Shown here: positions 1 to 64,000 of the stretch, piece after piece
How positions within the stretch are numbered: the stretch's first letter is position 1
Layout of the letters: every line of letters begins with the position of its first letter
Assembly: GCA_017643365.1 (NCBI GenBank)
Contig: JAEPNO010000007.1
Location: 124,001-188,000, forward strand
Direction: 5' to 3'
DNA length: 64,000 bases
DNA from: Balneolaceae bacterium
GTDB taxonomy: Bacteria > Bacteroidota > Rhodothermia > Balneolales > Balneolaceae
Program-made: the position numbers and the translations under genes
The notes under the pieces: generated by a model
The model's database searches: none
What the model was told of the DNA's origin: nothing
Seen by the model: only the letters and a program-made list of their open reading frames with translations

Positions 1-1141
1 CGTCTATTTCGTTTCCGCTCGACATAATCGCCAATCTCTCGATAGAATTCTGAAGCTCACGCACATTCCCGCTCCAACTTCGTTCTTGTAAAGCATTTAA
101 AGCACCACCTGATATTGTGGCATTTGCAAAACTGATATCATCATTTTGAAGTTTTTCTAGCCAAGCTTTAGCTAGTGCAGGTATGTCTTGCTTGCGCTCA
201 TCCAGCGGTGGAATTTGAAGCGGGATCACACCAATGCGATGGTATAAATCTTCCCGGAAATTTCCGTTCGCAATTTCTTCTTCCAGATTTTTATTAGTGG
301 CCGCAATCACTCGCACATCCACATTTATCAATTCTGAGCCACCCACTCTGGTAATCTGTTGCTCTTGGAGCGCACGAAGTAATTTAGCTTGTGCTTCGAG
401 CGGCATATCCCCTATTTCATCTAAAAATAGAGTCCCACCATCAGCAAGTTCAAACTTTCCTTTTCTTTGTTGATAAGCACCGGTAAAAGCTCCTTTCTCG
501 TGCCCAAACAATTCGCTTTCAATTAAATCCGGGGGAATGGCAGCACAGTTTACATCTATAAAAGCTTCACCGTATCGAGGACTTTTTTCATGAATCCAAC
601 GTGCCACTAACTCTTTACCGGTACCGTTTGCTCCGGTTATAAGCACGCGTGATTTTGTGGGGGCTACTTTGTCGATGAGGTTTTTGATGCGTTGGATAGC
701 GGCACTGTCGCCTAAAATTGGGGGCAATTTAGGTAGCCGAGCCTTCATTTTGGTGATTTTCCGATTCAGCGACTCTTGAGATAATGCGTTTCTAGTGGCT
801 AACAGTAATCGGTTGAGATCCGGTGGTTTTTCGAGAAAATCGAAGGCTCCATATTTCGTTGCTTCAACAGCAATTTCTATGGTACCGTGACCAGAAATCA
901 TCACCACAGGAATTTCGCTACCTGATTCTCTAAGCTTCTTCAGTGTTTCGAGCCCATCCATGCCTTTCATCTTAATATCTAAAAACATTAAGTGGATGGT
1001 TTCTTTAGCTATAATCTTTAGTGCTTCGGCTCCACTTTCGGCAGTTGTTACAGTGTAACCCTCGAATTCCAGAATTTCTTTCAGGGTCGATCGGATTGCT
1101 CGTTCGTCGTCGGTAACTAGAATGTGCGCTTTTTTTGCCAT
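1..1141 (-). CDS. Sigma-54-dependent response regulator, NtrC family (3' end outside window)
   Basis: My translation of the minus strand starts at the ATG ending at 1141 (MAKKAHILVTDDE) and stays open to base 1, about 380 residues. A receiver domain fills residues 1-120, with acidic residues D11/D12 and the probable phospho-acceptor D55 in FLDIKMKG. An AAA+ sigma-54 interaction domain follows: Walker A GANGTGKE near residue 167, the GAFTGA loop that contacts sigma-54 near 213, and LFLDEIGDM (Walker B) further on. The C-terminal Fis-type DNA-binding domain lies off the window. The partner histidine kinase is not visible. The protein should activate sigma-54 promoters; the signal is unknown. 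The gene is 110 bases downstream of the DD-peptidase gene on the same strand, so it may be co-transcribed. Confidence 0.93.
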   Translation of the reverse strand, partial: MAKKAHILVTDDERAIRSTLKEILEFEGYTVTTAESGAEALKIIAKETIHLMFLDIKMKGMDGLETLKKLRESGSEIPVVMISGHGTIEIAVEATKYGAFDFLEKPPDLNRLLLATRNALSQESLNRKITKMKARLPKLPPILGDSAAIQRIKNLIDKVAPTKSRVLITGANGTGKELVARWIHEKSPRYGEAFIDVNCAAIPPDLIESELFGHEKGAFTGAYQQRKGKFELADGGTLFLDEIGDMPLEAQAKLLRALQEQQITRVGGSELINVDVRVIAATNKNLEEEIANGNFREDLYHRIGVIPLQIPPLDERKQDIPALAKAWLEKLQNDDISFANATISGGALNALQERSWSGNVRELQNSIERLAIMSSGNEID

Positions 1142-1251
1142 GCTTAAAACTACTCAGATTGCATTGGAAATAAAATGCGAATTGAAAGAAGAATGAGGTA
1201 ATCAATCCGAATTCTCATCGATCTACCCTTTTTAACCGGTTTAGTTCCGCT

Positions 1252-2691
1252 TTAGTAATTTTGGTATAAATACATCAAAATTTCTTCGTGAATGGCATCA
1301 ATGGGTCGAACTTTCCCAATAAAATTATTGGCTGCCAAACTAACGATCAGACGGGTACCATCAGCAGTTTCAAAGTAACCGCTTAGCGTACGCACGCCGC
1401 CAATGTAGCCGGATTTGCCTCGGAAATTATTGTATAGCGGCGTGCCTTTCATGCGATGAGCGATGGTACCATCTATGCCGGCAACCGACATACTTTTGAA
1501 GTAGGTATCAAACTCGGGGTGATTCTGCATCTTAACCAGCATGTGCGATAACACACTTGTTTTGGTGAAATTTCCGCCGGCCATCCCCGATCCGTCTTTC
1601 ATGTTGATCGAGGTTGTATCCACTTCAATGCTTCCTAAAAATTTTCGCACTTCGCTTAGTCCACCATCGAAAGTTGCAGGAACCCCCTTCTTTTCTGCAG
1701 CCAATGCTTTCAGCAACATTTCCGTATAAAAATTGTCGCTTTCCATGTTGGTCCAAATCACCATATCGGCCACAGGAACTGAAGTGTGAGCCGCGACTTC
1801 CTTCCATTCTTCTTTTGTGTGATCAGAATTCGGTTTAATTACATCAAACTCTGAAGTGGTTTTAAAACCTTGGCGCTTCAGATATAAATCGAAACTGTGA
1901 ATGAAATAAAGGTGTGCATCAGAAACCGCAAATGCTTCTTCTTCGATGTAGCCTTGGGGCAAATCGCTGCCCAAATGATATTCGTTTTTTCCCAGGTATT
2001 TGAGATAGTCTTCATCATAGCTTCTGCTTCCATCAACAATATGCTGCCGGTTATAAAATGTGACGTAATCGGTGTTGTATGGCCACCATTCGATAATTGG
2101 CTTACCTCCAATCTCACCCTTCGCTGTTACTGTTAAGTCTACTGCATTGTTGTTAAACGAAAGTGGGTTGATCTCAACACCGTAATAAAAACTCAAATCT
2201 TCCCAGTCCCATCCTTTTGGTAATATCTGATCATCAAATCGTGTGATATCGGCAATAATCTTTCCCTGAATGGATTTAATGCCCGCTTGCATGAGCTGAT
2301 TGGCAAACGATCGAAACACAAACTCGCGATCTTCATCATAAAAAATTCCTGATATGCTCGGATCACCGGATCCTTCGATGATCAAGTCTCCGATAAGCAC
2401 CGAATCCTGAATATTCCCGTGTGCATAAATCTTGGTAGTGAATCTGTAGTCGCCCCCAAGTCCATCTAGAATAGCTGCTGTTGTAAATAATTTTTGATTG
2501 GATGCCGGGATGATGAAGCGATCGGCATTATAAGATTCGAGGAGAACTCCATCAGCGCTCCTAACACTCACCGACCAAAAAGCACCGGTTTCTTCACCTT
2601 TGGCTAGTATTGAACCGATATCCTGAGCTTGAATCAGGTTCGCAGTTAGTAAGAAGGTGAGCATCAAAAAACTGCGAATGAATGTGGTCAT
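1252..2691 (-). CDS. dacB: D-alanyl-D-alanine carboxypeptidase/endopeptidase, PBP4 (peptidase S13) family
   Basis: A 479-residue secreted penicillin-binding protein. The signal peptide ends at about AQ23. All three active-site motifs of serine DD-peptidases are visible: SNQK at 64-67 (nucleophile S64), SDN at 318-320, and KSG at 426-428 in place of the more usual KTG. The order and the long insertion between the first and second motifs match the S13/PBP4 family, which trims or cleaves peptidoglycan cross-links in the periplasm. The stop is 110 bases before the response-regulator gene, and the start is 6 bases after the stop of ptsN, so the three minus-strand genes may form one unit. The family call is secure; whether carboxypeptidase or endopeptidase activity dominates cannot be read from sequence. 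Confidence 0.93.
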   Translation of the reverse strand: MTTFIRSFLMLTFLLTANLIQAQDIGSILAKGEETGAFWSVSVRSADGVLLESYNADRFIIPASNQKLFTTAAILDGLGGDYRFTTKIYAHGNIQDSVLIGDLIIEGSGDPSISGIFYDEDREFVFRSFANQLMQAGIKSIQGKIIADITRFDDQILPKGWDWEDLSFYYGVEINPLSFNNNAVDLTVTAKGEIGGKPIIEWWPYNTDYVTFYNRQHIVDGSRSYDEDYLKYLGKNEYHLGSDLPQGYIEEEAFAVSDAHLYFIHSFDLYLKRQGFKTTSEFDVIKPNSDHTKEEWKEVAAHTSVPVADMVIWTNMESDNFYTEMLLKALAAEKKGVPATFDGGLSEVRKFLGSIEVDTTSINMKDGSGMAGGNFTKTSVLSHMLVKMQNHPEFDTYFKSMSVAGIDGTIAHRMKGTPLYNNFRGKSGYIGGVRTLSGYFETADGTRLIVSLAANNFIGKVRPIDAIHEEILMYLYQNY

Positions 2692-2697
2692 ATTGAA

Positions 2698-3297
2698 TTA
2701 ATGTACAAAGTATTTTTCCTCTTCTTCCCGAAACGCTTCAATGATAACTTCTGAGGTCTCGGAATTCAATATTTTCTCGTGGAAAGATGCACTGTTCATC
2801 AACCGAGAAATACGACTTAGTAATTTGATATGCTGCGAGTGGTTGCCATCCGGACCCACCAATAAGAAGATAATTTGAACAGGCTCGTTATCAATAGAAT
2901 TAAAATCGAGAGGAGCTGAAAGTCGGGCAAAAGCAGCGTAATTTTGATCAACAGCATGAGTTTTACAATGCGGAATCGCTAATCCTTTACCTACACCGGT
3001 GCTCATAATTCGTTCTCTCTCAAAAACTGATTCTCGAATTAATTCAACCGTTTCGCCGTCCAATGTACTCTTCAACGTATCAATCAAACTATTAATCACC
3101 TGCGTTTTGTTCTCAGCAGATAGATTCGGCAGCACTGTTTGTTCGTTAAGAAGAGTGTATAAATTCATGGAGTTAATAGATAACAAATTAAACTTCTGTG
3201 TCCCATTTTCAGGTTTGTTAATATAGCTTGCTGCGACCGAATCAATCAAAGCTAAATTTTCAGTTTCTGTCATTTTCGTGTTTTTATCCAAACTCAT
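2698..3297 (-). CDS. ptsN: PTS IIA-like nitrogen regulatory protein PtsN
   Basis: A 199-residue EIIA(Ntr)/fructose-type PTS IIA domain. The phosphorylatable histidine lies in GLAIPHCKTHAV, matching the family's IPHxx motif. The domain begins at MNLYTLLNEQTVL (residue 44), which aligns with the normal first residue of about 155-residue PtsN proteins. The true start may therefore be the ATG ending at 3168 rather than 3297, and the first 43 residues would be either an extension or untranslated. No PTS sugar permease, HPr or EI gene lies nearby, which agrees with a regulatory role. It sits 6 bases upstream of the dacB-like gene and divergent from ccmB. Confidence 0.9.
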   Translation of the reverse strand: MSLDKNTKMTETENLALIDSVAASYINKPENGTQKFNLLSINSMNLYTLLNEQTVLPNLSAENKTQVINSLIDTLKSTLDGETVELIRESVFERERIMSTGVGKGLAIPHCKTHAVDQNYAAFARLSAPLDFNSIDNEPVQIIFLLVGPDGNHSQHIKLLSRISRLMNSASFHEKILNSETSEVIIEAFREEEEKYFVH

Positions 3298-3457
3298 TGC
3301 TCTCGACTGTTAAGTTATCCTTTCTGTAAAACCATAAATTATTGCATATAGTTGCCCTCTGTACGCGAGACCTTCGGGAATAATATTATCGGCCAAAATC
3401 AGAATTAAATAACTATTCATCTCCTGCAAAGTCGTACAAAACTCCGTATTCTTGGCC

Positions 3458-4126
3458 ATGGATTGGATTCAGACATCGCTCGCTGTATTTAAAAAAGATT
3501 TGAGAATTGAGTTTCGCACACGATTTGCCATCAACATGGTATTGGCGTTTGTGGTAGCTTCATTGTTACTCATACTTTTCACGTTAAGAGCTCAATCGCT
3601 CGATCCCACCCCAAAAAGCGGGTTGGTGTGGATCATTATTTTGTTCGCAGCTCTATCGGCGTTGGGGCGAAGCTTTATTGCCGAGACCGATAAAGGCACT
3701 TACGATTTATTACGCATCTATGCCCCTGGAACCGTTGTTTACTTAGGCAAACTGTTCTTCAACTGCGCATTTTCGTTATTCATTAACACCGCTACTTTTA
3801 TTATTTATATGTTTTTGATGGACATGACCATCGTTTCGATACCGGCTTTTTTAGTGATGTTAATTCTTGGAACCCTTGGCTTAAGCTCTGTTTCAACCAT
3901 GACAGCCGCCATAGTTTCTCAAGCTGATCGGAAAGGTGCGGTATTTTCTGTGCTTTCCATTCCGTTGTTTATACCTTTAATTTTACTTCTTTCCCGTGTC
4001 ACACGAGCCGCCTTCATCGATGCCTCACTCGACGCCTTTTCAAGCGATGTTTTTGCGTTAATCGGATTTGCTGGTGTTACTATAACAGCCGGAGTTTTAC
4101 TTTTTGATTTTATTTGGGATGAATAA
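3458..4126 (+). CDS. ccmB: Heme exporter membrane protein CcmB
   Basis: About 222 residues with six hydrophobic segments. The N-terminal pattern FKKDLRIEFRTR followed by a hydrophobic stretch, and the loop GRSFIAETDKGTYDLLR, are typical of CcmB, the permease subunit of the CcmAB transporter used in cytochrome c maturation. I chose the ATG at 3458 over an in-frame TTG two codons earlier. The stop (TAA 4124-4126) shares one base with the ATG of holB, implying translational coupling. The partner ATPase CcmA and the usual neighbour CcmC are not in this window, which is unusual for this gene. Confidence 0.88.
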   Translation: MDWIQTSLAVFKKDLRIEFRTRFAINMVLAFVVASLLLILFTLRAQSLDPTPKSGLVWIIILFAALSALGRSFIAETDKGTYDLLRIYAPGTVVYLGKLFFNCAFSLFINTATFIIYMFLMDMTIVSIPAFLVMLILGTLGLSSVSTMTAAIVSQADRKGAVFSVLSIPLFIPLILLLSRVTRAAFIDASLDAFSSDVFALIGFAGVTITAGVLLFDFIWDE

Positions 4127-5310
4127 TGAGTGTTAATTTTGGAAACCGCCGATTAGTTGGCCAAAAACGTGCAAAAGATCAAATATCCCGAATTTTAGAA
4201 TCCGGGCGCATTGGTCATGCCTATTTGTTCTCGGGCCCCAGAGGATCAGGGAAAACAGCTTTTGCGCTTGCACTTTCCGAAGCCGTGAATAACGTCGACC
4301 ACATTACTGAGCTTGATCAGGATCAAATATCGAAATATTCCTCGTGGTTCAACCATCCCGATATCCACGTATTTATCCCAAAACCAACTTCTGCCGATAT
4401 TTCTGAATTGCGGGAACGTCTTGAGTTGTTGGCAACCGATCCGTACGAAATTATTAGTTTTTCGCAACGCCCGGCTCTGAATAAAGATTCCGGATCGAAA
4501 AATCTACAAGCCTTTTACCCGATTGATTATTTCAGAGATGACATCCGTCCGGTAGCGCGCCTTCGCCCTAACGAAGGGAATCGAGTTATTGTCATCATGA
4601 CTCAAGTTGAAACCATGCGGAAGGAAACGGCAAATGCTTTTCTAAAGATTTTAGAGGAACCATCAGACAATTTGATGTTCATTTTAACCACATCAAGTTA
4701 CGAGAGCCTCCTTCCTACCATTACTTCACGTTGCCAACACATTCCGCTTGGTACGCTCACAACCAACGATGTAGAACAAGGTCTTATCAACATTGATGGG
4801 CTGAAACAAGAAGATGCTTCGTATTTGGCTCGGGTTTCGAACGGCAACTATGCAATGACGCGCTTCTACGATGTAGAGCGATTAAAAACCGATAGGGAAA
4901 CTGTAGTAAACTTTCTGCGTTATTCGTTTAGCCAAGACGCAGTTGAATTATCGAAAATCGCACAAGATTGGCAAACCGGAATGAACATCGAATCGCTGAT
5001 TAGCCTCACTAACTTGATGGAAATGTATTTACGTGATTTGATGATATATCGTGAAACAAAAAACGATACCTTAATTACAAACATAGATCAGATCGAATCT
5101 ATTTCTAAATTTGTAGCTGCTTTAAAAGACGCACGCATCGAAGAGATGATCCACGAATTGGATGCCACACGCCCGATGCTGCGTCAAAACGTATCAGCTA
5201 AATTAATTTTCACTGTACTCTCGCTTCGCTTTTCTGCGTTGATGAGAGGCGCTGATCCCGAAATCAGCACTAAAGATAACTGGAAACATCTACCCGCTTT
5301 TGTTCAATGA
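4126..5310 (+). CDS. holB: DNA polymerase III subunit delta'
   Basis: A 394-residue clamp-loader protein. It has the N-terminal signature VGQKRAKDQISRIL, a Walker A-like GPRGSGKT near residue 37, and the SRC motif (TITSRCQHIPLG) that follows the sensor strand. A helical collar domain occupies the C-terminal third. It helps the gamma/tau complex open and load the beta sliding clamp at the replication fork. The four-cysteine zinc module of proteobacterial delta' is not apparent. An insert of about 50 residues near 90-145 (HPDIHVFIPKP onward) makes it longer than the about 330-residue average. It overlaps ccmB by 1 base and dapF by 4 bases (ATGA). Confidence 0.9.
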   Translation: MSVNFGNRRLVGQKRAKDQISRILESGRIGHAYLFSGPRGSGKTAFALALSEAVNNVDHITELDQDQISKYSSWFNHPDIHVFIPKPTSADISELRERLELLATDPYEIISFSQRPALNKDSGSKNLQAFYPIDYFRDDIRPVARLRPNEGNRVIVIMTQVETMRKETANAFLKILEEPSDNLMFILTTSSYESLLPTITSRCQHIPLGTLTTNDVEQGLINIDGLKQEDASYLARVSNGNYAMTRFYDVERLKTDRETVVNFLRYSFSQDAVELSKIAQDWQTGMNIESLISLTNLMEMYLRDLMIYRETKNDTLITNIDQIESISKFVAALKDARIEEMIHELDATRPMLRQNVSAKLIFTVLSLRFSALMRGADPEISTKDNWKHLPAFVQ

Positions 5311-6137
5311 TAGAACTCCATTTTTATAAAATGCAAGGTACCGGCAACGACTTTGTTGTTATTGATAACCGAGATGGCAAACTCTCGCTCGACGAAATAA
5401 TTGAACACACTCCACAACTTTGCGATCGAATTTTTGGTATTGGCGCCGATGGTTTTATCGCTTTGAATTCGCCTCAGTTACCTGACACCGATTACACCAT
5501 GATTTATCGAAATTCTGATGGATCTGACGCCGGAATGTGTGGAAATGGAGCGCGTTGTTTAGCACGCCTAGCCTGGCAACTTGGTATGGGAACCAATTTC
5601 ACTTTTAACGTGCATGATGCCATTTATAAAGCATCAGTTAATGAGGATAATGGCCTGATCAGTATCAGCTTTCCTGATACGTTACAACCAAAATGGATCT
5701 CCATTGACGATTTGAAATTACTTCAGATTTATCCCGGAACCGAACACCTAGTTCTGCACACCGATGACAAAAAACTTGCCGAGGAAGAAGAGTTGAATTC
5801 GCTTGGTCGCAAAATCAGAAATCATCCGGTTATAAATCCACCCGGCAGTAATGTCAATTTCATCAGTATACGCCCGGATAAAAGCATTCAGCTTCAAACC
5901 TACGAACGTGGTGTTGAAGGCTTAACGCAAGCATGTGGTACCGGAGCCATTGCTTCTGCATTGGCTACCGATTTCATCACCTCTGCAGATGCAAATGAAT
6001 TACGGAATATTCAGGTTACTGTAAAAGGTGGCATTCTAAACGTTCAATTTAAGCGCAATGAGGCCACCGGTAATTACGAAGAAATAAAACTTACAGGACC
6101 TGCTGCCGTTGTTTATGAAGGAACCTTCCATTTATAA
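5307..6137 (+). CDS. dapF: Diaminopimelate epimerase
   Basis: A 276-residue enzyme interconverting LL- and meso-diaminopimelate, supplying peptidoglycan and lysine synthesis in the cytoplasm. Both catalytic cysteines are visible: C78 in GMCGNGARC and C210 in TQACGTGA. The opening motif KMQGTGNDFVVID is diagnostic. An alanine replaces the commonly found glutamate before the second cysteine (QACGTG rather than ECGTG). The start overlaps the holB stop in an ATGA, and the 3' end overlaps the start of the next gene, so the four genes from ccmB are very likely one transcript. Confidence 0.96.
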   Translation: MIELHFYKMQGTGNDFVVIDNRDGKLSLDEIIEHTPQLCDRIFGIGADGFIALNSPQLPDTDYTMIYRNSDGSDAGMCGNGARCLARLAWQLGMGTNFTFNVHDAIYKASVNEDNGLISISFPDTLQPKWISIDDLKLLQIYPGTEHLVLHTDDKKLAEEEELNSLGRKIRNHPVINPPGSNVNFISIRPDKSIQLQTYERGVEGLTQACGTGAIASALATDFITSADANELRNIQVTVKGGILNVQFKRNEATGNYEEIKLTGPAAVVYEGTFHL

Positions 6138-7410
6138 AATCCTACTATCTGTTTTTGTTCTATTTACCGCCGCTTGTGGTGGTGGCTATTCCGGGTTAGA
6201 ATCTGATCCCGAAGTGGTAAAAAGTACTACCTCTGAGTTTTTAGTTCCCGGGCAATCACCAATCCCGAGTAGTATTAAAGGCGTTCAATTTTATCGAAAA
6301 AACTATCCGGGTTCCCCACCCATCATTCGATTGGGCACTTCCGATAAACTGGAATTGAAATTTGATGAGTTGAGTAGCTTAAGTGGGCGATATCGAATTA
6401 ACATTACACATCACAATAAAGACTGGAGCCGATCTAGTTTAGCAGATGTGTGGGTGTTCGATAATTCCTCTGAAACCGATTTTGGAGGCGGAACATTAAA
6501 CAGCAGTGAGCGCCCTAATTTTTATAGCTATTCCTTTTCATTCCCAAATCGAGAATTGCAGTTTTTAGTGAGTGGGAACTACCTGTTACATATCTACGAT
6601 TACCAGTCGGGAATTGAACTTTTCAGCTTGCCTTTTTTTGTAACCGAAAATAAAGGTGATCTGCAACCGGATGTTGAAACCATTTTTAATGCAGGTCCAT
6701 ATGGCGCAGCAATGCACGAATTGTCGGGCAAATTTTTGTATCCCGAATTTGTAGAATTCCCACAGTTTGATCTTAGTTACACATTGGTTCAAAATCGATA
6801 TTGGGGTTCAAATGTATTTCCTAACGAGACTTCGTTCACGGGCGGTGACTTCACTACTTTCAGAACAACGAGGAACCAATTATTTGCAGGATATAAAGAA
6901 TTCTACAATCTGGATCTGAGATCGCTTAGTACGCAAAATGCGCAAATATATGGTATTGACCGTGCTGAAATCCCACAAAAAGTGATACTTCGTACCGACT
7001 ATTTCAATTTCTCAAGTGATCTTCGAACTATTACTGAAACCGGTTTTGGAAGACCTCTTCAGTCTCAAGACGCTGCATATGTAGAGGTTATCTTCAGATA
7101 TGAAACGCAAGGGGCGATTTCACGGAATTCTGAAATCTTTCTACTTGGTGATTTCAATCAGTGGAAAGTATCGGAAGATTTTAAACTGGATTACAATTCA
7201 GAATCCGGCTTTCTCGAAACTTCAGCTTTAATTAAACAAGGTATCTATAATTATCGATATGTTGTATTTGAGGATGGGCAGATCAAGCCATTACGCAATT
7301 TGGAGACCTTAAATCAAAAGCCACAGGAATATGCGGCTTTTGTTTACTATCAGGATCCTCAACAACAATATCACAGGTTGTTAAGTACTCGTATTTTTTA
7401 TTCAGAATAA
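6115..7410 (+). CDS. Type IX secretion system plug-family lipoprotein (DUF5103/PF17116-like)
   Basis: About 431 residues. A lipoprotein signal (VLFTAACGGG) opens the protein. The region IKGVQFYRKNYPGSPPIIRLG through FLVSGNYLLHIYD, residues about 58-160, matches the first domain of the Plug family found bound to the SprA translocon of the type IX secretion system. A C-terminal beta domain near 330-400 (EIFLLGDFNQW ... GIYNYRYVVFEDG) resembles the CBM48/AMPK-type fold also seen in this family. I took ATG 6115 rather than TTG 6109. It overlaps dapF by 23 bases. Family membership rests on remembered motifs, not a search. The GH81 enzyme at 50.5 kb carries the matching secretion signal. Confidence 0.78.
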   Translation: MKEPSIYKILLSVFVLFTAACGGGYSGLESDPEVVKSTTSEFLVPGQSPIPSSIKGVQFYRKNYPGSPPIIRLGTSDKLELKFDELSSLSGRYRINITHHNKDWSRSSLADVWVFDNSSETDFGGGTLNSSERPNFYSYSFSFPNRELQFLVSGNYLLHIYDYQSGIELFSLPFFVTENKGDLQPDVETIFNAGPYGAAMHELSGKFLYPEFVEFPQFDLSYTLVQNRYWGSNVFPNETSFTGGDFTTFRTTRNQLFAGYKEFYNLDLRSLSTQNAQIYGIDRAEIPQKVILRTDYFNFSSDLRTITETGFGRPLQSQDAAYVEVIFRYETQGAISRNSEIFLLGDFNQWKVSEDFKLDYNSESGFLETSALIKQGIYNYRYVVFEDGQIKPLRNLETLNQKPQEYAAFVYYQDPQQQYHRLLSTRIFYSE

Positions 7411-7417
7411 AGTTTGG

Positions 7418-10400
7418 TTAGAAATCGATTCCGATGGAGAAATAATGAACTGCTTTTCCTTTGAATCCATCACGCTCATATGGCCATGCCATATCCCAGC
7501 GTAAGGGGAGTCCAAAAACAATGGTTCTAAGTCCAAATCCGGATCCTATAAGAACATCCCCTTCGATATAAGAGAACTCCTGAGTGTTTTCATTTGGAGA
7601 GCTTACAAAAGCACTTTGCGCATAATCATAGTACCTAACTACCTCTTCACCTACTCTGAAATCAAGAGAAGCATCATTCGAAGTTAATTCAACTTGCTCG
7701 TTATTTAGATTCGGAAAGGTCTGGTTAATATCATATCCCCAAGCGGTTCCCGCATCAATAAAAATTGCTCCTGTGATATTGTATAATGGCAGAATTGGAA
7801 TAGCTCCCGGAATAACTGCTGCGAATAATGGGAATCTGAATTCTGCATTTATGAGCCCATATTTGTTACCATAAATGGTTGAATAATCATAACCACGTAG
7901 TGGCATTGCCGGAAGTGTAAAGAATGTATCTGTTAGGCGTTCAAACGGAATTCCATTCTGCGACCATCTATAGTTGATCCAACCAAGCATTCCTCCCAAG
8001 AAGTAAGTTTGTGTATCCGGTCCAACCGAAACTGCCCCTGAACCACGTAGAGCAATGGTAGAATTCCTTCCAAGATTTACATAGTGGCGGAAATCGCCTG
8101 AAAAGGAAGCAAATGTTGGGGAATCAATGCCAAGTCCGGGAGAAGCCGATAACGTAAATGTAAATCGAGTTCCTCCCTGCGGTGTAATAAAGCCGGGAAG
8201 CGTTGCATCTTTTGTATAACTAACATTCGGATATAAAAACGAACCACGGGTTGTTTGAGCCGTTACATTTCCGGCATTTCCAAAATAAGTTGTTACTCCG
8301 TCATAATCGCGAATCAGGCTAACCCAAGTGATGTTTGCATCAATGCGTCGAAATTTATCGATAGGATATTGTAAACCAGCTCCAAGTCCCATGGTTCTAA
8401 AACGAAGTAATTCGCCAAGTAATGTTTGGTACTGTCTACCCGTATGGAAAAATGAAGCGTAAAAATTGGTTCTGTTTTTCAAATACCCGTATTGAACCGA
8501 GTAATCGCTGTTTCTTAAATCGGTTTGGAAGTTTGTACCTAAAGAAAGTTGATGATCACCCAATAAATCACTGATTATAAACTGAGTGAACGCGTATGTG
8601 CCATAAGTAGAAGCCGTAATTGAAGGGCTGTAAGCAACATCGGTACTAAACGTTAACCGATAAGGACGTGGCAAATATCTTCCATCATCAGTTACGTTGT
8701 CATCAGGTTCAAACAAAAACCGATCTTCAAGCTGGAGTGTGGTATCCTCAAAAATCTCTTCAGAAAACACATAATTTCTAAAATCAATTTCTCCGGTCTC
8801 CTCCAGGTTTTGATTTGCCTCTATAAACTTTTCGTCAGTTTCTTTTTCTTTTTGAGCTCTTTCTGCACCTGAGATTACACCTTGTTCGAACATTTCCTGC
8901 GCATATAAAGTAGCTGGTACACGTATCGATTGTGGTTCTTGTGCTCTTCTTTTAGCCCAGTAGTTTTCAGTTATTTGTGAATTCTTTTTTCTGGCAAAAG
9001 GAGTTTTTAATAAGAATATGTCGAGATAACCTTCATTGATTGAACTAAAAGCTATTCTGCTTCCATCACCTGAAATTGAATGTTGAGATATTCCTGCCTG
9101 TAAATCGGTTAATGGCTGCGCTTCTCCGGTTTCCAAATTATGCTCATAGATATTTTGAATCCCATTTCGATCAGAATTGTAAATCAAGCGCCCCGTTCTT
9201 GTCATCTGTGGCTGTTTCTCAGTCCATCCCGGAGTTTTCGTAATCCTTTCAGCAGTCTTCTCTCCCAACTTTACGCGGTACACATCCATTTGGTAAATGC
9301 TGTAATCTTTCAATAAGCGGTAATCGGTAGTGGATTCATGTAAGTTTGTTTGATCAGACCGAGCAGAAGTGAAAAATAAATGCTCAGAATCGTTATCCCA
9401 GTATGGTTCGGCATCGGTAAAGAAATCACCGGTAACGTTTGTTAGTGTTCCTGTTCGCAATTCATACACAAAAATGTCTTGATAAGGCCCAATGTTGCCG
9501 TCAAAAGCAATCTTCTCCCCATCAGGCGACCAGTTTACCGACCCGATTGCATCAAGCTCAGGCAATCGAATTTTCTCGGTTTTTTTGGTTCGATAATCGA
9601 TAATTGCAAGCTCATCGACCCCTTTCGATTTAGTGGACAATGCTACTCGTTGACCATCGGGCGACCATGCTAAATTTGGATTCAAAATATTGAGTTCTTC
9701 AAAATCCGGATCGTCTTCGCCACGTACAATGGTTTTAAGTTTCTGGCCATTTAGCGCATTGATCACAATTACATCGAAATAACCACGCTTGTTGGTGATA
9801 AACGCGATTTTGTCGCCTTGTGGGGTTATTGCAGGACTTGTGTTATAGGTTCCATAATCGCCACGTCTCGTCATTAGTGTTGCGATAGATTTTGCAGATT
9901 CACGTTCTGCAACTTCAGGGAAATATCGTTTTTTAAGTGATTCCTCCCATCGCTCTGAAAGTTCTTCTATACTCAGTCCTAATGATTGAACAAAACCATA
10001 TTCAATACTTCTGCTGGTTTTTATTCTATTCAGAATCTCAGCAATTTTTTCACGACCGTATTCTTCTACAATAAAGTTCCAAACAGATTGCCCACCTCGA
10101 TAAGCATAATATCCGCTTAAGCGTGGGATCGGAGGCAAATATCCATTAATAACTGCATCTCGAATAAACATATCGGTATTAGTATCCCATCCGAGGGCTG
10201 TATATTCGGCCAAGCCTTCTTCGAACCAAAGCGGGAAAACAAGCTGAATATTGTTGCTGATGATGGATTGAACCGATCCACCGTAAAACATATCGTTGAA
10301 TACCGCGTGAACCAGCTCGTGATGTAGTGTTCGCCGGAAATCGTTGTAATCGCCATCAAAAGGAACCGTCATTCGGTTCTTAAATTTGTCGGTTACCCCG

Positions 10401-10744
10401 CCAATACCTTCAGCACTAGTTGGCAATGCAACCACGTTTGTTTGCGAGAAATCATTATGCGAATCGTAAATGATAAGCGGTATTCGGTCTACTATTTCGT
10501 GGTCAAAATCAGTTTGTAATTGCAAATACGCAGATTCTAAACTTTGTGCTGCGAACTCAGCAAGCTCGTAGTTTTTAGATCCGTAGTAATAAATATCGAA
10601 ATGTTTTGATTGAATGAATCTCCAATCAAAATCTTCGTACTGTACTCGGTTTTTACCAAAAGAGGCGTATTGAGCCTGCAATGCGGTAACACTAAAACCT
10701 AGAATTAATACGGCTGAAACGGCGATTCTACTGATTCTTCTCAT
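7418..10744 (-). CDS. Secreted metallopeptidase / TolB-like propeller / outer-membrane barrel fusion
   Basis: A 1108-1109-residue protein; ATG ending at 10744 is preferred over an adjacent GTG. The signal peptide ends at about AQ26. Residues about 40-280 look like a peptidase-MA gluzincin: HELVH at 143-147 holds the zinc histidines and catalytic glutamate, and FEEGLAEY at 175-182 probably gives the third ligand. Residues about 285-600 carry repeated PD40/WD40-like strands (NTSPAITPQGDKIAF, NLAWSPDGQRVAL, SVNWSPDGEKIAF). The rest resembles a BamA/surface-antigen beta barrel, ending in VHYFSIGIDF with the terminal aromatic residue expected for outer-membrane insertion. It is the last gene of the minus-strand cluster, 12 bases after rnr, and converges on the plug gene with only 7 bases between stops. 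Substrate unknown. Confidence 0.82.
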   Translation of the reverse strand: MRRISRIAVSAVLILGFSVTALQAQYASFGKNRVQYEDFDWRFIQSKHFDIYYYGSKNYELAEFAAQSLESAYLQLQTDFDHEIVDRIPLIIYDSHNDFSQTNVVALPTSAEGIGGVTDKFKNRMTVPFDGDYNDFRRTLHHELVHAVFNDMFYGGSVQSIISNNIQLVFPLWFEEGLAEYTALGWDTNTDMFIRDAVINGYLPPIPRLSGYYAYRGGQSVWNFIVEEYGREKIAEILNRIKTSRSIEYGFVQSLGLSIEELSERWEESLKKRYFPEVAERESAKSIATLMTRRGDYGTYNTSPAITPQGDKIAFITNKRGYFDVIVINALNGQKLKTIVRGEDDPDFEELNILNPNLAWSPDGQRVALSTKSKGVDELAIIDYRTKKTEKIRLPELDAIGSVNWSPDGEKIAFDGNIGPYQDIFVYELRTGTLTNVTGDFFTDAEPYWDNDSEHLFFTSARSDQTNLHESTTDYRLLKDYSIYQMDVYRVKLGEKTAERITKTPGWTEKQPQMTRTGRLIYNSDRNGIQNIYEHNLETGEAQPLTDLQAGISQHSISGDGSRIAFSSINEGYLDIFLLKTPFARKKNSQITENYWAKRRAQEPQSIRVPATLYAQEMFEQGVISGAERAQKEKETDEKFIEANQNLEETGEIDFRNYVFSEEIFEDTTLQLEDRFLFEPDDNVTDDGRYLPRPYRLTFSTDVAYSPSITASTYGTYAFTQFIISDLLGDHQLSLGTNFQTDLRNSDYSVQYGYLKNRTNFYASFFHTGRQYQTLLGELLRFRTMGLGAGLQYPIDKFRRIDANITWVSLIRDYDGVTTYFGNAGNVTAQTTRGSFLYPNVSYTKDATLPGFITPQGGTRFTFTLSASPGLGIDSPTFASFSGDFRHYVNLGRNSTIALRGSGAVSVGPDTQTYFLGGMLGWINYRWSQNGIPFERLTDTFFTLPAMPLRGYDYSTIYGNKYGLINAEFRFPLFAAVIPGAIPILPLYNITGAIFIDAGTAWGYDINQTFPNLNNEQVELTSNDASLDFRVGEEVVRYYDYAQSAFVSSPNENTQEFSYIEGDVLIGSGFGLRTIVFGLPLRWDMAWPYERDGFKGKAVHYFSIGIDF

Positions 10745-10756
10745 CACTTCTTTTCT

Positions 10757-12925
10757 TTAAGCTGGTATAAAATCTATTTGTCTTTTCTGATGGTTAACAC
10801 TATCCACCTTCACTTTAATTTCATCGCCCAAACGATATCTGATTTTACTTGAGCGACCCACTAAACTGTGCGATCGTTGATCGTAATGAAAATAATCACG
10901 TTTTAAATCGCTAACACGAATCATGCCTTCGCAATGAATTTCTTTTAGATCAACAAAAATTCCACGCTCGGTAACTCCGCTGATAATGCCTTCAAATTCT
11001 TCACCAATCCTATCAGCAAGAAATTCAACTTGTTTAAGCTTGATGGAATCTCGTTCAGCATCAACCGCTACTCGTTCTCTGGCACTGCAATGTTCTCCGT
11101 GTTTACGAAGTGCATCGTAGTTGTAGGCTTGTGAGCCTTTTGCGTAGCTTTTTAGTAGTCGGTGGACAATCACGTCAGGGTAACGGCGGATTGGGCTTGT
11201 AAAGTGTGCGTAATGTTGAAATCCCAAACCGAAGTGTCCAACATTGTCTGGACTATATTCTGCCTTAGCCATTGCACGCAATGTTAGCTCGTTTACGATG
11301 ATCTCCACACTGCTTCCTTTCACCTTTTCGAGCAATCTATTTATAGACTTCGGCGAGATGCTGTCCCCTAATTGAAAATCGATCCCAATAGGTTTAACAC
11401 TGTCGGCCACAGCAGCCAGCTTCTTATCGTCGGGGCGATCGTGAACCCGATAGAAAAATGGAAATAGTGTTTTCGACTTCTTCTGGTTTGATTTTTGTCG
11501 CAACCGATCGATATGCTGAGCAACAGTTTTATTAGCCATCAGCATACACTCTTCGATCAAGCGATGGGCAAATATTCGTTTTTTCAGGATTACTTTGATG
11601 GGCTTCCCTTTTTCGTCTAACACAAAGCGAGGTTCAGGAGTATCAAAATCGATGGCTCCTTCTTTGAATCTCTTTTCCATCAGAACTTTTGCCAATTTAC
11701 CGGCAAGGTGCACTTCTTTTTGTAGTGCGTGCGATTCTCCATCGAGAATAGACTGTGCTTCCTCGTAAGTAAATCGCTGCTTCGAATGTATAATCGTTTC
11801 TTCGATGGAATAATCGACCAAATGCCCATTTGCATCAATTTCCATAAAACAGCTGTAGCAAAGTTTGTCCTCTTCGGGTCGTAGCGAGCACACGCCGTTA
11901 CTAAGGCGTTCGGGTAGCATCGGAATTACACGATCCACCAAATAAATACTGGTAGCTCGGCTATAGGCTTCTTCATCCAACACCGAATCAATGGGCATGT
12001 AGGCGGTTACATCTGCAATGTGCACGCCCAAATAGAAATTTCCATTATCAAGATGTTTGATGCTCAGCGCATCATCAAAATCTTTGGCATCAATCGGATC
12101 AATGGTAAAGATCGTTTCGTCGCGTAAATCTTTTCTTCTTTCGATTTCCGATTTCGGAATCTCTAACGGGATGTCTTCGGCATATTTCTCAACATTTGGC
12201 GGGAAATCAGCTTTCAATTCGTTTTCTGCAAGAATGGAGAGAATATTGGCATCGTTAGTGCCCGTTTTTCCAAGTACGGATGTGATTACTGCTTCGGGTA
12301 AAGCTTTTTGATGCACCCAATTTTTAAGCTCAAAAACTACTTTGTCATCATTTTCAGCGCCGTTAACATTCTCGGGCTGAACGAAAAAATCTATATGAGC
12401 TGATTTTACATCCGGTTCGATGATGAATGATTTTACGCCCTTTCGTTTAAGCGTGCCAACATAAAAATCTTTACCTCTTTCAAGCACATCTACCACTTTA
12501 CCTTTAGGCTGTCCGGATCGATTGTTTGTGCCTTGAACCAGCACTCGAACTATATCGTCGGGCAATGCGGTGCTCGTCTCTCGACGCGATACTTGTACGT
12601 CATCTTCAAGATCTTCAACAATAACGTAGCCTGTTCCTCTTGGTGTAATTTGGATTCTACCTTCGAGTGTGCCCCGAAAGTTTTTCATGTTTCTTTTCTT
12701 TGTGGTTTTCTTCTCGCCTTTTGTACTGATACTCTTCCCTGATTTAAAAACTAATCCTTTCGACGCTAAACTATTCAGCGCTTTATCAAATCGTCTATAT
12801 TCTTTTTTACTGCTGAGCTGCAAAACATCTTCCAATTCGTCTTTATTAAACGTCTGCTTTGGATGATTTTTTACAAGATCATAAATTAATTCTTCGAGTG
12901 AACTGAGCCTTTTATTTCTGCTCAT
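10757..12925 (-). CDS. rnr: Ribonuclease R
   Basis: A 722-residue 3'-5' exoribonuclease of the RNB family that degrades structured RNA. The domain order is an N-terminal helix-turn-helix (1-75), cold-shock OB folds (about 85-240), the RNB catalytic domain with DPIDAKDFDDALS near 277-289 giving the metal-binding aspartates, and a C-terminal S1 domain (about 640-722, FEGIISGVTERGIFVDL). A Shine-Dalgarno-like AGGGGAA lies 5 bases before the ATG, which fixes the start. The extended lysine-rich tail of enterobacterial RNase R is absent. It sits between tamB and the protease-barrel gene in the six-gene minus-strand cluster. Confidence 0.95.
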   Translation of the reverse strand: MSRNKRLSSLEELIYDLVKNHPKQTFNKDELEDVLQLSSKKEYRRFDKALNSLASKGLVFKSGKSISTKGEKKTTKKRNMKNFRGTLEGRIQITPRGTGYVIVEDLEDDVQVSRRETSTALPDDIVRVLVQGTNNRSGQPKGKVVDVLERGKDFYVGTLKRKGVKSFIIEPDVKSAHIDFFVQPENVNGAENDDKVVFELKNWVHQKALPEAVITSVLGKTGTNDANILSILAENELKADFPPNVEKYAEDIPLEIPKSEIERRKDLRDETIFTIDPIDAKDFDDALSIKHLDNGNFYLGVHIADVTAYMPIDSVLDEEAYSRATSIYLVDRVIPMLPERLSNGVCSLRPEEDKLCYSCFMEIDANGHLVDYSIEETIIHSKQRFTYEEAQSILDGESHALQKEVHLAGKLAKVLMEKRFKEGAIDFDTPEPRFVLDEKGKPIKVILKKRIFAHRLIEECMLMANKTVAQHIDRLRQKSNQKKSKTLFPFFYRVHDRPDDKKLAAVADSVKPIGIDFQLGDSISPKSINRLLEKVKGSSVEIIVNELTLRAMAKAEYSPDNVGHFGLGFQHYAHFTSPIRRYPDVIVHRLLKSYAKGSQAYNYDALRKHGEHCSARERVAVDAERDSIKLKQVEFLADRIGEEFEGIISGVTERGIFVDLKEIHCEGMIRVSDLKRDYFHYDQRSHSLVGRSSKIRYRLGDEIKVKVDSVNHQKRQIDFIPA

Positions 12926-12951
12926 TAATTCCCCTTTTGTATGTTATAAAA

Positions 12952-15900
12952 TTATTCGGTTGTGGCAATTTCTTCATTGTCTTTACTCTTACCAAATAGT
13001 TTTCTAAAAGGCTTGGTTAGTCGCCTAAAAAATTCTTGCCAGCTGTTAAAACTAACTTCGGCTTCTACACCAACGCCATTAATATCTTGCGATTGTTGGG
13101 TGTCATCGCCTCCAGAGTTTCCACTAAATGTAGGATCCTGCCGATGAAATGCTGTAACCGAAAGTGTATTGTTGATGCGATACGTGGCTCCAATATCACC
13201 AATATTTGATTGAGCGCCGGTAATCTGGCCTTCGCGACTCAATATAATTCGATCATTATACAATCGGAGAGCAACACCTAAATCTACGTTGTTATAAGTA
13301 TTCAAATTAAAATCGATATCTAAACTGCCAATATCACTTCTTAATAATGAATTTATCTGGCTGGAAAGCAAAGGACTAATTACTTGGCTCGAGAGTAGCG
13401 GATTTAACACCGCACCACTACCACTAATATTGGTGGCAAGCGTGTTAGTTGCATCGCTACTGGCTGTTGGGATGAAATCGCCCATCAACAGAAAACTGGC
13501 AGCTTGGATAAGCTTTTCATCTTCGTTTCTATTAAGTGCAGCTATCTGTGTATTTAGCGTCGAGTTTTGGCGCGTTTCGAAATTATTTGGCAAACGGAAG
13601 TAAAAATTATTTTCGATGGATGTTAATGAACCTCCCACATTCAACACCAATTCTACCGGTACACGTTGCGATGTTTCACTGTCAAGATCAGACCGAGCTT
13701 GAGTTAGAGTATTGATGTCAGGTCGCGCTTCGTAAATCGCGTTTAGATCAAGTCTGGCGTCTGCAGGCGGACCTTCCCAGGTGATGGTTCCACCCGGCTC
13801 CAATTCGAATCGTCTGGTAAAAATCTCGCCACTTACAAACTGGTAACTACCCCCGGAAATATCAAATTGACCGAACATACTAAGTTGTTCGTCTTCAAGT
13901 CGAATCCCCAATCGCCCTGTTCCCTCGGCTTCAATCTGATCGCCGGTTATGGGATCAAAGATCAGCTGAACTTCCATCGCATTGGTTGCGATAAATTGCA
14001 GATCTAAGGTGAAACGCTCGATAAAGGTAGCATCAAATGGATTTTCTTCATCACCGGAATCGCCATTTTCTGCTTTTTGATTTTGATTATTAATCCGGTT
14101 TTGTTCAAAATCGAACGAATCAACAAAACGGATGAATTTATTGTCCTCATCAAACTCTGTTTCTTCGAGTAGTGGAATTCCAATCTGTGAAAAGTCAGAA
14201 ATAAGAACGGGAGATTCTGTGGTTAGCACGGGATTCAAATTCGTCCCCGTCATGCGAACGGTGGCACTACCGTAGGCATCGCCAAAAAATGCCACATCAG
14301 GATCGAAATCGTTATTCAAAAATTGAAACTCATCCATTTCTAAGGTAAGATTCATTTGATGAATAGGCTCAAAATTACCCAAATCGTAAATACCATTTAA
14401 CGAAGCTCGCCCTCCGGAAGGGTCTATGATAAAAACATCATGAAAAGTTAAACCATCGGTTCGGTCGAAGGTGATACTGCCCTGCCCGTAATAGAAAGTT
14501 TCTAGAAAGCGAGGTCGGAAATACACGGCATCATCCATCCCAATATCGTAATCTACTGAGTAGTCGAAATCATCCAGATTTCCCCAAATGCTACCCTGCC
14601 CGCTTGCAATACCCGACATTTCGGTAAATACTTTTGGGGCGATGAATGGAAGAACCCACAAATCGACGGATTCGAAATTTAAATCAAAATAAAACAGAGA
14701 ATCAGCTTCAGGAATATTTCCACCTTCGGGTGCTAACACATACCCATCAAGTTCTATATTTTGCCCTGCTCGTTCTGATCGTGTAAAATATTCGGGATAA
14801 AGCAGAGAATCGGTTTGAACTGTGATTCTGGTATCAAATCGATTTAATTCCTGGTTAAATCTCGAATTTAAATTTACATCGCCAACAACGTTCTCGTCTA
14901 CTGCAAAGGCAGTAATTCCCAAAAACCCTTGAATGGTAGGAATACGAGTAAGCGAGCGAGTAGTGAAGTTTGCGTTCAAAGTTCCTGAAAAATCAATTCG
15001 GCCGTCAATGATATCAGAAACCCTACCTAAGTTTACATTTTGAATGGTATACTGCACCGAGTCTTCGGCTTGATCGCTAAAAACGCCCTGTAAACGGAAA
15101 TACTCTTCGGTGTTTTCGAACTGAAATTCATTGAAAATCAGACTCCCATTTTCCCCATAGGAAAGCTTTGGCACTCCTACACTGTTCCATTGATAGCTTT
15201 CACTTCCTAAAGAAAAGTCAAGAATTTGCATGGCTATTACGGAGTCGGTAAGAAAGGCATTTCCCTGGAAATCGAAATTAGTCTCGGCGCCAATTTGAGC
15301 AATTTCAGTGTGAATAAATACTGAGTCTTCATCCATTCGCAGCGAGTATTCTAAATTGTTACCACTTAACATCTCGGTTGAAAATGATTTTGCCGTGGCT
15401 GCTAATTGTACCCCGGCAGATTCTCTGAATAATTCCCCTGCTCTGAAATTCCCGGTAACTTGCATACTCAACGAATCGAGCTCGTATTCGTTGAATTTCA
15501 TAGTAGAATCGATAACGGTTGCGTTAAATAACAACCGTTGATTATTCATTGCAATATTCGAGCGAACAGCTAATTTTGAACTTAAATCAGGTACTTTGGG
15601 GATGTATTTTCTTAACAGATCAACGTCTTTAACCGTCATGTTCAGCGTTAAATTTTGGCTAATACTATCGCGTGGTGCAATCGCTTTACCTTCGACGCCA
15701 TTGAATAAAATTTCTTGGTTTACATGTTCTGTGAGATATGAAATCCAATACTTACCTAGTGCATTTAATTCTTTCAATGCGAACATTCCATCCAGCGATA
15801 GATCTAATGCTGTGGAAGTGAGTCGGAAACTTTTCTCATTTTTCCCCAATGCATTGTAATCGGCATAAATCTGATGAACGCGTAAAGTATCTTCATTAAT

Positions 15901-17628
15901 TATGGTTTGAGGTAAGTCGATAGTGATTCGCCCAAAAGCTGATTCCGGGTCGAATCCATTAATCAACATATCGTACTCCATATCAACAAAAGCATTACTC
16001 AAATTTTCTGCGTTGGTTAGCGACTTTATATCAAATTGATCGGCTGAACCAGAGAAAGTTATCGAAGGAACTGAATCAGCCAGGTTTATTGAACTTTGAC
16101 CACGCAATTCTGTAATGGCTGATGACAAACCGTACACCGGATATATGATTCCTTTATCCCAATTGGCTTCAACAAAAAGTGTATCGAAACTAAACGCATT
16201 TATAGAACCATCCGACAAGTACATTTCAAAATTTCCGGTTGCCGCTCGGGGATCTATTGAAGTACTGTTTGTTGCTAAAGTCCCGGTTAGCGATGTTTGA
16301 TCCAGCTGAGAAGCAAATAATCCGCCTAGGTTCAAATCTTCGAATCCTAGCTCAATATCGAATTCCTGATCGTCTTTTAAACTGACCCTGCCTCCTAAAT
16401 TAGCATTACCTCTAGGATTTTGAATATGTAAATCTCCGGCTACCCAGGTATCGGTGCCGGTAAAAGTACCGCGAATCTCAGAGTTTGTAATTGCCTTAAG
16501 TTGTAGCTCGGTTAAGCTTGGAAACCAATTAGCAAAATTAGCCGAATCGGCAACCATTCTGTTAAGAAATCCAGAGTAAGAAAATGAGTTTGAGTTGCCT
16601 GGCAGATGAACTCCACCATACCCTTTCAGTTCGCTGTCGCCAACCACAAGAAAGATATCATCAATCGTCAACGAATCAATGGTTCCATTTGCAGATACGT
16701 TGGTATACAAAGTTTCCTCGATGGGTGGAAAGGCCGGTACAATTCGATTTAGGTTTTTACCCGAGATAATTAGTTCGTTAATATTTGCTGCAAATTGTGC
16801 TTCCCTAAACTGCTCTTGAAGATTGGCTTTCAACAAATTAACCCCTTTCACTTCAGAGCTAAACTTAAATCCGGTTGTCGCTGAATTTATACTAAAGGCA
16901 TTAAATTCTAGATTTTCATCGTCATTAAAAATCTGTCCAAAAATATTCACCCTAGTGATATCAGCTTCGGGTACTTTAAACGATAATTGTTCAATATCCA
17001 GAAATCGCTGTTCGGAACTTACTTCAATAAAAATATCCGAATTGATTTCGGTAAGTGATACCGTACTTGTTGGAAATAAACTTTCATTATCGATATCGAG
17101 GCCAAACAGCCGCAGATTGCCGTTATAAATTTTAATGCGAGGTACTAAAACCGAGTATGCCAACTCGAGGGGTTCATCTAGCGGGTTTTCATCAAAAAAG
17201 GTGGTATCAGGATCAATCTTTTTAAATAGATCACTCAGATTATTTTCTTGGAAATCGAACTCCATATCGGGGTTATAGATTTCCAAATTTGTAACCAAAA
17301 ATTGCCTATTCAATAACCCGGCAAGATCTAAACCTGCACTTACGGTATCACTTATAATTATTGCTTCGGTACGTGTAGAATCGGAGTAAAGTGCTACATC
17401 CTCAAAAACCACTGAAAAGGGCAAATGCCCACTTAAGCGACCAATTTCGAGCCTTGATTTCCGTCCTTCGTTAAAATTGTCTTCAATATTTTGCACCAGC
17501 CAGGCTTTTGAAGATGGCAACTGAACTACCCCATATGCTATCGAGGCTATAAGAATAACAATGGCGATGATAATCCCAATCGAATTCCAAAAGAAATTCC
17601 AGGCTTTATGTACGAATTTGATTTGCAT
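12952..17628 (-). CDS. tamB: Translocation and assembly module / AsmA-like protein TamB
   Basis: A 1558-residue inner-membrane-anchored periplasmic protein. One N-terminal membrane helix (about residues 11-33) is followed by very long, repetitive beta-strand sequence. The C-terminal DUF490/TamB region (about 1150-1500) contains GRLGIRLEDEQLSMFGQFDISGG-type strands and a conserved end. TamB-type proteins form a hydrophobic groove bridging the envelope, implicated in outer-membrane protein assembly and phospholipid transport. The C-terminal tail (KLFGKSKDNEEIATTE) is charged. It starts 3 bases after aroB. No TamA is adjacent, although the gene two steps downstream encodes a BamA-like barrel. 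Confidence 0.9.
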   Translation of the reverse strand: MQIKFVHKAWNFFWNSIGIIIAIVILIASIAYGVVQLPSSKAWLVQNIEDNFNEGRKSRLEIGRLSGHLPFSVVFEDVALYSDSTRTEAIIISDTVSAGLDLAGLLNRQFLVTNLEIYNPDMEFDFQENNLSDLFKKIDPDTTFFDENPLDEPLELAYSVLVPRIKIYNGNLRLFGLDIDNESLFPTSTVSLTEINSDIFIEVSSEQRFLDIEQLSFKVPEADITRVNIFGQIFNDDENLEFNAFSINSATTGFKFSSEVKGVNLLKANLQEQFREAQFAANINELIISGKNLNRIVPAFPPIEETLYTNVSANGTIDSLTIDDIFLVVGDSELKGYGGVHLPGNSNSFSYSGFLNRMVADSANFANWFPSLTELQLKAITNSEIRGTFTGTDTWVAGDLHIQNPRGNANLGGRVSLKDDQEFDIELGFEDLNLGGLFASQLDQTSLTGTLATNSTSIDPRAATGNFEMYLSDGSINAFSFDTLFVEANWDKGIIYPVYGLSSAITELRGQSSINLADSVPSITFSGSADQFDIKSLTNAENLSNAFVDMEYDMLINGFDPESAFGRITIDLPQTIINEDTLRVHQIYADYNALGKNEKSFRLTSTALDLSLDGMFALKELNALGKYWISYLTEHVNQEILFNGVEGKAIAPRDSISQNLTLNMTVKDVDLLRKYIPKVPDLSSKLAVRSNIAMNNQRLLFNATVIDSTMKFNEYELDSLSMQVTGNFRAGELFRESAGVQLAATAKSFSTEMLSGNNLEYSLRMDEDSVFIHTEIAQIGAETNFDFQGNAFLTDSVIAMQILDFSLGSESYQWNSVGVPKLSYGENGSLIFNEFQFENTEEYFRLQGVFSDQAEDSVQYTIQNVNLGRVSDIIDGRIDFSGTLNANFTTRSLTRIPTIQGFLGITAFAVDENVVGDVNLNSRFNQELNRFDTRITVQTDSLLYPEYFTRSERAGQNIELDGYVLAPEGGNIPEADSLFYFDLNFESVDLWVLPFIAPKVFTEMSGIASGQGSIWGNLDDFDYSVDYDIGMDDAVYFRPRFLETFYYGQGSITFDRTDGLTFHDVFIIDPSGGRASLNGIYDLGNFEPIHQMNLTLEMDEFQFLNNDFDPDVAFFGDAYGSATVRMTGTNLNPVLTTESPVLISDFSQIGIPLLEETEFDEDNKFIRFVDSFDFEQNRINNQNQKAENGDSGDEENPFDATFIERFTLDLQFIATNAMEVQLIFDPITGDQIEAEGTGRLGIRLEDEQLSMFGQFDISGGSYQFVSGEIFTRRFELEPGGTITWEGPPADARLDLNAIYEARPDINTLTQARSDLDSETSQRVPVELVLNVGGSLTSIENNFYFRLPNNFETRQNSTLNTQIAALNRNEDEKLIQAASFLLMGDFIPTASSDATNTLATNISGSGAVLNPLLSSQVISPLLSSQINSLLRSDIGSLDIDFNLNTYNNVDLGVALRLYNDRIILSREGQITGAQSNIGDIGATYRINNTLSVTAFHRQDPTFSGNSGGDDTQQSQDINGVGVEAEVSFNSWQEFFRRLTKPFRKLFGKSKDNEEIATTE

Positions 17629-17631
17629 TGA

Positions 17632-18726
17632 TTATGAAAAGTGGTGGATCACATCCTCCCAAGAGGCTTTTATTAAATCCAGTTCGCCAACTTCCTCCAC
17701 AAATGGATCTCCCAGTTTTTTAAGTAATACTAAACGTATTTGCTGATTCTTAGCTTTTTTGTCCTTTCGCATCAACGATAAAAATTCATCACGATGATCA
17801 GCAATTGCATCAAGTTTGAAATTATATAGGCTTTTAAAATGATCAAGTTCATTTAAATCGATGGATGCTCCAAGTTTATTAGATGCCGAAACGGCGCCAT
17901 ACATACCTGCAAAAACAGCTTCGCCATGACTATAGTTCGAATATTCACCCAGGCGCTCAATTACGTGCGCGTAAGTATGCCCGAAATTTAAATACGCCCG
18001 AACACCTTGTTCGTTAACATCTCTCGATACTATATCCACTTTAATTTGAGCACTTTGTTCCACAATAGGCTGCCATTGAACAGGATTAGTAAAACCGTTT
18101 TCACTAATTAAGCGCTGCAGCTGCTTCAAAATAATCGGGCTTTCAATCATCCCATATTTGATGATTTCGCTTAACCCGTTTACCCATTCTTTTTCAGGTA
18201 AAGTATCCAGAAAGTTCAGATCTGCAAATACTGCTTTGGGTTGATAAAAAGCCCCAATCAGATTTTTACCGGTAGAATGATTAATCCCCGTTTTACCGCC
18301 AATCGAACTATCAACCATGGCCAAGAGCGAAGTTGGAACTTGAATCAAGGGAATTCCTCGCATTACACTTGCAGCAACAAAACCGGCAAGATCGCCAATA
18401 ACTCCACCTCCAATTGCTACTAACGGAGTAGTTCGTTCAACACCTTGGTTTAACACGAATTCTACAATGCTGCTGAACTGCTCAAAACTTTTACTTTTTT
18501 CACCAGGAGGAACCACATAGGTAACTATTCGTTCGAAACGAGATTCGAATGCTGTGTTTATTTTTTCTATGTGATGGTGATGAACATTTTTATCAATTAT
18601 TAAAAAAACTTTTGCAGAGCCAATCTCATCACTAATAAAATCACATACGACGTCTAATAAATCTGTACCAACATTATAATGATAGGCAGCAGATGTACTG
18701 GTATTAACCTTAATTTGATTAAACAT
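17632..18726 (-). CDS. aroB: 3-Dehydroquinate synthase
   Basis: A 364-residue enzyme of the shikimate pathway, converting DAHP to 3-dehydroquinate with NAD+ and a divalent metal. The family motifs are all present: GGGVIGDLAGFVAA, PTSLLAMVDSSIGGKTGIN and GKNLIGAFYQP. The metal ligands are in LSEIIKYG, NFGHTYAHVIE and SHGEAV. The start overlaps the aroK stop by 8 bases, so the two consecutive-pathway enzymes are translationally coupled. Length and motif order are normal. Confidence 0.97.
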   Translation of the reverse strand: MFNQIKVNTSTSAAYHYNVGTDLLDVVCDFISDEIGSAKVFLIIDKNVHHHHIEKINTAFESRFERIVTYVVPPGEKSKSFEQFSSIVEFVLNQGVERTTPLVAIGGGVIGDLAGFVAASVMRGIPLIQVPTSLLAMVDSSIGGKTGINHSTGKNLIGAFYQPKAVFADLNFLDTLPEKEWVNGLSEIIKYGMIESPIILKQLQRLISENGFTNPVQWQPIVEQSAQIKVDIVSRDVNEQGVRAYLNFGHTYAHVIERLGEYSNYSHGEAVFAGMYGAVSASNKLGASIDLNELDHFKSLYNFKLDAIADHRDEFLSLMRKDKKAKNQQIRLVLLKKLGDPFVEEVGELDLIKASWEDVIHHFS

Positions 18727-19282
18727 AGCGTAACAATTTTTCGATAACCCGATCTACCTGGTAGTCCTTATTTTCGTTGCCTTTCGATTCGATGATAATT
18801 TGAGACTGATTGTAAAGTTCTAAACGCTTCAAATATAAGCTTTCGAGTTCATTAAACAGAGTTTCTCTGGATTTTAATTCTCCGTGTTCATCTAACACAA
18901 TCGGGCGTTTTTTATTTCGCAACACTCGCTCAACCGTAACATTTAAATCCGTTTTTAAAAATACCAGTAAGCCGTACAATTTTAGGTGATCAACCACTCT
19001 TTGATTGTGCAACGCTCCTCCCCCAAGCGACACTACTCCTTTGAAATTCTGTGTAACTTCGAGCATGGCTTTCCATTCCAATTCCCGAAAATACGCCTCG
19101 CCTTCATCTGCAAATATCTTTTTGATGGATTTTTGCTCTTTTTCCTCGATATAGTCATCCAAATCCAGAAATGGGCGTTCTAACTTTTTAGCCAATAACC
19201 GACCAATAGTGCTCTTACCACTGGCCATGAAGCCAACCATAAACACACTTTGCTGATATTTTTTTAATCGATATTCGTTCAT
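18719..19282 (-). CDS. aroK: Shikimate kinase
   Basis: A 187-residue P-loop kinase phosphorylating shikimate at the 3-position. Visible are Walker A GFMASGKST near residue 17, the shikimate-binding DLDDYIEE, FRELE, and SLGGGALHN. The N-terminal dozen residues (MNEYRLKKYQQS) precede the usual start by a few residues. The gene overlaps the stop of the RqcH-like gene by 4 bases and the start of aroB by 8 bases. Confidence 0.95.
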   Translation of the reverse strand: MNEYRLKKYQQSVFMVGFMASGKSTIGRLLAKKLERPFLDLDDYIEEKEQKSIKKIFADEGEAYFRELEWKAMLEVTQNFKGVVSLGGGALHNQRVVDHLKLYGLLVFLKTDLNVTVERVLRNKKRPIVLDEHGELKSRETLFNELESLYLKRLELYNQSQIIIESKGNENKDYQVDRVIEKLLRYV

Positions 19283-20859
19283 TTAAAAGGATTTACAGGC
19301 TCAACTATTATAACATTTTCTTTTTGAACGATTACAGCCCCCGGTGCCGCACCTTTTGGCTTACGCACATATTTTTTTTTCGTGTAGATAACCGGTGCTA
19401 ATTTTGATCCTTTTGCCTTCGATTGAAAAGCAGCAAAACCGGCAACTTGTTCGATTAACGCCATATCGGGCATATTTTTGTTGTTGTTCATGCGGATTAT
19501 AACATGTGATCCACCTACTCCCCGGGCATGCAACCAAACATCTTCTTTATGAGCAGTTTGGACCAATAAATCATTATTTCGGGCATTTTTCCCAATCCAA
19601 ATGGTATAACCGTTTTGCTTAAATTCGTGGAAAGTTGATCCATCATTTTGTGAACTTCCTGAATTTGGAAGTATTTCGTCGAGCAAATCTTTGTTGACTT
19701 TTTTCCAATCCTGAAGCGATCTCATGTCGTTGATTTCATTCAGATCTTGTTCGATTTGTTGCATTCGTTCAACCTGAGCTTCAAGCTTAGGAATTCGCTC
19801 AACGGCTTCCTCATACGATCTTAGTGAATTAGACGAACGGGAATAATATTTCTGAGCATTTTCAGCAATCGTTTTACTTTCGTCGAGCGGGATCTTCACT
19901 TCAGAACCGGCATTGTACAAATCATCGAAAGTCATTTTTGATGAAGTAGGCATCCCCAAATGCGCATTGGCCATTAATATATGTCCGAACTGCTCATATT
20001 TTTCTGCTTTTTCTATGCCCTTATCTGCTTGATATAAATTTTTGAGCGACGAATTACCTCGTTTAATCTGCCTTTTAATCGCTTTTAATAATTCATTCCT
20101 ATGTTGATGAAGCCGTTGATCGTGTGCATAGTTTTTAAAACGATACCGAACCAGATCGTTTACACTGTCGAAAGTCATTTTGTCTTCGATAGGCAAAAGC
20201 TCGAATGGTATAATTGTATTTCTACCATTCTTTAGGATCCTCGGCGAGGCATTTGCCCGAAGCGATTCATCAATCTTTTTTAAATGATCGATTATTTGGT
20301 CACTCGAAAAGTTTTCATCAACATAATACTCAGAGAGCGATTCTACCCAACCTTTTGGAAACAGAGGAATTTGTTTTCGAATGTTTTGTTCGATCGATCG
20401 ATCTTCATCCCATTCGGTATCGAATAAATCAGCGCCGGTATTCTGCAACACTTTTTCGCCGATATCATCTCTGTCTTTAAAGGTTTCCTCTATAATATCA
20501 TCTTTGGTTAAAAACACATTTGCGGAATTACCGAATAGTTTGAACCATAGTTTTTTCCCTTTTCCGAGATCAAAAAACAACATTCGTTCGTTTTCGAGAA
20601 GCACAAAATCTTTAATTGGCCGACCGTGAACTCCTTCGAAAAACTGCTGAGTATTACTTTTTTTGGCCGGACGGTAACTATCTAAAAAAAGTGCTGCGTT
20701 TCCGGGGCTCCCATTAAAAATTAACCTGAAACTTTCCTCTCCATTTGCCATAAATACTCCGAGCTGATTCTTAAATGGAGTCACCGCTTGTTCAATCCAA
20801 CTTTCAGATAAATTGGTTTTAAACTCTTTCATTAAATATATTAGTTCGAAATAGTTCAT
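19279..20859 (-). CDS. NFACT family protein (RqcH/Rqc2-like ribosome quality control factor)
   Basis: A 526-residue NFACT protein. The N-terminal NFACT-N domain covers about 1-200 (NYFELIYLMKEFK ... LFFDLG), a coiled-coil middle segment lies near 290-400, and the C-terminal NFACT-R domain near 415-520 contains DVWLHARGVGGSHVIIR. In Bacillus, RqcH binds split 50S subunits with peptidyl-tRNA and adds alanine tails. At the place of the Asp-Arg pair needed there for tRNA(Ala) recruitment, this protein appears to read Glu-Arg (E91-R92 in NERMLFF), based on alignment by eye. It is the first gene of the six-gene minus-strand cluster. Older names are FbpA and fibronectin-binding protein. Confidence 0.85.
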   Translation of the reverse strand: MNYFELIYLMKEFKTNLSESWIEQAVTPFKNQLGVFMANGEESFRLIFNGSPGNAALFLDSYRPAKKSNTQQFFEGVHGRPIKDFVLLENERMLFFDLGKGKKLWFKLFGNSANVFLTKDDIIEETFKDRDDIGEKVLQNTGADLFDTEWDEDRSIEQNIRKQIPLFPKGWVESLSEYYVDENFSSDQIIDHLKKIDESLRANASPRILKNGRNTIIPFELLPIEDKMTFDSVNDLVRYRFKNYAHDQRLHQHRNELLKAIKRQIKRGNSSLKNLYQADKGIEKAEKYEQFGHILMANAHLGMPTSSKMTFDDLYNAGSEVKIPLDESKTIAENAQKYYSRSSNSLRSYEEAVERIPKLEAQVERMQQIEQDLNEINDMRSLQDWKKVNKDLLDEILPNSGSSQNDGSTFHEFKQNGYTIWIGKNARNNDLLVQTAHKEDVWLHARGVGGSHVIIRMNNNKNMPDMALIEQVAGFAAFQSKAKGSKLAPVIYTKKKYVRKPKGAAPGAVIVQKENVIIVEPVNPFK

Positions 20860-20908
20860 CAGGCTTATTTAAAAAGAGAGTTTAAATTAAGTAGTTACAA
20901 TAGTTAGA

Positions 20909-21562
20909 ATGCATTATCCGATTTTTAAATCCATTGTTAATACAGTTCAAACACAACTTGGCAAACGGGGTATTGAAAGCAACAAATTTAAAACCTGGGA
21001 AGATAGTAAAATAAATGCCATCGGCTTAGAATTAGAAGTTGGGCTTTCAAACGATTCAAGTTTTGTGGATGCACTAAGTATAAATTTTGATTGGGATAGT
21101 TTCAGAGAAACCCAGGTGGCCCGCAAGCTCGAGGGTATGCATGAACACCCATTCCTTAAAATTGAGAAACTTTCAGAAGTGGAAGTGTCTCCAACCATCG
21201 ACGTAGAAATGACATGGGTATTCGATATTGAAGCCTGTCAGCCTCAACAAAATGGCAAAGAAGGTAATTACCGTATCGAACAAGCCAGTAAGTGGATGGA
21301 ATCCATCAGTAAGCAGATTAATGATTTGCTGAAAAATGAGAATCTAATTACACGTTGGCATATCGAAATTGAAGGTGATGAGCACGGCAAATATTTAAGC
21401 GCCATCAATTTGATTTCCTATTTCCAGTACGAGTTATCTGCTGCGCGCGACTTAAACGATTTGCAGAAACACGTGGCGCGTCGACTCCAAGAATTGCTTT
21501 TAAGAGGAAACCGAGTAATATCTATGGCTGATTCTATTTTAAAAGAAACTGTTGCTGCATAA
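20909..21562 (+). CDS. Conserved-looking protein of unknown function
   Basis: 217 residues, soluble, no signal peptide or membrane segment. The sequence is rich in charged residues and mixes strands (GLELEVGLS, VEMTWVFDIEA, RWHIEIEGD) with a long C-terminal helix (LNDLQKHVARRLQELLLRGNRVISMADSILKE). I do not recognise a family. It diverges from the RqcH-like gene across 49 bases, so the two may share a promoter region. It converges on the small ribosomal peptide gene. Coding character is convincing: single long frame, normal composition and an ATG start. Confidence 0.75.
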   Translation: MHYPIFKSIVNTVQTQLGKRGIESNKFKTWEDSKINAIGLELEVGLSNDSSFVDALSINFDWDSFRETQVARKLEGMHEHPFLKIEKLSEVEVSPTIDVEMTWVFDIEACQPQQNGKEGNYRIEQASKWMESISKQINDLLKNENLITRWHIEIEGDEHGKYLSAINLISYFQYELSAARDLNDLQKHVARRLQELLLRGNRVISMADSILKETVAA

Positions 21563-21647
21563 GCAGAAGCCGGTTGTTGATTGGTCCTTTTAAACTCAAA
21601 AGACGCATACATCGAAATTACCCTGTTCCAGATAGAACTCCCTTAAA

Positions 21648-21677
21648 CAAAAAAGGCTCCGATAAATACCGGAGCCT
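21648..21677 (-). terminator. Rho-independent terminator of the AURKAIP1/COX24-type gene
   Basis: On the minus strand an 8-bp GC-rich stem (AGGCTCCG at 21670-21677 pairing with 21654-21661) with an 8-base loop is followed by a run of six T (21649-21654 on the minus strand). It begins 6 bases after the stop of the 29-residue gene. A T-run also precedes the stem on that strand, so it may work from both sides and end the convergent 217-residue gene too. Confidence 0.88.
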
Positions 21678-21682
21678 AAAAA

Positions 21683-21772
21683 TTACTTTTTCTTGTGTCT
21701 GTTTTTTCTCAGACGCTTTTTACGCTTGTGCTTTGCAATCTTTGCGCGCTTTCTTTTCTTACCACTTGGCAT
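21683..21772 (-). CDS. 29-residue AURKAIP1/COX24-domain ribosomal peptide (mS38/bS22-like)
   Basis: The minus strand encodes a 29-residue, extremely basic peptide beginning MPSGKKRKRAKIAKHK and ending in KNRHKKK. It matches from memory the AURKAIP1/COX24-domain peptides annotated throughout Bacteroidota, homologous to the C-terminus of mitochondrial ribosomal protein mS38 and to mycobacterial bS22. Such peptides bind small-subunit rRNA. It is easily missed because of its size. Support comes from the clean ATG, the peptide's composition and the terminator placed 6 bases after the stop. It lies immediately downstream of the HU gene on the same strand (73 bases). Confidence 0.88.
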   Translation of the reverse strand: MPSGKKRKRAKIAKHKRKKRLRKNRHKKK

Positions 21773-21845
21773 ACAATATCACCTGAACTTAATAGTGTTT
21801 AATTTATCAGTTGCCTAAAATAAGAACTTTTAATGGTTTTCGAAA

Positions 21846-22139
21846 TCAAATTTTTACTGCCATCGATTCATTTACCGCTTCCTTAAAATCTTTGCTGATT
21901 TTAAGCACCGGAACGAATTGCTCAGGTACGATTACTTCTACATTCGTTTTAGGATTTCGAGCCACACGTTGCGCTCTTTTAACTACTTTAAAGCTGCCAA
22001 AGCCACGTAGTTCAATATTTTCGCCTCTTTTCATGGCATCAATCACTGTTTCCATGAACCCATTTACCACTGCTTCGGTTTCTACTTTAGTAAGTCCTAC
22101 CGATGATGAGATGATATCTACAATGTCTGCTTTTGTCAT
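21846..22139 (-). CDS. HU/IHF family DNA-binding protein
   Basis: A 97-residue histone-like protein. The opening MTKADIVDIISSSVGLTK, the middle GENIELRGFGSFKVVKRAQRVARNPKTN (shown here only as a family cue, residues about 39-65) and the C-terminal helix are typical. GFGSF and RxARNPKT are the arm residues that intercalate into DNA. It bends and compacts DNA as a dimer. It is divergent from the symporter gene across 183 bases, and the small ribosomal peptide gene follows on the same strand. Confidence 0.95.
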   Translation of the reverse strand: MTKADIVDIISSSVGLTKVETEAVVNGFMETVIDAMKRGENIELRGFGSFKVVKRAQRVARNPKTNVEVIVPEQFVPVLKISKDFKEAVNESMAVKI

Positions 22140-22322
22140 TTTGATGAATTTTTAAGCCTGTTAGTCTTTATTCGATCTTCCAACCAATTATGAAATCTAA
22201 ATCGTTCATTTTTGCGTCAAACAATTTGATTACACCCTTTCACGAATACACATCGTCATTTTTATCAAATGTTTTATACTTTGCGTCGATTTTTAAACAG
22301 AATATAAAACCAATTTTCGTGC

Positions 22323-23957
22323 ATGGAAACTTTTGAAAATGTTGTAGGTACTCTTAATGATCTAGTTTGGAGTACACCCTCCTTTTTCCCGTTTATGGTA
22401 GCTGTATTGCTCAGTTTCGGGATTTTTATCACCCTTAAACTAGGCTTCGTTCAAGTTCGGCACTTTAAACATGGTATCTTTTCGGTAATGGGAAAGTACG
22501 ATTCACCGGACGCAGTCGGCGACGTGAATCACTTTCAAGCATTAACTACTGCACTCTCAGCTACCGTTGGAATTGGTAATATTGCCGGTGTTGCTATCGC
22601 AATTCACTATGGGGGGCCGGGCGCATTATTCTGGATGTGGGTTACCGCCTTCTTTGGGATGGCCATCAAATACACCGAGTGTACGCTAGCAGTAAAATAT
22701 CGCGTTCAAAATGCAGATGGCTCCGTTTCCGGTGGCCCGATGTATTATATCGAAAAAGGATTAGGACCAAATTGGAAATGGCTGGCTGTATTTTTCGCAG
22801 CAATGGCAGTTATTTGCTCGTTCTTAACAGGTAATGCTGTACAAGCAAATACGGTAGCTGACACATTGAAAAGCACCTTTTTTGTTCCGGGATGGATTAC
22901 CGGTTTAGTAACTGCCTCTTTGGTAGGTTTTGTGATTATCGGAGGTATCAAACGTATTGGTAAAGTTACCGCAAGCCTGATGCCACTAATGGCAATTATT
23001 TATGTGTTAGGCGCACTTATTATCCTTCTACTTAATGCTGAGAAAGTATTACCTGCTTTCGGTACCATCATCAGTTATGCTTTCACTCCTCAGGCAGGAA
23101 TGTATGGCGTTGGATCAGGATTGTTTTTAACAACCCTCGTTTGGGGAATCAAACGTGGTTTATTCTCAAACGAAGCGGGTCAGGGATCGGCACCTATTGC
23201 CCATGGTGCTGCGCGTACCAAAGAACCTGTTCGTGAAGGCGTTGTAGCGTTGTTAGAACCATTTATCGATACCTTGGTTGTTTGTACCATGACAGGTCTT
23301 GTAATCATCAGTACGGGAGTTTGGGACACAAAGCACGACACTATTTTTACAACCAATGCTTTAGAAACTGAAATTATCCTCGAAGATGGTGCGGCTTCTT
23401 TACTCATTGTAAATGGCGAACCAGATAACGGCTCAATGATCCGCAACGATCATGATATGGGAGTGTTCTATGTGGATGAAGCTCGCACTCAGGTTTTCAA
23501 TGGAACCATCGCAGAAGTTGATGGTGGTGTTGTGATAACCGACAGAAGCGGCCAATCTGTAGAACAACTCTATTCATCCATCATAGAAAACGGTGCACCT
23601 TTAACGGCAATTGCATTTGAAGAAGGCCTTTCCCCACTATTTGCCGGTGGTAAGTACATTGTAACTGTGTGTGTGATTCTTTTCGGTGTTTCAACGGCTA
23701 TCAGTTGGAGTTACTATGGCGATCGTTCGATTCAATATCTAGCCGGCGATAAATCAATCATTTACTATAAAATGGTTTATCTGGTGATGCATTTCATTGG
23801 GGCAGTTCTTGCGCTCGAAACCGTTTGGGCTATTGGAGACATTGCTCTCGGCTTGATGACTTTCCCGAATATCATTGCCTTATTTGCACTTTCAGGTGTT
23901 GTAGCAACGGCTAGTAAAGTGTACTTCAAGAAAATGGAAGAATTGGGGGCTAAATAA
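22323..23957 (+). CDS. Alanine/glycine:cation symporter (AGCS family) with an inserted extracytoplasmic domain
   Basis: 544 residues, about 80-90 longer than a typical AGCS sodium:amino-acid symporter. Family signatures include GIGNIAGVAIAIHYGGPGALFWMW, SGGPMYYIEKGLG and SNEAGQGSAPIAHGAA. After STGVWDTKHD (near 333) comes a hydrophilic, strand-rich insert of about 85 residues (about 338-422, including GVFYVDEARTQVF and GGVVITDRSGQ) before the normal transmembrane sequence resumes at GAPLTAIAF. The insert should face the periplasm if the usual topology holds. The gene starts a four-gene plus-strand run; upp follows after 2 bases. Confidence 0.92.
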   Translation: METFENVVGTLNDLVWSTPSFFPFMVAVLLSFGIFITLKLGFVQVRHFKHGIFSVMGKYDSPDAVGDVNHFQALTTALSATVGIGNIAGVAIAIHYGGPGALFWMWVTAFFGMAIKYTECTLAVKYRVQNADGSVSGGPMYYIEKGLGPNWKWLAVFFAAMAVICSFLTGNAVQANTVADTLKSTFFVPGWITGLVTASLVGFVIIGGIKRIGKVTASLMPLMAIIYVLGALIILLLNAEKVLPAFGTIISYAFTPQAGMYGVGSGLFLTTLVWGIKRGLFSNEAGQGSAPIAHGAARTKEPVREGVVALLEPFIDTLVVCTMTGLVIISTGVWDTKHDTIFTTNALETEIILEDGAASLLIVNGEPDNGSMIRNDHDMGVFYVDEARTQVFNGTIAEVDGGVVITDRSGQSVEQLYSSIIENGAPLTAIAFEEGLSPLFAGGKYIVTVCVILFGVSTAISWSYYGDRSIQYLAGDKSIIYYKMVYLVMHFIGAVLALETVWAIGDIALGLMTFPNIIALFALSGVVATASKVYFKKMEELGAK

Positions 23958-23959
23958 GC

Positions 23960-24586
23960 ATGGAAAAAGTTTCGGTAATTTCGCATCCGGTAGTAGATCG
24001 TTATCTCACATATTTGCGAGATAAGAATACAAACACGGCCGTATTTCGCCGAGCGATGTCGAATATTGGAATCATTCTGGCTTATCATGCTTTAAATGAT
24101 TTGAAGCTGGATGAAACTGAAGTCGAAACTCCAATTCAAACAACTATTGGTTATAAACCCGGCCAAGAAGTGGTGGTAATACCCATCCTTCGTGCCGGGC
24201 TTAGCCTGGTTGATGGTATCATCAATTTTATGCCCGAAGCTAAAGTAGGGCATGTTGGTGTGTATCGTGATGAGGAAACTCATCAACCCGTAAATTACTA
24301 CGACAATCTGCCTACCGGCCTCGATAAAGCTTTAACTTTGGTTGTTGATCCGATGTTGGCTACCGGAGGAAGTGGTTCGCATGCTCTTCATTTCTTAAAA
24401 GAAAACGGAGCTAAAAACATTCGATTTGTTTGCTTAATTGCTGCACCTGAAGGTATAGAACGCTTGCAATCCGATCATCCGGATGTCCCCATTATTACAG
24501 CGGCAATCGATGAACGTCTAAACGAAAATGCCTATATCGTACCAGGCTTAGGTGATGCAGGTGATCGATATTTTGGAACGGTTTAG
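23960..24586 (+). CDS. upp: Uracil phosphoribosyltransferase
   Basis: A 208-residue pyrimidine-salvage enzyme making UMP from uracil and PRPP. The PRPP-binding loop VVDPMLATGGSG is near residues 126-137, and the C-terminal uracil-binding stretch GLGDAGDRYFGT is intact. GQEVVVIPILRAGL is also typical. It follows the symporter by 2 bases. Its last 32 bases overlap the probable start of lptC in a different frame. Confidence 0.97.
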   Translation: MEKVSVISHPVVDRYLTYLRDKNTNTAVFRRAMSNIGIILAYHALNDLKLDETEVETPIQTTIGYKPGQEVVVIPILRAGLSLVDGIINFMPEAKVGHVGVYRDEETHQPVNYYDNLPTGLDKALTLVVDPMLATGGSGSHALHFLKENGAKNIRFVCLIAAPEGIERLQSDHPDVPIITAAIDERLNENAYIVPGLGDAGDRYFGTV

Positions 24587-25124
24587 CGCCACTTTTATAG
24601 CGATAATTTTCATTGCGGCTTCAGCTTGTTCTGGATTAAGCGAATTCGACGAGCAACAAGTTGAACTTGCTTTGGGTGATTCGTTATTCAACTCCACCGA
24701 AAGTTGGGGATTTTCTATGAACATCATCGAGGGTGGACGTGTACGCATGATGATGCAAGGCTCATACTCGTACAACATTCAACAATCGGGTGAAAATCAG
24801 ACTCGCATTCGTGGACCTGTTTTCATCGAAATATTTGATGAAAATGGAAAATTGGAAACAACCGTTTTATGTGATAGTGCCGTTTATGAACCCGACCGTG
24901 CACGATTTGAAATGTTTCAAAACGTTGATGTCTCCACCGAAGATGGTAAAAACCTCCGTTCCGATTATCTGCTATGGGAACGTAAAATCGATAAAGTGAG
25001 CACACCGGAATTTGTAATATTTATTTCTCCGCCCGATAGTATTGCAGCAAACGGTTTTTATGGGAATTCAAACCTCACAAACTACACTTTGAACGAGGGT
25101 GGCGGTCAGGTGGTGATCGAATAA
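24555..25124 (+). CDS. lptC: LPS export protein LptC (lipoprotein form)
   Basis: About 189 residues. A hydrophobic N-terminus with a lipobox (FIAASAC) precedes an LptC/LptA-type beta-jellyroll (VELALGDSLFNSTESWGF ... GGQVVIE). LptC links the inner-membrane LptBFG transporter to the periplasmic LptA bridge. In this lineage the membrane anchor appears to be a lipoprotein signal rather than a single helix. I took ATG 24555; GTG 24552 and TTG 24573 are alternatives. All overlap the 3' end of upp. The next gene begins 1 base after its stop and encodes an OstA-like partner, which supports the call. Confidence 0.85.
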   Translation: MQVIDILERFSATFIAIIFIAASACSGLSEFDEQQVELALGDSLFNSTESWGFSMNIIEGGRVRMMMQGSYSYNIQQSGENQTRIRGPVFIEIFDENGKLETTVLCDSAVYEPDRARFEMFQNVDVSTEDGKNLRSDYLLWERKIDKVSTPEFVIFISPPDSIAANGFYGNSNLTNYTLNEGGGQVVIE

Positions 25125-25125
25125 T

Positions 25126-26535
25126 ATGAAGCGACTATTCAGTTTCATTATTCTGTCTCTTTTCTTGAGTTCATCGTTTGTGAACGCACAAGATATCGTT
25201 CAGCTCATTCGATTCGATTCAGCAACCTTATCAGAAGACTCGGGCGAACGCGTACAAACACTTACAAATCCTCGTATGACCATGCGAAACGTCACCATGG
25301 TCTGCGATATCGCCTATCGTTTTCTCGATCGTAACGAAATGCACGCTTTCGGTAACATCCAAATTGATACCGACACCGAAAACATCTGGGCTGACACCCT
25401 CTTCTATTACACCAATCAGGAATTATCTGAATTGCGAGGGCGAGTAATTATCAAACAAGACAGCACCACCCTTTTTGGTGAAAAGGTAGATTACAATTTT
25501 ACTACTAAAGTGGCCATTTTCCCGAATGGAATTCGTCTTGAAGACAGCCAGGGAACCCTGTTGGCTAAACAAGGAATCTATTTTCAAAACCAAGATAGCG
25601 CCGTTTTTCGGCATGAAGTTCAGATTCAAGACAGTGCCCAATATGCCGAAGGTGATAGCTTATTCATTAACCGAGAACGCGAGTACTTTCAATTGTACAG
25701 CAATGTATTTGTTGCTGATAGCTCGAATGAGGCTTTGTTGACCGGGAACTACCTGGAAGCAGATTCTACCGGACGAAGATATGTTCGAGATGATGCCTAT
25801 TTGATGGATGTAGAAAGCGATTCGTCTAAATCGGATACCACGCATATTTTTGCAGGTGAAATTTTACTCCTAGATCAGGATTCCACTTCAACCATCGACG
25901 CTAACGACAGCGTGAAGGTTTGGACACAACGATTCTCTTCTTTATCCGATACCCTTTATTACGATAGCAACTCCGAGTTATTTACACTTTCCGGGCAGCC
26001 TATTGCCTGGAATAAAGATATCCAACTAAACGGCCCCTTTATTTTTGTTCAACTTGACAGCTCTAATGTCAAATCGCTTCGGTCATTCCCCGGGGCATTT
26101 GCCGTTCAACAAGACTCGCTAACCTTGCGACATCATCAGCTTAAAGGTGACACGCTGTTTGCTACCTTCGAAAATGGAGATATTTCTGTGATTGAATTGT
26201 ACCCAAACAGTGAGCTTCTGTATCACACAGCAAATGATGCCGGCGAGCCCGATGGAGCCATGGAAAATGCCAGCCCTAAAACAATCCTTTATTTTGAAAA
26301 TGGAGAGCTGGTTCGAGCCAAAATGGGGCAAAACCAAGGCTTATTCTTGCCGGAATACGATGGTCTAAAAGAGCGACAACTAGACGGGTATTCCTGGAAT
26401 CCGGAGCTTCGTCCGCAGAAGCCTTCTTCCCTACCGCTCCCAAGATTTACTCCAATCCCAAAAGAACGACCGTTTAACCTACCTCTACGTTACTTGAATT
26501 TTATCGATGAGATTTCATCCGATCAGAAAAAGTAA
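25126..26535 (+). CDS. OstA-like/LptA-family periplasmic protein
   Basis: 469 residues with a signal peptide (cleavage near NAQ22). Residues about 40-250 consist of repeated short strands of the OstA/LptA beta-taco type (AYRFLDRNEMHAFGNIQI, LSELRGRVIIKQDSTTLFG, KVDYNFTTKVAIFPNGIRL). It is much longer than E. coli LptA and lacks an obvious LptD barrel, as is usual for Bacteroidota OstA-like proteins. With lptC just upstream (1-base gap) it probably extends the LPS bridge across the periplasm. The C-terminal 13 bases overlap the convergent DASS transporter gene. Confidence 0.85.
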   Translation: MKRLFSFIILSLFLSSSFVNAQDIVQLIRFDSATLSEDSGERVQTLTNPRMTMRNVTMVCDIAYRFLDRNEMHAFGNIQIDTDTENIWADTLFYYTNQELSELRGRVIIKQDSTTLFGEKVDYNFTTKVAIFPNGIRLEDSQGTLLAKQGIYFQNQDSAVFRHEVQIQDSAQYAEGDSLFINREREYFQLYSNVFVADSSNEALLTGNYLEADSTGRRYVRDDAYLMDVESDSSKSDTTHIFAGEILLLDQDSTSTIDANDSVKVWTQRFSSLSDTLYYDSNSELFTLSGQPIAWNKDIQLNGPFIFVQLDSSNVKSLRSFPGAFAVQQDSLTLRHHQLKGDTLFATFENGDISVIELYPNSELLYHTANDAGEPDGAMENASPKTILYFENGELVRAKMGQNQGLFLPEYDGLKERQLDGYSWNPELRPQKPSSLPLPRFTPIPKERPFNLPLRYLNFIDEISSDQKK

Positions 26536-27947
26536 TCCTGAAAAAAGTAACAATAAACGGTAATTATCAGAATTGACAAGATATTCAGGATAACGCCTGA
26601 TCTTGCCATCTCTCCCATTTTTATATGTCCACTCGAAAACACGATGGCATTTGGTGGGGTTGATATCGGAAACATGAATGCACAACTGGCACCGATGGTT
26701 AGTGGAATGGCTAAGGTTAGCTCATCAAGACCGAAAAAGCGTGCAATCACGAATGAAACCGGAATAAAAACGGCCACTAGTGCCACATTACTCATTATCT
26801 CGGTTAAGAAGACTGCAAATCCACATACAACCAAAATGATTATTAAAGGGGCTGCGATGGTATTTGCGGAAATCCACTCGCCAAGCGCGCCAACTACGTT
26901 TGTAACCTCAAGGCCTTTTGCAAGACTAATACCACCACCAAAAAGCAGTAAAATATCCCACGGAAGGCGCTTCATATCTTCCCACTGCAGCAATGGTTGT
27001 GGTTTTTGAGAAACACCCGATGGAATCATAAATAAAGCAATACTAGCAGCTATTGCGATGCCGGTGTCTGATACATTAGACAGCATTTCAATTTTGGTGA
27101 TCTGTGATCGAAATATCCAGAGTAAAGCGGTACAAACCATTACAATCATCACTCTTTTTTCACCGGATTTTAACGATCCTAACGATGACAATTCGCCGGA
27201 GATCAGTTTTGTAATTCCGGGTAGCTTTTTCAGCTTAACAGGATAAACAAGCTTGGTATTCACAAAATAAACCATCGTAAAAAGAATTACGACCAAGGGA
27301 AAAGCAAAGAATAACCAATTGGCAAAATTAAGTGCTTCTAAACCGCTTTCTTCCACAATGCCAGCCAGCACTAAATTTGGTGGCGTTCCGATTATCGTGG
27401 TAATTCCCCCGATATTGGCTGCATAAGCGATGCCAAGCATGAGCGTTAATGCAAAATTTTTAGATGACTCAGGATCATTGAATTTATCTTCCAGCAGCAG
27501 CACTACCGACATCCCAATGGGAAGCATCATTACCGTGGTAGCAGTATTGCTAATCCACATAGAAAGCAATGAGGTAGCTAACATTCCGCCCAAAATAATT
27601 CGAGTGGGTTTTTCGCCGGATACCCGCATAATGTTGAGTGCAATTCGGCGGTGCAGATTCCATTTTTCGATGGCAAGCCCTAACACAAATCCCCCAAAAA
27701 AGAGATAAATAACCGGATTAGAGTAATTGATGGTAGTTTCGCGCAGGCTTAGAATATCCAAAATCGGAAAGAGAACGATGGGTAAAAGAGCGGTAACTCC
27801 AATCGGTAAAGCTGCTGTTACCCACCAGCTCAGCATCCATCCTGCAATGGCCAACATTCTTATTTGATCGGATTCAGAACCGCCAATCAAAAGAATCAGC
27901 AGAAAAATTACAGGACCTGAAAGAATTTTAAGTAATGATTGATTCAT
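26523..27947 (-). CDS. DASS/SLC13-family sodium:dicarboxylate or anion symporter
   Basis: 474 residues with about 11-12 hydrophobic segments. The first signature WISNTATTVMMLP contains the SNT motif, and NIGGITTIIGTPPNLVLAG is the flanking hairpin. In the second half MSNVALVAVFIP has SNV where many relatives have SNT, and ISTPPNAIVFSSG completes the repeat. The family imports C4-dicarboxylates, citrate, sulfate or phosphate with sodium; the substrate cannot be told here. It lies downstream of the M15 peptidase on the minus strand and converges with the OstA-like gene, overlapping it by 13 bases. Confidence 0.9.
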   Translation of the reverse strand: MNQSLLKILSGPVIFLLILLIGGSESDQIRMLAIAGWMLSWWVTAALPIGVTALLPIVLFPILDILSLRETTINYSNPVIYLFFGGFVLGLAIEKWNLHRRIALNIMRVSGEKPTRIILGGMLATSLLSMWISNTATTVMMLPIGMSVVLLLEDKFNDPESSKNFALTLMLGIAYAANIGGITTIIGTPPNLVLAGIVEESGLEALNFANWLFFAFPLVVILFTMVYFVNTKLVYPVKLKKLPGITKLISGELSSLGSLKSGEKRVMIVMVCTALLWIFRSQITKIEMLSNVSDTGIAIAASIALFMIPSGVSQKPQPLLQWEDMKRLPWDILLLFGGGISLAKGLEVTNVVGALGEWISANTIAAPLIIILVVCGFAVFLTEIMSNVALVAVFIPVSFVIARFFGLDELTLAIPLTIGASCAFMFPISTPPNAIVFSSGHIKMGEMARSGVILNILSILIITVYCYFFQDYFF

Positions 27948-27985
27948 AGCGATGCAAAGAACGTAAATTATTTACGAATAATCAT

Positions 27986-28600
27986 TTAAAATAATGTGTC
28001 AATTTTATCCCAAGGCAATTGAAAATGATGGTAATCGGGTTTATTGTCCCAACGCCCTCCCCATTCTGTGAATCCATAAGCGGCAAATAAATCAACAATG
28101 GGCTCTACCATACCTTCCTTCAAAACCGTTCGATTTACAAAAGGCAGCGCATTATCAGGCAGCACTTTAATAGAGTTGTTGGCCTGATCGAAAAGTAAAT
28201 ACGGGTTTTGGCGAGGATTAATATCGATAGCAACACCGTAAGCATGGCTCGACCATCGATTGGTATTCATAATCTGCCTGCCATTGTAAGCGGAGGAATT
28301 ATTGGCGTTCATTGAGGCTACATCATCACCGTCAAACTCATTGATAAGTGAAATACTGTGAATCGGAAAAAAGCGGTTAGCTAGTTCTTTAAATATCTGT
28401 TGTACCTCCTCTTTAATGGTATCAAGAACCATGATTTGTCCAATTTGAGCAAATCCATCGAAATTGATAAAAGGAACATCCAATAACACCAATCGTGAAT
28501 GGTGAACCGGGCACTCCTCGCGCCAAATATTTTTTTCTTTGAGTATGGTAACCGCCTGATCTGATAATGCCATTCTGGATATTAGAAAAACGTTAGCCAT
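27986..28600 (-). CDS. M15-family D-Ala-D-Ala carboxypeptidase-like protein
   Basis: About 204 residues from the ATG ending at 28600. The frame is open up to 28639, but those first 13 codons lie on top of the upstream gene's terminator, so a start at 28600 or at the later ATG ending at 28573 is more credible. The zinc-site motifs of the M15 family are present: SSHAYGVAIDI (SxHxxGxAxD) and WGGRWDNKPDYHHFQL (WGGxW then DxxHF). The family cleaves D-Ala-D-Ala in peptidoglycan or acts as an L-alanyl-D-glutamate endolysin. No convincing signal peptide is seen, though MANVFLISRMAL is mildly hydrophobic. Confidence 0.85.
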   Translation of the reverse strand: MANVFLISRMALSDQAVTILKEKNIWREECPVHHSRLVLLDVPFINFDGFAQIGQIMVLDTIKEEVQQIFKELANRFFPIHSISLINEFDGDDVASMNANNSSAYNGRQIMNTNRWSSHAYGVAIDINPRQNPYLLFDQANNSIKVLPDNALPFVNRTVLKEGMVEPIVDLFAAYGFTEWGGRWDNKPDYHHFQLPWDKIDTLF

Positions 28601-28634
28601 AAAAAAAGCCTGTTTCGAATTAACAAAACAGGCT
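28601..28634 (-). terminator. Rho-independent terminator of the 118-residue secreted protein gene
   Basis: Minus-strand stem AGCCTGTTT (28626-28634) pairs with AAACAGGCT (28607-28615), loop of 10 bases, followed by seven T (28601-28607). It lies 24 bases after the stop of the 118-residue gene and ends exactly where the M15 peptidase start codon begins. Confidence 0.9.
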
Positions 28635-28657
28635 ACCAAAGCAAACGGCGAAGGAAA

Positions 28658-29014
28658 TTATCTATCTGCCCTTTTTAAAATAAATTCTTTCTCTTCGCCT
28701 TCAAATTTCGTGGTTAATCTAATCTCACTTCGAATGTAATACCCGGTATGCTCTATATCAAAATTATCAATTTTAAGGGTAAAAGTGATCTTATTGCCAT
28801 CAACAACCCCGTCGGTAAGGGGGATAATTCCGGCGGGTGTTGCTGCGGCACCAGTTAGGGTCTTTCCATCGGTTTGGAATTCGAATAATATTTCTACCGG
28901 ATCTTGAGGAGTTTGCATTTCTCCTTTCCAGCGTCCATCCCATCTTTGGGCGTCTGCTGAAGCCATTAAAACGAAGAGAAAAAAGATTGAAATAACTGTT
29001 CGTTTAAAAATCAT
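28658..29014 (-). CDS. Small secreted protein, paralogue of its upstream neighbour
   Basis: 118 residues with a signal peptide (ending near ADAQ22), then RWDGRWKGEMQTPQDPVEILFEF. The mature part is all short strands with the pattern W-x-G-x-W ... DGKTLTG ... VDGNKITF ... EHTGYYIRSEIRL. The neighbour at 29213-29566 has the same frame: EIEGEW, GDNLVGKV, VNGNTISF, VYHTGYLLRDQLL. They are tandem duplicates. The fold looks like a small beta-barrel or calycin-like domain; similar pieces occur next to hydrolase domains in Bacteroidota. Function unknown. It has its own terminator downstream. Confidence 0.8.
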   Translation of the reverse strand: MIFKRTVISIFFLFVLMASADAQRWDGRWKGEMQTPQDPVEILFEFQTDGKTLTGAAATPAGIIPLTDGVVDGNKITFTLKIDNFDIEHTGYYIRSEIRLTTKFEGEEKEFILKRADR

Positions 29015-29152
29015 GGATTTGAATTGGTTTGTTATTATTCGAAAGAAAGATACTAATACTTAGTGCTTGTGCCGATTACAGACGATTAATATTGCTTAGA
29101 TATTTGTAATCTTAGCAAACAATTTAAATGAATGGGTAATTATTTTTTAATC

Positions 29153-29187
29153 AAAAAAAAAGCTTACTCCCTTCTAAAGGAGTAAGC
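29153..29187 (-). terminator. Rho-independent terminator of the 117-residue secreted protein gene
   Basis: Minus-strand stem of 9 bp (29179-29187 with 29162-29170, GCTTACTCC/GGAGTAAGC), 8-base loop, then nine T. It lies about 26 bases after the stop of the upstream tandem paralogue, so the two duplicates are separate transcripts. The rest of 29015-29212 shows no gene and should hold the promoter of the 118-residue gene. Confidence 0.92.
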
Positions 29188-29212
29188 CTGTTCTATTCGC
29201 TTGTTCTCTTTG

Positions 29213-29566
29213 CTATTTCGTCGATCGATTCAGGGTAAAACTCGCAGTATTGCCCTGGTATCGTGTGCTTATCAACAATTGATCTCTTAATAAGTATCCA
29301 GTGTGATACACATCTATATCACCGTAGGTAATTTTAAATGAGATGGTATTACCGTTCACGTATCCATTTTCTATTTTATACTCTATTTCGTTGGTAGTTA
29401 CTTTTCCAACTAAATTATCACCTTCTGTTTTCAGGTCGTAAATAACTTCAACTTTACCACTGTCGGTGTATTGAAAAGTCGACCATTCTCCTTCTATCTC
29501 TTGGGCATCTAAAACTGCTGCTAACGACAAGATGAGGTTCAATAAAATTGTAATGCTGTACTTCAT
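29213..29566 (-). CDS. Small secreted protein, tandem paralogue
   Basis: 117 residues; the signal peptide ends near LDAQ22. The mature domain matches the 118-residue neighbour position by position in its glycine/aromatic pattern (EGEW, GNTISFKITYGDIDVYHTGY, ISTRYQGNTASFTLNR), with perhaps a third of residues identical by eye. No catalytic motif or cysteine is apparent. I do not recognise a named family. The 230 bases between it and the EF-G-like gene contain that gene's terminator and presumably this gene's promoter. Confidence 0.8.
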   Translation of the reverse strand: MKYSITILLNLILSLAAVLDAQEIEGEWSTFQYTDSGKVEVIYDLKTEGDNLVGKVTTNEIEYKIENGYVNGNTISFKITYGDIDVYHTGYLLRDQLLISTRYQGNTASFTLNRSTK

Positions 29567-29727
29567 TGCTCACGTATTTTTAATTCTTAAATCAAAACTA
29601 GTAAGACTTGTTCCTATACACCATTAGCTCCCTTTAAAGTTGAATAGAAGATCTTAATAAATGCCTCTCAATCGGCTTATTTACCTATCAAATATTAATA
29701 ATTCGGTGAGTTTTGGATTAATTGCAC

Positions 29728-29761
29728 AAAAAAAGCGGGTAAGCTATTCGCCACCCGCTTT
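29728..29761 (-). terminator. Rho-independent terminator of the EF-G-like gene
   Basis: Minus-strand stem AAAGCGGGT/ACCCGCTTT (29753-29761 with 29732-29740), 12-base loop, followed by a T-run (29728-29734). It lies about 35 bases after the stop of the EF-G-like gene. Confidence 0.9.
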
Positions 29762-29796
29762 AATCATCTTCTATTTAGTACTACTACTTTTTCGTT

Positions 29797-31923
29797 TTAG
29801 GCTTCTTCTAACTCAAGATTTTCCTTAATCACTCGTTCCTGAATATCAAATGGAACGGATGCATAATGGCTAAATTCGCGCTTGTACGTTGCACTACCCT
29901 GCGTCATCGATTTCAAGCGTGTTGAGTAATGATCGAGTTCTTCGAGGGGCACATGCGCTTTGATTTTTTGTAGCGCACCTTCGGCATCCATCCCTTGAAT
30001 TTGGCCCCTGCGCGTTCCCAAATCGCTTAGCACATCTCCCATGTAGTCAGCCGGAACTGTTACTTCCACTTCATACACCGGCTCCATAAGCTGAGGGTTA
30101 GCTTTCAGGAACCCATTTCTAAATGCCATTCGGGCAGCCATTTTAAAAGCCGCTTCATTCGAATCTACCGAATGCATAGAGCCATCGAACACCGAAACAC
30201 GGATATCACGAGCTCGGCAACCACTCATGGGACCACTTTCCATTTTTTCCATGATTCCTTTTACAATAGCAGGCATAAACCGATTATCGATCACGCCACC
30301 AACAATACAGTTTTGGAACACCAATTTTCCGCCCCACTCTAGCTCATGCTCTTCAACCTTCCGAACTTTAATATCGTCGGGCATAGGTTTGCCTTCGGTA
30401 AACGGTTCAATCAACAAATGCACTTCGCCATATTGCCCGGCACCACCAGATTGCTTTTTGTGCTTATAACTCACACGCACATCGCTGGTTATGGTTTCCC
30501 GATAAGGAATTCGAGGCGTGAAAAACTCAACATCCAGTTTAAACCGATTTCTCAACGCATGCTCGATGGTATTTAAGTGTTCTTCACCTTGGCCATGTAT
30601 GATAATCTGCTTGAGCTCCTGGCTGTGCTCAATTACTGCGGAAGGGTCTTCGCGATGAATCTGATGCAGCGCATTGCCCAATTTATCTTCATCGCCCTCT
30701 TTGGTTAATTTAACTGCCGTTCTGATTACCGTTGACGGGAAATGAATTTCATCCATTGTGATGTCATGTCCCTTTTCGTGCAAGGTGTCATTCACTTCGC
30801 TGTCTCGCAGTTTAACTACCGCACCGATATCTCCGGTCTTTACTTCCGATATTTCGATTCGTTCATGCCCTTCGGTTAAAAACAGATTGCCCAAACGAAC
30901 CATATTGCCGTTTCGAGAATTCTGAAGATCCATTCCGGCTTTCATCGTTCCGCCGTACACTTTAAAGTAAATCAAATCTCCCACGTGCGACTCAGAATGA
31001 GTTTTGAACAAGAACATGATAGGTTTGCCATCAGGATTGAGCACCACATCTTCGCCATTTGCGTCTTTGGGAGGATTCACTTGGAGCGGATTCGGAGCTA
31101 CATCGTCGATAAAGCCCATAATGCGACCGGTTCCCATATTTCTTGAAGCGCACGCACAAAACAGTGGATGGATATTCCCACGCACAATCGACAGATGTAA
31201 GCCGTTCTGCATTTGTTCTTCGTCGAGCTCACCGTGCTCAAAATAGATGTCCATCAATGTTTCATCATTTTCAGCAATCACTTCAACCAATTCTTGATGT
31301 AATTTTGCAGCCCGATCTTTTTCTGAATCGGGAATGGGGAGTTTATCGGGCTTTCCACCGCCTTCAGGAAACTCATACATCGTCATTCGTAGCACATCGA
31401 TGATAGCGTGAAAATCGGCACCTTCGCTAAACGGATATTGTACTACGGTAACTTCGCGGCCAAAATGTTCTTTCGATTCTTCTACCGCCTTCCAAAAATC
31501 GGAGCGTTCGTTATCCAGTTTATTTACCACAAACATACTGGGCACGTTATACTTTCGCAGATATTTCCAAAGTGCATCGGTGGCTACTTCTACTCCATTT
31601 TCTGCGTTTAACGTCATGATAGCAGTATCGGCTACTTTTAAAGCGCCTACTACTTCGCCTATATAATCTGACGTACCCGGTGTGTCGATTAAATTTATCT
31701 TATGCCCTCGCCAATCGAGGTTCATAAATGATGAAAAAATTGATTTCCCCTTTTCTTTCTCTAAATCATGATAGTCGGAAACGGTATTTTTATCTTCAAT
31801 ACTTCCGCGTCGGTTTATGGCTCCGGCTTCAAACAACATAGTTTCGGCTAGTGTCGTTTTTCCGGAGCCGGAATGGCCTACCAGCACAACATTACGGATT
31901 CGGGTGGGATTGTAAACTTTCAT
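29797..31923 (-). CDS. Elongation factor G-like translational GTPase (EF-G2 type)
   Basis: 708 residues in full EF-G order: GTPase domain with G1 GHSGSGKTT (16-24), G3 DTPG and G4 NKLD, then domains II-V (GGAGQYGEVHLLIEPF is domain IV, and GDVLSDLGTRRGQIQGMD domain V). Two features separate it from canonical FusA. The P-loop is GHSGSGKTT instead of AHIDAGKTT. The residue after DTPG is Thr (DTPGTSDY), where EF-G and EF-Tu carry the catalytic His. This fits the poorly understood EF-G2/FusA2 branch. The start has a strong Shine-Dalgarno GGAGG 5 bases upstream (31929-31933). It diverges from the asparaginase gene. Confidence 0.9.
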   Translation of the reverse strand: MKVYNPTRIRNVVLVGHSGSGKTTLAETMLFEAGAINRRGSIEDKNTVSDYHDLEKEKGKSIFSSFMNLDWRGHKINLIDTPGTSDYIGEVVGALKVADTAIMTLNAENGVEVATDALWKYLRKYNVPSMFVVNKLDNERSDFWKAVEESKEHFGREVTVVQYPFSEGADFHAIIDVLRMTMYEFPEGGGKPDKLPIPDSEKDRAAKLHQELVEVIAENDETLMDIYFEHGELDEEQMQNGLHLSIVRGNIHPLFCACASRNMGTGRIMGFIDDVAPNPLQVNPPKDANGEDVVLNPDGKPIMFLFKTHSESHVGDLIYFKVYGGTMKAGMDLQNSRNGNMVRLGNLFLTEGHERIEISEVKTGDIGAVVKLRDSEVNDTLHEKGHDITMDEIHFPSTVIRTAVKLTKEGDEDKLGNALHQIHREDPSAVIEHSQELKQIIIHGQGEEHLNTIEHALRNRFKLDVEFFTPRIPYRETITSDVRVSYKHKKQSGGAGQYGEVHLLIEPFTEGKPMPDDIKVRKVEEHELEWGGKLVFQNCIVGGVIDNRFMPAIVKGIMEKMESGPMSGCRARDIRVSVFDGSMHSVDSNEAAFKMAARMAFRNGFLKANPQLMEPVYEVEVTVPADYMGDVLSDLGTRRGQIQGMDAEGALQKIKAHVPLEELDHYSTRLKSMTQGSATYKREFSHYASVPFDIQERVIKENLELEEA

Positions 31924-32132
31924 GGTTACCTCCGATTAATTGGTTAGTTAAGATGAACCAATGATCAACAGTCGATCTGTACAGCGATTAGATAATTGTA
32001 GTGTTCCTCTTTAGTTCATCTTTTTGAATGGTTTCATTTAAGAAACTGTGTTTTGATTTTTCAAGGAACATGCAGAACATTCATGAAGCGAATGTGAAGA
32101 CTTAATCTAAACATCTGGTACAAAGAATCAAC

Positions 32133-33128
32133 ATGAAAAATATCCTCTTAATACAAACTGGCGGCACCATCGCAATGAGCGCTCAAGGTGATGGCGTTGA
32201 GCTTAATCCTGATGCATGGTCGGATACCTTGGTAGAACGTGTTCCACAGCTCGGCGACTTAGCTCAGATTCAGACAATGCCGTTGTTTTTTGAGGATTCT
32301 TCAGATTTAAATCACACCCATTGGATCAAACTGGCTGAATGTATTTTTGAGCATTATGATGAATTTGATGGCTTTGTGGTACTTCATGGCACCGATACCA
32401 TGGCGTACACAACATCGGCGCTTTCGTACGCGCTGCAAAACTTGAGTAAGCCTGTGATTTTTACCGGGAGTCAGGTTCCTCTTTCATCCATCCGATCCGA
32501 TGCCCGCCGTAACTTGATCAACTCTATTGAAATGGCCACCTCAAACTTACAAGAAGTTGCCATTTGCTTTAACGATCACGTTTATCGTGGAAACCGAGCT
32601 ACGAAATTGAGTATTGGCGATTTTGATGCCTTTGGGAGTCCAAACCTTGATCCCTTAGCTACCATCGGCCTCGAAATAAAATCACGCTATTTAACGCGAC
32701 TCATCACTGATCCTTTTTCGATTAAAGCCGATTACTCGAACGAATTGTTAGTGCTTACCGTGTTTCCATCACTCAGCATCAATCATCTAATGAATCTTGA
32801 TGTATCTAAACTTAGAGCCATTATTGTTCGAAGTTTCGGTAGCGGAAACATCCCCACAAAAGGCGAATACAGTTTGTTGAAATTTTTGCAACGATGTACC
32901 GATGAAGGCGTGATCGTTGCAGTGGTTTCGCAGGCCGATTTTGATGCCGTAAACTTAGGCAAATACTCAGCAGGTCGCGCCGTAGCAAATGCAGGTGCTA
33001 TTTCTGCCGGTGATATGACTTTGGAGGCAGCCTTGACCAAAATGATGTGGCTGATGGCGCAATACGAAGATAAAGCCATCATCGAAGCAGAGTTCCAAAA
33101 AAATCTGGCCGGTGAATTAACGGTGTAA
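32133..33128 (+). CDS. ansA: Type I L-asparaginase
   Basis: 331 residues. Both threonine motifs of bacterial asparaginases are visible: IQTGGTIAMS (nucleophile T12) and HGTDTMAYTTSALS near 88-101. No signal peptide, so it is probably the cytoplasmic, lower-affinity type I enzyme hydrolysing asparagine to aspartate and ammonia. It is transcribed alone: divergent from the EF-G-like gene (209 bases) and convergent with the AlkB-like gene (47 bases, no clear terminator). Confidence 0.93.
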   Translation: MKNILLIQTGGTIAMSAQGDGVELNPDAWSDTLVERVPQLGDLAQIQTMPLFFEDSSDLNHTHWIKLAECIFEHYDEFDGFVVLHGTDTMAYTTSALSYALQNLSKPVIFTGSQVPLSSIRSDARRNLINSIEMATSNLQEVAICFNDHVYRGNRATKLSIGDFDAFGSPNLDPLATIGLEIKSRYLTRLITDPFSIKADYSNELLVLTVFPSLSINHLMNLDVSKLRAIIVRSFGSGNIPTKGEYSLLKFLQRCTDEGVIVAVVSQADFDAVNLGKYSAGRAVANAGAISAGDMTLEAALTKMMWLMAQYEDKAIIEAEFQKNLAGELTV

Positions 33129-33175
33129 TGCTTTCACTTGCCGAATTTTTTTGATTCAGGGAGTAAGCAATAATC

Positions 33176-34207
33176 CTAAATTTGGGGAATTCTCTTATCC
33201 ATGATTTTAAACCATAACGGTGGAACTAGTGCAATTAGAATCATCATCGGATAACCAAAAGGGAGCTCCGGTGCCTCATCGTGATGATCGAGCACCTGGT
33301 ATTTCTTGCTGGCAATATAATGGTGATCGGAATGACGTGTAAGTTCATATAGCACTATTCGACCGATTTGATAATTGGCATTCCAGGAATGAACTGGTCG
33401 GACACGCTCATAACGACCGTTATCGAGCTTTTTCCTCCGTAAGCCGTAATGCTCCAAGTAGTTGATCGTTTCGAGTAAAAGGATACCAACCAATCCACTT
33501 GTAGCTATAATGAGCGTTCCAAAACCAGTTGTGAAATACGAGAGTAGCGCCAGATAAATGAGTTGAATGACGGTGAACTGTATCATTTGATTTCTGTAGC
33601 TCCACAATGAAATATCCTTCTTTTGTAGTCGCTCAGCTTCCAATTTCCAAGCGCTGAGATAGCTCCCAATCAACGACTTGATCCAAAACCAAAACAACCA
33701 ATCGCCTTTCTTTGCACTTGCGGGATCTTCGTCGGTAGCAACAAATTTATGATGACCTCGATTGTGCTCAATAAAAAAATGCATATAAAGCGCTGGAATG
33801 AGTAAAACTTGTCCTAATCGCTGTTCATAGGTTGCCTTTCGATGTCCAAGTTCATGGGCTGCGTTTATTCCACATGATCCGATCACTATTCCCACCGACA
33901 ACAGGTTGCCGATCAACTCTGTATTAGAAAGTGAGCCGGCATTAATCACACTAACGAATAATCCAACAATGAAGAAGACCACCGGTACATTCAAATACAG
34001 CAACCAATCAAAAATTCGTTTCCCTAACAGCGTTTGCTGGGTTTCCTCATCCACATTTGAAGTATCAACCGGGCCGATTTGATCCAGAATAGGAATCAAC
34101 ACAAAAGAAAAGATTACGGCGCCCCAGGCTAAGAACCCTCCCACTAACAGCCCTACAATTGCCAAAAGCGGATTGATGTACGCCGCCAGATCCTTTAGAT
34201 CATTCAT
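33176..34207 (-). CDS. alkB: AlkB-type membrane alkane 1-monooxygenase
   Basis: 343 residues, integral membrane, with hydrophobic segments near 10-40, 67-110 and 200-240. The histidine boxes of the diiron site are all present: HELGHRK (near 117), EHNRGHH (near 147) and RHSDHH (near 291), plus the fourth signature NYLEHYGLRR. NYxEHYG separates AlkB from fatty-acid desaturases. It hydroxylates terminal carbons of medium-chain alkanes using rubredoxin electrons. No rubredoxin, rubredoxin reductase or alkane regulator is adjacent, so the electron donor must be encoded elsewhere. It is a single-gene unit between convergent ansA and a divergent exonuclease gene. Confidence 0.92.
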   Translation of the reverse strand: MNDLKDLAAYINPLLAIVGLLVGGFLAWGAVIFSFVLIPILDQIGPVDTSNVDEETQQTLLGKRIFDWLLYLNVPVVFFIVGLFVSVINAGSLSNTELIGNLLSVGIVIGSCGINAAHELGHRKATYEQRLGQVLLIPALYMHFFIEHNRGHHKFVATDEDPASAKKGDWLFWFWIKSLIGSYLSAWKLEAERLQKKDISLWSYRNQMIQFTVIQLIYLALLSYFTTGFGTLIIATSGLVGILLLETINYLEHYGLRRKKLDNGRYERVRPVHSWNANYQIGRIVLYELTRHSDHHYIASKKYQVLDHHDEAPELPFGYPMMILIALVPPLWFKIMDKRIPQI

Positions 34208-34339
34208 TCCTTTTTTTTACAGAATGTAGCAGTTGCCATTCATTTTTTCATGCGCAAAGCAGAGTAAGTTCTTAACTCATCCATATTCCTAATTTCATAT
34301 TTTTAATTGATTTCCTATACTCTGCGAAAACAAGGGGTC

Positions 34340-35047
34340 ATGTACTTTATATTTGATTTAGAAACCATCCCGGATATTGAATTTATCCGAACCGTATTAA
34401 ACGACCAAGAATCGGACGAGGAGCTTTTGCTCGAAAAAGCCAGTGAAGAACTAGCTCGAAATAAATCCGGCTTTTTGCCCCCGATGTATCATCGTATGGT
34501 CTCTTGGGTTGGTCTTTGGATCGAAAATACCGGAGGCCCACGCCAAAAAGTAGCATGGAACGGCACCGACGAAAAAGAAGGTCTCCTCAAAATCTTCGAG
34601 ACCATTGGCACCTTTAAAGATTTCGGGCTAATCCATCATAATGGAAAAGGCTTCGATATTCCGGTTCTCACCTATCGGGCGATGAAACACGGACTCCAAA
34701 TGCCGGTGCGTATGAGTGATTACGACATCCGTTATCGTTATAGCAGGCATAATATTGATCTGGTGGATGAATTCAGTAATTACGGCGCCAGCTCTTGGCC
34801 AAAGCTAAAACATCTGGGGCAGCTGATTGGGATTCCCTTCAAACAAACCGGAGAAGGAAATCAGGTGTACGAGATGTTTAAACGTAACGAACTCGATCTG
34901 ATCGAGCATTACTGCTACGAAGATGTAATGGCAACTTACATAGTGTGGTTGTACATGCAATTTACAACCGGCCATATTCCCGAAAGTCAATTCGAAAACT
35001 TAAAAGAAAGAGCTTTGGGCAAGTTGAATGAAATTCAGAGTTCTTAA
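34340..35047 (+). CDS. Predicted 3'-5' exonuclease, PolB-like DnaQ fold
   Basis: About 235 residues from ATG 34340; an in-frame TTG at 34307 is less likely, and AGGGG lies just before the ATG. The exonuclease motifs of the DNA_pol_B_exo2 group are visible: FDLETIPD (Exo I), HNGKGFDIPVL (Exo II) and YCYEDVMATYIVWL (Exo III, YxxxD type). It should remove 3' nucleotides from DNA or RNA using two metal ions. No polymerase domain is attached. Its last 20 bases overlap the next gene. Confidence 0.88.
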   Translation: MYFIFDLETIPDIEFIRTVLNDQESDEELLLEKASEELARNKSGFLPPMYHRMVSWVGLWIENTGGPRQKVAWNGTDEKEGLLKIFETIGTFKDFGLIHHNGKGFDIPVLTYRAMKHGLQMPVRMSDYDIRYRYSRHNIDLVDEFSNYGASSWPKLKHLGQLIGIPFKQTGEGNQVYEMFKRNELDLIEHYCYEDVMATYIVWLYMQFTTGHIPESQFENLKERALGKLNEIQSS

Positions 35048-35621
35048 ATTAAAAAACTGTTTATTAGTTTCGTTATCTATTTTTTTCTTATTCAGTAGTT
35101 TTAACTGCGCCTCTATGAAAGGCGGTGAGTCACTTGTTGAAATATTTGAAGAACAGACAATAATCGATCAACAATTAGAAATTGAAAGCATCACTTATAT
35201 TCTATATGAAAATGATTTATACAAAGATGCATACGTTTCACTAATAGATACCTCCAAATCATTATTTAATAAAAATTGTATTGAGTTTGTCTCTCAAATT
35301 TTCAATCCTATAAAAAATCAGCAAAACTCAACTTCAGTTTATCTGCCACTAAATACATCCTATTTTGTAATCATAAAGGCGACTGAAATCTATTCTGATG
35401 ATTTTGTTCAAAAAGATGGCTTATTCACAGTTCCAATTGAAACAGCACTTAAAGCTTCATTATGGTCGGTTGACGAAACTGAATATTGGTCTGCAACAAT
35501 CAAGCATCAAACTTTAAAAACAAAGAATTCATCAACCATTGGTATAGAATCAGCCAATTTAATTTATGATCAAATCACAAAATATTTTTATAGTGAGAAG
35601 AACTGCATGACACAGTATTAA
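35028..35621 (+). CDS. AT-rich putative lipoprotein, function unknown
   Basis: 197 residues. An N-terminal hydrophobic stretch ends in the lipobox-like SFNCASM. The mature part is rich in Asn, Ser, Thr and Lys and contains no recognisable motif. Two further cysteines occur, one mid-protein (NKNCIEF) and one at the C-terminus (KNCMTQ), which could form a disulfide. Its codon use is visibly more AT-rich than the flanking exonuclease and amt genes, suggesting recent acquisition or relaxed selection. It overlaps the exonuclease gene by 20 bases, so it is probably co-transcribed. Confidence 0.7.
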   Translation: MKFRVLKLKNCLLVSLSIFFLFSSFNCASMKGGESLVEIFEEQTIIDQQLEIESITYILYENDLYKDAYVSLIDTSKSLFNKNCIEFVSQIFNPIKNQQNSTSVYLPLNTSYFVIIKATEIYSDDFVQKDGLFTVPIETALKASLWSVDETEYWSATIKHQTLKTKNSSTIGIESANLIYDQITKYFYSEKNCMTQY

Positions 35622-35653
35622 AAAAGCCCTTCCATGGCATTTAATTAAATTTA

Positions 35654-35680
35654 TTTAGGTAATTAGCAATAATACCTAAA
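35654..35680 (+). promoter_or_regulatory. Inverted repeat upstream of amt
   Basis: Perfect 8-bp arms TTTAGGTA (35654-35661) and TACCTAAA (35673-35680) are separated by 11 bases. It lies 33 bases after the lipoprotein stop and 60 bases before the amt start. It could be a weak terminator or an operator for amt; there is no strong T-run. TATTTTTG just after it fits the TAnnTTTG -7 pattern of Bacteroidota promoters, but no matching -33 element was found. Confidence 0.4.
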
Positions 35681-35705
35681 GTATTTTTGTATTTATAACC
35701 TTACA

Positions 35706-35736
35706 CTCCGACCACTTAACTCATCACTTGTCGGAG
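35706..35736 (+). promoter_or_regulatory. amt leader hairpin that pairs with the Shine-Dalgarno sequence
   Basis: CTCCGAC (35706-35712) is a perfect complement of GTCGGAG (35730-35736), with a 17-base loop. The right arm contains the GGAG ribosome-binding sequence 4 bases before the amt ATG at 35741. Folding would hide the ribosome-binding site. Confidence 0.45.
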
Positions 35737-35740
35737 AAAA

Positions 35741-37066
35741 ATGAAAAAAATCATTGCTACACTGTTATTCACAGTGTTTACTACAGTCAGTGTTTTTGCG
35801 CAAGAAGCAGAAGCAACCATTAACGCAGGCGACACCGCTTGGCTACTCATCGCAACCGCTTTAGTAATGCTGATGACCCCTGCCGGTCTCGCTCTTTTCT
35901 ATGGTGGGCTCACCCAAAACAAACACGTACTTAATACCATTGGCATGAGCTACATGGCTTTTTGTACCGGAACTATCGTTTGGGTAGTTATAGCATATTC
36001 ACTCGCATTCAGCACGGGCAATGCCTTTATTGGCGGATTAGACAATATTATGCTTTCCGGAATTGGGGTGAACGACGTTAGCGGAACCATCCCCACCCTG
36101 TTATTTGTGGTATTCCAAGGCACCTTTGCAGCAATCGCCGTAGCCATCGTATCAGGTTCAATCATTGAACGTGTTCGCTTTTCAACCTGGGGTATTTTTA
36201 CTGTGCTTTGGGTAATCGCGGTTTATGCACCGATCGCTCATTGGGTTTGGGGCGGCGGATTCCTTAGCGAAAGTGGCGAAATGGATTTTGCCGGTGGAAC
36301 CGTTATCCATATTAATGCAGGTGTTGCAGGACTTGTCCTCTCCTACTTAGTTGGAAAACGTATGGAGCATAGTTTAGAAGAAGTTCGTAAGCCATCGTCC
36401 ATCAAATTTATGATACTCGGATCTGCCCTTCTTTGGTTTGGATGGTTTGGTTTTAATGGCGGAAGTCAGCTTGCGGCCGACGGAATCGCCGCCAATGCTT
36501 TACTGGTAACCAATGTTGCTGCGTGTGCCGGTGCGCTAGTGTGGTTAACCATCGAATGGTTTATCGTAAAAAAGCCTACATTAATAGGTATGGCCTCAGG
36601 AGCGGTATCAGGACTTGTTGGCATCACACCCGCCTCAGGCTATGTTGATGTATCTGGAGCACTGGCAATCGGTGTTATTTCCGGTATTGTTGGATATTGG
36701 GGCGTTGTGCATCTAAAATCAATGATCAAACACGATGACACACTGGATGCATTCGGAATTCATGGTTTAGTAGGAATCGCGGGCGCCATCTTAACCGGTG
36801 TATTCGCCAATCCTGAAATTAATGGCGGTGCAGGTTTGCTCTATGGCAACGCTGCTCAAGTATGGATTCAAACTAAAGCTGTTTTAATCACCATTGCCTA
36901 TTCAGCCGTAGCTACAACTGTTGTATGGAAAGTTTCTTCTCTCATCACACAAGGTGGACGCATAGAAGAGAATCTCGAGCTCGAAGGAATGGATATTGGC
37001 TACCATGGAGAACAACATTTAGTGGTTGATGAGTCACATATCAACACTTCGGAAGCTGTTTTATGA
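35741..37066 (+). CDS. amt: Ammonium transporter
   Basis: 441 residues: an N-terminal signal peptide (ending near FAQ21), then 11 membrane segments of the Amt/Rh family. Signatures include TPAGLALFYGGL, the periplasmic gate region, WFGWFGFNGGS, and the pore histidines in DAFGIHGLVG and the earlier VIHINAG. It conducts ammonium across the inner membrane. No glnK/PII gene follows; instead a terminator sits about 50 bases after the stop, so PII control, if any, comes from elsewhere. The C-terminal tail (SHINTSEAVL) is short. Confidence 0.96.
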   Translation: MKKIIATLLFTVFTTVSVFAQEAEATINAGDTAWLLIATALVMLMTPAGLALFYGGLTQNKHVLNTIGMSYMAFCTGTIVWVVIAYSLAFSTGNAFIGGLDNIMLSGIGVNDVSGTIPTLLFVVFQGTFAAIAVAIVSGSIIERVRFSTWGIFTVLWVIAVYAPIAHWVWGGGFLSESGEMDFAGGTVIHINAGVAGLVLSYLVGKRMEHSLEEVRKPSSIKFMILGSALLWFGWFGFNGGSQLAADGIAANALLVTNVAACAGALVWLTIEWFIVKKPTLIGMASGAVSGLVGITPASGYVDVSGALAIGVISGIVGYWGVVHLKSMIKHDDTLDAFGIHGLVGIAGAILTGVFANPEINGGAGLLYGNAAQVWIQTKAVLITIAYSAVATTVVWKVSSLITQGGRIEENLELEGMDIGYHGEQHLVVDESHINTSEAVL

Positions 37067-37118
37067 AAATTTATTAATTTATTTTAATATTTAATATCAA
37101 CTTATTATTGTTACACTT

Positions 37119-37145
37119 AAAAGCCTTTTTACCGAGGCTTTTTTG
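37119..37145 (+). terminator. Rho-independent terminator of amt
   Basis: Stem AAAAGCCT (37119-37126) with AGGCTTTT (37135-37142), 8-base loop, and a T-run continuing to 37144. The remaining intergenic sequence to 37249 is AT-rich and presumably carries the promoter of the following lipoprotein gene. Confidence 0.85.
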
Positions 37146-37249
37146 TAATTTATATAGATTAGAGAAAATTAATATTAAAAAGCTCTAATGTTTCTAACGT
37201 TTCTGTCGATAACTCTTTTAAACAAGAGAGAAAATTCAGGAACAGAACA

Positions 37250-37810
37250 ATGTCAAGAGCTTTAACAATCATCACATTCGCATTATTAGTAATCAACTGT
37301 CAGTCTACCCCAATCAGTCAAGAGTTTGAAGGTCAAGAGAACGTTAGTCAGGCATCGGAGGAAAACCAACCTACCACTTGCCTGACTAACAACCAATCAG
37401 ACGAATGTGCATTAGAGTTAAACACCATCGACTACGAATTAGTTGAAACTGTGTGCAATCCTTACGAAACGGTAGTTGATATTTCTACCGGTTTCTTTAC
37501 CCCTGCCGGTTTAGGTGATGGTTCTACCAGCCGTATAGATTGGGAGTTCCAACCAAATGGCAACGGTGGATTTTGGACTACAAGTATCGATCAACCGGTA
37601 GCTCCAAATACTACAGGTACAATGAATATGACAGGCTGCTTTACATTCGGAAACCAGGAAACCCTACGAATTACACGTACCATCAAAGACGAATTAGGAA
37701 ACGTAAGTAACGAAATGGTTATTGAAGTTGAGAATCCTAACAAATCAAAAATCAACGCTACTGCAAAAGCTGCTTTCGAATACCAATCTTCTTTCTTAAG
37801 CATCAACTAA
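37250..37810 (+). CDS. Putative secreted lipoprotein of unknown function
   Basis: 186 residues with a lipoprotein signal (FALLVINCQST). A low-complexity Gln/Glu/Ser linker follows (about 24-60, with two cysteines in TTCLTNNQSDEC). The rest is a strand-rich domain (about 60-170) with two more cysteines (VETVCNPYE and NMTGCFTFG) that may pair. No family recognised. Monocistronic, between the amt terminator and a convergent flavoprotein gene 8 bases away. Confidence 0.75.
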   Translation: MSRALTIITFALLVINCQSTPISQEFEGQENVSQASEENQPTTCLTNNQSDECALELNTIDYELVETVCNPYETVVDISTGFFTPAGLGDGSTSRIDWEFQPNGNGGFWTTSIDQPVAPNTTGTMNMTGCFTFGNQETLRITRTIKDELGNVSNEMVIEVENPNKSKINATAKAAFEYQSSFLSIN

Positions 37811-37812
37811 AC

Positions 37813-37832
37813 ACAGAATCAAACGATTCTGT
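37813..37832. terminator. Hairpin between convergent genes
   Basis: ACAGAATC (37813-37820) and GATTCTGT (37825-37832) are perfect arms around a 4-base loop. The hairpin lies directly between the lipoprotein stop and the flavoprotein stop, overlapping the latter's last codons. It lacks a T-run on either strand, so it may act only as a weak or processing-type 3' end. Confidence 0.45.
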
Positions 37833-39300
37833 TGGGGTCACTGAAATCCGGAATTGGCCCCCGATACCCAAAAATCTTTTTCATCCACTTTACGCTCGTC
37901 TCGCTTTGATTCTTAATGTACCACTGATCAGCAGCGCGACGAGCACCTAAGCCCCAACTAGGATACGGATGAATGGTATCCGCAAGATTTCGCAAAGTAA
38001 CCCCATTCTTCATTGCCACTGCGAATTCCGAAATCATTTCTCCCGCATGCGCTCCTACCACTCCAGCCCCATAAATCTTCCCGGTTAGCTTACTGGCAAA
38101 AATTTTGATCATCCCTACCGTTTCGCCCTCAGTTATTGCTCGATCTATTTTGGAGTAAGGAAACCGATACACTTCGTACTTCGTGTTTTTGACATCCAGT
38201 TGTTTTTGTGTGGCTCCGACATGCGCCAACTCGGGCGAAGTGTAGGTTGCCCACGGCACATGTTTCTGGTCGATGCTCATCGGTAATTTCAAAAGTGCTC
38301 GTGTTACGGCAATTTTACTCATATGCTCACTCATGTGCGTGAATTGATATCGCCCGGTTACATCACCCATTGCATAAATATGGCTGACGTTGGTTTTGCA
38401 GCTATTATCAACCTGAATGCCTTTTTTAGTTGATTTAACCCCAGCCGCTTCAAGGTTTAAGTGCTTAAAATTTGCTTTCCGTCCGGTTGCTAACAACAAA
38501 TGTGTGCCTGAAATTGTTTTCTCTTCTCCATTTTGCTCTACAATAACCTGTACGCCAGTCGCACTCTTTTCCACTTTTTTGATGGATGCATTCATTTCGA
38601 AATTGACGCCTTGATTAGCTAATTCACCTGCTAAAATTTCTACTAATTCGGGATCATCGTTTTGCATGATCCGATCGGCCATATCTACTACAGTCACTTT
38701 TGAGCCAAGGTTTACAAAAGCCTGACTCATTTCGATTCCAATCGGGCCGCCACCAATAATTACCAAATGCTCAGGTAATTGATCAATCTCAAAAAGCGAC
38801 TCATTAGTCAGATATTCAACTTCATCAAGTCCCGTAATGGACGGTACAAAAGCCCTGGCTCCGGTTGCAATAAAAAAGTATCGGCTGGAAACAGTGCGAA
38901 CCTCTCCATTTTTCAGTTTGATCTCAATTGTATGTTCATTTTTGAACGATGCCTCTCCAAAAACCACTTCGATGCCCATGTCTTCGTAAATCTCTGGGCG
39001 ATCGGCATCTTCATACACCTCATCACGAATATGATGAACGTGCTCAATTACCTTTTTAAAATTGATCTCGGGCTCATTATCCAGTAAACCAAATTTGCCG
39101 GCATTCCGAATTTGATGTGCAATCTTGCCCGCTTTAAGCAACACTTTTGATGGCACACAACCATTCCAGGTGCAATCGCCACCCAGCCGATGCGATTCTA
39201 TCATCATAGTTTTGGCGCCCACGTTTGCAGCTATGCCCGATGCGGTTAATCCGGCAGCGCCTCCACCAATAACAATAGCATCAAATTCGTAAGTAGACAT
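37819..39300 (-). CDS. MerA/dihydrolipoamide dehydrogenase-like FAD disulfide oxidoreductase
   Basis: 493 residues. FAD-binding GGGAAGLTASG is at the N-terminus, the redox disulfide pair sits in GGDCTWNGCVPSK, an NAD(P)-binding IGGGPIGIEMSQAF lies mid-protein, and ATGRKANF and YAMGDVTG follow. The C-terminal interface reads IHPYPSWGLGARRAADQW. Compared with HAHPTLSE of dihydrolipoamide dehydrogenases, the active-site His is replaced by Tyr and the partner Glu is missing. Tyr at this place recalls mercuric reductases, but the C-terminal vicinal cysteines and the N-terminal HMA domain are absent. The true substrate is therefore uncertain. It lies downstream of ppdK with a structured leader between them. 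Confidence 0.85.
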   Translation of the reverse strand: MSTYEFDAIVIGGGAAGLTASGIAANVGAKTMMIESHRLGGDCTWNGCVPSKVLLKAGKIAHQIRNAGKFGLLDNEPEINFKKVIEHVHHIRDEVYEDADRPEIYEDMGIEVVFGEASFKNEHTIEIKLKNGEVRTVSSRYFFIATGARAFVPSITGLDEVEYLTNESLFEIDQLPEHLVIIGGGPIGIEMSQAFVNLGSKVTVVDMADRIMQNDDPELVEILAGELANQGVNFEMNASIKKVEKSATGVQVIVEQNGEEKTISGTHLLLATGRKANFKHLNLEAAGVKSTKKGIQVDNSCKTNVSHIYAMGDVTGRYQFTHMSEHMSKIAVTRALLKLPMSIDQKHVPWATYTSPELAHVGATQKQLDVKNTKYEVYRFPYSKIDRAITEGETVGMIKIFASKLTGKIYGAGVVGAHAGEMISEFAVAMKNGVTLRNLADTIHPYPSWGLGARRAADQWYIKNQSETSVKWMKKIFGYRGPIPDFSDPNRIV

Positions 39301-39371
39301 AAAAAAGTCTCCGATTTAGAAGTTATGTAGCTAAGATAGACTTAGCAGTACATCAACCAAAATCGGAGACT
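39301..39371 (-). promoter_or_regulatory. Nested hairpin with U6 abutting the flavoprotein start codon (terminator/attenuator-like)
   Basis: On the minus strand, 12-base arm AGTCTCCGATTT (39360-39371) is perfectly complementary to AAATCGGAGACT (39306-39317). The 42-base interior contains a second perfect hairpin, GCTAAG/CTTAGC with a 5-base loop. The outer right arm runs straight into six T (39301-39306), and the next base starts the ATG of the flavoprotein. It resembles a terminator after ppdK or an attenuator in the flavoprotein leader. Confidence 0.6.
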
Positions 39372-39388
39372 AAATGTTTACGGAATTG

Positions 39389-42046
39389 TTAGATATTTAC
39401 TTCTTCCAGTTTTTTGTTTCGAATAACTGACTGCGCAATGGCCAAATGGGCGATTGGTACGCGATATGGCGAGCAAGAAACATAGTTCATACCCAACCTG
39501 AAACAGAAGTCGATACTTGCAGGATCGCCACCATGTTCGCCACAAATACCCACTTTTAAATTAGGATTAGCAGCATGCCCCAGTTCGGTTCCCATGTGCA
39601 CCAACTGACCAACTCCTTCAACGTCCAGCGTTTGGAAAGGATCATCCGCAAGTATGCCTTCTTCCAGATAATATGGAATAAACTTTGTGGCATCGTCGCG
39701 ACTGTACCCTAAGGTCATCTGGGTTAAGTCGTTGGTACCAAATGAGAAGAACTCCGCTTCCTTCGCTATTTGATTTGCAACTAACGCAGCTCTGGGAACT
39801 TCAATCATTGTTCCAATTTTGAAATCGATGCGTTCATTGTACTCACCAAACACTTGTTCAGCTGTTTGTTCAATAATGGCTCGCTGATTCACAAATTCTC
39901 GAACGGTTCCAACCAAAGGCACCATGATTTCAGGAACAGCCTCTACGCCCTCCCATTTCAATTCTATGGCTGCTTCTATAATAGCACGTGTTTGCATTTC
40001 GGTAATTTCCGGGTGTGTAATTCCCAATCTACAACCGCGGTGGCCAAGCATAGGGTTGAATTCTTTAAGTGCGTTTACTTTGCGTTTTAGCACATCTACG
40101 CTGATTTCTAACGCTTCGGCAACCTCCTTGATTTCACTTTTTGTGTGAGGTAAGAACTCGTGCAAAGGCGGATCGAGCAAGCGAACGGTTACGGGAAGTC
40201 CGTCCATTTCTTTAAAGATTCCTTTGAAATCTTCTTTCTGAAACGGTAACAGTTTACTAAGTGCTCGTTTGCGTTCTTCGGGTGTTTCAGAAACTATCAT
40301 CCGGCGAACCGCTGTTACACGCTCGTCTTTAAAGAACATATGTTCGGTTCTTGCTAAGCCTATTCCTTTGGCTCCAAGACTTCGTGCAAGAGATGCATCT
40401 TCAGGAGTTTCGGCATTCGCTCTAACTTCCATGCTTTCGAAACTGGCAACCCATCGCATAAAGGTTTCATATTCTTCGCTTAGTACAGGAGGATGCATTT
40501 CTCGTTGGCCCAGCATGATAATTCCTCGGGTGCCATCAATCGAAATCCAATCGCCTTCATTCACGGTTATTTCGCCATTGGTAAACGACTTGTTTTTGTA
40601 GTTGATAACGATGTCGCTGCAACCGGCTACACAAGGTTTCCCCCAACCACGGGCAACCACAGCTGCGTGAGAGGTCATGCCGCCACGTGAGGTTAAAATA
40701 CCTTCAGCCGACGACATTCCGCCCACGTCTTCCGGACTGGTTTCGATGCGTACTAAAATCACCATTTCGCCATTTTCTGCCGCTTTTTCCGCTTTTTTGC
40801 TACTGAAAACAACTTTACCCACAGCCGCTCCAGGTGATGCCGGTAAACCATGGCCTAAAATTTCTGTTTCTTTGATATCATCTACTTTAAACTGCGGGTG
40901 CAGTAATTGCTCGATATGCTCAGGATCTACCAATCCGGTTATGGCATCTTCTTTGTTAATCAAATTTTGATTCACTAAATCCACTGCAATCTTTACCGCA
41001 GCTGAACCGGTTCGTTTTCCATTTCTGGTTTGTAGGATGTACAACTTCCCTTCTTGCACGGTAAACTCGATATCCTGCATGTTTTTGTAATGCGCTTCTA
41101 ACTTGCTGGTGTATCGGAAGAGCTCGTCGTATACCTCAGGCATTTCTTTTTTCATCTCAGAAATTGGCTCCGGAGTTCTAATTCCGGCCACCACATCTTC
41201 GCCTTGGGCATTTATCAAATACTCACCATACAGTTCATGCTCTCCGGTGGATGGATTTCGAGTAAAACAAACGCCGGTGGCACTGCTTTCGCCCATATTT
41301 CCATAAACCATGGCTTGTACATTTACGCCGGTACCCACCAATCCTGAAATGTGGCTGATTTCGCGATACTTAATTGCACGACTGCTGTTCCAGGATGAGA
41401 ATACCGCATTTACCGCAAATTTGAGTTGTTCAACCGGATCTTCGGGGAACATATGCCCGGTATGCTTCCGATAAATTGCTTTATATCGATCGGTTAGAAT
41501 TTTTAATTCTTCTGCCGAAAGATCGATGTCGTTATTTACCCCGGTTTCTGTTTTAAGATGATCAATCGCTTCTTCGAAATACTCGTGCGCAACGCCCATC
41601 ACAACATCGCCAAACATATCTATAAAACGGCGGTAGCTGTCGTATACAAAACGCTCATTTCCCGTTTTTTTGATGAGTGCTTCAACCACGGTGTCGTTTA
41701 TCCCAAGATTTAAAATGGTGTCCATCATACCCGGCATAGAAACAGCCGCACCTGAGCGAACTGAAATGAGTAAAGGATTAACGGGATCACCGAATTTTGA
41801 GCCTGTTTCCTTTTCGATGTGATGTACACCTTCAATAATTTGCTCGTACAACTTTTCCGGCCAGATCATCCCGTTTTCGATGGTATAAGCACATGCCTCT
41901 GTAGAGATGGTGAAACCCGGTGGCACCGGAATTCCTATATTACACATTTCAGCGAGATTAGCACCTTTACCCCCAATTAACTCTCGCATGTTTCTGTTTC
42001 CGTCGGTTACTTTACCAAAGCGGTATACAAAATGTTGATCGGCCAT
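39389..42046 (-). CDS. ppdK: Pyruvate, phosphate dikinase
   Basis: About 885 residues. The start is set at the ATG ending at 42046 (MADQHFVYRFG), which has AGGA 6-7 bases upstream; an in-frame TTG lies four codons earlier. The N-terminal ATP-grasp domain contains RSGAAVSMPGMMDTILNLG. The central phospho-His domain contains GGMTSHAAVVARGWGKPC with the catalytic His. The C-terminal PEP/pyruvate barrel contains FGTNDLTQM and CGEHGGDPAS with the catalytic Cys. It interconverts pyruvate, ATP and Pi with PEP, AMP and PPi. No PPDK regulatory protein is adjacent. Confidence 0.97.
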   Translation of the reverse strand: MADQHFVYRFGKVTDGNRNMRELIGGKGANLAEMCNIGIPVPPGFTISTEACAYTIENGMIWPEKLYEQIIEGVHHIEKETGSKFGDPVNPLLISVRSGAAVSMPGMMDTILNLGINDTVVEALIKKTGNERFVYDSYRRFIDMFGDVVMGVAHEYFEEAIDHLKTETGVNNDIDLSAEELKILTDRYKAIYRKHTGHMFPEDPVEQLKFAVNAVFSSWNSSRAIKYREISHISGLVGTGVNVQAMVYGNMGESSATGVCFTRNPSTGEHELYGEYLINAQGEDVVAGIRTPEPISEMKKEMPEVYDELFRYTSKLEAHYKNMQDIEFTVQEGKLYILQTRNGKRTGSAAVKIAVDLVNQNLINKEDAITGLVDPEHIEQLLHPQFKVDDIKETEILGHGLPASPGAAVGKVVFSSKKAEKAAENGEMVILVRIETSPEDVGGMSSAEGILTSRGGMTSHAAVVARGWGKPCVAGCSDIVINYKNKSFTNGEITVNEGDWISIDGTRGIIMLGQREMHPPVLSEEYETFMRWVASFESMEVRANAETPEDASLARSLGAKGIGLARTEHMFFKDERVTAVRRMIVSETPEERKRALSKLLPFQKEDFKGIFKEMDGLPVTVRLLDPPLHEFLPHTKSEIKEVAEALEISVDVLKRKVNALKEFNPMLGHRGCRLGITHPEITEMQTRAIIEAAIELKWEGVEAVPEIMVPLVGTVREFVNQRAIIEQTAEQVFGEYNERIDFKIGTMIEVPRAALVANQIAKEAEFFSFGTNDLTQMTLGYSRDDATKFIPYYLEEGILADDPFQTLDVEGVGQLVHMGTELGHAANPNLKVGICGEHGGDPASIDFCFRLGMNYVSCSPYRVPIAHLAIAQSVIRNKKLEEVNI

Positions 42047-42181
42047 GATCATCCTCAATTATTAAATTTTAGTTTCCTCAATCGAGATTAGTGGTAAACA
42101 AAAAAGTACCTGCCATTAACCTCGGCTTAAGTATCACAAATGCTTATGAAGATAATATGTAGAGGGCGATATAGGGGGATT

Positions 42182-42514
42182 TCACTCAGCGGTAGAAATC
42201 TTTTCGCGGATTTTTTTATACAAGGTGTATGAGCTATATCCGATTAATAATGCAATAATTACGTACACCCACCAAGCAACATTCCGCCCGAAAATCAACA
42301 CATATAATGCCGGCATTATAAAAAAGAAAAGCGTACTGATGACGGGAACATTTATTGCTTTTTGCTTGCGATGGTTACGTACAATCCACGCCATCGAACC
42401 GATATATGGTGGAATAGAGCCCACATAGAGAATGGCAAAAAGTATGGGATTCACGTTATGCTCTACACCCAATTCTTTTACAGAATCCCACAAAGTTAAT
42501 ATCCATTCACTCAT
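42182..42514 (-). CDS. Small three-helix membrane protein, tandem paralogue B
   Basis: 110 residues with three hydrophobic helices (about 22-40, 54-75 and 80-97), an Arg/Lys-rich loop (RNHRKQKA) and a basic C-terminus (KKIREKIS). It is a clear duplicate of the upstream 115-residue gene: NPILFAILYVGSIP versus NPIIFGSIYVGAIP, AWIVRNHRK versus AWIVRNYKK, and GRNVAWWVYVI versus GRNVPIWVYVI. Start and stop overlap by 8 bases. Function unknown. It is followed by the ppdK promoter region (42047-42181), in which I see no further gene. Confidence 0.78.
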   Translation of the reverse strand: MSEWILTLWDSVKELGVEHNVNPILFAILYVGSIPPYIGSMAWIVRNHRKQKAINVPVISTLFFFIMPALYVLIFGRNVAWWVYVIIALLIGYSSYTLYKKIREKISTAE

Positions 42515-42854
42515 CGGCAGGAGCGTCTACATGCTCAATTTTTCCGCGAACTTTTTTAATAGTAGAATATGCTCCAACGCCCACCATTGCCACTACAATC
42601 ACATACACCCAAATAGGCACATTTCGTCCGGCAATAATTAAATACAAATACGACGAGATAAAAAAGAGCGTTGCCGAAAGTGACGGCAGAATAATCGACT
42701 TTCCTTTTTTGTAGTTTCGCACAATCCAAGCGATTGAAATTGTAAAAAATGGAATTGCTCCAACATAAATACTCCCAAAAATTATTGGATTTACTCCATA
42801 GTTTTCACCTAAACCTAGGAACCAAATTTTAATCGTTTCGAACAGTTCTACCAT
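42507..42854 (-). CDS. Small three-helix membrane protein, tandem paralogue A
   Basis: 115 residues, the same three-helix layout as its downstream duplicate, with a slightly longer acidic C-terminus (HVDAPADE). The conserved block AWIVRNYKKGKS places a basic loop after the first helix, and GRNVPIWVYVIVVAMVGV forms the last helix. The two proteins probably form a heteromer, judging from the 8-base overlap and pairing. No family name recognised. It is divergent from the metal-receptor cluster across 87 bases. Confidence 0.78.
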   Translation of the reverse strand: MVELFETIKIWFLGLGENYGVNPIIFGSIYVGAIPFFTISIAWIVRNYKKGKSIILPSLSATLFFISSYLYLIIAGRNVPIWVYVIVVAMVGVGAYSTIKKVRGKIEHVDAPADE

Positions 42855-42941
42855 TAATTTTGTTGTTTAAATGATGTACAATATTTTTCAATTATTGAAG
42901 TAATTGTGAAATATTTTTGCTTGTAATAATACCACACATCT

Positions 42942-43250
42942 GTGAAAAGAGGCATAACAAAAATATCATATCTCATTTGGATCATCGCGATAGGCGGTTT
43001 CGTCGGGTCTACGATGCATTACCATAGCGAGAGCCTCCATTGCTTAGATCACGCTGAAGAGCAACACTACACCGAAAATGAGCAACTGTGTCCAATCGGG
43101 ATAGTCAAAAAATCTCAATTAAGCACTACTGTAGACACTATTGAGACCATTTTCACAGAAATTGGCTTACTCAGCCAACCTCTTTATCTAATTCAAGCAG
43201 AATCCTTTTTTAATTATAAAAAGAATCGCGCCCCCCCTTCTTTGGTTTGA
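42942..43250 (+). CDS. Small His/Cys-rich membrane or exported protein
   Basis: 102 residues from a GTG start. One hydrophobic helix (about 7-24) is followed by a short segment dense in potential metal ligands: MHYHSESLHCLDHAEEQHY and then EQLCPIG. The helix could be a signal anchor with the His/Cys part outside the cytoplasm. The C-terminal half is unremarkable and ends KKNRAPPSLV. It stands 64 bases upstream of a His-rich lipoprotein and a ZnuD-like receptor, so a role in sensing or handling a transition metal is inferred. No family recognised. Confidence 0.65.
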   Translation: MKRGITKISYLIWIIAIGGFVGSTMHYHSESLHCLDHAEEQHYTENEQLCPIGIVKKSQLSTTVDTIETIFTEIGLLSQPLYLIQAESFFNYKKNRAPPSLV

Positions 43251-43314
43251 CTCGGATTTAATAACACGCAATTCAGCGTAAACTCAACTTTATCTTTTTA
43301 AAGTTCATCAAGCC

Positions 43315-43794
43315 ATGAACAACAAAACGTTATTCAATAATCTATTTCTATATTCAGTACTAGGAATTTTCATCACCGTAGCCGCATGCTCAAATTCTGT
43401 TACCGGCGGTGAAGACGAACACTCAGAACCTGAAGGTTTCCGACTTAAGCTAAGCGGCCAAACTATCGTAGAACAACTTCCTGATGAAGCTTTAACTGGC
43501 GGAATTACCGTTGAAGCTGGAGAAGAAACTGCCTTAATTTCGATTTTCTTTATCAATCATGATGGTGAAGAATTTCAACCCGATGGCGAAGAAGAAACCT
43601 TAGGTTACGAGTTCGCAGCTAGTGGAATTGCTGAGTCCGAACAACACAGCGAAGATGGTAAATGGAGCTTTCACGTACACGGAGAAACGGAAGGAAACAC
43701 TACTCTACAACTTATGATCATGCACGACGGTCATTCTGATTTCGAATCTTTACCAATTCCGATAACAGTTACTGCAGCCGCAAAAAACAACTAA
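43315..43794 (+). CDS. His/acid-rich lipoprotein, putative periplasmic metal-binding protein
   Basis: 159 residues. The lipoprotein signal ends at VAACSNS. The mature protein is acidic and carries histidines in clusters: EDEHSEPEGF near the N-terminus, NHDGEEF in the middle, and HVHGETEG plus MHDGHSDF near the C-terminus. Strand-rich sequence between them suggests an immunoglobulin-like fold. The TonB receptor starts 1 base after its stop, so the two are co-translated. It probably receives or presents the metal at the outer membrane. This is inference from composition and context. Confidence 0.75.
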   Translation: MNNKTLFNNLFLYSVLGIFITVAACSNSVTGGEDEHSEPEGFRLKLSGQTIVEQLPDEALTGGITVEAGEETALISIFFINHDGEEFQPDGEEETLGYEFAASGIAESEQHSEDGKWSFHVHGETEGNTTLQLMIMHDGHSDFESLPIPITVTAAAKNN

Positions 43795-43795
43795 T

Positions 43796-46024
43796 GTGAA
43801 AATATTTTTATTGTTTTTACTAAGCTTGTCGGAGATTTTATCTCCGACAAGTAATTCTATAACCGGTGTAGTAAAAGACGCTGAATCGGGTGAAACTATA
43901 CCTTTTGTTTACCTGCATTTAGAAGAAATTCACCGCTCGGCTGTTGCAGATGCTAATGGAGCATTTGCAATCAATAACGTGCCTAGTGGCGAGTATACCC
44001 TCACAATACATCATCTTGGTTATCGAACTCAAAGCCAGAATATTACCATCGGCATAGATTCTGAAGAAGCCGATCTAGAACTGGAAATCAAACTTCAACC
44101 TTCAACTTTTAGCTCTCAGGCAATTGAAGTACGTGCCGACCGAGATGCAACTTCTGGCTCGAATCTTGAACACGCTTCTCAAAAATTTTTCGGCTCCGAT
44201 CTTCGTCGGGATTTGGGGTCAACACTAGCTCAAACGCTTTCAAATTTACCGGGCTTTGATCAAAGAACTATGGGCAGTGCTCCGGGCCGACCCGTTATTC
44301 GTGGGCTAGGAGACGAGCGAGTAGTTATTTTGCAAGATGGGATCACATCGGGCGATGTATCTGCACAATCAGGCGATCATGCCGTAACCATCGATCCGGT
44401 TTCGGCACAAGAAGTAGAGGTTGCCAGAGGTCCGGCAGCATTACAATATGGTGCTAATGCAATTGGAGGCGTGATTAATGTAGTTCGGAATCATATAGCA
44501 ACCTCCATGCCTAATAAAACTACCGGAATAGCAACGCTAAACGGCGAAACGGTGAACTCAGGATTAACCGGAGCATTTAACCTTACAGTACCGGCAAAAT
44601 CTTTAGTCTTTAATATCGACTTAAATGGGCGGTTAACTCAAAACACCCAAACCCCACAAGGTGAACTTGACAATTCATATTTCAGAAATACGAATGATGC
44701 GGCAGGTATAAGTTGGATTCACAATAACGGCTATGTTGGTGGTTCAATCGGTACATTTCGTAGCCATTATGGAATACCACCCGAACCAAATGGTCACCCG
44801 AATGGAGTGGATATCGAGATGAATAAATACCAGATCGTCCTTAAAACTGAATATGTGTTTAAGAGTGATTTACTTCGAACTTTTGAAGCCGATTATTCAC
44901 TAAATAATTACAATCATAAAGAATTTGAATCCAGTAATGTAATTGGAACCGAGTTTGGGTTAGTAACTTCCTCGTTCAATGCAGTTTTAAAACATAACGG
45001 CATTTCAATTATTGATGAAGGCCGAATAGGAATCAATTTAGAATCTCTAGATTACGCTGTTTCCGGTGCTGGTACTCCGGCTTCAAATCAATATTCGTTT
45101 GCTGGTTTTGTTATTGAAGAAACCGATATTGGTGCCTTCCATCTTGAAGCAGGACTTCGCTTCGATTTTGTACGGAATGCACCGAAAGTAGAAAATCCGG
45201 ATGCCAGAATAGGTGATATTCGAGCAAGAGATTTTATGGCATTATCAAGCTCGGTATCTGGTATTTATAATATAAATTCACGTTTGAGTACCGGAATTAC
45301 GTTACTTCATAGCTTTCGGGCACCATCCTTAGAAGAATTATATTCGCTGGGTCCTCATCTTGCCAGTTATTCCTACGAAATAGGAAATCCCGAACTCGAT
45401 CCGGAGCGAGGTCTAGCTAAAGAGCTTTTTATACGTTACAACGGCAACCGAACTCTATTTGAAATTGCAGGTTATCATAATGGATTTTCGAACTACTTAT
45501 ATGCGCAAAATACAGGGCAAAGAAATAATCGGTTTCCAAACCTAAACGATTATCAATTTATTGGCACCCAAGCAGAATTATATGGGTTTGAGCTTTCAGC
45601 CGAGCAGCAACTTTCTAAGCAACTATTAATTAACGGCTCGATGAGTTATACCATTGGAAACAGAGACAGCACAGTTACAAATAATGGTAGTATTTCAAAT
45701 ATCGAGCGGCCTCTAGCTCAAGTTCCTCCCTTCAAAGCCAAATTAGGCATTACATATGCTAATACTGAATTTGAATTCGGTACCCGATATCGATTTGCTG
45801 CCGAACAACAAAGAACCGGTGAATTTGAGACTTCTACCCCATCGTATTCTATTGTCGATATTTTTGCTCAATATAGAATCAGTTCCGGCGCTCTGTTACA
45901 CACCTTCTCTTTGAACATATCTAACTTGCTCGATGAGACTTATTATAATCACTTATCCAGAATAAAAGATATTAGGCCAGAAGCAGGCAGAAATATTTCG
46001 TTGCTTTACCGATTGTACTTTTAA
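43796..46024 (+). CDS. TonB-dependent receptor, ZnuD-like (probable metal uptake)
   Basis: 742 residues from a GTG start: a short signal peptide, a carboxypeptidase-regulatory-like domain (about 20-100, SITGVVKDAESGETIPFVYL), a plug (about 110-235) and a 22-strand barrel ending in the aromatic LLYRLYF. The plug motif GDVSAQSGDHAVTIDPVSAQ is close to the zinc receptor ZnuD pattern, as is the barrel loop YGIPPEPNGHPNGVDIEM. It would import zinc or a similar metal through TonB energy. The first codons contain a striking perfect hairpin. It is followed by a terminator. Confidence 0.88.
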   Translation: MKIFLLFLLSLSEILSPTSNSITGVVKDAESGETIPFVYLHLEEIHRSAVADANGAFAINNVPSGEYTLTIHHLGYRTQSQNITIGIDSEEADLELEIKLQPSTFSSQAIEVRADRDATSGSNLEHASQKFFGSDLRRDLGSTLAQTLSNLPGFDQRTMGSAPGRPVIRGLGDERVVILQDGITSGDVSAQSGDHAVTIDPVSAQEVEVARGPAALQYGANAIGGVINVVRNHIATSMPNKTTGIATLNGETVNSGLTGAFNLTVPAKSLVFNIDLNGRLTQNTQTPQGELDNSYFRNTNDAAGISWIHNNGYVGGSIGTFRSHYGIPPEPNGHPNGVDIEMNKYQIVLKTEYVFKSDLLRTFEADYSLNNYNHKEFESSNVIGTEFGLVTSSFNAVLKHNGISIIDEGRIGINLESLDYAVSGAGTPASNQYSFAGFVIEETDIGAFHLEAGLRFDFVRNAPKVENPDARIGDIRARDFMALSSSVSGIYNINSRLSTGITLLHSFRAPSLEELYSLGPHLASYSYEIGNPELDPERGLAKELFIRYNGNRTLFEIAGYHNGFSNYLYAQNTGQRNNRFPNLNDYQFIGTQAELYGFELSAEQQLSKQLLINGSMSYTIGNRDSTVTNNGSISNIERPLAQVPPFKAKLGITYANTEFEFGTRYRFAAEQQRTGEFETSTPSYSIVDIFAQYRISSGALLHTFSLNISNLLDETYYNHLSRIKDIRPEAGRNISLLYRLYF
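43825..43851 (+). promoter_or_regulatory. Perfect 12-bp hairpin inside the receptor's first codons
   Basis: CTTGTCGGAGAT (43825-43836) and ATCTCCGACAAG (43840-43851) are exact complements around a 3-base TTT loop, covering codons about 10-19 of the TonB receptor. No T-run follows, so it is not an ordinary terminator. It could slow ribosomes or polymerase, or separate expression of the lipoprotein from that of the receptor. Confidence 0.55.
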
Positions 46025-46030
46025 CAAAAA

Positions 46031-46062
46031 AAAGCCACGGTTCTTCATGCCGTGGCTTTAGC
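46031..46062. terminator. Rho-independent terminator after the TonB receptor
   Basis: Stem AAAGCCACGG (46031-46040) with CCGTGGCTTT (46050-46059), 9-base loop. The T-run is short on the plus strand and long on the minus strand (A-run 46025-46033), so it can work both ways. The remaining gap to 46223 holds an A/T homopolymer junction (about 46160-46180) but no gene. Confidence 0.85.
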
Positions 46063-46223
46063 TTAGGTTCAGCTTAAGGAGTGACTAGTTGACTAACTGT
46101 AAGTGATTAAAGATGCTCTCTCAACACAAACAAGAGAATCGCGCCGTTACATTGTTACAGTTTTTTTTAAAAAAAATTCGTTTTAGTTTAGTATTGAAAC
46201 CTAAATCTGTATAATTCATTAGT

Positions 46224-47081
46224 TTGAAAGTTACATTAATCAGAATTTTAGTCGTAATTGTTGCCCTTTTTATAAATTCTTGTAATACCCTTAAAGAAAT
46301 TGTGAGCGCCGAAAAACCACAACTTTCGGTTCAAGATTTTAAGATTGATCAACTTTCATTGAGTAATATTGATCTATTATTTGATATTAAAATCGACAAC
46401 CCTAACCCACTTTCAGTTTCTATTAATAATTACGATTACTCTTTGGTGATCGCCGATCAGCAATTTGTTTCTGGCACGCAAAGCTTACAAACTACTGTTG
46501 CTGCTTCTTCATCCAACATTGTTCAAATTCCTGTTTCATTCGGCTATCAAGAGTTATACGATACCTTCAAACAAATTAGCGACCAGGAAGAAACAGAATT
46601 TACCTTCGAAGGAATGATTGCGGTTGATGTACCGATTCTTGGTCTTCTTGAGATTCCGTATTCCCAAACAGGGAAACTTCCTGTTGTTAAACGCCCGGGA
46701 ATCCGAGTTAGTAAAATGAGGGTGAAAAGTATTTCGATATCTAAGATTGCACTAGATTTTGATTTCGAAATCGAAAACCCGAATGCTTTCGATATCGAGC
46801 TCAGTAATTTTTCGTACGATTTGGCTATTAACCGATTAGATGCAATTACCGGCAGTATTTCTGAACAGGTTGGTATTGGCAGTAAATCTTCAAATACGAT
46901 AACCATTCCGTTAGAAATAAATGTATTGCAAGCCGGAATGGGTTTTTATCGAGCAATTTCGAACAAAGAACCTATCGATGTAAATTTTTCAGGTAGCACT
47001 ACTCTTGGAACCGATTTACCTTATTTTAAAGCCTCAACATTTAACTTCGACCGAAGCGGTTCGGTTGATTTACCAGATTAA
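46224..47081 (+). CDS. Double LEA-2/WHy-domain lipoprotein
   Basis: 285 residues from a TTG start. The signal ends in a lipobox (LFINSCNT). Two copies of a LEA type-2/WHy domain follow. In copy 1 (about 35-145) the hallmark is LLFDIKIDNPNPLSVSINNYDYSL. In copy 2 (about 160-270) it is LDFDFEIENPNAFDIELSNFSYDL. Each copy contains the N-P-N turn of the family. Such domains are associated with desiccation or stress protection in plants and occur singly in many bacteria. Here they are anchored in the envelope. The ogt gene follows after 8 bases and overlapping regulation is likely. Confidence 0.85.
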   Translation: MKVTLIRILVVIVALFINSCNTLKEIVSAEKPQLSVQDFKIDQLSLSNIDLLFDIKIDNPNPLSVSINNYDYSLVIADQQFVSGTQSLQTTVAASSSNIVQIPVSFGYQELYDTFKQISDQEETEFTFEGMIAVDVPILGLLEIPYSQTGKLPVVKRPGIRVSKMRVKSISISKIALDFDFEIENPNAFDIELSNFSYDLAINRLDAITGSISEQVGIGSKSSNTITIPLEINVLQAGMGFYRAISNKEPIDVNFSGSTTLGTDLPYFKASTFNFDRSGSVDLPD

Positions 47082-47089
47082 CTTTTCGT

Positions 47090-47548
47090 TTGATTTACCA
47101 AAGTTATTTATCCACACCCATCGGGTTTTTAAGAATTCTCTCAAATGGCAGCGCCATCACAGAAATAAAATTTATGGATACCGATGGTCCTGAAGACCCA
47201 GATATCCACACCGAATCGGCCCGAACACAATTACAGGAATATTTTAATGGTTCACGTAATTCGTTTCATTTAACGCTGGAGCCGGACGGCACCTCGTTTG
47301 AGCATCACGTTTGGGAACAATTGCAACATATAAAATGTGGCTCCACTGCAAGTTATGGGCATATTGCCTCCAAAATTGGTGATAATAATAGTGCTCAGGC
47401 TGTTGGCGCCGCAAATGGTAAAAATCCTATTGCTATCGTAATTCCTTGCCATAGAATTATTGGATCAAATAACGATTTAACCGGTTATGCCGGCGGCATC
47501 CATCGAAAAGAGTGGCTACTAAAACACGAAGGCGCACTGTTATTATAA
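47090..47548 (+). CDS. ogt: Methylated-DNA--protein-cysteine methyltransferase
   Basis: 152 residues from a TTG start that aligns with the normal N-terminus (YQSYLSTPIGFLRI). The acceptor cysteine is C120 in IVIPCHRIIG. The DNA-binding helix (SAQAVGAANGKNP) and the closing GYAGGIHRKEWLLKHEG are intact. It repairs O6-alkylguanine by suicide transfer. No AdaA-type domain is fused. It lies 8 bases after the LEA-2 lipoprotein gene. Confidence 0.93.
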   Translation: MIYQSYLSTPIGFLRILSNGSAITEIKFMDTDGPEDPDIHTESARTQLQEYFNGSRNSFHLTLEPDGTSFEHHVWEQLQHIKCGSTASYGHIASKIGDNNSAQAVGAANGKNPIAIVIPCHRIIGSNNDLTGYAGGIHRKEWLLKHEGALLL

Positions 47549-47610
47549 AAAACTTTTACGCTGCCCCATTCTTTGATTTTTATACTTTCTTGCTTCACAA
47601 ATCTAATGCT

Positions 47611-49194
47611 ATGAAAAAACTTTTTTCTGCTCTTTTCTTACTGATGTTTACGGTAACCTTAAATGCGCAAATGTCGGATGCACCACCTCGTGCTGAAGGC
47701 GAAGGACCGTTCGATCGCCTATTAATTCGAGGAGTGCATCTGATTGATGGTACCGGATCGCCAGCTACCGGCCCTGTGGATATTGTTGTTGAAGGGAATA
47801 AGATTGCACAGATACGAACCGTGGGTTATCCCGGTCTTCCTATTAACGAATCCCGACGCCCACAGGCCGACGAAAACACTCGCGAAATAGATGCAGAAGG
47901 CATGTATTTACTACCTGGCTTCATCGACATGCATGCACATACGGGTGGCGGTGCACAAGGAACTACGCCTGATTATGTATACAAACTTTGGCTGGCTCAT
48001 GGAATTACCACGATTCGTGAACCGGGTTCTTTTAACGGAATGGATTGGACGATTCGCCACCGTGAAATGAGTGATAAAAACGAAATAACGGCTCCAAGAA
48101 TCTCAGCTTGGATTGGATTTGGACAAGGCGCCGATGGGCCGATTATAAACGCAGCTCAAGCTCGTGATTGGGTTAAAATGATTGACGATCGCGGTGCGGA
48201 TGGCATCAAATTTTTTGGCGCATCTCCTGAAGTATATGCTGCTGCTATTGATGAAGCCAACAAACGTGGTTTAGGAACAATGACCCATCACGCTCAGACA
48301 CGTGTGGTTTACAATGATGTACTGCAATCAGCGCGATTGGGACTAACAAGCATGACCCACTGGTATGGGCTGCCGGAGTCGATGTTTGACGACAAGATCA
48401 TTCAGGATTACCCACTCGATTACAATTACAACAATGAACAACACCGATTTGAGGAAGCCGGAAAACTTTGGGCGCAAGCTGCAAAACCGGGCTCTGAAAC
48501 ATGGAATAGCGTGATGAATGAGTTGGTTGAGCTTGATTTTACGCTCAACCCAACCTTCACCATTTATGAAGCGAGTCGCGATCTTATGGCTCAACGTCGT
48601 GCTGAATGGCACGAAAAATATACTCTTCCATCACTTTGGAGGTTTTATGCACCAAGCCGTATCTCGCATGGATCATATTGGTTGGATTGGGGCTCCGAAC
48701 AGGAAATTGCCTGGAAAGATAATTATCGTCTTTGGATGCAATTTGTGAATGAATTTAAAAACAAAGGCGGTCGTGTTACTTTAGGTTCCGATGCCGGCTA
48801 CATCTATAAATTATATGGCTTTGCCTATATACAAGAAATGGAATTAATGCGTGAAGCCGGATTCCATCCTCTTGAAATTTTTCAATCTGCATCGCTCAAA
48901 GCTGCTGAAGTGCTTGGACGTGATCATGAACTTGGAACTATTGAAGTTGGCAAACTAGCCGATATGGTTCTGGTTGATGCAAATCCAATGGCCAACCTGA
49001 AAGTGCTATACGGAACCGGGGCAATTCTTGTAGACGAGCAAAATGAAGTTCAACGTTATGGTGGGATTGTTTACACCATTAAAGACGGAATTGTGTTTGA
49101 TGCAAAACAATTACTTCGAGATGTAGAAGAGATGGTAAACGCTGCTAAAGCCGAAGAATCGTTCGAAATTAAACAACCAGGTCTCGATTACTAA
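47611..49194 (+). CDS. Secreted amidohydrolase-family metallohydrolase
   Basis: About 527 residues from ATG 47611 (MKKLFSALFLL); the frame is open for 33 codons further upstream, overlapping ogt, but the signal peptide begins here. Cleavage is likely near LNAQ. The metal site of the amidohydrolase superfamily is visible: GFIDMHAHTGGG (HxH), MTHHAQ (later His pair) and LGSDAGYIYK (Asp). GTIEVGKLADMVLVDANP is the usual C-terminal strand. It hydrolyses C-N or C-O bonds; substrate unknown (imidazolonepropionase/prolidase-like relatives are frequent). A small outer-membrane-type protein follows after 35 bases. Confidence 0.9.
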   Translation: MKKLFSALFLLMFTVTLNAQMSDAPPRAEGEGPFDRLLIRGVHLIDGTGSPATGPVDIVVEGNKIAQIRTVGYPGLPINESRRPQADENTREIDAEGMYLLPGFIDMHAHTGGGAQGTTPDYVYKLWLAHGITTIREPGSFNGMDWTIRHREMSDKNEITAPRISAWIGFGQGADGPIINAAQARDWVKMIDDRGADGIKFFGASPEVYAAAIDEANKRGLGTMTHHAQTRVVYNDVLQSARLGLTSMTHWYGLPESMFDDKIIQDYPLDYNYNNEQHRFEEAGKLWAQAAKPGSETWNSVMNELVELDFTLNPTFTIYEASRDLMAQRRAEWHEKYTLPSLWRFYAPSRISHGSYWLDWGSEQEIAWKDNYRLWMQFVNEFKNKGGRVTLGSDAGYIYKLYGFAYIQEMELMREAGFHPLEIFQSASLKAAEVLGRDHELGTIEVGKLADMVLVDANPMANLKVLYGTGAILVDEQNEVQRYGGIVYTIKDGIVFDAKQLLRDVEEMVNAAKAEESFEIKQPGLDY

Positions 49195-49229
49195 ACTTAT
49201 ATTTTATTCATCATCTTTTAAAAATCATC

Positions 49230-49682
49230 ATGAGAATACTATTTATCGGGGTACTATTTGCGTTAGTATCATCAACAGCGTACGCACAACTTGAGGGTTT
49301 TTCGCTGGGTGGAAATATTATTGGAAACCAAATTTCCAGTGAATATGAACTTTCTGAAAAAGCCTCGGTTCGCCTCGATCTGGGATTTGTTATTTCGGAC
49401 GTATCCACATTTACCCTAAATCCGGAGTTACACTTTCACAAAGGCAATAACGCCGTAAATATTGGTGAAGCCGGAATAATGATGCCCTACCACGGTCCGG
49501 GTTTAGTTATTGTTGTTGGGGATGTTGAAACGGTAGTGGCCGCAGAATTTGTTTGGGGACTAGAGTTTGACATAACCGATATGCCTTTTGAAGTGTTTAT
49601 TGATGCGGGTCCGTATATTCAGTTCGACCCTACATCAGCAATAGCGTTGTCGAGCTCGTTCGGGGTTCGTTATAAATTTTAA
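49230..49682 (+). CDS. Small outer-membrane-type beta protein
   Basis: 150 residues with a signal peptide ending near AYAQ20. The mature part alternates short amphipathic strands (ISSEYELSEKASVRLDLGFVI, TLNPELHFHKG, VVAAEFVWGLEFDI) and ends SSSFGVRYKF with a terminal Phe, as in outer-membrane barrels. At about 130 mature residues it could form an eight-stranded barrel. No family named. It sits between the amidohydrolase and the PepSY protein genes. Confidence 0.75.
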   Translation: MRILFIGVLFALVSSTAYAQLEGFSLGGNIIGNQISSEYELSEKASVRLDLGFVISDVSTFTLNPELHFHKGNNAVNIGEAGIMMPYHGPGLVIVVGDVETVVAAEFVWGLEFDITDMPFEVFIDAGPYIQFDPTSAIALSSSFGVRYKF

Positions 49683-49705
49683 GTGATTAAGTACGTTCAT
49701 CATCC

Positions 49706-50266
49706 ATGAAATGGCACGCCCGTAGAGATTCCCGAAAAATTCATCGAGTAGGAGCAATTGTAGTTGCCCTCCCCTTTCTCATTGTACTGATAACAGGCTT
49801 ACTGTTACAGCTTAAGAAAGATGTAGCCTGGATTCAGCCTGCCAGTCAAGAAGGTGTATCTACAATACCAACCCTCTCTTTCGATGACATACTCGAAATT
49901 ACCAAAACCGTACCTGAAGCCGAGGTTAGCACCTGGGATGATATCGACCGATTAGATGTCCGCCCCGATAAAGGCATGGTGAAAGTACGAGCGGTAAATC
50001 ATTGGGAGATTCAAATCGACACCCAAACAGGCGATATCCTTCAAGTTGAATACCGCCGTTCGGATATTATAGAAGCCATGCACGACGGCTCTTGGTTTGC
50101 AGATGCAGCCAAATATTGGATTTTCCTTCCGGCCGGTATCATCGTACTTGTTCTATGGATTACCGGCATTTATATGTATTTCATCCCGGCATTAAACCGT
50201 CGTCGAAATGCAAAACGAATGTCTGAAATAAAGTCGAAATCGGTTGACGACGAGAATCCTTTGTAA
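49706..50266 (+). CDS. PepSY-domain membrane protein
   Basis: 186 residues. The N-terminus KIHRVGAIVVALPFLIVLITGLLLQLKKDVAW is the first membrane helix of the PepSY-associated TM family (IHR...ITGLLL signature, residues about 11-36). A periplasmic PepSY-like domain follows (about 50-125, VRAVNHWEIQIDTQTGDIL). A second helix (about 145-168) and a basic tail (RRRNAKRM) end it. Larger relatives serve siderophore reduction or uptake; this short form has only two helices. The 189 bases after it contain no gene that I can support. Confidence 0.82.
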   Translation: MKWHARRDSRKIHRVGAIVVALPFLIVLITGLLLQLKKDVAWIQPASQEGVSTIPTLSFDDILEITKTVPEAEVSTWDDIDRLDVRPDKGMVKVRAVNHWEIQIDTQTGDILQVEYRRSDIIEAMHDGSWFADAAKYWIFLPAGIIVLVLWITGIYMYFIPALNRRRNAKRMSEIKSKSVDDENPL

Positions 50267-50455
50267 GTCATTCCCTTCCAATTAGTTGATTGCTCAGCTA
50301 TCAGACTTCATGATTTTTGATCTTCAAATAATGACCAATCTAATAAGTAGATAGATGGTTTTACGATGAATCTGTAGTTAAAAACAGGTTAGGTTTTTTG
50401 TTCGTGAATAATTATTTCAGTTACTTCTTGCTGAATAACTTATCTCACCTTTCCT

Positions 50456-53400
50456 ATGAAAAAATCTTTGAATACAAATTTTCTGGTCACTCTATTCATT
50501 TGTTCTTTTTCATTTTTAGCAAATGAACTATATGCTCAATCTGTTTCAATAGGTGCAGGTAGCTATAGTACAGTTACACCAGCCGGTAAAAATGAACCTC
50601 AAACTCAATCGGGGCAGCCAGCCATTCCAAGAGTTTCAACAGAATTTAACCAGCTGGTTAACACTAACGACTATTGGAGCAATTTGATTTTCCCCTATCG
50701 CGAGAATAATCATTTGAACGACGTTCCAGCTCATCCCGTAACTCTTTTTTCAAGTGAAAATGGATTTAATATAGGATATCTCAATACAAACCTTAGTGTA
50801 GATAACTACTACTACTACTCCGCCAGAAATAATATTGTTGTAAGTATTGCCGGCCTTAGTTCAAACAGAACCTCTACTCATAGTTACGGTGATTGGACCT
50901 TTTCTGCAAAGCTGGAATATGAAAATGCTTCGTTAGTTGCCACAACAGGCCACGGATTGCCTTACACATACTTTGATGTTGATGGTGGAGATATTCAGGT
51001 AGCTTCTGATTCAACTTTTAACATCTGGCATAATGTAGACGAGGTTATTGGTTTATCTATGGCAGGTGTCCACTACGGTTTATTTGCCCCAAATGGATCG
51101 AGTTGGACCGGAACTGACACGCTTACTTCTTCTTTAAACAACAAAGGATTTCTTTCTGTAGCAATTCTTCCTGATTCTACCAGCGAAACCCTCGAGTATT
51201 ATAGAAGTCATGCCTATGCTCAGGTTACAAATAGTGTTGTAGAGTGGGATTATGATGAGTTTAGCTCTGATTTAACATCCACATTTACCTATGAAACTGT
51301 ATTAATAGATTCTGCTGATGGAAATTCAAGTGAAACACTAACGGCACTTTATCGGCATCAATGGTTAAACACCTCAGATATCCTAACTAACTACACATAT
51401 GTATCTCCTCGTGGTACGATGAAGGTATTCGAAGGTAATTCGTTTTCTACCACATCCCGATTTTCCGGTATCTTGCCAACTTTGCCTGATTTAGGAGATT
51501 ACGACAGAATTCAACTACTCGAATATGTAAAAGAAATAGCTAATGAGATCTTGCCCATTTCAGATACTTACAATAATGGAAAACAAATGGGACGTTTTGC
51601 TGAAGTGGTTCATATTGCTGATCAACTTGGTGCCATTGCCGAACGTGATTATTTACTTTCTGAATTAAAAACACGCCTTGAAGACTGGTTTACAGCAGGT
51701 GGTGAACAGCAGTATTACTATAACGATACTTGGAATACATTAATTGGTTATCCTGATAGTTTCGGTTCTGCCAAAGAAATCAATGACCATCATTTTCATG
51801 CAGCATATGCTATTCGAGCAGCTGCTACCATAGCTCAATATGATAGTGTTTGGGCTTCTCAAGATAATTGGGGAGGAATGGTGAATATGTTGATTAGAGA
51901 TGCTAATAACTGGACCCGTAATGATGAATTATTTCCTTTTCTAAGAAATTTCGACGCCTATGCAGGGCATGCATGGGCTTCAGGGCATGGCGATTTCAAT
52001 TTCGCAGGACTAATACCGGGTAATAATCAGGAATCGAGTTCAGAATCTATGAATTTTAATTCCTCTACAATTCTTTGGGGTGAGATAACGGGGCAAGATG
52101 AAATCAGGGATTTGGGAATTTTCTTGTACACCAACGAAAATGCAGCTATAGACCAATATTGGTTCGATGTGGATAATGAAGTGTTCCCTGAAGATTTTCC
52201 TCACAATGCTATTGGCAGAGTCTGGGGATCTTCAGGTGATCATAACACCTGGTTTGGAAGCGATCCGGAATTTATTCATGGGATAAACTTTCTGCCTATT
52301 AATGCGGGATCATTTTATCTTGGGAAAAACCCTGCCTATATCATTGAAAATTATGACGAAATAGTTGCTGAAAGAGGTGGCCAACCAATACACTGGAAAG
52401 ATGTATTCTGGCAATACCTGGCAATGTCGGATGCCGATCTTGCGCTCTCTTACTATAATGCAGATCAAGGTTATCAACCTTTTGATGGTGAATCACGTGC
52501 TCATACTTTGCATTGGTTACATAATATTAGCAAAATGGGACAGTTCAATACTGAAGTGACTGCAGACATACCTATCTATGCTGTTTTCGTAAATGATGCC
52601 GGTGATACTACTTACACAGCATATAATGCTGCATCAGCAGATTTGACGGTACATTTTTCGGATGGCTTCTCTTTTATTGTCCCTGCCAAAACGTTAAAAG
52701 CACATCGAACCGTTGATTTAAGCAATAATATTCCGCCAGCACCAGAACCAACAAAAGATTCTGAGCTCGTGATGTCCATTTTCAGTGATAGTTATGCAAG
52801 TTTTGTGGATGCGGATTTTAACCCAGATGAAGGTCAAGCCACAGTTGCTACCCTTGAAATATTTGAGGGAAATAACGTTTTGAAATACGAAAATCTTGAT
52901 GTTCAATCCATCTTGTTACAGAACTCTATAAATATCAGTACAAGAGATACTTTTCATGTGGATTTATACACCAACAATCCTACAGCCTCGAACCTTCAAG
53001 TTGCACTACAAAGCACTGATGACTCAGAAATAATTTACGATTTTGGGATTTCTGATAGCAGCTGGCAATCCCTTAAAATACCTCTTGGCGATTTTATAGG
53101 AGCTTTCGATGCCACCAAATTGCAAAAGATAAAAGTTATGGCAAACAGTAATATTGGCACTCTTTATCTGGATAATATATTTTTCAGTGGTGATGAACCT
53201 GTGCAAATTGGGCCTGCAGAAGCAGCTCCTACCCCAGTTTTAGATCAAGAAAATGTTCTTTCAATTTTTAGTGATGTTTATCAAAACTTATCAAATACCA
53301 ACTACAACCCAAATTGGGGACAAGAAACACAGGTTTCATTTGTTGAAATTGATGGTAACAACACACTGAAATACACCAATCTAAACTATCAGGGCTCTGA

Positions 53401-54496
53401 ATTTGAGAACCCGATAAATGTTGCTGATATGGAGTGGATTCATCTTGATTATTGGACGAGCAACTCTACAGAATTAAAAGTTTACCTTATTAGCCCCGGT
53501 CCGCTTGAAACCTCATTTGAAATAGACGTTAAGCAAAACGATTGGCAAAGTATTGATATTCCTTTATCTGAGTATGTAGATGTTGTGAATTTATCGGAAG
53601 TGTTTCAATTGAAAATTGAAGGCAACGGAACCATCTTTTTTGATAATCTATATTTCGCTAAACCCTCTGAATTATCTACTGCTCCAACTCCTATTCACGA
53701 TTCAGATAAAGTAGTATCGCTATTCAGTAATCATTACGAAAATATTGTTGTTGATACATGGTCGGCTCCATGGGATCAGGCTGATGTTGAAGATGCAACC
53801 ATTCAAGGTGATGATGTAAAACTCTACACCAATGTAAATTTTGCGGGTATAGAGTTTTTCAGAACAGATCAAATCGATGGAACCGACTTAACCCACCTTT
53901 ATTTTAATTTATGGACTGAAGATCCAATTGACAGTACTACGAATTTCAAAGTAAAACTAGTCGATTTCGGCGCCAATGGTTCTTTTGGTGGTGGTGATGA
54001 TGTTGAACATGAACTAACCTTTGATAAAAGCACGACCGAAGGTTTTGAAAGTAAATCATGGATAATTTTTGATATTCCACTAAACGACTTTGTAAACATG
54101 ACCACAAGGGCGAATTTGTCTCAACTGCTCTTCGTTTCCAGAAGTTCTATTGATGATTTCTATCTGGATAACCTTTATTTCTACACCGGTGACGCAACAA
54201 ATGCTGAAATTAATGAGGAAATGGAGATTCCTGTTCATCTCGAATTACAGCAGAATTATCCGAATCCCTTTAATCCTTCAACAAATATTGAGTTCAGTAT
54301 TCCTAATCCATCTAATGTAAAATTATCAGTGTTCAATGCTATTGGACAGCATGTAGGTACATTAATAGATTCGCAATTATCGCCCGGCTCTTATTCTGTA
54401 GAATGGGATGCTTCAGGTGTTGCAACGGGAATCTACTTTTATCAATTACGTACAGCAGAACAAGTAATAACTAAACAAATGTTACTTATTAAGTAG
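50456..54496 (+). CDS. GH81 endo-beta-1,3-glucanase with three repeat domains and T9SS sorting signal
   Basis: 1346 residues. The signal peptide ends near YAQ28. Residues about 50-760 match glycoside hydrolase family 81: NDHHFHAAYAIRAAA, the (H)AWASGHGDFNFAG stretch and GNNQESSSESMNF hold the expected catalytic Asp and Glu residues. Three related domains of about 150 residues follow, near 771, 931 and 1083, each starting with a (L/V)xSIFSDxY-type strand and containing a DNLYF-type end; they resemble carbohydrate-binding modules of marine Bacteroidota enzymes. The C-terminus from about 1261 (LQQNYPNPFNPSTNIEFSI) is a type A T9SS sorting domain. It should degrade laminarin-like glucan at the cell surface. 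No SusC/SusD or other glycanase is adjacent. Confidence 0.9.
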   Translation: MKKSLNTNFLVTLFICSFSFLANELYAQSVSIGAGSYSTVTPAGKNEPQTQSGQPAIPRVSTEFNQLVNTNDYWSNLIFPYRENNHLNDVPAHPVTLFSSENGFNIGYLNTNLSVDNYYYYSARNNIVVSIAGLSSNRTSTHSYGDWTFSAKLEYENASLVATTGHGLPYTYFDVDGGDIQVASDSTFNIWHNVDEVIGLSMAGVHYGLFAPNGSSWTGTDTLTSSLNNKGFLSVAILPDSTSETLEYYRSHAYAQVTNSVVEWDYDEFSSDLTSTFTYETVLIDSADGNSSETLTALYRHQWLNTSDILTNYTYVSPRGTMKVFEGNSFSTTSRFSGILPTLPDLGDYDRIQLLEYVKEIANEILPISDTYNNGKQMGRFAEVVHIADQLGAIAERDYLLSELKTRLEDWFTAGGEQQYYYNDTWNTLIGYPDSFGSAKEINDHHFHAAYAIRAAATIAQYDSVWASQDNWGGMVNMLIRDANNWTRNDELFPFLRNFDAYAGHAWASGHGDFNFAGLIPGNNQESSSESMNFNSSTILWGEITGQDEIRDLGIFLYTNENAAIDQYWFDVDNEVFPEDFPHNAIGRVWGSSGDHNTWFGSDPEFIHGINFLPINAGSFYLGKNPAYIIENYDEIVAERGGQPIHWKDVFWQYLAMSDADLALSYYNADQGYQPFDGESRAHTLHWLHNISKMGQFNTEVTADIPIYAVFVNDAGDTTYTAYNAASADLTVHFSDGFSFIVPAKTLKAHRTVDLSNNIPPAPEPTKDSELVMSIFSDSYASFVDADFNPDEGQATVATLEIFEGNNVLKYENLDVQSILLQNSINISTRDTFHVDLYTNNPTASNLQVALQSTDDSEIIYDFGISDSSWQSLKIPLGDFIGAFDATKLQKIKVMANSNIGTLYLDNIFFSGDEPVQIGPAEAAPTPVLDQENVLSIFSDVYQNLSNTNYNPNWGQETQVSFVEIDGNNTLKYTNLNYQGSEFENPINVADMEWIHLDYWTSNSTELKVYLISPGPLETSFEIDVKQNDWQSIDIPLSEYVDVVNLSEVFQLKIEGNGTIFFDNLYFAKPSELSTAPTPIHDSDKVVSLFSNHYENIVVDTWSAPWDQADVEDATIQGDDVKLYTNVNFAGIEFFRTDQIDGTDLTHLYFNLWTEDPIDSTTNFKVKLVDFGANGSFGGGDDVEHELTFDKSTTEGFESKSWIIFDIPLNDFVNMTTRANLSQLLFVSRSSIDDFYLDNLYFYTGDATNAEINEEMEIPVHLELQQNYPNPFNPSTNIEFSIPNPSNVKLSVFNAIGQHVGTLIDSQLSPGSYSVEWDASGVATGIYFYQLRTAEQVITKQMLLIK

Positions 54497-54521
54497 CAAA
54501 GCATGTAGTAATAATCATCTA

Positions 54522-54546
54522 AAGAGTATCAAATCGTGATACTCTT
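54522..54546 (+). terminator. 3' hairpin of the GH81 gene
   Basis: Perfect 10-bp arms AAGAGTATCA (54522-54531) and TGATACTCTT (54537-54546) with a 5-base loop, 26 bases after the GH81 stop. The T-run is interrupted (TTGCTGTTTT), so termination may be partial. Confidence 0.6.
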
Positions 54547-54595
54547 CGTATTGCTGTTTTAAGATATTATCTCTTAATTCATCAAAAAATCATTG

Positions 54596-55294
54596 ATGAA
54601 ATTCATTCTAGCTTTTCTTTCTCTGTTGATGTCATTTCAACTGGCGAACTTTTACCCTGAGCATCAAGAACAGGATCACAATGAATTCAATACTCAGAAT
54701 GGTTCGATTAAAGGCACCGTTCAGCTAGCTAGTAAGTCTCGTGGGGTACGCTCCGGTGGTGGTTTGTATGGACGATCAGCACTAAGCACTTCTCAGGCTG
54801 TGTCTACCGATTCTGTGTTGGTGATACTTTCCGGAGATCAAAACTCACTAGAAAGCAACGCCGATTTCGCTATTCTCAATCAATTCGATCGCAAATTTCA
54901 GCCTGGCATTCTACCTGTTGAGCTCGGTCAAACTGTTCGAATTACAAATTCCGATCCCGTTTATCATAATGTGTTCAGCTTAACCAGTCCCCACAAATTT
55001 GATGTAGGTCGGAGACCGAAAGGCGAGCATTTTGATGTTGACTTCGATAAGCCCGGAATGGTGGATGTATTTTGCGATATACATTCGAACATGCACGCTA
55101 TTATTTATGTATTGCCTCCCAACACATTGCAATGGAAGAAAATTGCCGGCGGGGAAACTTTTGAGTTCGACCAAATTCCACCTGGCACCTTTACCCTTAC
55201 TTTCTATGCTATGGGCTATAGTGAAGTTGAGCGATCGGTAAACGTAACTTCCAATCAGATTGCTGATGCCGGCATCATTACGCTAAATCAATAA
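54596..55294 (+). CDS. Secreted cupredoxin-like protein with carboxypeptidase-regulatory-type domain
   Basis: About 232 residues (ATG 54596; a TTG lies one codon earlier, and residue numbers here count from that TTG). The signal peptide is followed by a Gly/Ser-rich segment. A cupredoxin domain spans about 70-175. Type I copper ligands are visible as H125 (DPVYHNVFS) and the cluster C161-x2-H164 with M167/H168 (FCDIHSNMHA). The last 55 residues (FDQIPPGTFTLTFYAMGY) look like a small CarboxypepD_reg-type sandwich. Similar proteins are annotated 'methylamine utilization protein' without proof. The cyclase gene begins 2 bases after its stop, so they act together by inference. Confidence 0.85.
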   Translation: MKFILAFLSLLMSFQLANFYPEHQEQDHNEFNTQNGSIKGTVQLASKSRGVRSGGGLYGRSALSTSQAVSTDSVLVILSGDQNSLESNADFAILNQFDRKFQPGILPVELGQTVRITNSDPVYHNVFSLTSPHKFDVGRRPKGEHFDVDFDKPGMVDVFCDIHSNMHAIIYVLPPNTLQWKKIAGGETFEFDQIPPGTFTLTFYAMGYSEVERSVNVTSNQIADAGIITLNQ

Positions 55295-55296
55295 CC

Positions 55297-57078
55297 ATGA
55301 ATATCGAGTTCCTAAGCCTCCGATGGAAGATTCTAGCCGGATTCGTAAGCCTGGTTTTCGTAATCGTGCTAAGTTTACTACTTAGTTTAGGATCTCTTGT
55401 GGAACATCGCATCCGCGAAGATATTGATCAAAACTTTGTGGAAGCCGGTCGAGTATTCGAACGCATTCAGGAAATACGATTTCGTCAACTTCGCCAAACT
55501 GCCCTGTTATTGGCCGAAACACCCAGTTTAAAGGCTGCCATCACCACAGCAGATACAAATACGGTAAACGATATTATTCGCGAGGATTTACTTCCGCTGC
55601 TTGATTTCGACCCCATTATCCCCGATTCGCTGATGCCAGAATCTTTTTTCTCGAATCCTGATTCGGCAGGTTTATTACTTATTGCAGACAAACTCGGTAA
55701 ACCGCTTGGTCGGCTTTCTTCCACGCCTCTACCTACTTTTTCTATCGCTGATCGTGCCGGAGTTACCGAAGCATTGAACGGTTTTTTCCCAGCTCAATCG
55801 TACATTTGGGCAGAAAACGCACGGTATTTTAACGTAATCACCATGCCCATTTTTGCCGGATTTAATTCCTTAGGCACCGTGAGTTTTGGGCTTCCAATCC
55901 GACAGGAAGAAGCCAATCAATTATCGAAAGATATTGGTATGGATGTGATCTTTTTTGTGGATGACGCCATGATCGCTAATACCTTCGATGCACTTTCTCC
56001 TTCCGATCAAGAAATATTGGAGCAGAGCATTCACACTTCTAGTTTTAACGTGTTGCAAATGAATGAGGCGGCAACATCAGAAATTGTGATCGACCATGAA
56101 CAATGGCTGATTTACCTCGCTCCCATGTTTAACGACAATGCCTCTTTTTCGGGAATTAAAGGATATTTTGGTATCGCTAAATCGCTGGATGAGGCCTTGT
56201 TGCCACTCCAAAATCTGCAATTATTGATTTTTGGAATTGGCTTACTTGCCGTAATTGCGGCCATTGGAATAAGTGTATTAATCACAAAAAGAATAACCCG
56301 ACCGATTTATTTATTAGTGGAAGGAGTTCAACGCGTAGAAAATGAGGATTTCAGTCAGCCTGTTCCGGTTACTTCTCAAGACGAAATCGGGACGCTAACC
56401 AAGGCTTTCAATCATCTGGTAGAAAACCTTCAAGAGCGCTTGCTGATGCTTAAATTTGTGTCTACAGCAACGCTGGATGCCATCAAAAAAGACCTTACTC
56501 GCATCGAACCCGGTGGCGAACGGCGAGATATCACCGTTTTCTTTTCTGATATTCGTGGATTTACTTCCTGGAGCGAAAAACATACTCCCGAACAGGTCAT
56601 CGACATGCTAAACAATCTGCTGAGTTTTCAAGCCGAGATTGTGCAGGAACTTGGCGGCGATGTCGACAAGTTCGTAGGCGATGAATTAGTTGCTGTTTTT
56701 CAAGGTCCGAAGAAAGATCAACTTGCGGTACAAGCGGCTATTCAAATTCAGCAACAGTTACCAAGTATGCTAAGCAAAGGGCAGGATAACCTAGCAGTTG
56801 GGATTGGAATTAATTCCGGTGAAGTAGTTATGGGAGCCATGGGCAGCGAAAATCGAATGGATTACACCGTTTTGGGCACCACGGTAAATCTCGGCGCACG
56901 GCTTTGTTCAGCGGCAGATAAACATCAAATCCTAATTTCGGAAGCCGTGTTTCTGAATCTTGAACGTAAAATTAGTGCACTAAAACTAGAATCCATTCAG
57001 GTAAAAGGCATTTCAGAACCGGTACAAATTTTTGAAATAGAATGGCAGAATCAACAAAAATCCATCGGTGTTTCATAG
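55297..57078 (+). CDS. Membrane adenylate cyclase with periplasmic sensor and HAMP domain
   Basis: 593 residues: helix 1 (about 11-33), a periplasmic dCache-like sensor (about 34-300), helix 2 (about 305-327), HAMP (about 328-382, ITRPIYLLVEGVQRVE) and a class III cyclase domain (about 405-580). Metal aspartates sit in FFSDIRGFTSW (near 417) and KFVGDELVAVF (near 464). The Lys of DKFVGD and the Asp of DYTVLGT are the pair that selects adenine, so cAMP is predicted rather than cGMP. NLGARL supplies transition-state Asn and Arg. It is sandwiched between a cupredoxin (2-base gap) and a porin-like protein. Confidence 0.92.
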   Translation: MNIEFLSLRWKILAGFVSLVFVIVLSLLLSLGSLVEHRIREDIDQNFVEAGRVFERIQEIRFRQLRQTALLLAETPSLKAAITTADTNTVNDIIREDLLPLLDFDPIIPDSLMPESFFSNPDSAGLLLIADKLGKPLGRLSSTPLPTFSIADRAGVTEALNGFFPAQSYIWAENARYFNVITMPIFAGFNSLGTVSFGLPIRQEEANQLSKDIGMDVIFFVDDAMIANTFDALSPSDQEILEQSIHTSSFNVLQMNEAATSEIVIDHEQWLIYLAPMFNDNASFSGIKGYFGIAKSLDEALLPLQNLQLLIFGIGLLAVIAAIGISVLITKRITRPIYLLVEGVQRVENEDFSQPVPVTSQDEIGTLTKAFNHLVENLQERLLMLKFVSTATLDAIKKDLTRIEPGGERRDITVFFSDIRGFTSWSEKHTPEQVIDMLNNLLSFQAEIVQELGGDVDKFVGDELVAVFQGPKKDQLAVQAAIQIQQQLPSMLSKGQDNLAVGIGINSGEVVMGAMGSENRMDYTVLGTTVNLGARLCSAADKHQILISEAVFLNLERKISALKLESIQVKGISEPVQIFEIEWQNQQKSIGVS

Positions 57079-57088
57079 GAGATTCATT

Positions 57089-58321
57089 ATGAAGAAAACA
57101 ATCGTCAGTTCATTTCTGATCGCATTAATCGCAGTAATATCATTGCCCGCTCAGATTAGTATTTCCGGTTTGGCCGACTTCGAAATTCGATATGCCGGCG
57201 ATGATTCATCACCTTATATCAATCAAACACCCGGTAAAGGACTTTCAATTTTTACTCCAAATCTTAGGCTGTTTTTTCAGGGCGACATCAACGATTCCTG
57301 GTTCGTAAACGCCGTTCTTCAGGCCGATCATTATTCCGGAAAGGAATTAAGTGATCCTTTTTTCTCTGTATTTAATATTAATTGGACTCCCAATCTAGAT
57401 TCCGATTTACTACTTACCGCCGGGCGATTTATAATCCCTTACGGTTCATACAGTCAGCGTTTTTTATCTTTTGATAATCCATTTGTGCATTTACCTCTCT
57501 CGCATGCCACCGGTTTTCCAATAAGCAAAAACTTCGGTTTTATTGGCGATGGAAGATATGATCCAAATGAAGTAGTTAATTTTTATAACACCAACGAAAT
57601 GGGTGCTACCATGGTGTATCAGCGCATGTACACGCAAGGTATTCAAGCTGCGTATGCTTTTGGTGATGCAGATCGAATCCGAACCAAACTTGCGATAACA
57701 CATGCTCCTGCCTCATCGCATGCCGATTTTGGCAATGGTGAGACCTTAGCTTTTACAGGAAGGCTGGAACTTCAACCCGTGGTTTGGGCAACGCTTGGGT
57801 TATCTAAAAGTCAGGGAACATTTCTTCAAAATAATGCAGCTAGCGATTCTTTGTTGATTTATGATTTATCATCCTACGAACAGGATTTAGTGGGGGCAGA
57901 TTTGAGTCTGAACTATCAGTATTACACGCTAAATCTGGAATGGAATCAAAGCTTTTGGAAAGCTCCCTATTATGATAAAGATGTTTCCACATCAACATCT
58001 CCGCAAACCGGAAAAGCCACCATCGATCATTATTCTATCGAGTTAATTTATGACACCCCTTTTGTTGTTGGCGGACATTTTGCAATGAGATACGAACATA
58101 TGACTCCCGGAGAAATCGAGATATATGAACGCGATAATTCGGATCTGAAAATCAACCAATCTTTTACTGATTTCACGTACTCCCGGACCAGGTTGGAATT
58201 CTCTGCAGGATATAAACTCGATCGAAATATTATACTGAAAGGATCTTATCTATTATCTAAAAATGATGGCGCAGAATTAGACGATAATGTTGTTACACTG
58301 CAATTAAGTGTTCTGTTTTAA
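57089..58321 (+). CDS. Porin-like outer-membrane beta-barrel protein
   Basis: About 410 residues from ATG 57089, which has GGAG 7-8 bases upstream; the frame extends 7 codons earlier into the cyclase gene. The signal peptide ends near LPAQ. The mature part alternates amphipathic strands and turns (LRLFFQGDINDSWFVNAVLQADHY, LLLTAGRFIIPYGSYSQRF) typical of trimeric porin-type barrels and ends VTLQLSVLF with terminal Phe. LLLTAGRFIIPYG recalls phosphate-porin-like families. It completes the cupredoxin-cyclase operon. Confidence 0.85.
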   Translation: MKKTIVSSFLIALIAVISLPAQISISGLADFEIRYAGDDSSPYINQTPGKGLSIFTPNLRLFFQGDINDSWFVNAVLQADHYSGKELSDPFFSVFNINWTPNLDSDLLLTAGRFIIPYGSYSQRFLSFDNPFVHLPLSHATGFPISKNFGFIGDGRYDPNEVVNFYNTNEMGATMVYQRMYTQGIQAAYAFGDADRIRTKLAITHAPASSHADFGNGETLAFTGRLELQPVVWATLGLSKSQGTFLQNNAASDSLLIYDLSSYEQDLVGADLSLNYQYYTLNLEWNQSFWKAPYYDKDVSTSTSPQTGKATIDHYSIELIYDTPFVVGGHFAMRYEHMTPGEIEIYERDNSDLKINQSFTDFTYSRTRLEFSAGYKLDRNIILKGSYLLSKNDGAELDDNVVTLQLSVLF

Positions 58322-58498
58322 TTACTATTGTACTTGATATTCTCTGTCTAAGTAAAAAATACGGTTCCTATCTCATCGGTTTTTCAAGTAATTCAGATGA
58401 TCGCACCTTGTATTTTTTTAAAAAACAAAGGTAAAATTCACACCGGTTTTTTAAATATAATCTGCAATTTTTGATATTGCATTAGATGTTATTCGAAC

Positions 58499-58519
58499 GT
58501 ACTTTGTATTTAAAAGTAC
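58499..58519 (+). promoter_or_regulatory. Operator-like palindrome 1 of the winged-helix regulator
   Basis: Perfect 7-bp arms GTACTTT (58499-58505) and AAAGTAC (58513-58519) flank a 7-base spacer GTATTTA. It ends 5 bases before the start codon at 58525. A second, nearly identical element lies at 59479-59497 before the other membrane protein of this cassette. Binding there would block translation-start-proximal transcription. The upstream gap 58322-58498 holds no gene. Confidence 0.7.
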
Positions 58520-58524
58520 TTTCT

Positions 58525-59136
58525 ATGAAAACAGAACAGAATCATCTTCAAGATATCGCTGAGATACGTTCCATCATGGAGCGATCCACAAAATTTTTCT
58601 CACTTTCCGGCTTAGCAGGGGTATCAGCGGGAATATTTGCGCTAGCCGGTGCTGGCATTGTGTATACTCAATTCGGTTTTAATCCGGATAGCTTAACCTA
58701 CACTGTGGATGCAGAAACCGGTAGAAACGTAATTTTGATTGCCTTTGGTGTTTTGTTTTTAGCGATGAGCTCAGCCGCGTTTTTATCGCAAAGAAAAGCT
58801 TCAAAAAGTAACGAAGTGCTTTGGTCCTCCCCCGCACGTCGGCTTTTAGCCAATGTTGCCATTCCGTTATTTTCTGGCGGGTTATTTGCGTTAATCATGC
58901 ACTTTTATGGTTACAGTGGTTTTCTGATTCCGATCACCTTAATTTTTTACGGACATGCATTAGTTTCAGCCGGCTCGTACACATACAACGATCTAAAAGT
59001 ATTGGGTGTACTATTTATCATTTTAGGATTAATGAGCGTTGTATTTATTCAGTACAGCTTGATTATCTGGTGCCTTGGTTTTGGACTTTCTCACATAATC
59101 TATGGTGTTTTCATGCACATTAAATACGAGCGGTGA
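58525..59136 (+). CDS. Membrane protein of an HTH_34-linked cassette
   Basis: About 203 residues from ATG 58525, which follows the palindrome directly; the frame extends 13 codons upstream through the palindrome. The N-terminal cytoplasmic segment IAEIRSIMERSTKFFSLSGLAG leads into about six hydrophobic helices. From memory, proteins beginning EIRxMMERSxxFxSLSGLxG occur widely in Bacteroidota next to small winged-helix regulators, without a known function. Its stop overlaps the regulator's GTG by 4 bases. Confidence 0.8.
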   Translation: MKTEQNHLQDIAEIRSIMERSTKFFSLSGLAGVSAGIFALAGAGIVYTQFGFNPDSLTYTVDAETGRNVILIAFGVLFLAMSSAAFLSQRKASKSNEVLWSSPARRLLANVAIPLFSGGLFALIMHFYGYSGFLIPITLIFYGHALVSAGSYTYNDLKVLGVLFIILGLMSVVFIQYSLIIWCLGFGLSHIIYGVFMHIKYER

Positions 59137-59441
59137 GTAATGTGAAGGTATCCTTCAATGATTTACATAAAGCCTTCGAAAATCGGGTCAGGCTTGGCAT
59201 CATGTCGGCTTTGGTAGTGAACGATCATCTCGATTTCAATTCATTAAAAGAGTTGCTAGAGGTCACAGATGGCAATCTTGCCACTCACTTAAAAAAGTTG
59301 GAAAAGGAAGATTTTATCCGCGTGGAAAAAACATTTATCGATCGCAAACCAAACACTAAATACCTTGCAACGAAAGAAGGAAAACAAGCTTTTACCCAAC
59401 ATTTAAATGTGATGGAACAAATCATCAATCAGCAAAAATGA
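59133..59441 (+). CDS. Winged-helix transcriptional regulator, HTH_34 type
   Basis: 102 residues from a GTG overlapping the previous stop (GTGA). A single MarR/ArsR-like winged helix: ALVVNDHLDFNSLKELLEVTDGNLATHLKKLEKEDFIRVEKTFIDRKPNTKYLAT spans helices 2-3 and the wing (about 25-80; cited by its ends VNDHLDF and TKYLAT). It contains no ligand domain and no cysteine, so it probably senses through a partner or binds constitutively. Two palindromes flank its operon, one before each membrane protein gene, and are its likely targets. Confidence 0.9.
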   Translation: MSNVKVSFNDLHKAFENRVRLGIMSALVVNDHLDFNSLKELLEVTDGNLATHLKKLEKEDFIRVEKTFIDRKPNTKYLATKEGKQAFTQHLNVMEQIINQQK

Positions 59442-59478
59442 ATTCGATTCTGTAACAACCCAAAAAAATTTAGCTATT

Positions 59479-59497
59479 CACTTTGTAATTAAAAGTG
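59479..59497 (+). promoter_or_regulatory. Operator-like palindrome 2 of the winged-helix regulator
   Basis: Perfect 6-bp arms CACTTT (59479-59484) and AAAGTG (59492-59497) around the spacer GTAATTA. It matches element 1 at 17 of 19 central positions by eye (ACTTTGTA-TTAAAAGT core, then CTTTCT downstream of both). It lies 38 bases after the regulator's stop and 45 before the start of the next membrane protein gene at 59543. Confidence 0.7.
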
Positions 59498-59542
59498 CTT
59501 TCTAAAATTATTAAACTTAACTTAAATAAAACGGTGATCCCT

Positions 59543-60127
59543 ATGGAAAACTCATCTAAACTAAAATCAATAATCACTTCTCCCTCATCGCTATCAGAAG
59601 CCGTAATTGCTCCGGCAGTTGGTGCTTTTTTGATCATTATGATTCCACTTATAGCTATGCAATTTACAAGCGAAGTGGTTTGGACGACCTCCGACTTTAT
59701 CATTGCATGGACCATCCTATTTTCGATTGGTTTTGCATTTCAGGCAATTGGCAAGCGAGCCAAAAATAGTAGCTACAAATTTGCTACCGGCATAGCTGCA
59801 TTTACAACCTTATTTGTGATCTGGTCGAATCTGGCGGTTGGAATTATCGGGAATGAGGATAATCCACTAAACTTGATGTATTTCGGTGTGGTTTTGTTGA
59901 TGGTGTTCGGTTCTTACATCGCGCAGTTAAAAGCCAAGGCTATGTCGAAAGTGTTATTTGCTTCAGCTGTATTGCATGCTCTTGTTAGTATTATCGGATT
60001 ATCTATTTTCAGTACTCAGAACCCGGGCTATACCATTGTAAATATTGCAATCATTAATGTTGTATTAGTAACAATGTGGGCTGTATCCGGATTGTTGTAT
60101 GGCAAAGCATCTGAAGTGGTAGATTAA
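59543..60127 (+). CDS. Second membrane protein of the HTH_34-linked cassette
   Basis: About 194 residues from ATG 59543. The frame is open 16 codons upstream, but MENSSKLKS is a more natural start. Six hydrophobic helices are apparent, with signatures LIIMIPLIAMQFTSEVVW, FTTLFVIWSNLAVGIIG and NLMYFGVVLLMVFGSYIA. This resembles, from memory, an uncharacterised Bacteroidota membrane family that often accompanies winged-helix regulators. It is preceded by operator-like palindrome 2. Confidence 0.8.
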   Translation: MENSSKLKSIITSPSSLSEAVIAPAVGAFLIIMIPLIAMQFTSEVVWTTSDFIIAWTILFSIGFAFQAIGKRAKNSSYKFATGIAAFTTLFVIWSNLAVGIIGNEDNPLNLMYFGVVLLMVFGSYIAQLKAKAMSKVLFASAVLHALVSIIGLSIFSTQNPGYTIVNIAIINVVLVTMWAVSGLLYGKASEVVD

Positions 60128-60228
60128 TTAAATAGGTTGCATTAATGTTTCGGTAGAATTTAATTGATCTTAGTTATGCAATCTCTATTCATATAAAATT
60201 CTCGGTTCCAGAATTTCAACAAACCTCA

Positions 60229-60582
60229 ATGGCTATGAAAATTCAATATCTCGAAATAGTTTCGAACGACGTTCAAGCTGTATGCGATACCTATTCAACC
60301 ATTCACAGTGTAACTTTTAGCGAACCAGTTGAAGGTTTAGGAAATGCGCTAACAACCACTCTCTCCGATGGAAGCATGATAGGTGTTCGCAAACCAATGC
60401 ATGAAACTGAAGTGCCCACAATTCGACCTTATTGGTTAGTTAAAGATGTTCAAAAAGCCTACGATTTAGCATTGAATTCCGGGGCAACTGAAGCTCATCC
60501 TCCATTAGAAATTCCGGGGATAGGCAAGTTTGCCATTTATATTAATGGTGATATTATGCAGGGACTCTGGCAAAATATCTAG
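60229..60582 (+). CDS. VOC-superfamily (glyoxalase-like) protein
   Basis: 117 residues forming one vicinal-oxygen-chelate module: IQYLEIVSNDVQAVCDTYS, GSMIGVRKP, RPYWLVKDVQKAYDLALNSGA and GKFAIYINGDIMQGLWQ. Only some of the usual metal ligands (His/Glu) are at the expected places, so catalysis cannot be assumed. Many relatives are annotated 'hydroxylase' or antibiotic-binding proteins. ATG 60229 or 60235 may be the start. An acetyltransferase gene follows after 8 bases. Confidence 0.82.
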   Translation: MAMKIQYLEIVSNDVQAVCDTYSTIHSVTFSEPVEGLGNALTTTLSDGSMIGVRKPMHETEVPTIRPYWLVKDVQKAYDLALNSGATEAHPPLEIPGIGKFAIYINGDIMQGLWQNI

Positions 60583-60590
60583 TCTTTACA

Positions 60591-61103
60591 ATGATCAAGA
60601 ATCTAAATATCCACACTGAATCATCAGTTGATGAACAGGCAATTCGAGAGCTTATCATAAAAGCATTTGATAATCACCCATTCAGTAATCAAACCGAACA
60701 TTTGATTGTGGATGAACTTCGAAAACAAGATTCGTTAAGCATCTCGTTGGTTGCGGAAATAGAATCGGAAATTATTGGACACATAGCCTTTTCAGAAATT
60801 CTAGTAAATGAGCAACATGTTAATTGGTATGGACTGGCACCTGTTTCTGTGCACCCAAAGTATCAGAATCGTGGGGTTGGTTCTGCCTTAATTAAAGCCG
60901 GTTTAGAGCAATTAAAAGAACTTGGAGCAAATGGGTGTGTACTTGTCGGTGAACCCGATTATTACACCCGTTTTGGCTTTAATCATCAAGACAAATTGAC
61001 TTTTGAAGGTGTGCCTCTTCAATATTTTCTGGCATTGTCGTTTGAAGAAGAAATTCCAGAGGGCGAGGTTAGCTATCATTCTGCTTTTACAAAACATGGG
61101 TGA
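60591..61103 (+). CDS. GNAT-family N-acetyltransferase
   Basis: 170 residues of the YhbS-like GNAT group. The acetyl-CoA loop reads YQNRGVGSALIKAG, preceded by WYGLAPVSVHPK and followed by GCVLVGEPDYYTRFGF, the last being typical of this subgroup. The acyl acceptor is unknown. Co-transcribed with the VOC gene (8-base gap). Confidence 0.92.
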   Translation: MIKNLNIHTESSVDEQAIRELIIKAFDNHPFSNQTEHLIVDELRKQDSLSISLVAEIESEIIGHIAFSEILVNEQHVNWYGLAPVSVHPKYQNRGVGSALIKAGLEQLKELGANGCVLVGEPDYYTRFGFNHQDKLTFEGVPLQYFLALSFEEEIPEGEVSYHSAFTKHG

Positions 61104-61123
61104 TAGATTACAGGCATTTAAAT

Positions 61124-61157
61124 AAAAAAAGCCCTCCATAAAGTAGGCTTCTCTGTT
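61124..61157. terminator. Degenerate copy of the HD-gene-flanking terminator
   Basis: An A-run, GCCCTCC, ATAAAG, then a mismatched AGGCTT and TCTGTT. It is nearly identical in sequence to the intact terminator at 61817-61848 but carries changes that reduce the stem to about 5 bp. The intergenic stretch 61104-61265 has no gene. Confidence 0.5.
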
Positions 61158-61265
61158 ATGTCCCATCTTATTTAATTAATGAATAGTATTTACTTCAGAT
61201 ACTTTCCTTACAGAATAAGTTCAATTTTGAACCAGAGGTTTGGAAGGAGAGTTAAACAAATTAAA

Positions 61266-61784
61266 TCATAAGTGAACGCTCTTTGCCTTTTTCCAAAGTG
61301 TTTGATCCCCTTCTTTTAGCACTTCAAGCAACAGTTCTTTTTCGCGTAAATACACTTTTGCAAATCCCGGATCGTATTCCATAATACTCGATGTATTCGA
61401 AATGATATCTGCTAATTTTATGGTTTTGGCTTCAGGCGAGGCATTAGCAGTATGCTGGCAATCAATCGCCTTTCGTGTTTTACGATTACCATCTTCTGGC
61501 TTACTAACGTCGGTGAGCATTTCAACCAGATCGCCAATTTCATGCCCAAACTCGGTATAAATAACATCGAGTGAAATGGGTGTATCTTCCACTACATCGT
61601 GCAACCAAGCAGCCGCTACCATTGCATCGGTATGCGGAACCGATTCTACGATTCGGGCAACCTCAGCAGGGTGAACAATGTAAGCTTCGTTAGTGTACTT
61701 TCGCCGTTGATCTATGCTGGCATGTGCCTTGGTGGCAAAGATTCTGGCTTTCTCAATAATATTATTTTCTGAAGATCTGCTCAT
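61266..61784 (-). CDS. HD-domain phosphohydrolase, SpoT/MESH1-like small alarmone hydrolase
   Basis: 172 residues. Family signatures are HASIDQRRKYTNEAYIVHPAEVA, AAWLHDVVEDTPIS (HD pair) and KLADIISNTSSI (later Asp). The order matches the N-terminal hydrolase domain of Rel/Spo proteins and the stand-alone MESH1 type, which removes pyrophosphate from (p)ppGpp. No synthetase domain is attached. A free-standing position between two terminator-like sequences suggests its own promoter. Confidence 0.87.
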   Translation of the reverse strand: MSRSSENNIIEKARIFATKAHASIDQRRKYTNEAYIVHPAEVARIVESVPHTDAMVAAAWLHDVVEDTPISLDVIYTEFGHEIGDLVEMLTDVSKPEDGNRKTRKAIDCQHTANASPEAKTIKLADIISNTSSIMEYDPGFAKVYLREKELLLEVLKEGDQTLWKKAKSVHL

Positions 61785-61816
61785 ATTGATTCAAACTTAT
61801 CGAAGTTCATTAAAAC

Positions 61817-61848
61817 AAAAAAGCCCTCCGTAAAGAGGGCTTTTCTGT
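61817..61848. terminator. Rho-independent terminator of the M14 peptidase gene
   Basis: Stem AAAAGCCCTC (61819-61828) with GAGGGCTTTT (61835-61844), 6-base loop, T-runs on both strands. It lies 24 bases after the M14 peptidase stop on the minus strand and upstream of the HD gene. Confidence 0.92.
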
Positions 61849-61871
61849 TTCTGTAAATAAATGAGTAATTG

Positions 61872-64000
61872 TTAGAATCCTTGTAGGATCATCACTGCAT
61901 TTTGAATAAAACGCGATGGTCCAACCCAAAACATACGATATTGGGTATTGTCTAAGATCATCACAACGTGACCTCGACCCATATCATCCACCACAGCAAA
62001 CGCATTGCCTGCAGCTTGTTCTTTGTTTTCGGCAGATGCATAGCCCGAAGCTAATACCTCATCAGCATCTTTATAGTAATAACCCACAGTATGGAATCTC
62101 TCGTTTGGCACAATCGCGCTCGAACCAAATTTGAGTGAATACAAACGATCCGGCATTCCGAATGCCAATGGATGCGAATTATCTACAATACCTTTGAAAG
62201 CAGATCCCGGAATTCGGCGTAATCCGGAGGTATCTTCACGATCTTCGAAGCGGGTGTAAGCTACGGCCGGAACTTCGTCTGATTTGTCATCTTCTTCATC
62301 AGAAGAAACCAATTCTGCAGCTGTTATTCCGGATCGATCTTTGGTTAGCCAAGCACCTGATCCTTCGGTTCCAATTAAAGTTCCGCCATCGCGAACCCAA
62401 CTTTTCAATCGCTCAACTGCTGAATCGTTAAATGCTCCACCCCACATTCCGGGCATCAAAATAACGTCGTAGCTGTTTAAGTCGATATTGTTAAAGTCAT
62501 CGGCTCTGATTCGGGAAATACCAAATTCTGTCCACTGATCGAATAAGAACCATAGTTGTCCTGCCGTATAAGAATTGAATGGAGAATCCATCATCAACGC
62601 CACTTTTGGCTCTTCGATTGGGCGCATACTTGGCGAGCCCAAATCGCTGCCTTCATCCATTCTACCGGTGTTAAAGCCTACAACTTCTACATTGGCTGCT
62701 TGAGCGATTTTAGCCATATCAGAATGTATGCTTTCCGACTTGTGCATGTTGCGACCAACCAGAATTACTAAACTACCTCGCGAATACATTTCACCATCTT
62801 TAGTAAAACCTTTGCGTGCAGTTCTAACTTTGTAGCCATGATCCCACAGCATTGATAACGCTTTCGGGGCGTGACGTTGGCTCCAGTCGATTACATATGC
62901 ATAACTGGCATTTGCGTTTTCAACGCCGGCAGGATGCGCAACCATTTCACTGAGAGTGTTGGTACTTACTCGGACATCGTTGGTTGTCCAAGCTGCATCT
63001 AAATTATACGCCAAAGGAACCGACCATGTACTCATGTCGTACATCACAGAATCGCGGATTTCCAATTGTCGGCGGAACAAAGTATTAATAAATAAATGCG
63101 CCGGCTGATCAGTTTTAATGATGAAATCACCCGCTGAAAAACTCCGGTTTGATGCTTCGCCATCCCAATAATTGTAGGCATTGCGAACCGTGAAGTCTTC
63201 GGTTGCCTGTTCCACTTCCACATTGTGCTTCAACATAAGGTTGATCACATCATAAGTGTAATCATCGGGATTGTTAGGTAACACATAAGCTTTGGTGCTA
63301 CCTTTTTGTGTGGATTGCGAGCGTGCATCTTTAAAATAAGAAAGTAACTCATTTCGATTTTCTACTGAGGTCTTCACAATAGACACACCGTTTTTATAAT
63401 GATCAAAGACACGCTGACGTAAAGTAAGTACGTAGCCATCGTTGGTTTCTACGGCGCGACCACCACGACTGTGTCCACCCTGCTCGGCGAGCATTCCAAT
63501 ACCGCCCATAATGCTTGGATACGATGATCCATAGCCCGGATAAAAGAAATCGAAGCGTTCTCGGGTTTCGAAATTCACTTTGGCTTTATCAAATTCTTCG
63601 ATGGCGCCACGACCGAAAACATCCGCCCAGTATTCGTAAGCTTCAGGCAGTTCGTGGTTACGAGGAGTGGTACCCGGCATGGTAAAATAGTTGTTGTTGA
63701 AGCCCTGCTCGTGGAAATCGATATGAACTTGAGGCATCCACTGCTGATACACATTAATACGACCTTGCGACTCCGGATGAATCAACCACACCCAATCGCG
63801 GTTTAGGTCAAACCAGTAGTGATTAGTTCGTCCGCCCGGCCAGATTTCATCGTGCTCAAGATCTTCGGCATTGGTATTTAGGATATTGGCTTGCGATGAT
63901 TTGTACCAGTACACGTAACGATCACGTCCGTCAGGGTTAATCATCGGATCTATGATAACAACCGCGTTATCGAGCCAATTTGAAGTCTCTGCATCGGTTG
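61872..64000 (-). CDS. M14-family zinc carboxypeptidase, large secreted form (5' end outside window)
   Basis: The minus-strand frame is open from the window end; translation at the edge reads TDAETSNWLDNAVVIID, then PMINPDGRDRYV, so an N-terminal part of the gene is missing, including the first zinc HxxE motif. The visible part holds NPDGRDRY, the region LNRDWVW, the zinc His in VHIDFHEQG and the catalytic Glu in MLAEQGGHS. The C-terminal half (about the last 400 residues) carries a GATase1-like fold (DVILMPGMWGG, GGTLIGTEGSGAWL) as seen in many long M14 peptidases of this phylum. It should trim C-terminal residues from peptides outside the cell. Confidence 0.9.
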   Translation of the reverse strand, partial: TDAETSNWLDNAVVIIDPMINPDGRDRYVYWYKSSQANILNTNAEDLEHDEIWPGGRTNHYWFDLNRDWVWLIHPESQGRINVYQQWMPQVHIDFHEQGFNNNYFTMPGTTPRNHELPEAYEYWADVFGRGAIEEFDKAKVNFETRERFDFFYPGYGSSYPSIMGGIGMLAEQGGHSRGGRAVETNDGYVLTLRQRVFDHYKNGVSIVKTSVENRNELLSYFKDARSQSTQKGSTKAYVLPNNPDDYTYDVINLMLKHNVEVEQATEDFTVRNAYNYWDGEASNRSFSAGDFIIKTDQPAHLFINTLFRRQLEIRDSVMYDMSTWSVPLAYNLDAAWTTNDVRVSTNTLSEMVAHPAGVENANASYAYVIDWSQRHAPKALSMLWDHGYKVRTARKGFTKDGEMYSRGSLVILVGRNMHKSESIHSDMAKIAQAANVEVVGFNTGRMDEGSDLGSPSMRPIEEPKVALMMDSPFNSYTAGQLWFLFDQWTEFGISRIRADDFNNIDLNSYDVILMPGMWGGAFNDSAVERLKSWVRDGGTLIGTEGSGAWLTKDRSGITAAELVSSDEEDDKSDEVPAVAYTRFEDREDTSGLRRIPGSAFKGIVDNSHPLAFGMPDRLYSLKFGSSAIVPNERFHTVGYYYKDADEVLASGYASAENKEQAAGNAFAVVDDMGRGHVVMILDNTQYRMFWVGPSRFIQNAVMILQGF

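Follow-up and report, generated by a model that had tools for sequence, protein, structure and literature searches.

We found that a small HTH_34 winged-helix regulator, the membrane protein encoded directly upstream of it (m1) and a pair of palindromic operator sites (op1 and op2) make up a module that is real, conserved and, as far as can be told, undescribed, of the type in which a small autoregulator is combined with a membrane protein. Conservation across genomes established the operator and its link to the regulator, as well as the pairing of m1 with the regulator and the swapping of the cargo gene that follows op2. The sequence comparisons also supported the interpretation given by the initial annotation, in which the regulator represses or activates both membrane genes of the locus and itself, as well as a difference in promoter context between op1 and op2. 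The window, a stretch of 64,000 nucleotides from a Balneolaceae bacterium, corresponds to positions 124001–188000 of its contig, and the genome comprises 3.77 Mb in 51 contigs.

Most proteins of the module have no assigned function and, to our knowledge, few regulators of Bacteroidota have a defined operator. With its 22 conserved bases, the site makes the regulon open to direct testing and links CreD, together with several anonymous membrane families, to a single control circuit; the module is also a route to asking how Bacteroidota monitor the inner membrane.

Organization of the locus

The whole locus from op1 to the second membrane protein gene (m2) lies on the plus strand. Both operators were defined from sequence, conservation and shuffles. 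op1 (58499..58522) consists of the palindrome GTACTTTGTATTTAAAAGTAC (58499–58519; arms GTACTTT and AAAGTAC, spacer GTATTTA) and a third half-site, ACTTT. The TTG of TATTG at 58477..58479 was assigned as a putative -33 promoter element from the alignment of op1 sites, and the m1 ATG at 58525 is 5 bases downstream of the palindrome. m1 (58525..59136) is a six-helix membrane protein of 203 aa with a conserved N-terminal helix and no Pfam family, and the gene of the 102-aa regulator (59133..59441) begins with a GTG at 59133, overlapping the end of m1 at 59136 by 4 bases. The A-tract AAAAAAATTT (59462..59471) precedes op2 (59479..59501), which consists of the palindrome CACTTTGTAATTAAAAGTG (59479–59497; arms CACTTT and AAAGTG, spacer GTAATTA) and the third half-site GCTTT. 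m2 (59543..60127), the cargo after op2 in Balneolota, is a six-helix membrane protein of 194 aa, likewise without a Pfam family; its likely ATG is at 59543.

The palindromes, arm sequences and coordinates of the initial annotation all matched the sequence, as did the CTTTCT tail common to both palindromes, the shared spacer (identical at 6 of 7 bases), the 4-base overlap between regulator and m1 and the bare 102-aa HTH_34 protein. The second palindrome is upstream of m2, as had been described, but not adjacent to it, being 45 bases from the ATG. Two operators were also correctly recognized, but each unit has three half-sites, not two.

Operator sequence and rarity

A third half-site, ACTTT or GCTTT, lies directly 3' of each palindrome in the window; therefore, the conserved unit was written as ACTTTGn5(C/A)AAAGTnCTTT, a site of 22 bases. 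The window contains two copies of the pattern ACTTTN7AAAGTNCTTTCT, whereas 100 dinucleotide shuffles yielded none, and the bare ACTTTN7AAAGT occurred twice against 0.19 expected. The exact 17-mer ACTTTGTAnTTAAAAGT has two copies in the whole 3.77-Mb genome, both at this locus. At two mismatches, a looser pattern showed no excess over the reversed control across the genome, and no convincing further operator target was found in the window's own genome. A one-mismatch site at position 55470 of contig C8, upstream of a gene with a TypA/BipA GTPase-like start, was rejected as a further target; its sequence has the appearance of an ordinary TACTTTG -7 element.

The left arm read ACTTTG in 86 of 96 op1 sites and 84 of 90 op2 sites. 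The right arm read CAAAGT in 60/96 op1 and 76/90 op2 sites and AAAAGT, the form in the window, in 31/96 and 9/90. The third half-site nCTTT was found at 94 of the op1 sites and 76 of the op2 sites.

Conservation and association with the regulator

Of 394 Bacteroidota genomes, 79 contained the strict site ACTTTGN5CAAAGTACTTT and none its reversed control. Strict sites were often paired on one strand, approximately 950–1000 bases apart, a spacing that corresponds to the length of m1 plus the regulator. When the same 394 genomes were searched with a profile, each of the 79 strict-motif genomes proved to encode a strong regulator orthologue (E 6e-23 or better). At a cut-off of E 1e-22, approximately 149 genomes contained an orthologue, and the motif occurred in 0 of the approximately 245 others. 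The two genome lists were matched by hand, and the association at this cut-off was strong (Fisher 1e-41, not corrected for kinship).

In the gene-blind scan of 58 related genomes, ACTTTN7AAAGTACTTT yielded 36 sites against 8 for the reversed control, and 35 of the 36 lay at this locus. Of these genomes, 44 encode a relative of the regulator and about half a close orthologue. Among named genomes, Balneola sp. EhC07 has the closest regulator, with 79% identity. Distant HTH_34 paralogues (L036–L040) had different neighbours, and the exact motif was absent from them. At 80 named loci covering many Bacteroidota classes, op1 was found in 72 and op2 in 67, and the palindrome was also conserved at nearly all Balneolota loci. 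m1 adjoined the regulator in 79/80 loci. Where long flanks were available (20 loci), m1 was directly upstream of the regulator in every case, and an m2 relative was located within a few kb downstream in 18.

These counts bear on what the initial annotation had named as decisive, indicating that the palindrome is conserved upstream of regulator orthologues and is not scattered at random, and that the motif recurs near HTH_34 genes in related genomes and, beyond them, across Bacteroidota. Of the three genes whose co-occurrence the initial annotation had wanted counted, m1 and the regulator occurred together, but m2 proved to be only one of several alternative cargoes.

Regulator and membrane proteins

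The regulator matched HTH_34 (PF13601) at 97.5 bits (cut-off 27) over profile positions 1–80 of 80, and is a bare winged helix without a sensor or other extra domain. It scored 33.1 bits against the ArsR/SmtB model NF033788 (cut-off 55) and 15.3 bits against the SdpR autorepressor model NF033789 (cut-off 100), below threshold in both. The only sequence match in the PDB was PH1061 of Pyrococcus horikoshii (1UB9, E 1.5e-7). T45, D46, G47, N48, L49, A50 and H52 were invariant in 25 orthologues, and T45–A50 and H52 likely lie in the recognition helix. A conserved cysteine was absent from the consensus of these orthologues.

The window's m1 matched no Pfam family above the cut-off, and 66 m1 members gave only scattered weak matches, none of the SdpI type. 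The model of m1 (pLDDT 87.8) has seven helices, the first ahead of the membrane part, and 8 of the 19 invariant columns fall in residues 18–36, at or just after this helix. Assuming six membrane-spanning helices and a cytosolic location of the basic C-terminus, the N-terminus of m1 would face the cytosol as well, which would make it a candidate docking site. The model of m2 (pLDDT 84.5, from 9 sequences) has six long helices. Foldseek returned no match with E under 0.001 for either protein; the best VIA-align match of m1 was to a designed helical barrel (Z 8.5, rmsd 4.0 over 140). Homology between m1 and m2 was considered and dropped, as no profile match was obtained. Half-length relatives of m2 (94–98 aa, three helices), ending in AVGIFGTPFAGS or a close variant, were observed in other classes (L074, L080, L089, L098, L102), which suggests that the six-helix m2 may reflect a fusion or an extension.

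Promoter contexts of op1 and op2

At op1, 80/96 sites have a TTG whose first base lies 24 or 25 bases ahead of ACTTTG, and the m1 ATG lies 7–9 bases past the 17-mer in 79/96. T at -2 was present in 83/96 op1 sites compared with 44/90 op2 sites. In Flavobacterium psychrophilum, the -7 consensus TAnnTTTG was mapped at -12 to -5 (PMC9723704); by this mapping, the putative start point would lie inside the op1 palindrome. The pattern upstream of op1 is consistent with a promoter of the Bacteroidota type in which the left arm of the operator would incorporate the -7 element. In the window itself, the op1 -7 element reads GTACTTTG, an imperfect form that departs from TAnnTTTG.

At op2, the -33 TTG was found in 0/90 sites. 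An A-tract of at least 8 bases, ending approximately 8 bases upstream, was present in 84/90 op2 sites compared with 8/96 op1 sites; the frequency expected from a simple shuffle of the same bases was 7%. The forms of the op2 tract range from A1T7 to A7T3, and no hairpin precedes it in the phylum-wide set of op2 sites. The fixed distance of this tract of about 9 bases from op2, and not from op1, was seen in the window (59462–59471) as well as across the phylum.

Swappable cargo and lone operators

The gene after op2 in the 80 loci was most often CreD (37), followed by C9 (21), a family without a Pfam match, and m2 (7). op2 precedes a DUF4153 gene in L168 and an exosortase-family gene in L129. 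In Mucilaginibacter (L106, L108, L118), the gene after op2 encodes a protein of 831–836 aa, which in L106 resembles, by eye, the XrtN VIT-domain protein (TIGR04477, scored only in L181). Operators stand before the gene of this XrtN VIT-domain protein in L181 and before the similar-looking or exosortase genes of L106, L108, L118 and L129, so that the regulator may be linked to an exosortase system. Homology between C9 and DUF4153 and between CreD and C9 was rejected for want of a profile match.

Lone operators, away from the regulator, were found before m2 (L186, L190, L195), CreD (L192) and C9 (L189), and also before other genes, mostly membrane or envelope ones. In one genus (L176, L178–L180, L182, L183), a lone operator stands before a YiiX-type papain-like enzyme (C92) and a Coq4-like protein, in most cases with a small membrane protein too. 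Functionally, the cargo is a mixed set in which some proteins are not membrane proteins.

Among the best CreD matches, the operator was present at 11 of 12 regulator-linked genes and absent from 17 of 18 unlinked genes. The latter count rules out CreD as an obligate target; CreD is a frequent, not a fixed, member of the cargo, and the window's own genome gave no match to it (PF06123). Among the best m2 matches, four regulator-free genomes (G172, G302, G330, G422) carry m2 without the operator.

A conserved small membrane protein of 60–66 aa with the motif VEDEPGAIPLLLI was observed after the regulator in L044, L050, L051 and L054 and after CreD in L058, with partial resemblance by eye in L042, L043, L045, L046, L052, L063 and L064. 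It is a further operon member in many Balneolota but is absent between the regulator and op2 in the window.

Proposed mechanism and alternatives

On balance, we favour, with a modest degree of confidence, a compact one-component module in which an HTH_34 protein would act at two operators, m1 would sense and a membrane cargo would be controlled. The HTH_34 protein would bind the inverted repeat ACTTTGn5CAAAGT, probably as a dimer, with a second dimer perhaps on the third half-site; given the conservation, we have high confidence that it binds these sites. A regulator bound at op1 would sit over both the -7 element and the start point and thereby block transcription of m1 and its own gene. The overlap of op1 with the -7 element makes autorepression the likeliest action, and repression at op1, the best-supported step after binding, is considered probable. 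op2 would govern the next transcript, which is m2 in the window. m1, co-translated with the regulator, would sense an inner-membrane or envelope condition and alter DNA binding by the regulator, which it might hold at the membrane through its conserved N-terminal helix. Release of the regulator would then yield more m1, regulator and membrane cargo. Since the regulator has no sensor domain and m1 is its sole constant partner, m1 is the natural sensor; this role, proposed from gene order and the missing domain, is tentative, with the balance tipped slightly against it.

The HTH_34 protein may instead sense a small molecule itself, or be a plain constitutive autorepressor, with m1 as a mere target. 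The regulator scores weakly against MarR, ArsR and PadR models, families in which many members bind ligands, and m1 stands under op1 exactly as the cargo stands under op2. However, a protein of 102 aa with neither an extra domain nor a conserved cysteine in its consensus argues against ligand sensing, and the constancy of m1 (79/80) while the cargo changes favours a fixed role with the regulator. We regard this explanation as rather doubtful.

Activation, at least at op2, was also considered. The lack of a -33 TTG there implies that the mode of action at op2 could differ from that at op1 and could even be activation, and the A-tract in 84/90 sites, together with T at -2 in only 44/90, points the same way. 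However, the operator is placed equally relative to ACTTTG at op2 and at op1, where RNA polymerase would be blocked, and activators usually bind farther upstream, ahead of the promoter. An activating regulator is unlikely.

It is very improbable that some transcription factor other than the neighbouring HTH_34 protein binds the sites, as an orthologue accompanies the strict motif in 79/79 genomes, the motif is missing from all of the approximately 245 others, and genomes with only distant HTH_34 relatives also lack it. Finally, the palindromes could form a 5–7-bp stem and op2 often follows a T-run, but RNA hairpins or terminators in place of protein-binding sites have next to no probability and were ruled out by arms that are fixed rather than covarying (ACTTTG in 170/186, with A facing G in AAAAGT breaking the sixth pair in 40), by an op2 tract that varies from A1T7 to A7T3 and by the missing hairpins before it.

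Loss of CreD damages the envelope in Stenotrophomonas (PMC4689548); this role of CreD and the mainly membrane nature of the cargo suggest inner-membrane or envelope upkeep as the task of the favoured one-component module. A broader possibility, which we offer as speculative, is phylum-wide sensing of the membrane state, in which m1 would control a bare HTH_34 repressor acting at a three-half-site operator on interchangeable upkeep proteins (m2, CreD, C9, DUF4153 and exosortase partners).

Comparison with known systems

SdpI–SdpR of Bacillus subtilis combines a membrane immunity and signal protein with a small autorepressor. Like SdpI–SdpR, the present module is an operon of two genes, one for a multi-pass membrane protein and one for a bare winged-helix protein, here a putative autoregulator. 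However, the regulator here is of the HTH_34 type (SdpR model, 15.3 vs 100 bits), m1 has no Pfam match, a second operator with swappable membrane cargo is present and no toxin gene was found. The module thus appears to work like SdpI–SdpR but is not a member of that system.

The CreBCD system of Proteobacteria (PMC4689548) is similar in that CreD is a regulated inner-membrane protein encoded close to its regulator, an arrangement also seen at many op2 sites of Bacteroidota; the local regulator here is an HTH_34 protein and not a two-component system. In many relatives, the module occupies the position relative to CreD that CreBC has in Proteobacteria. PH1061 (1UB9) is the same HTH_34-type bare winged-helix protein, but is archaeal and was deposited as hypothetical. 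We know of no operator or membrane partner for PH1061. Searches of the open-licence literature, beyond which subscription papers may have been missed, found no description of this module or its operator, nor any account of HTH_34 regulators or of how CreD is controlled in Bacteroidota.

Genes upstream of op1

Further upstream in the window, 50456–54496 encodes a secreted protein of 1346 aa, by eye probably a glycoside hydrolase, whose C-terminus resembles, also by eye, a type IX secretion sorting region. A membrane protein of 593 aa (55297–57078) has, by eye, a C-terminal adenylate/guanylate cyclase domain and is followed by a porin-like ORF (57068–58321).
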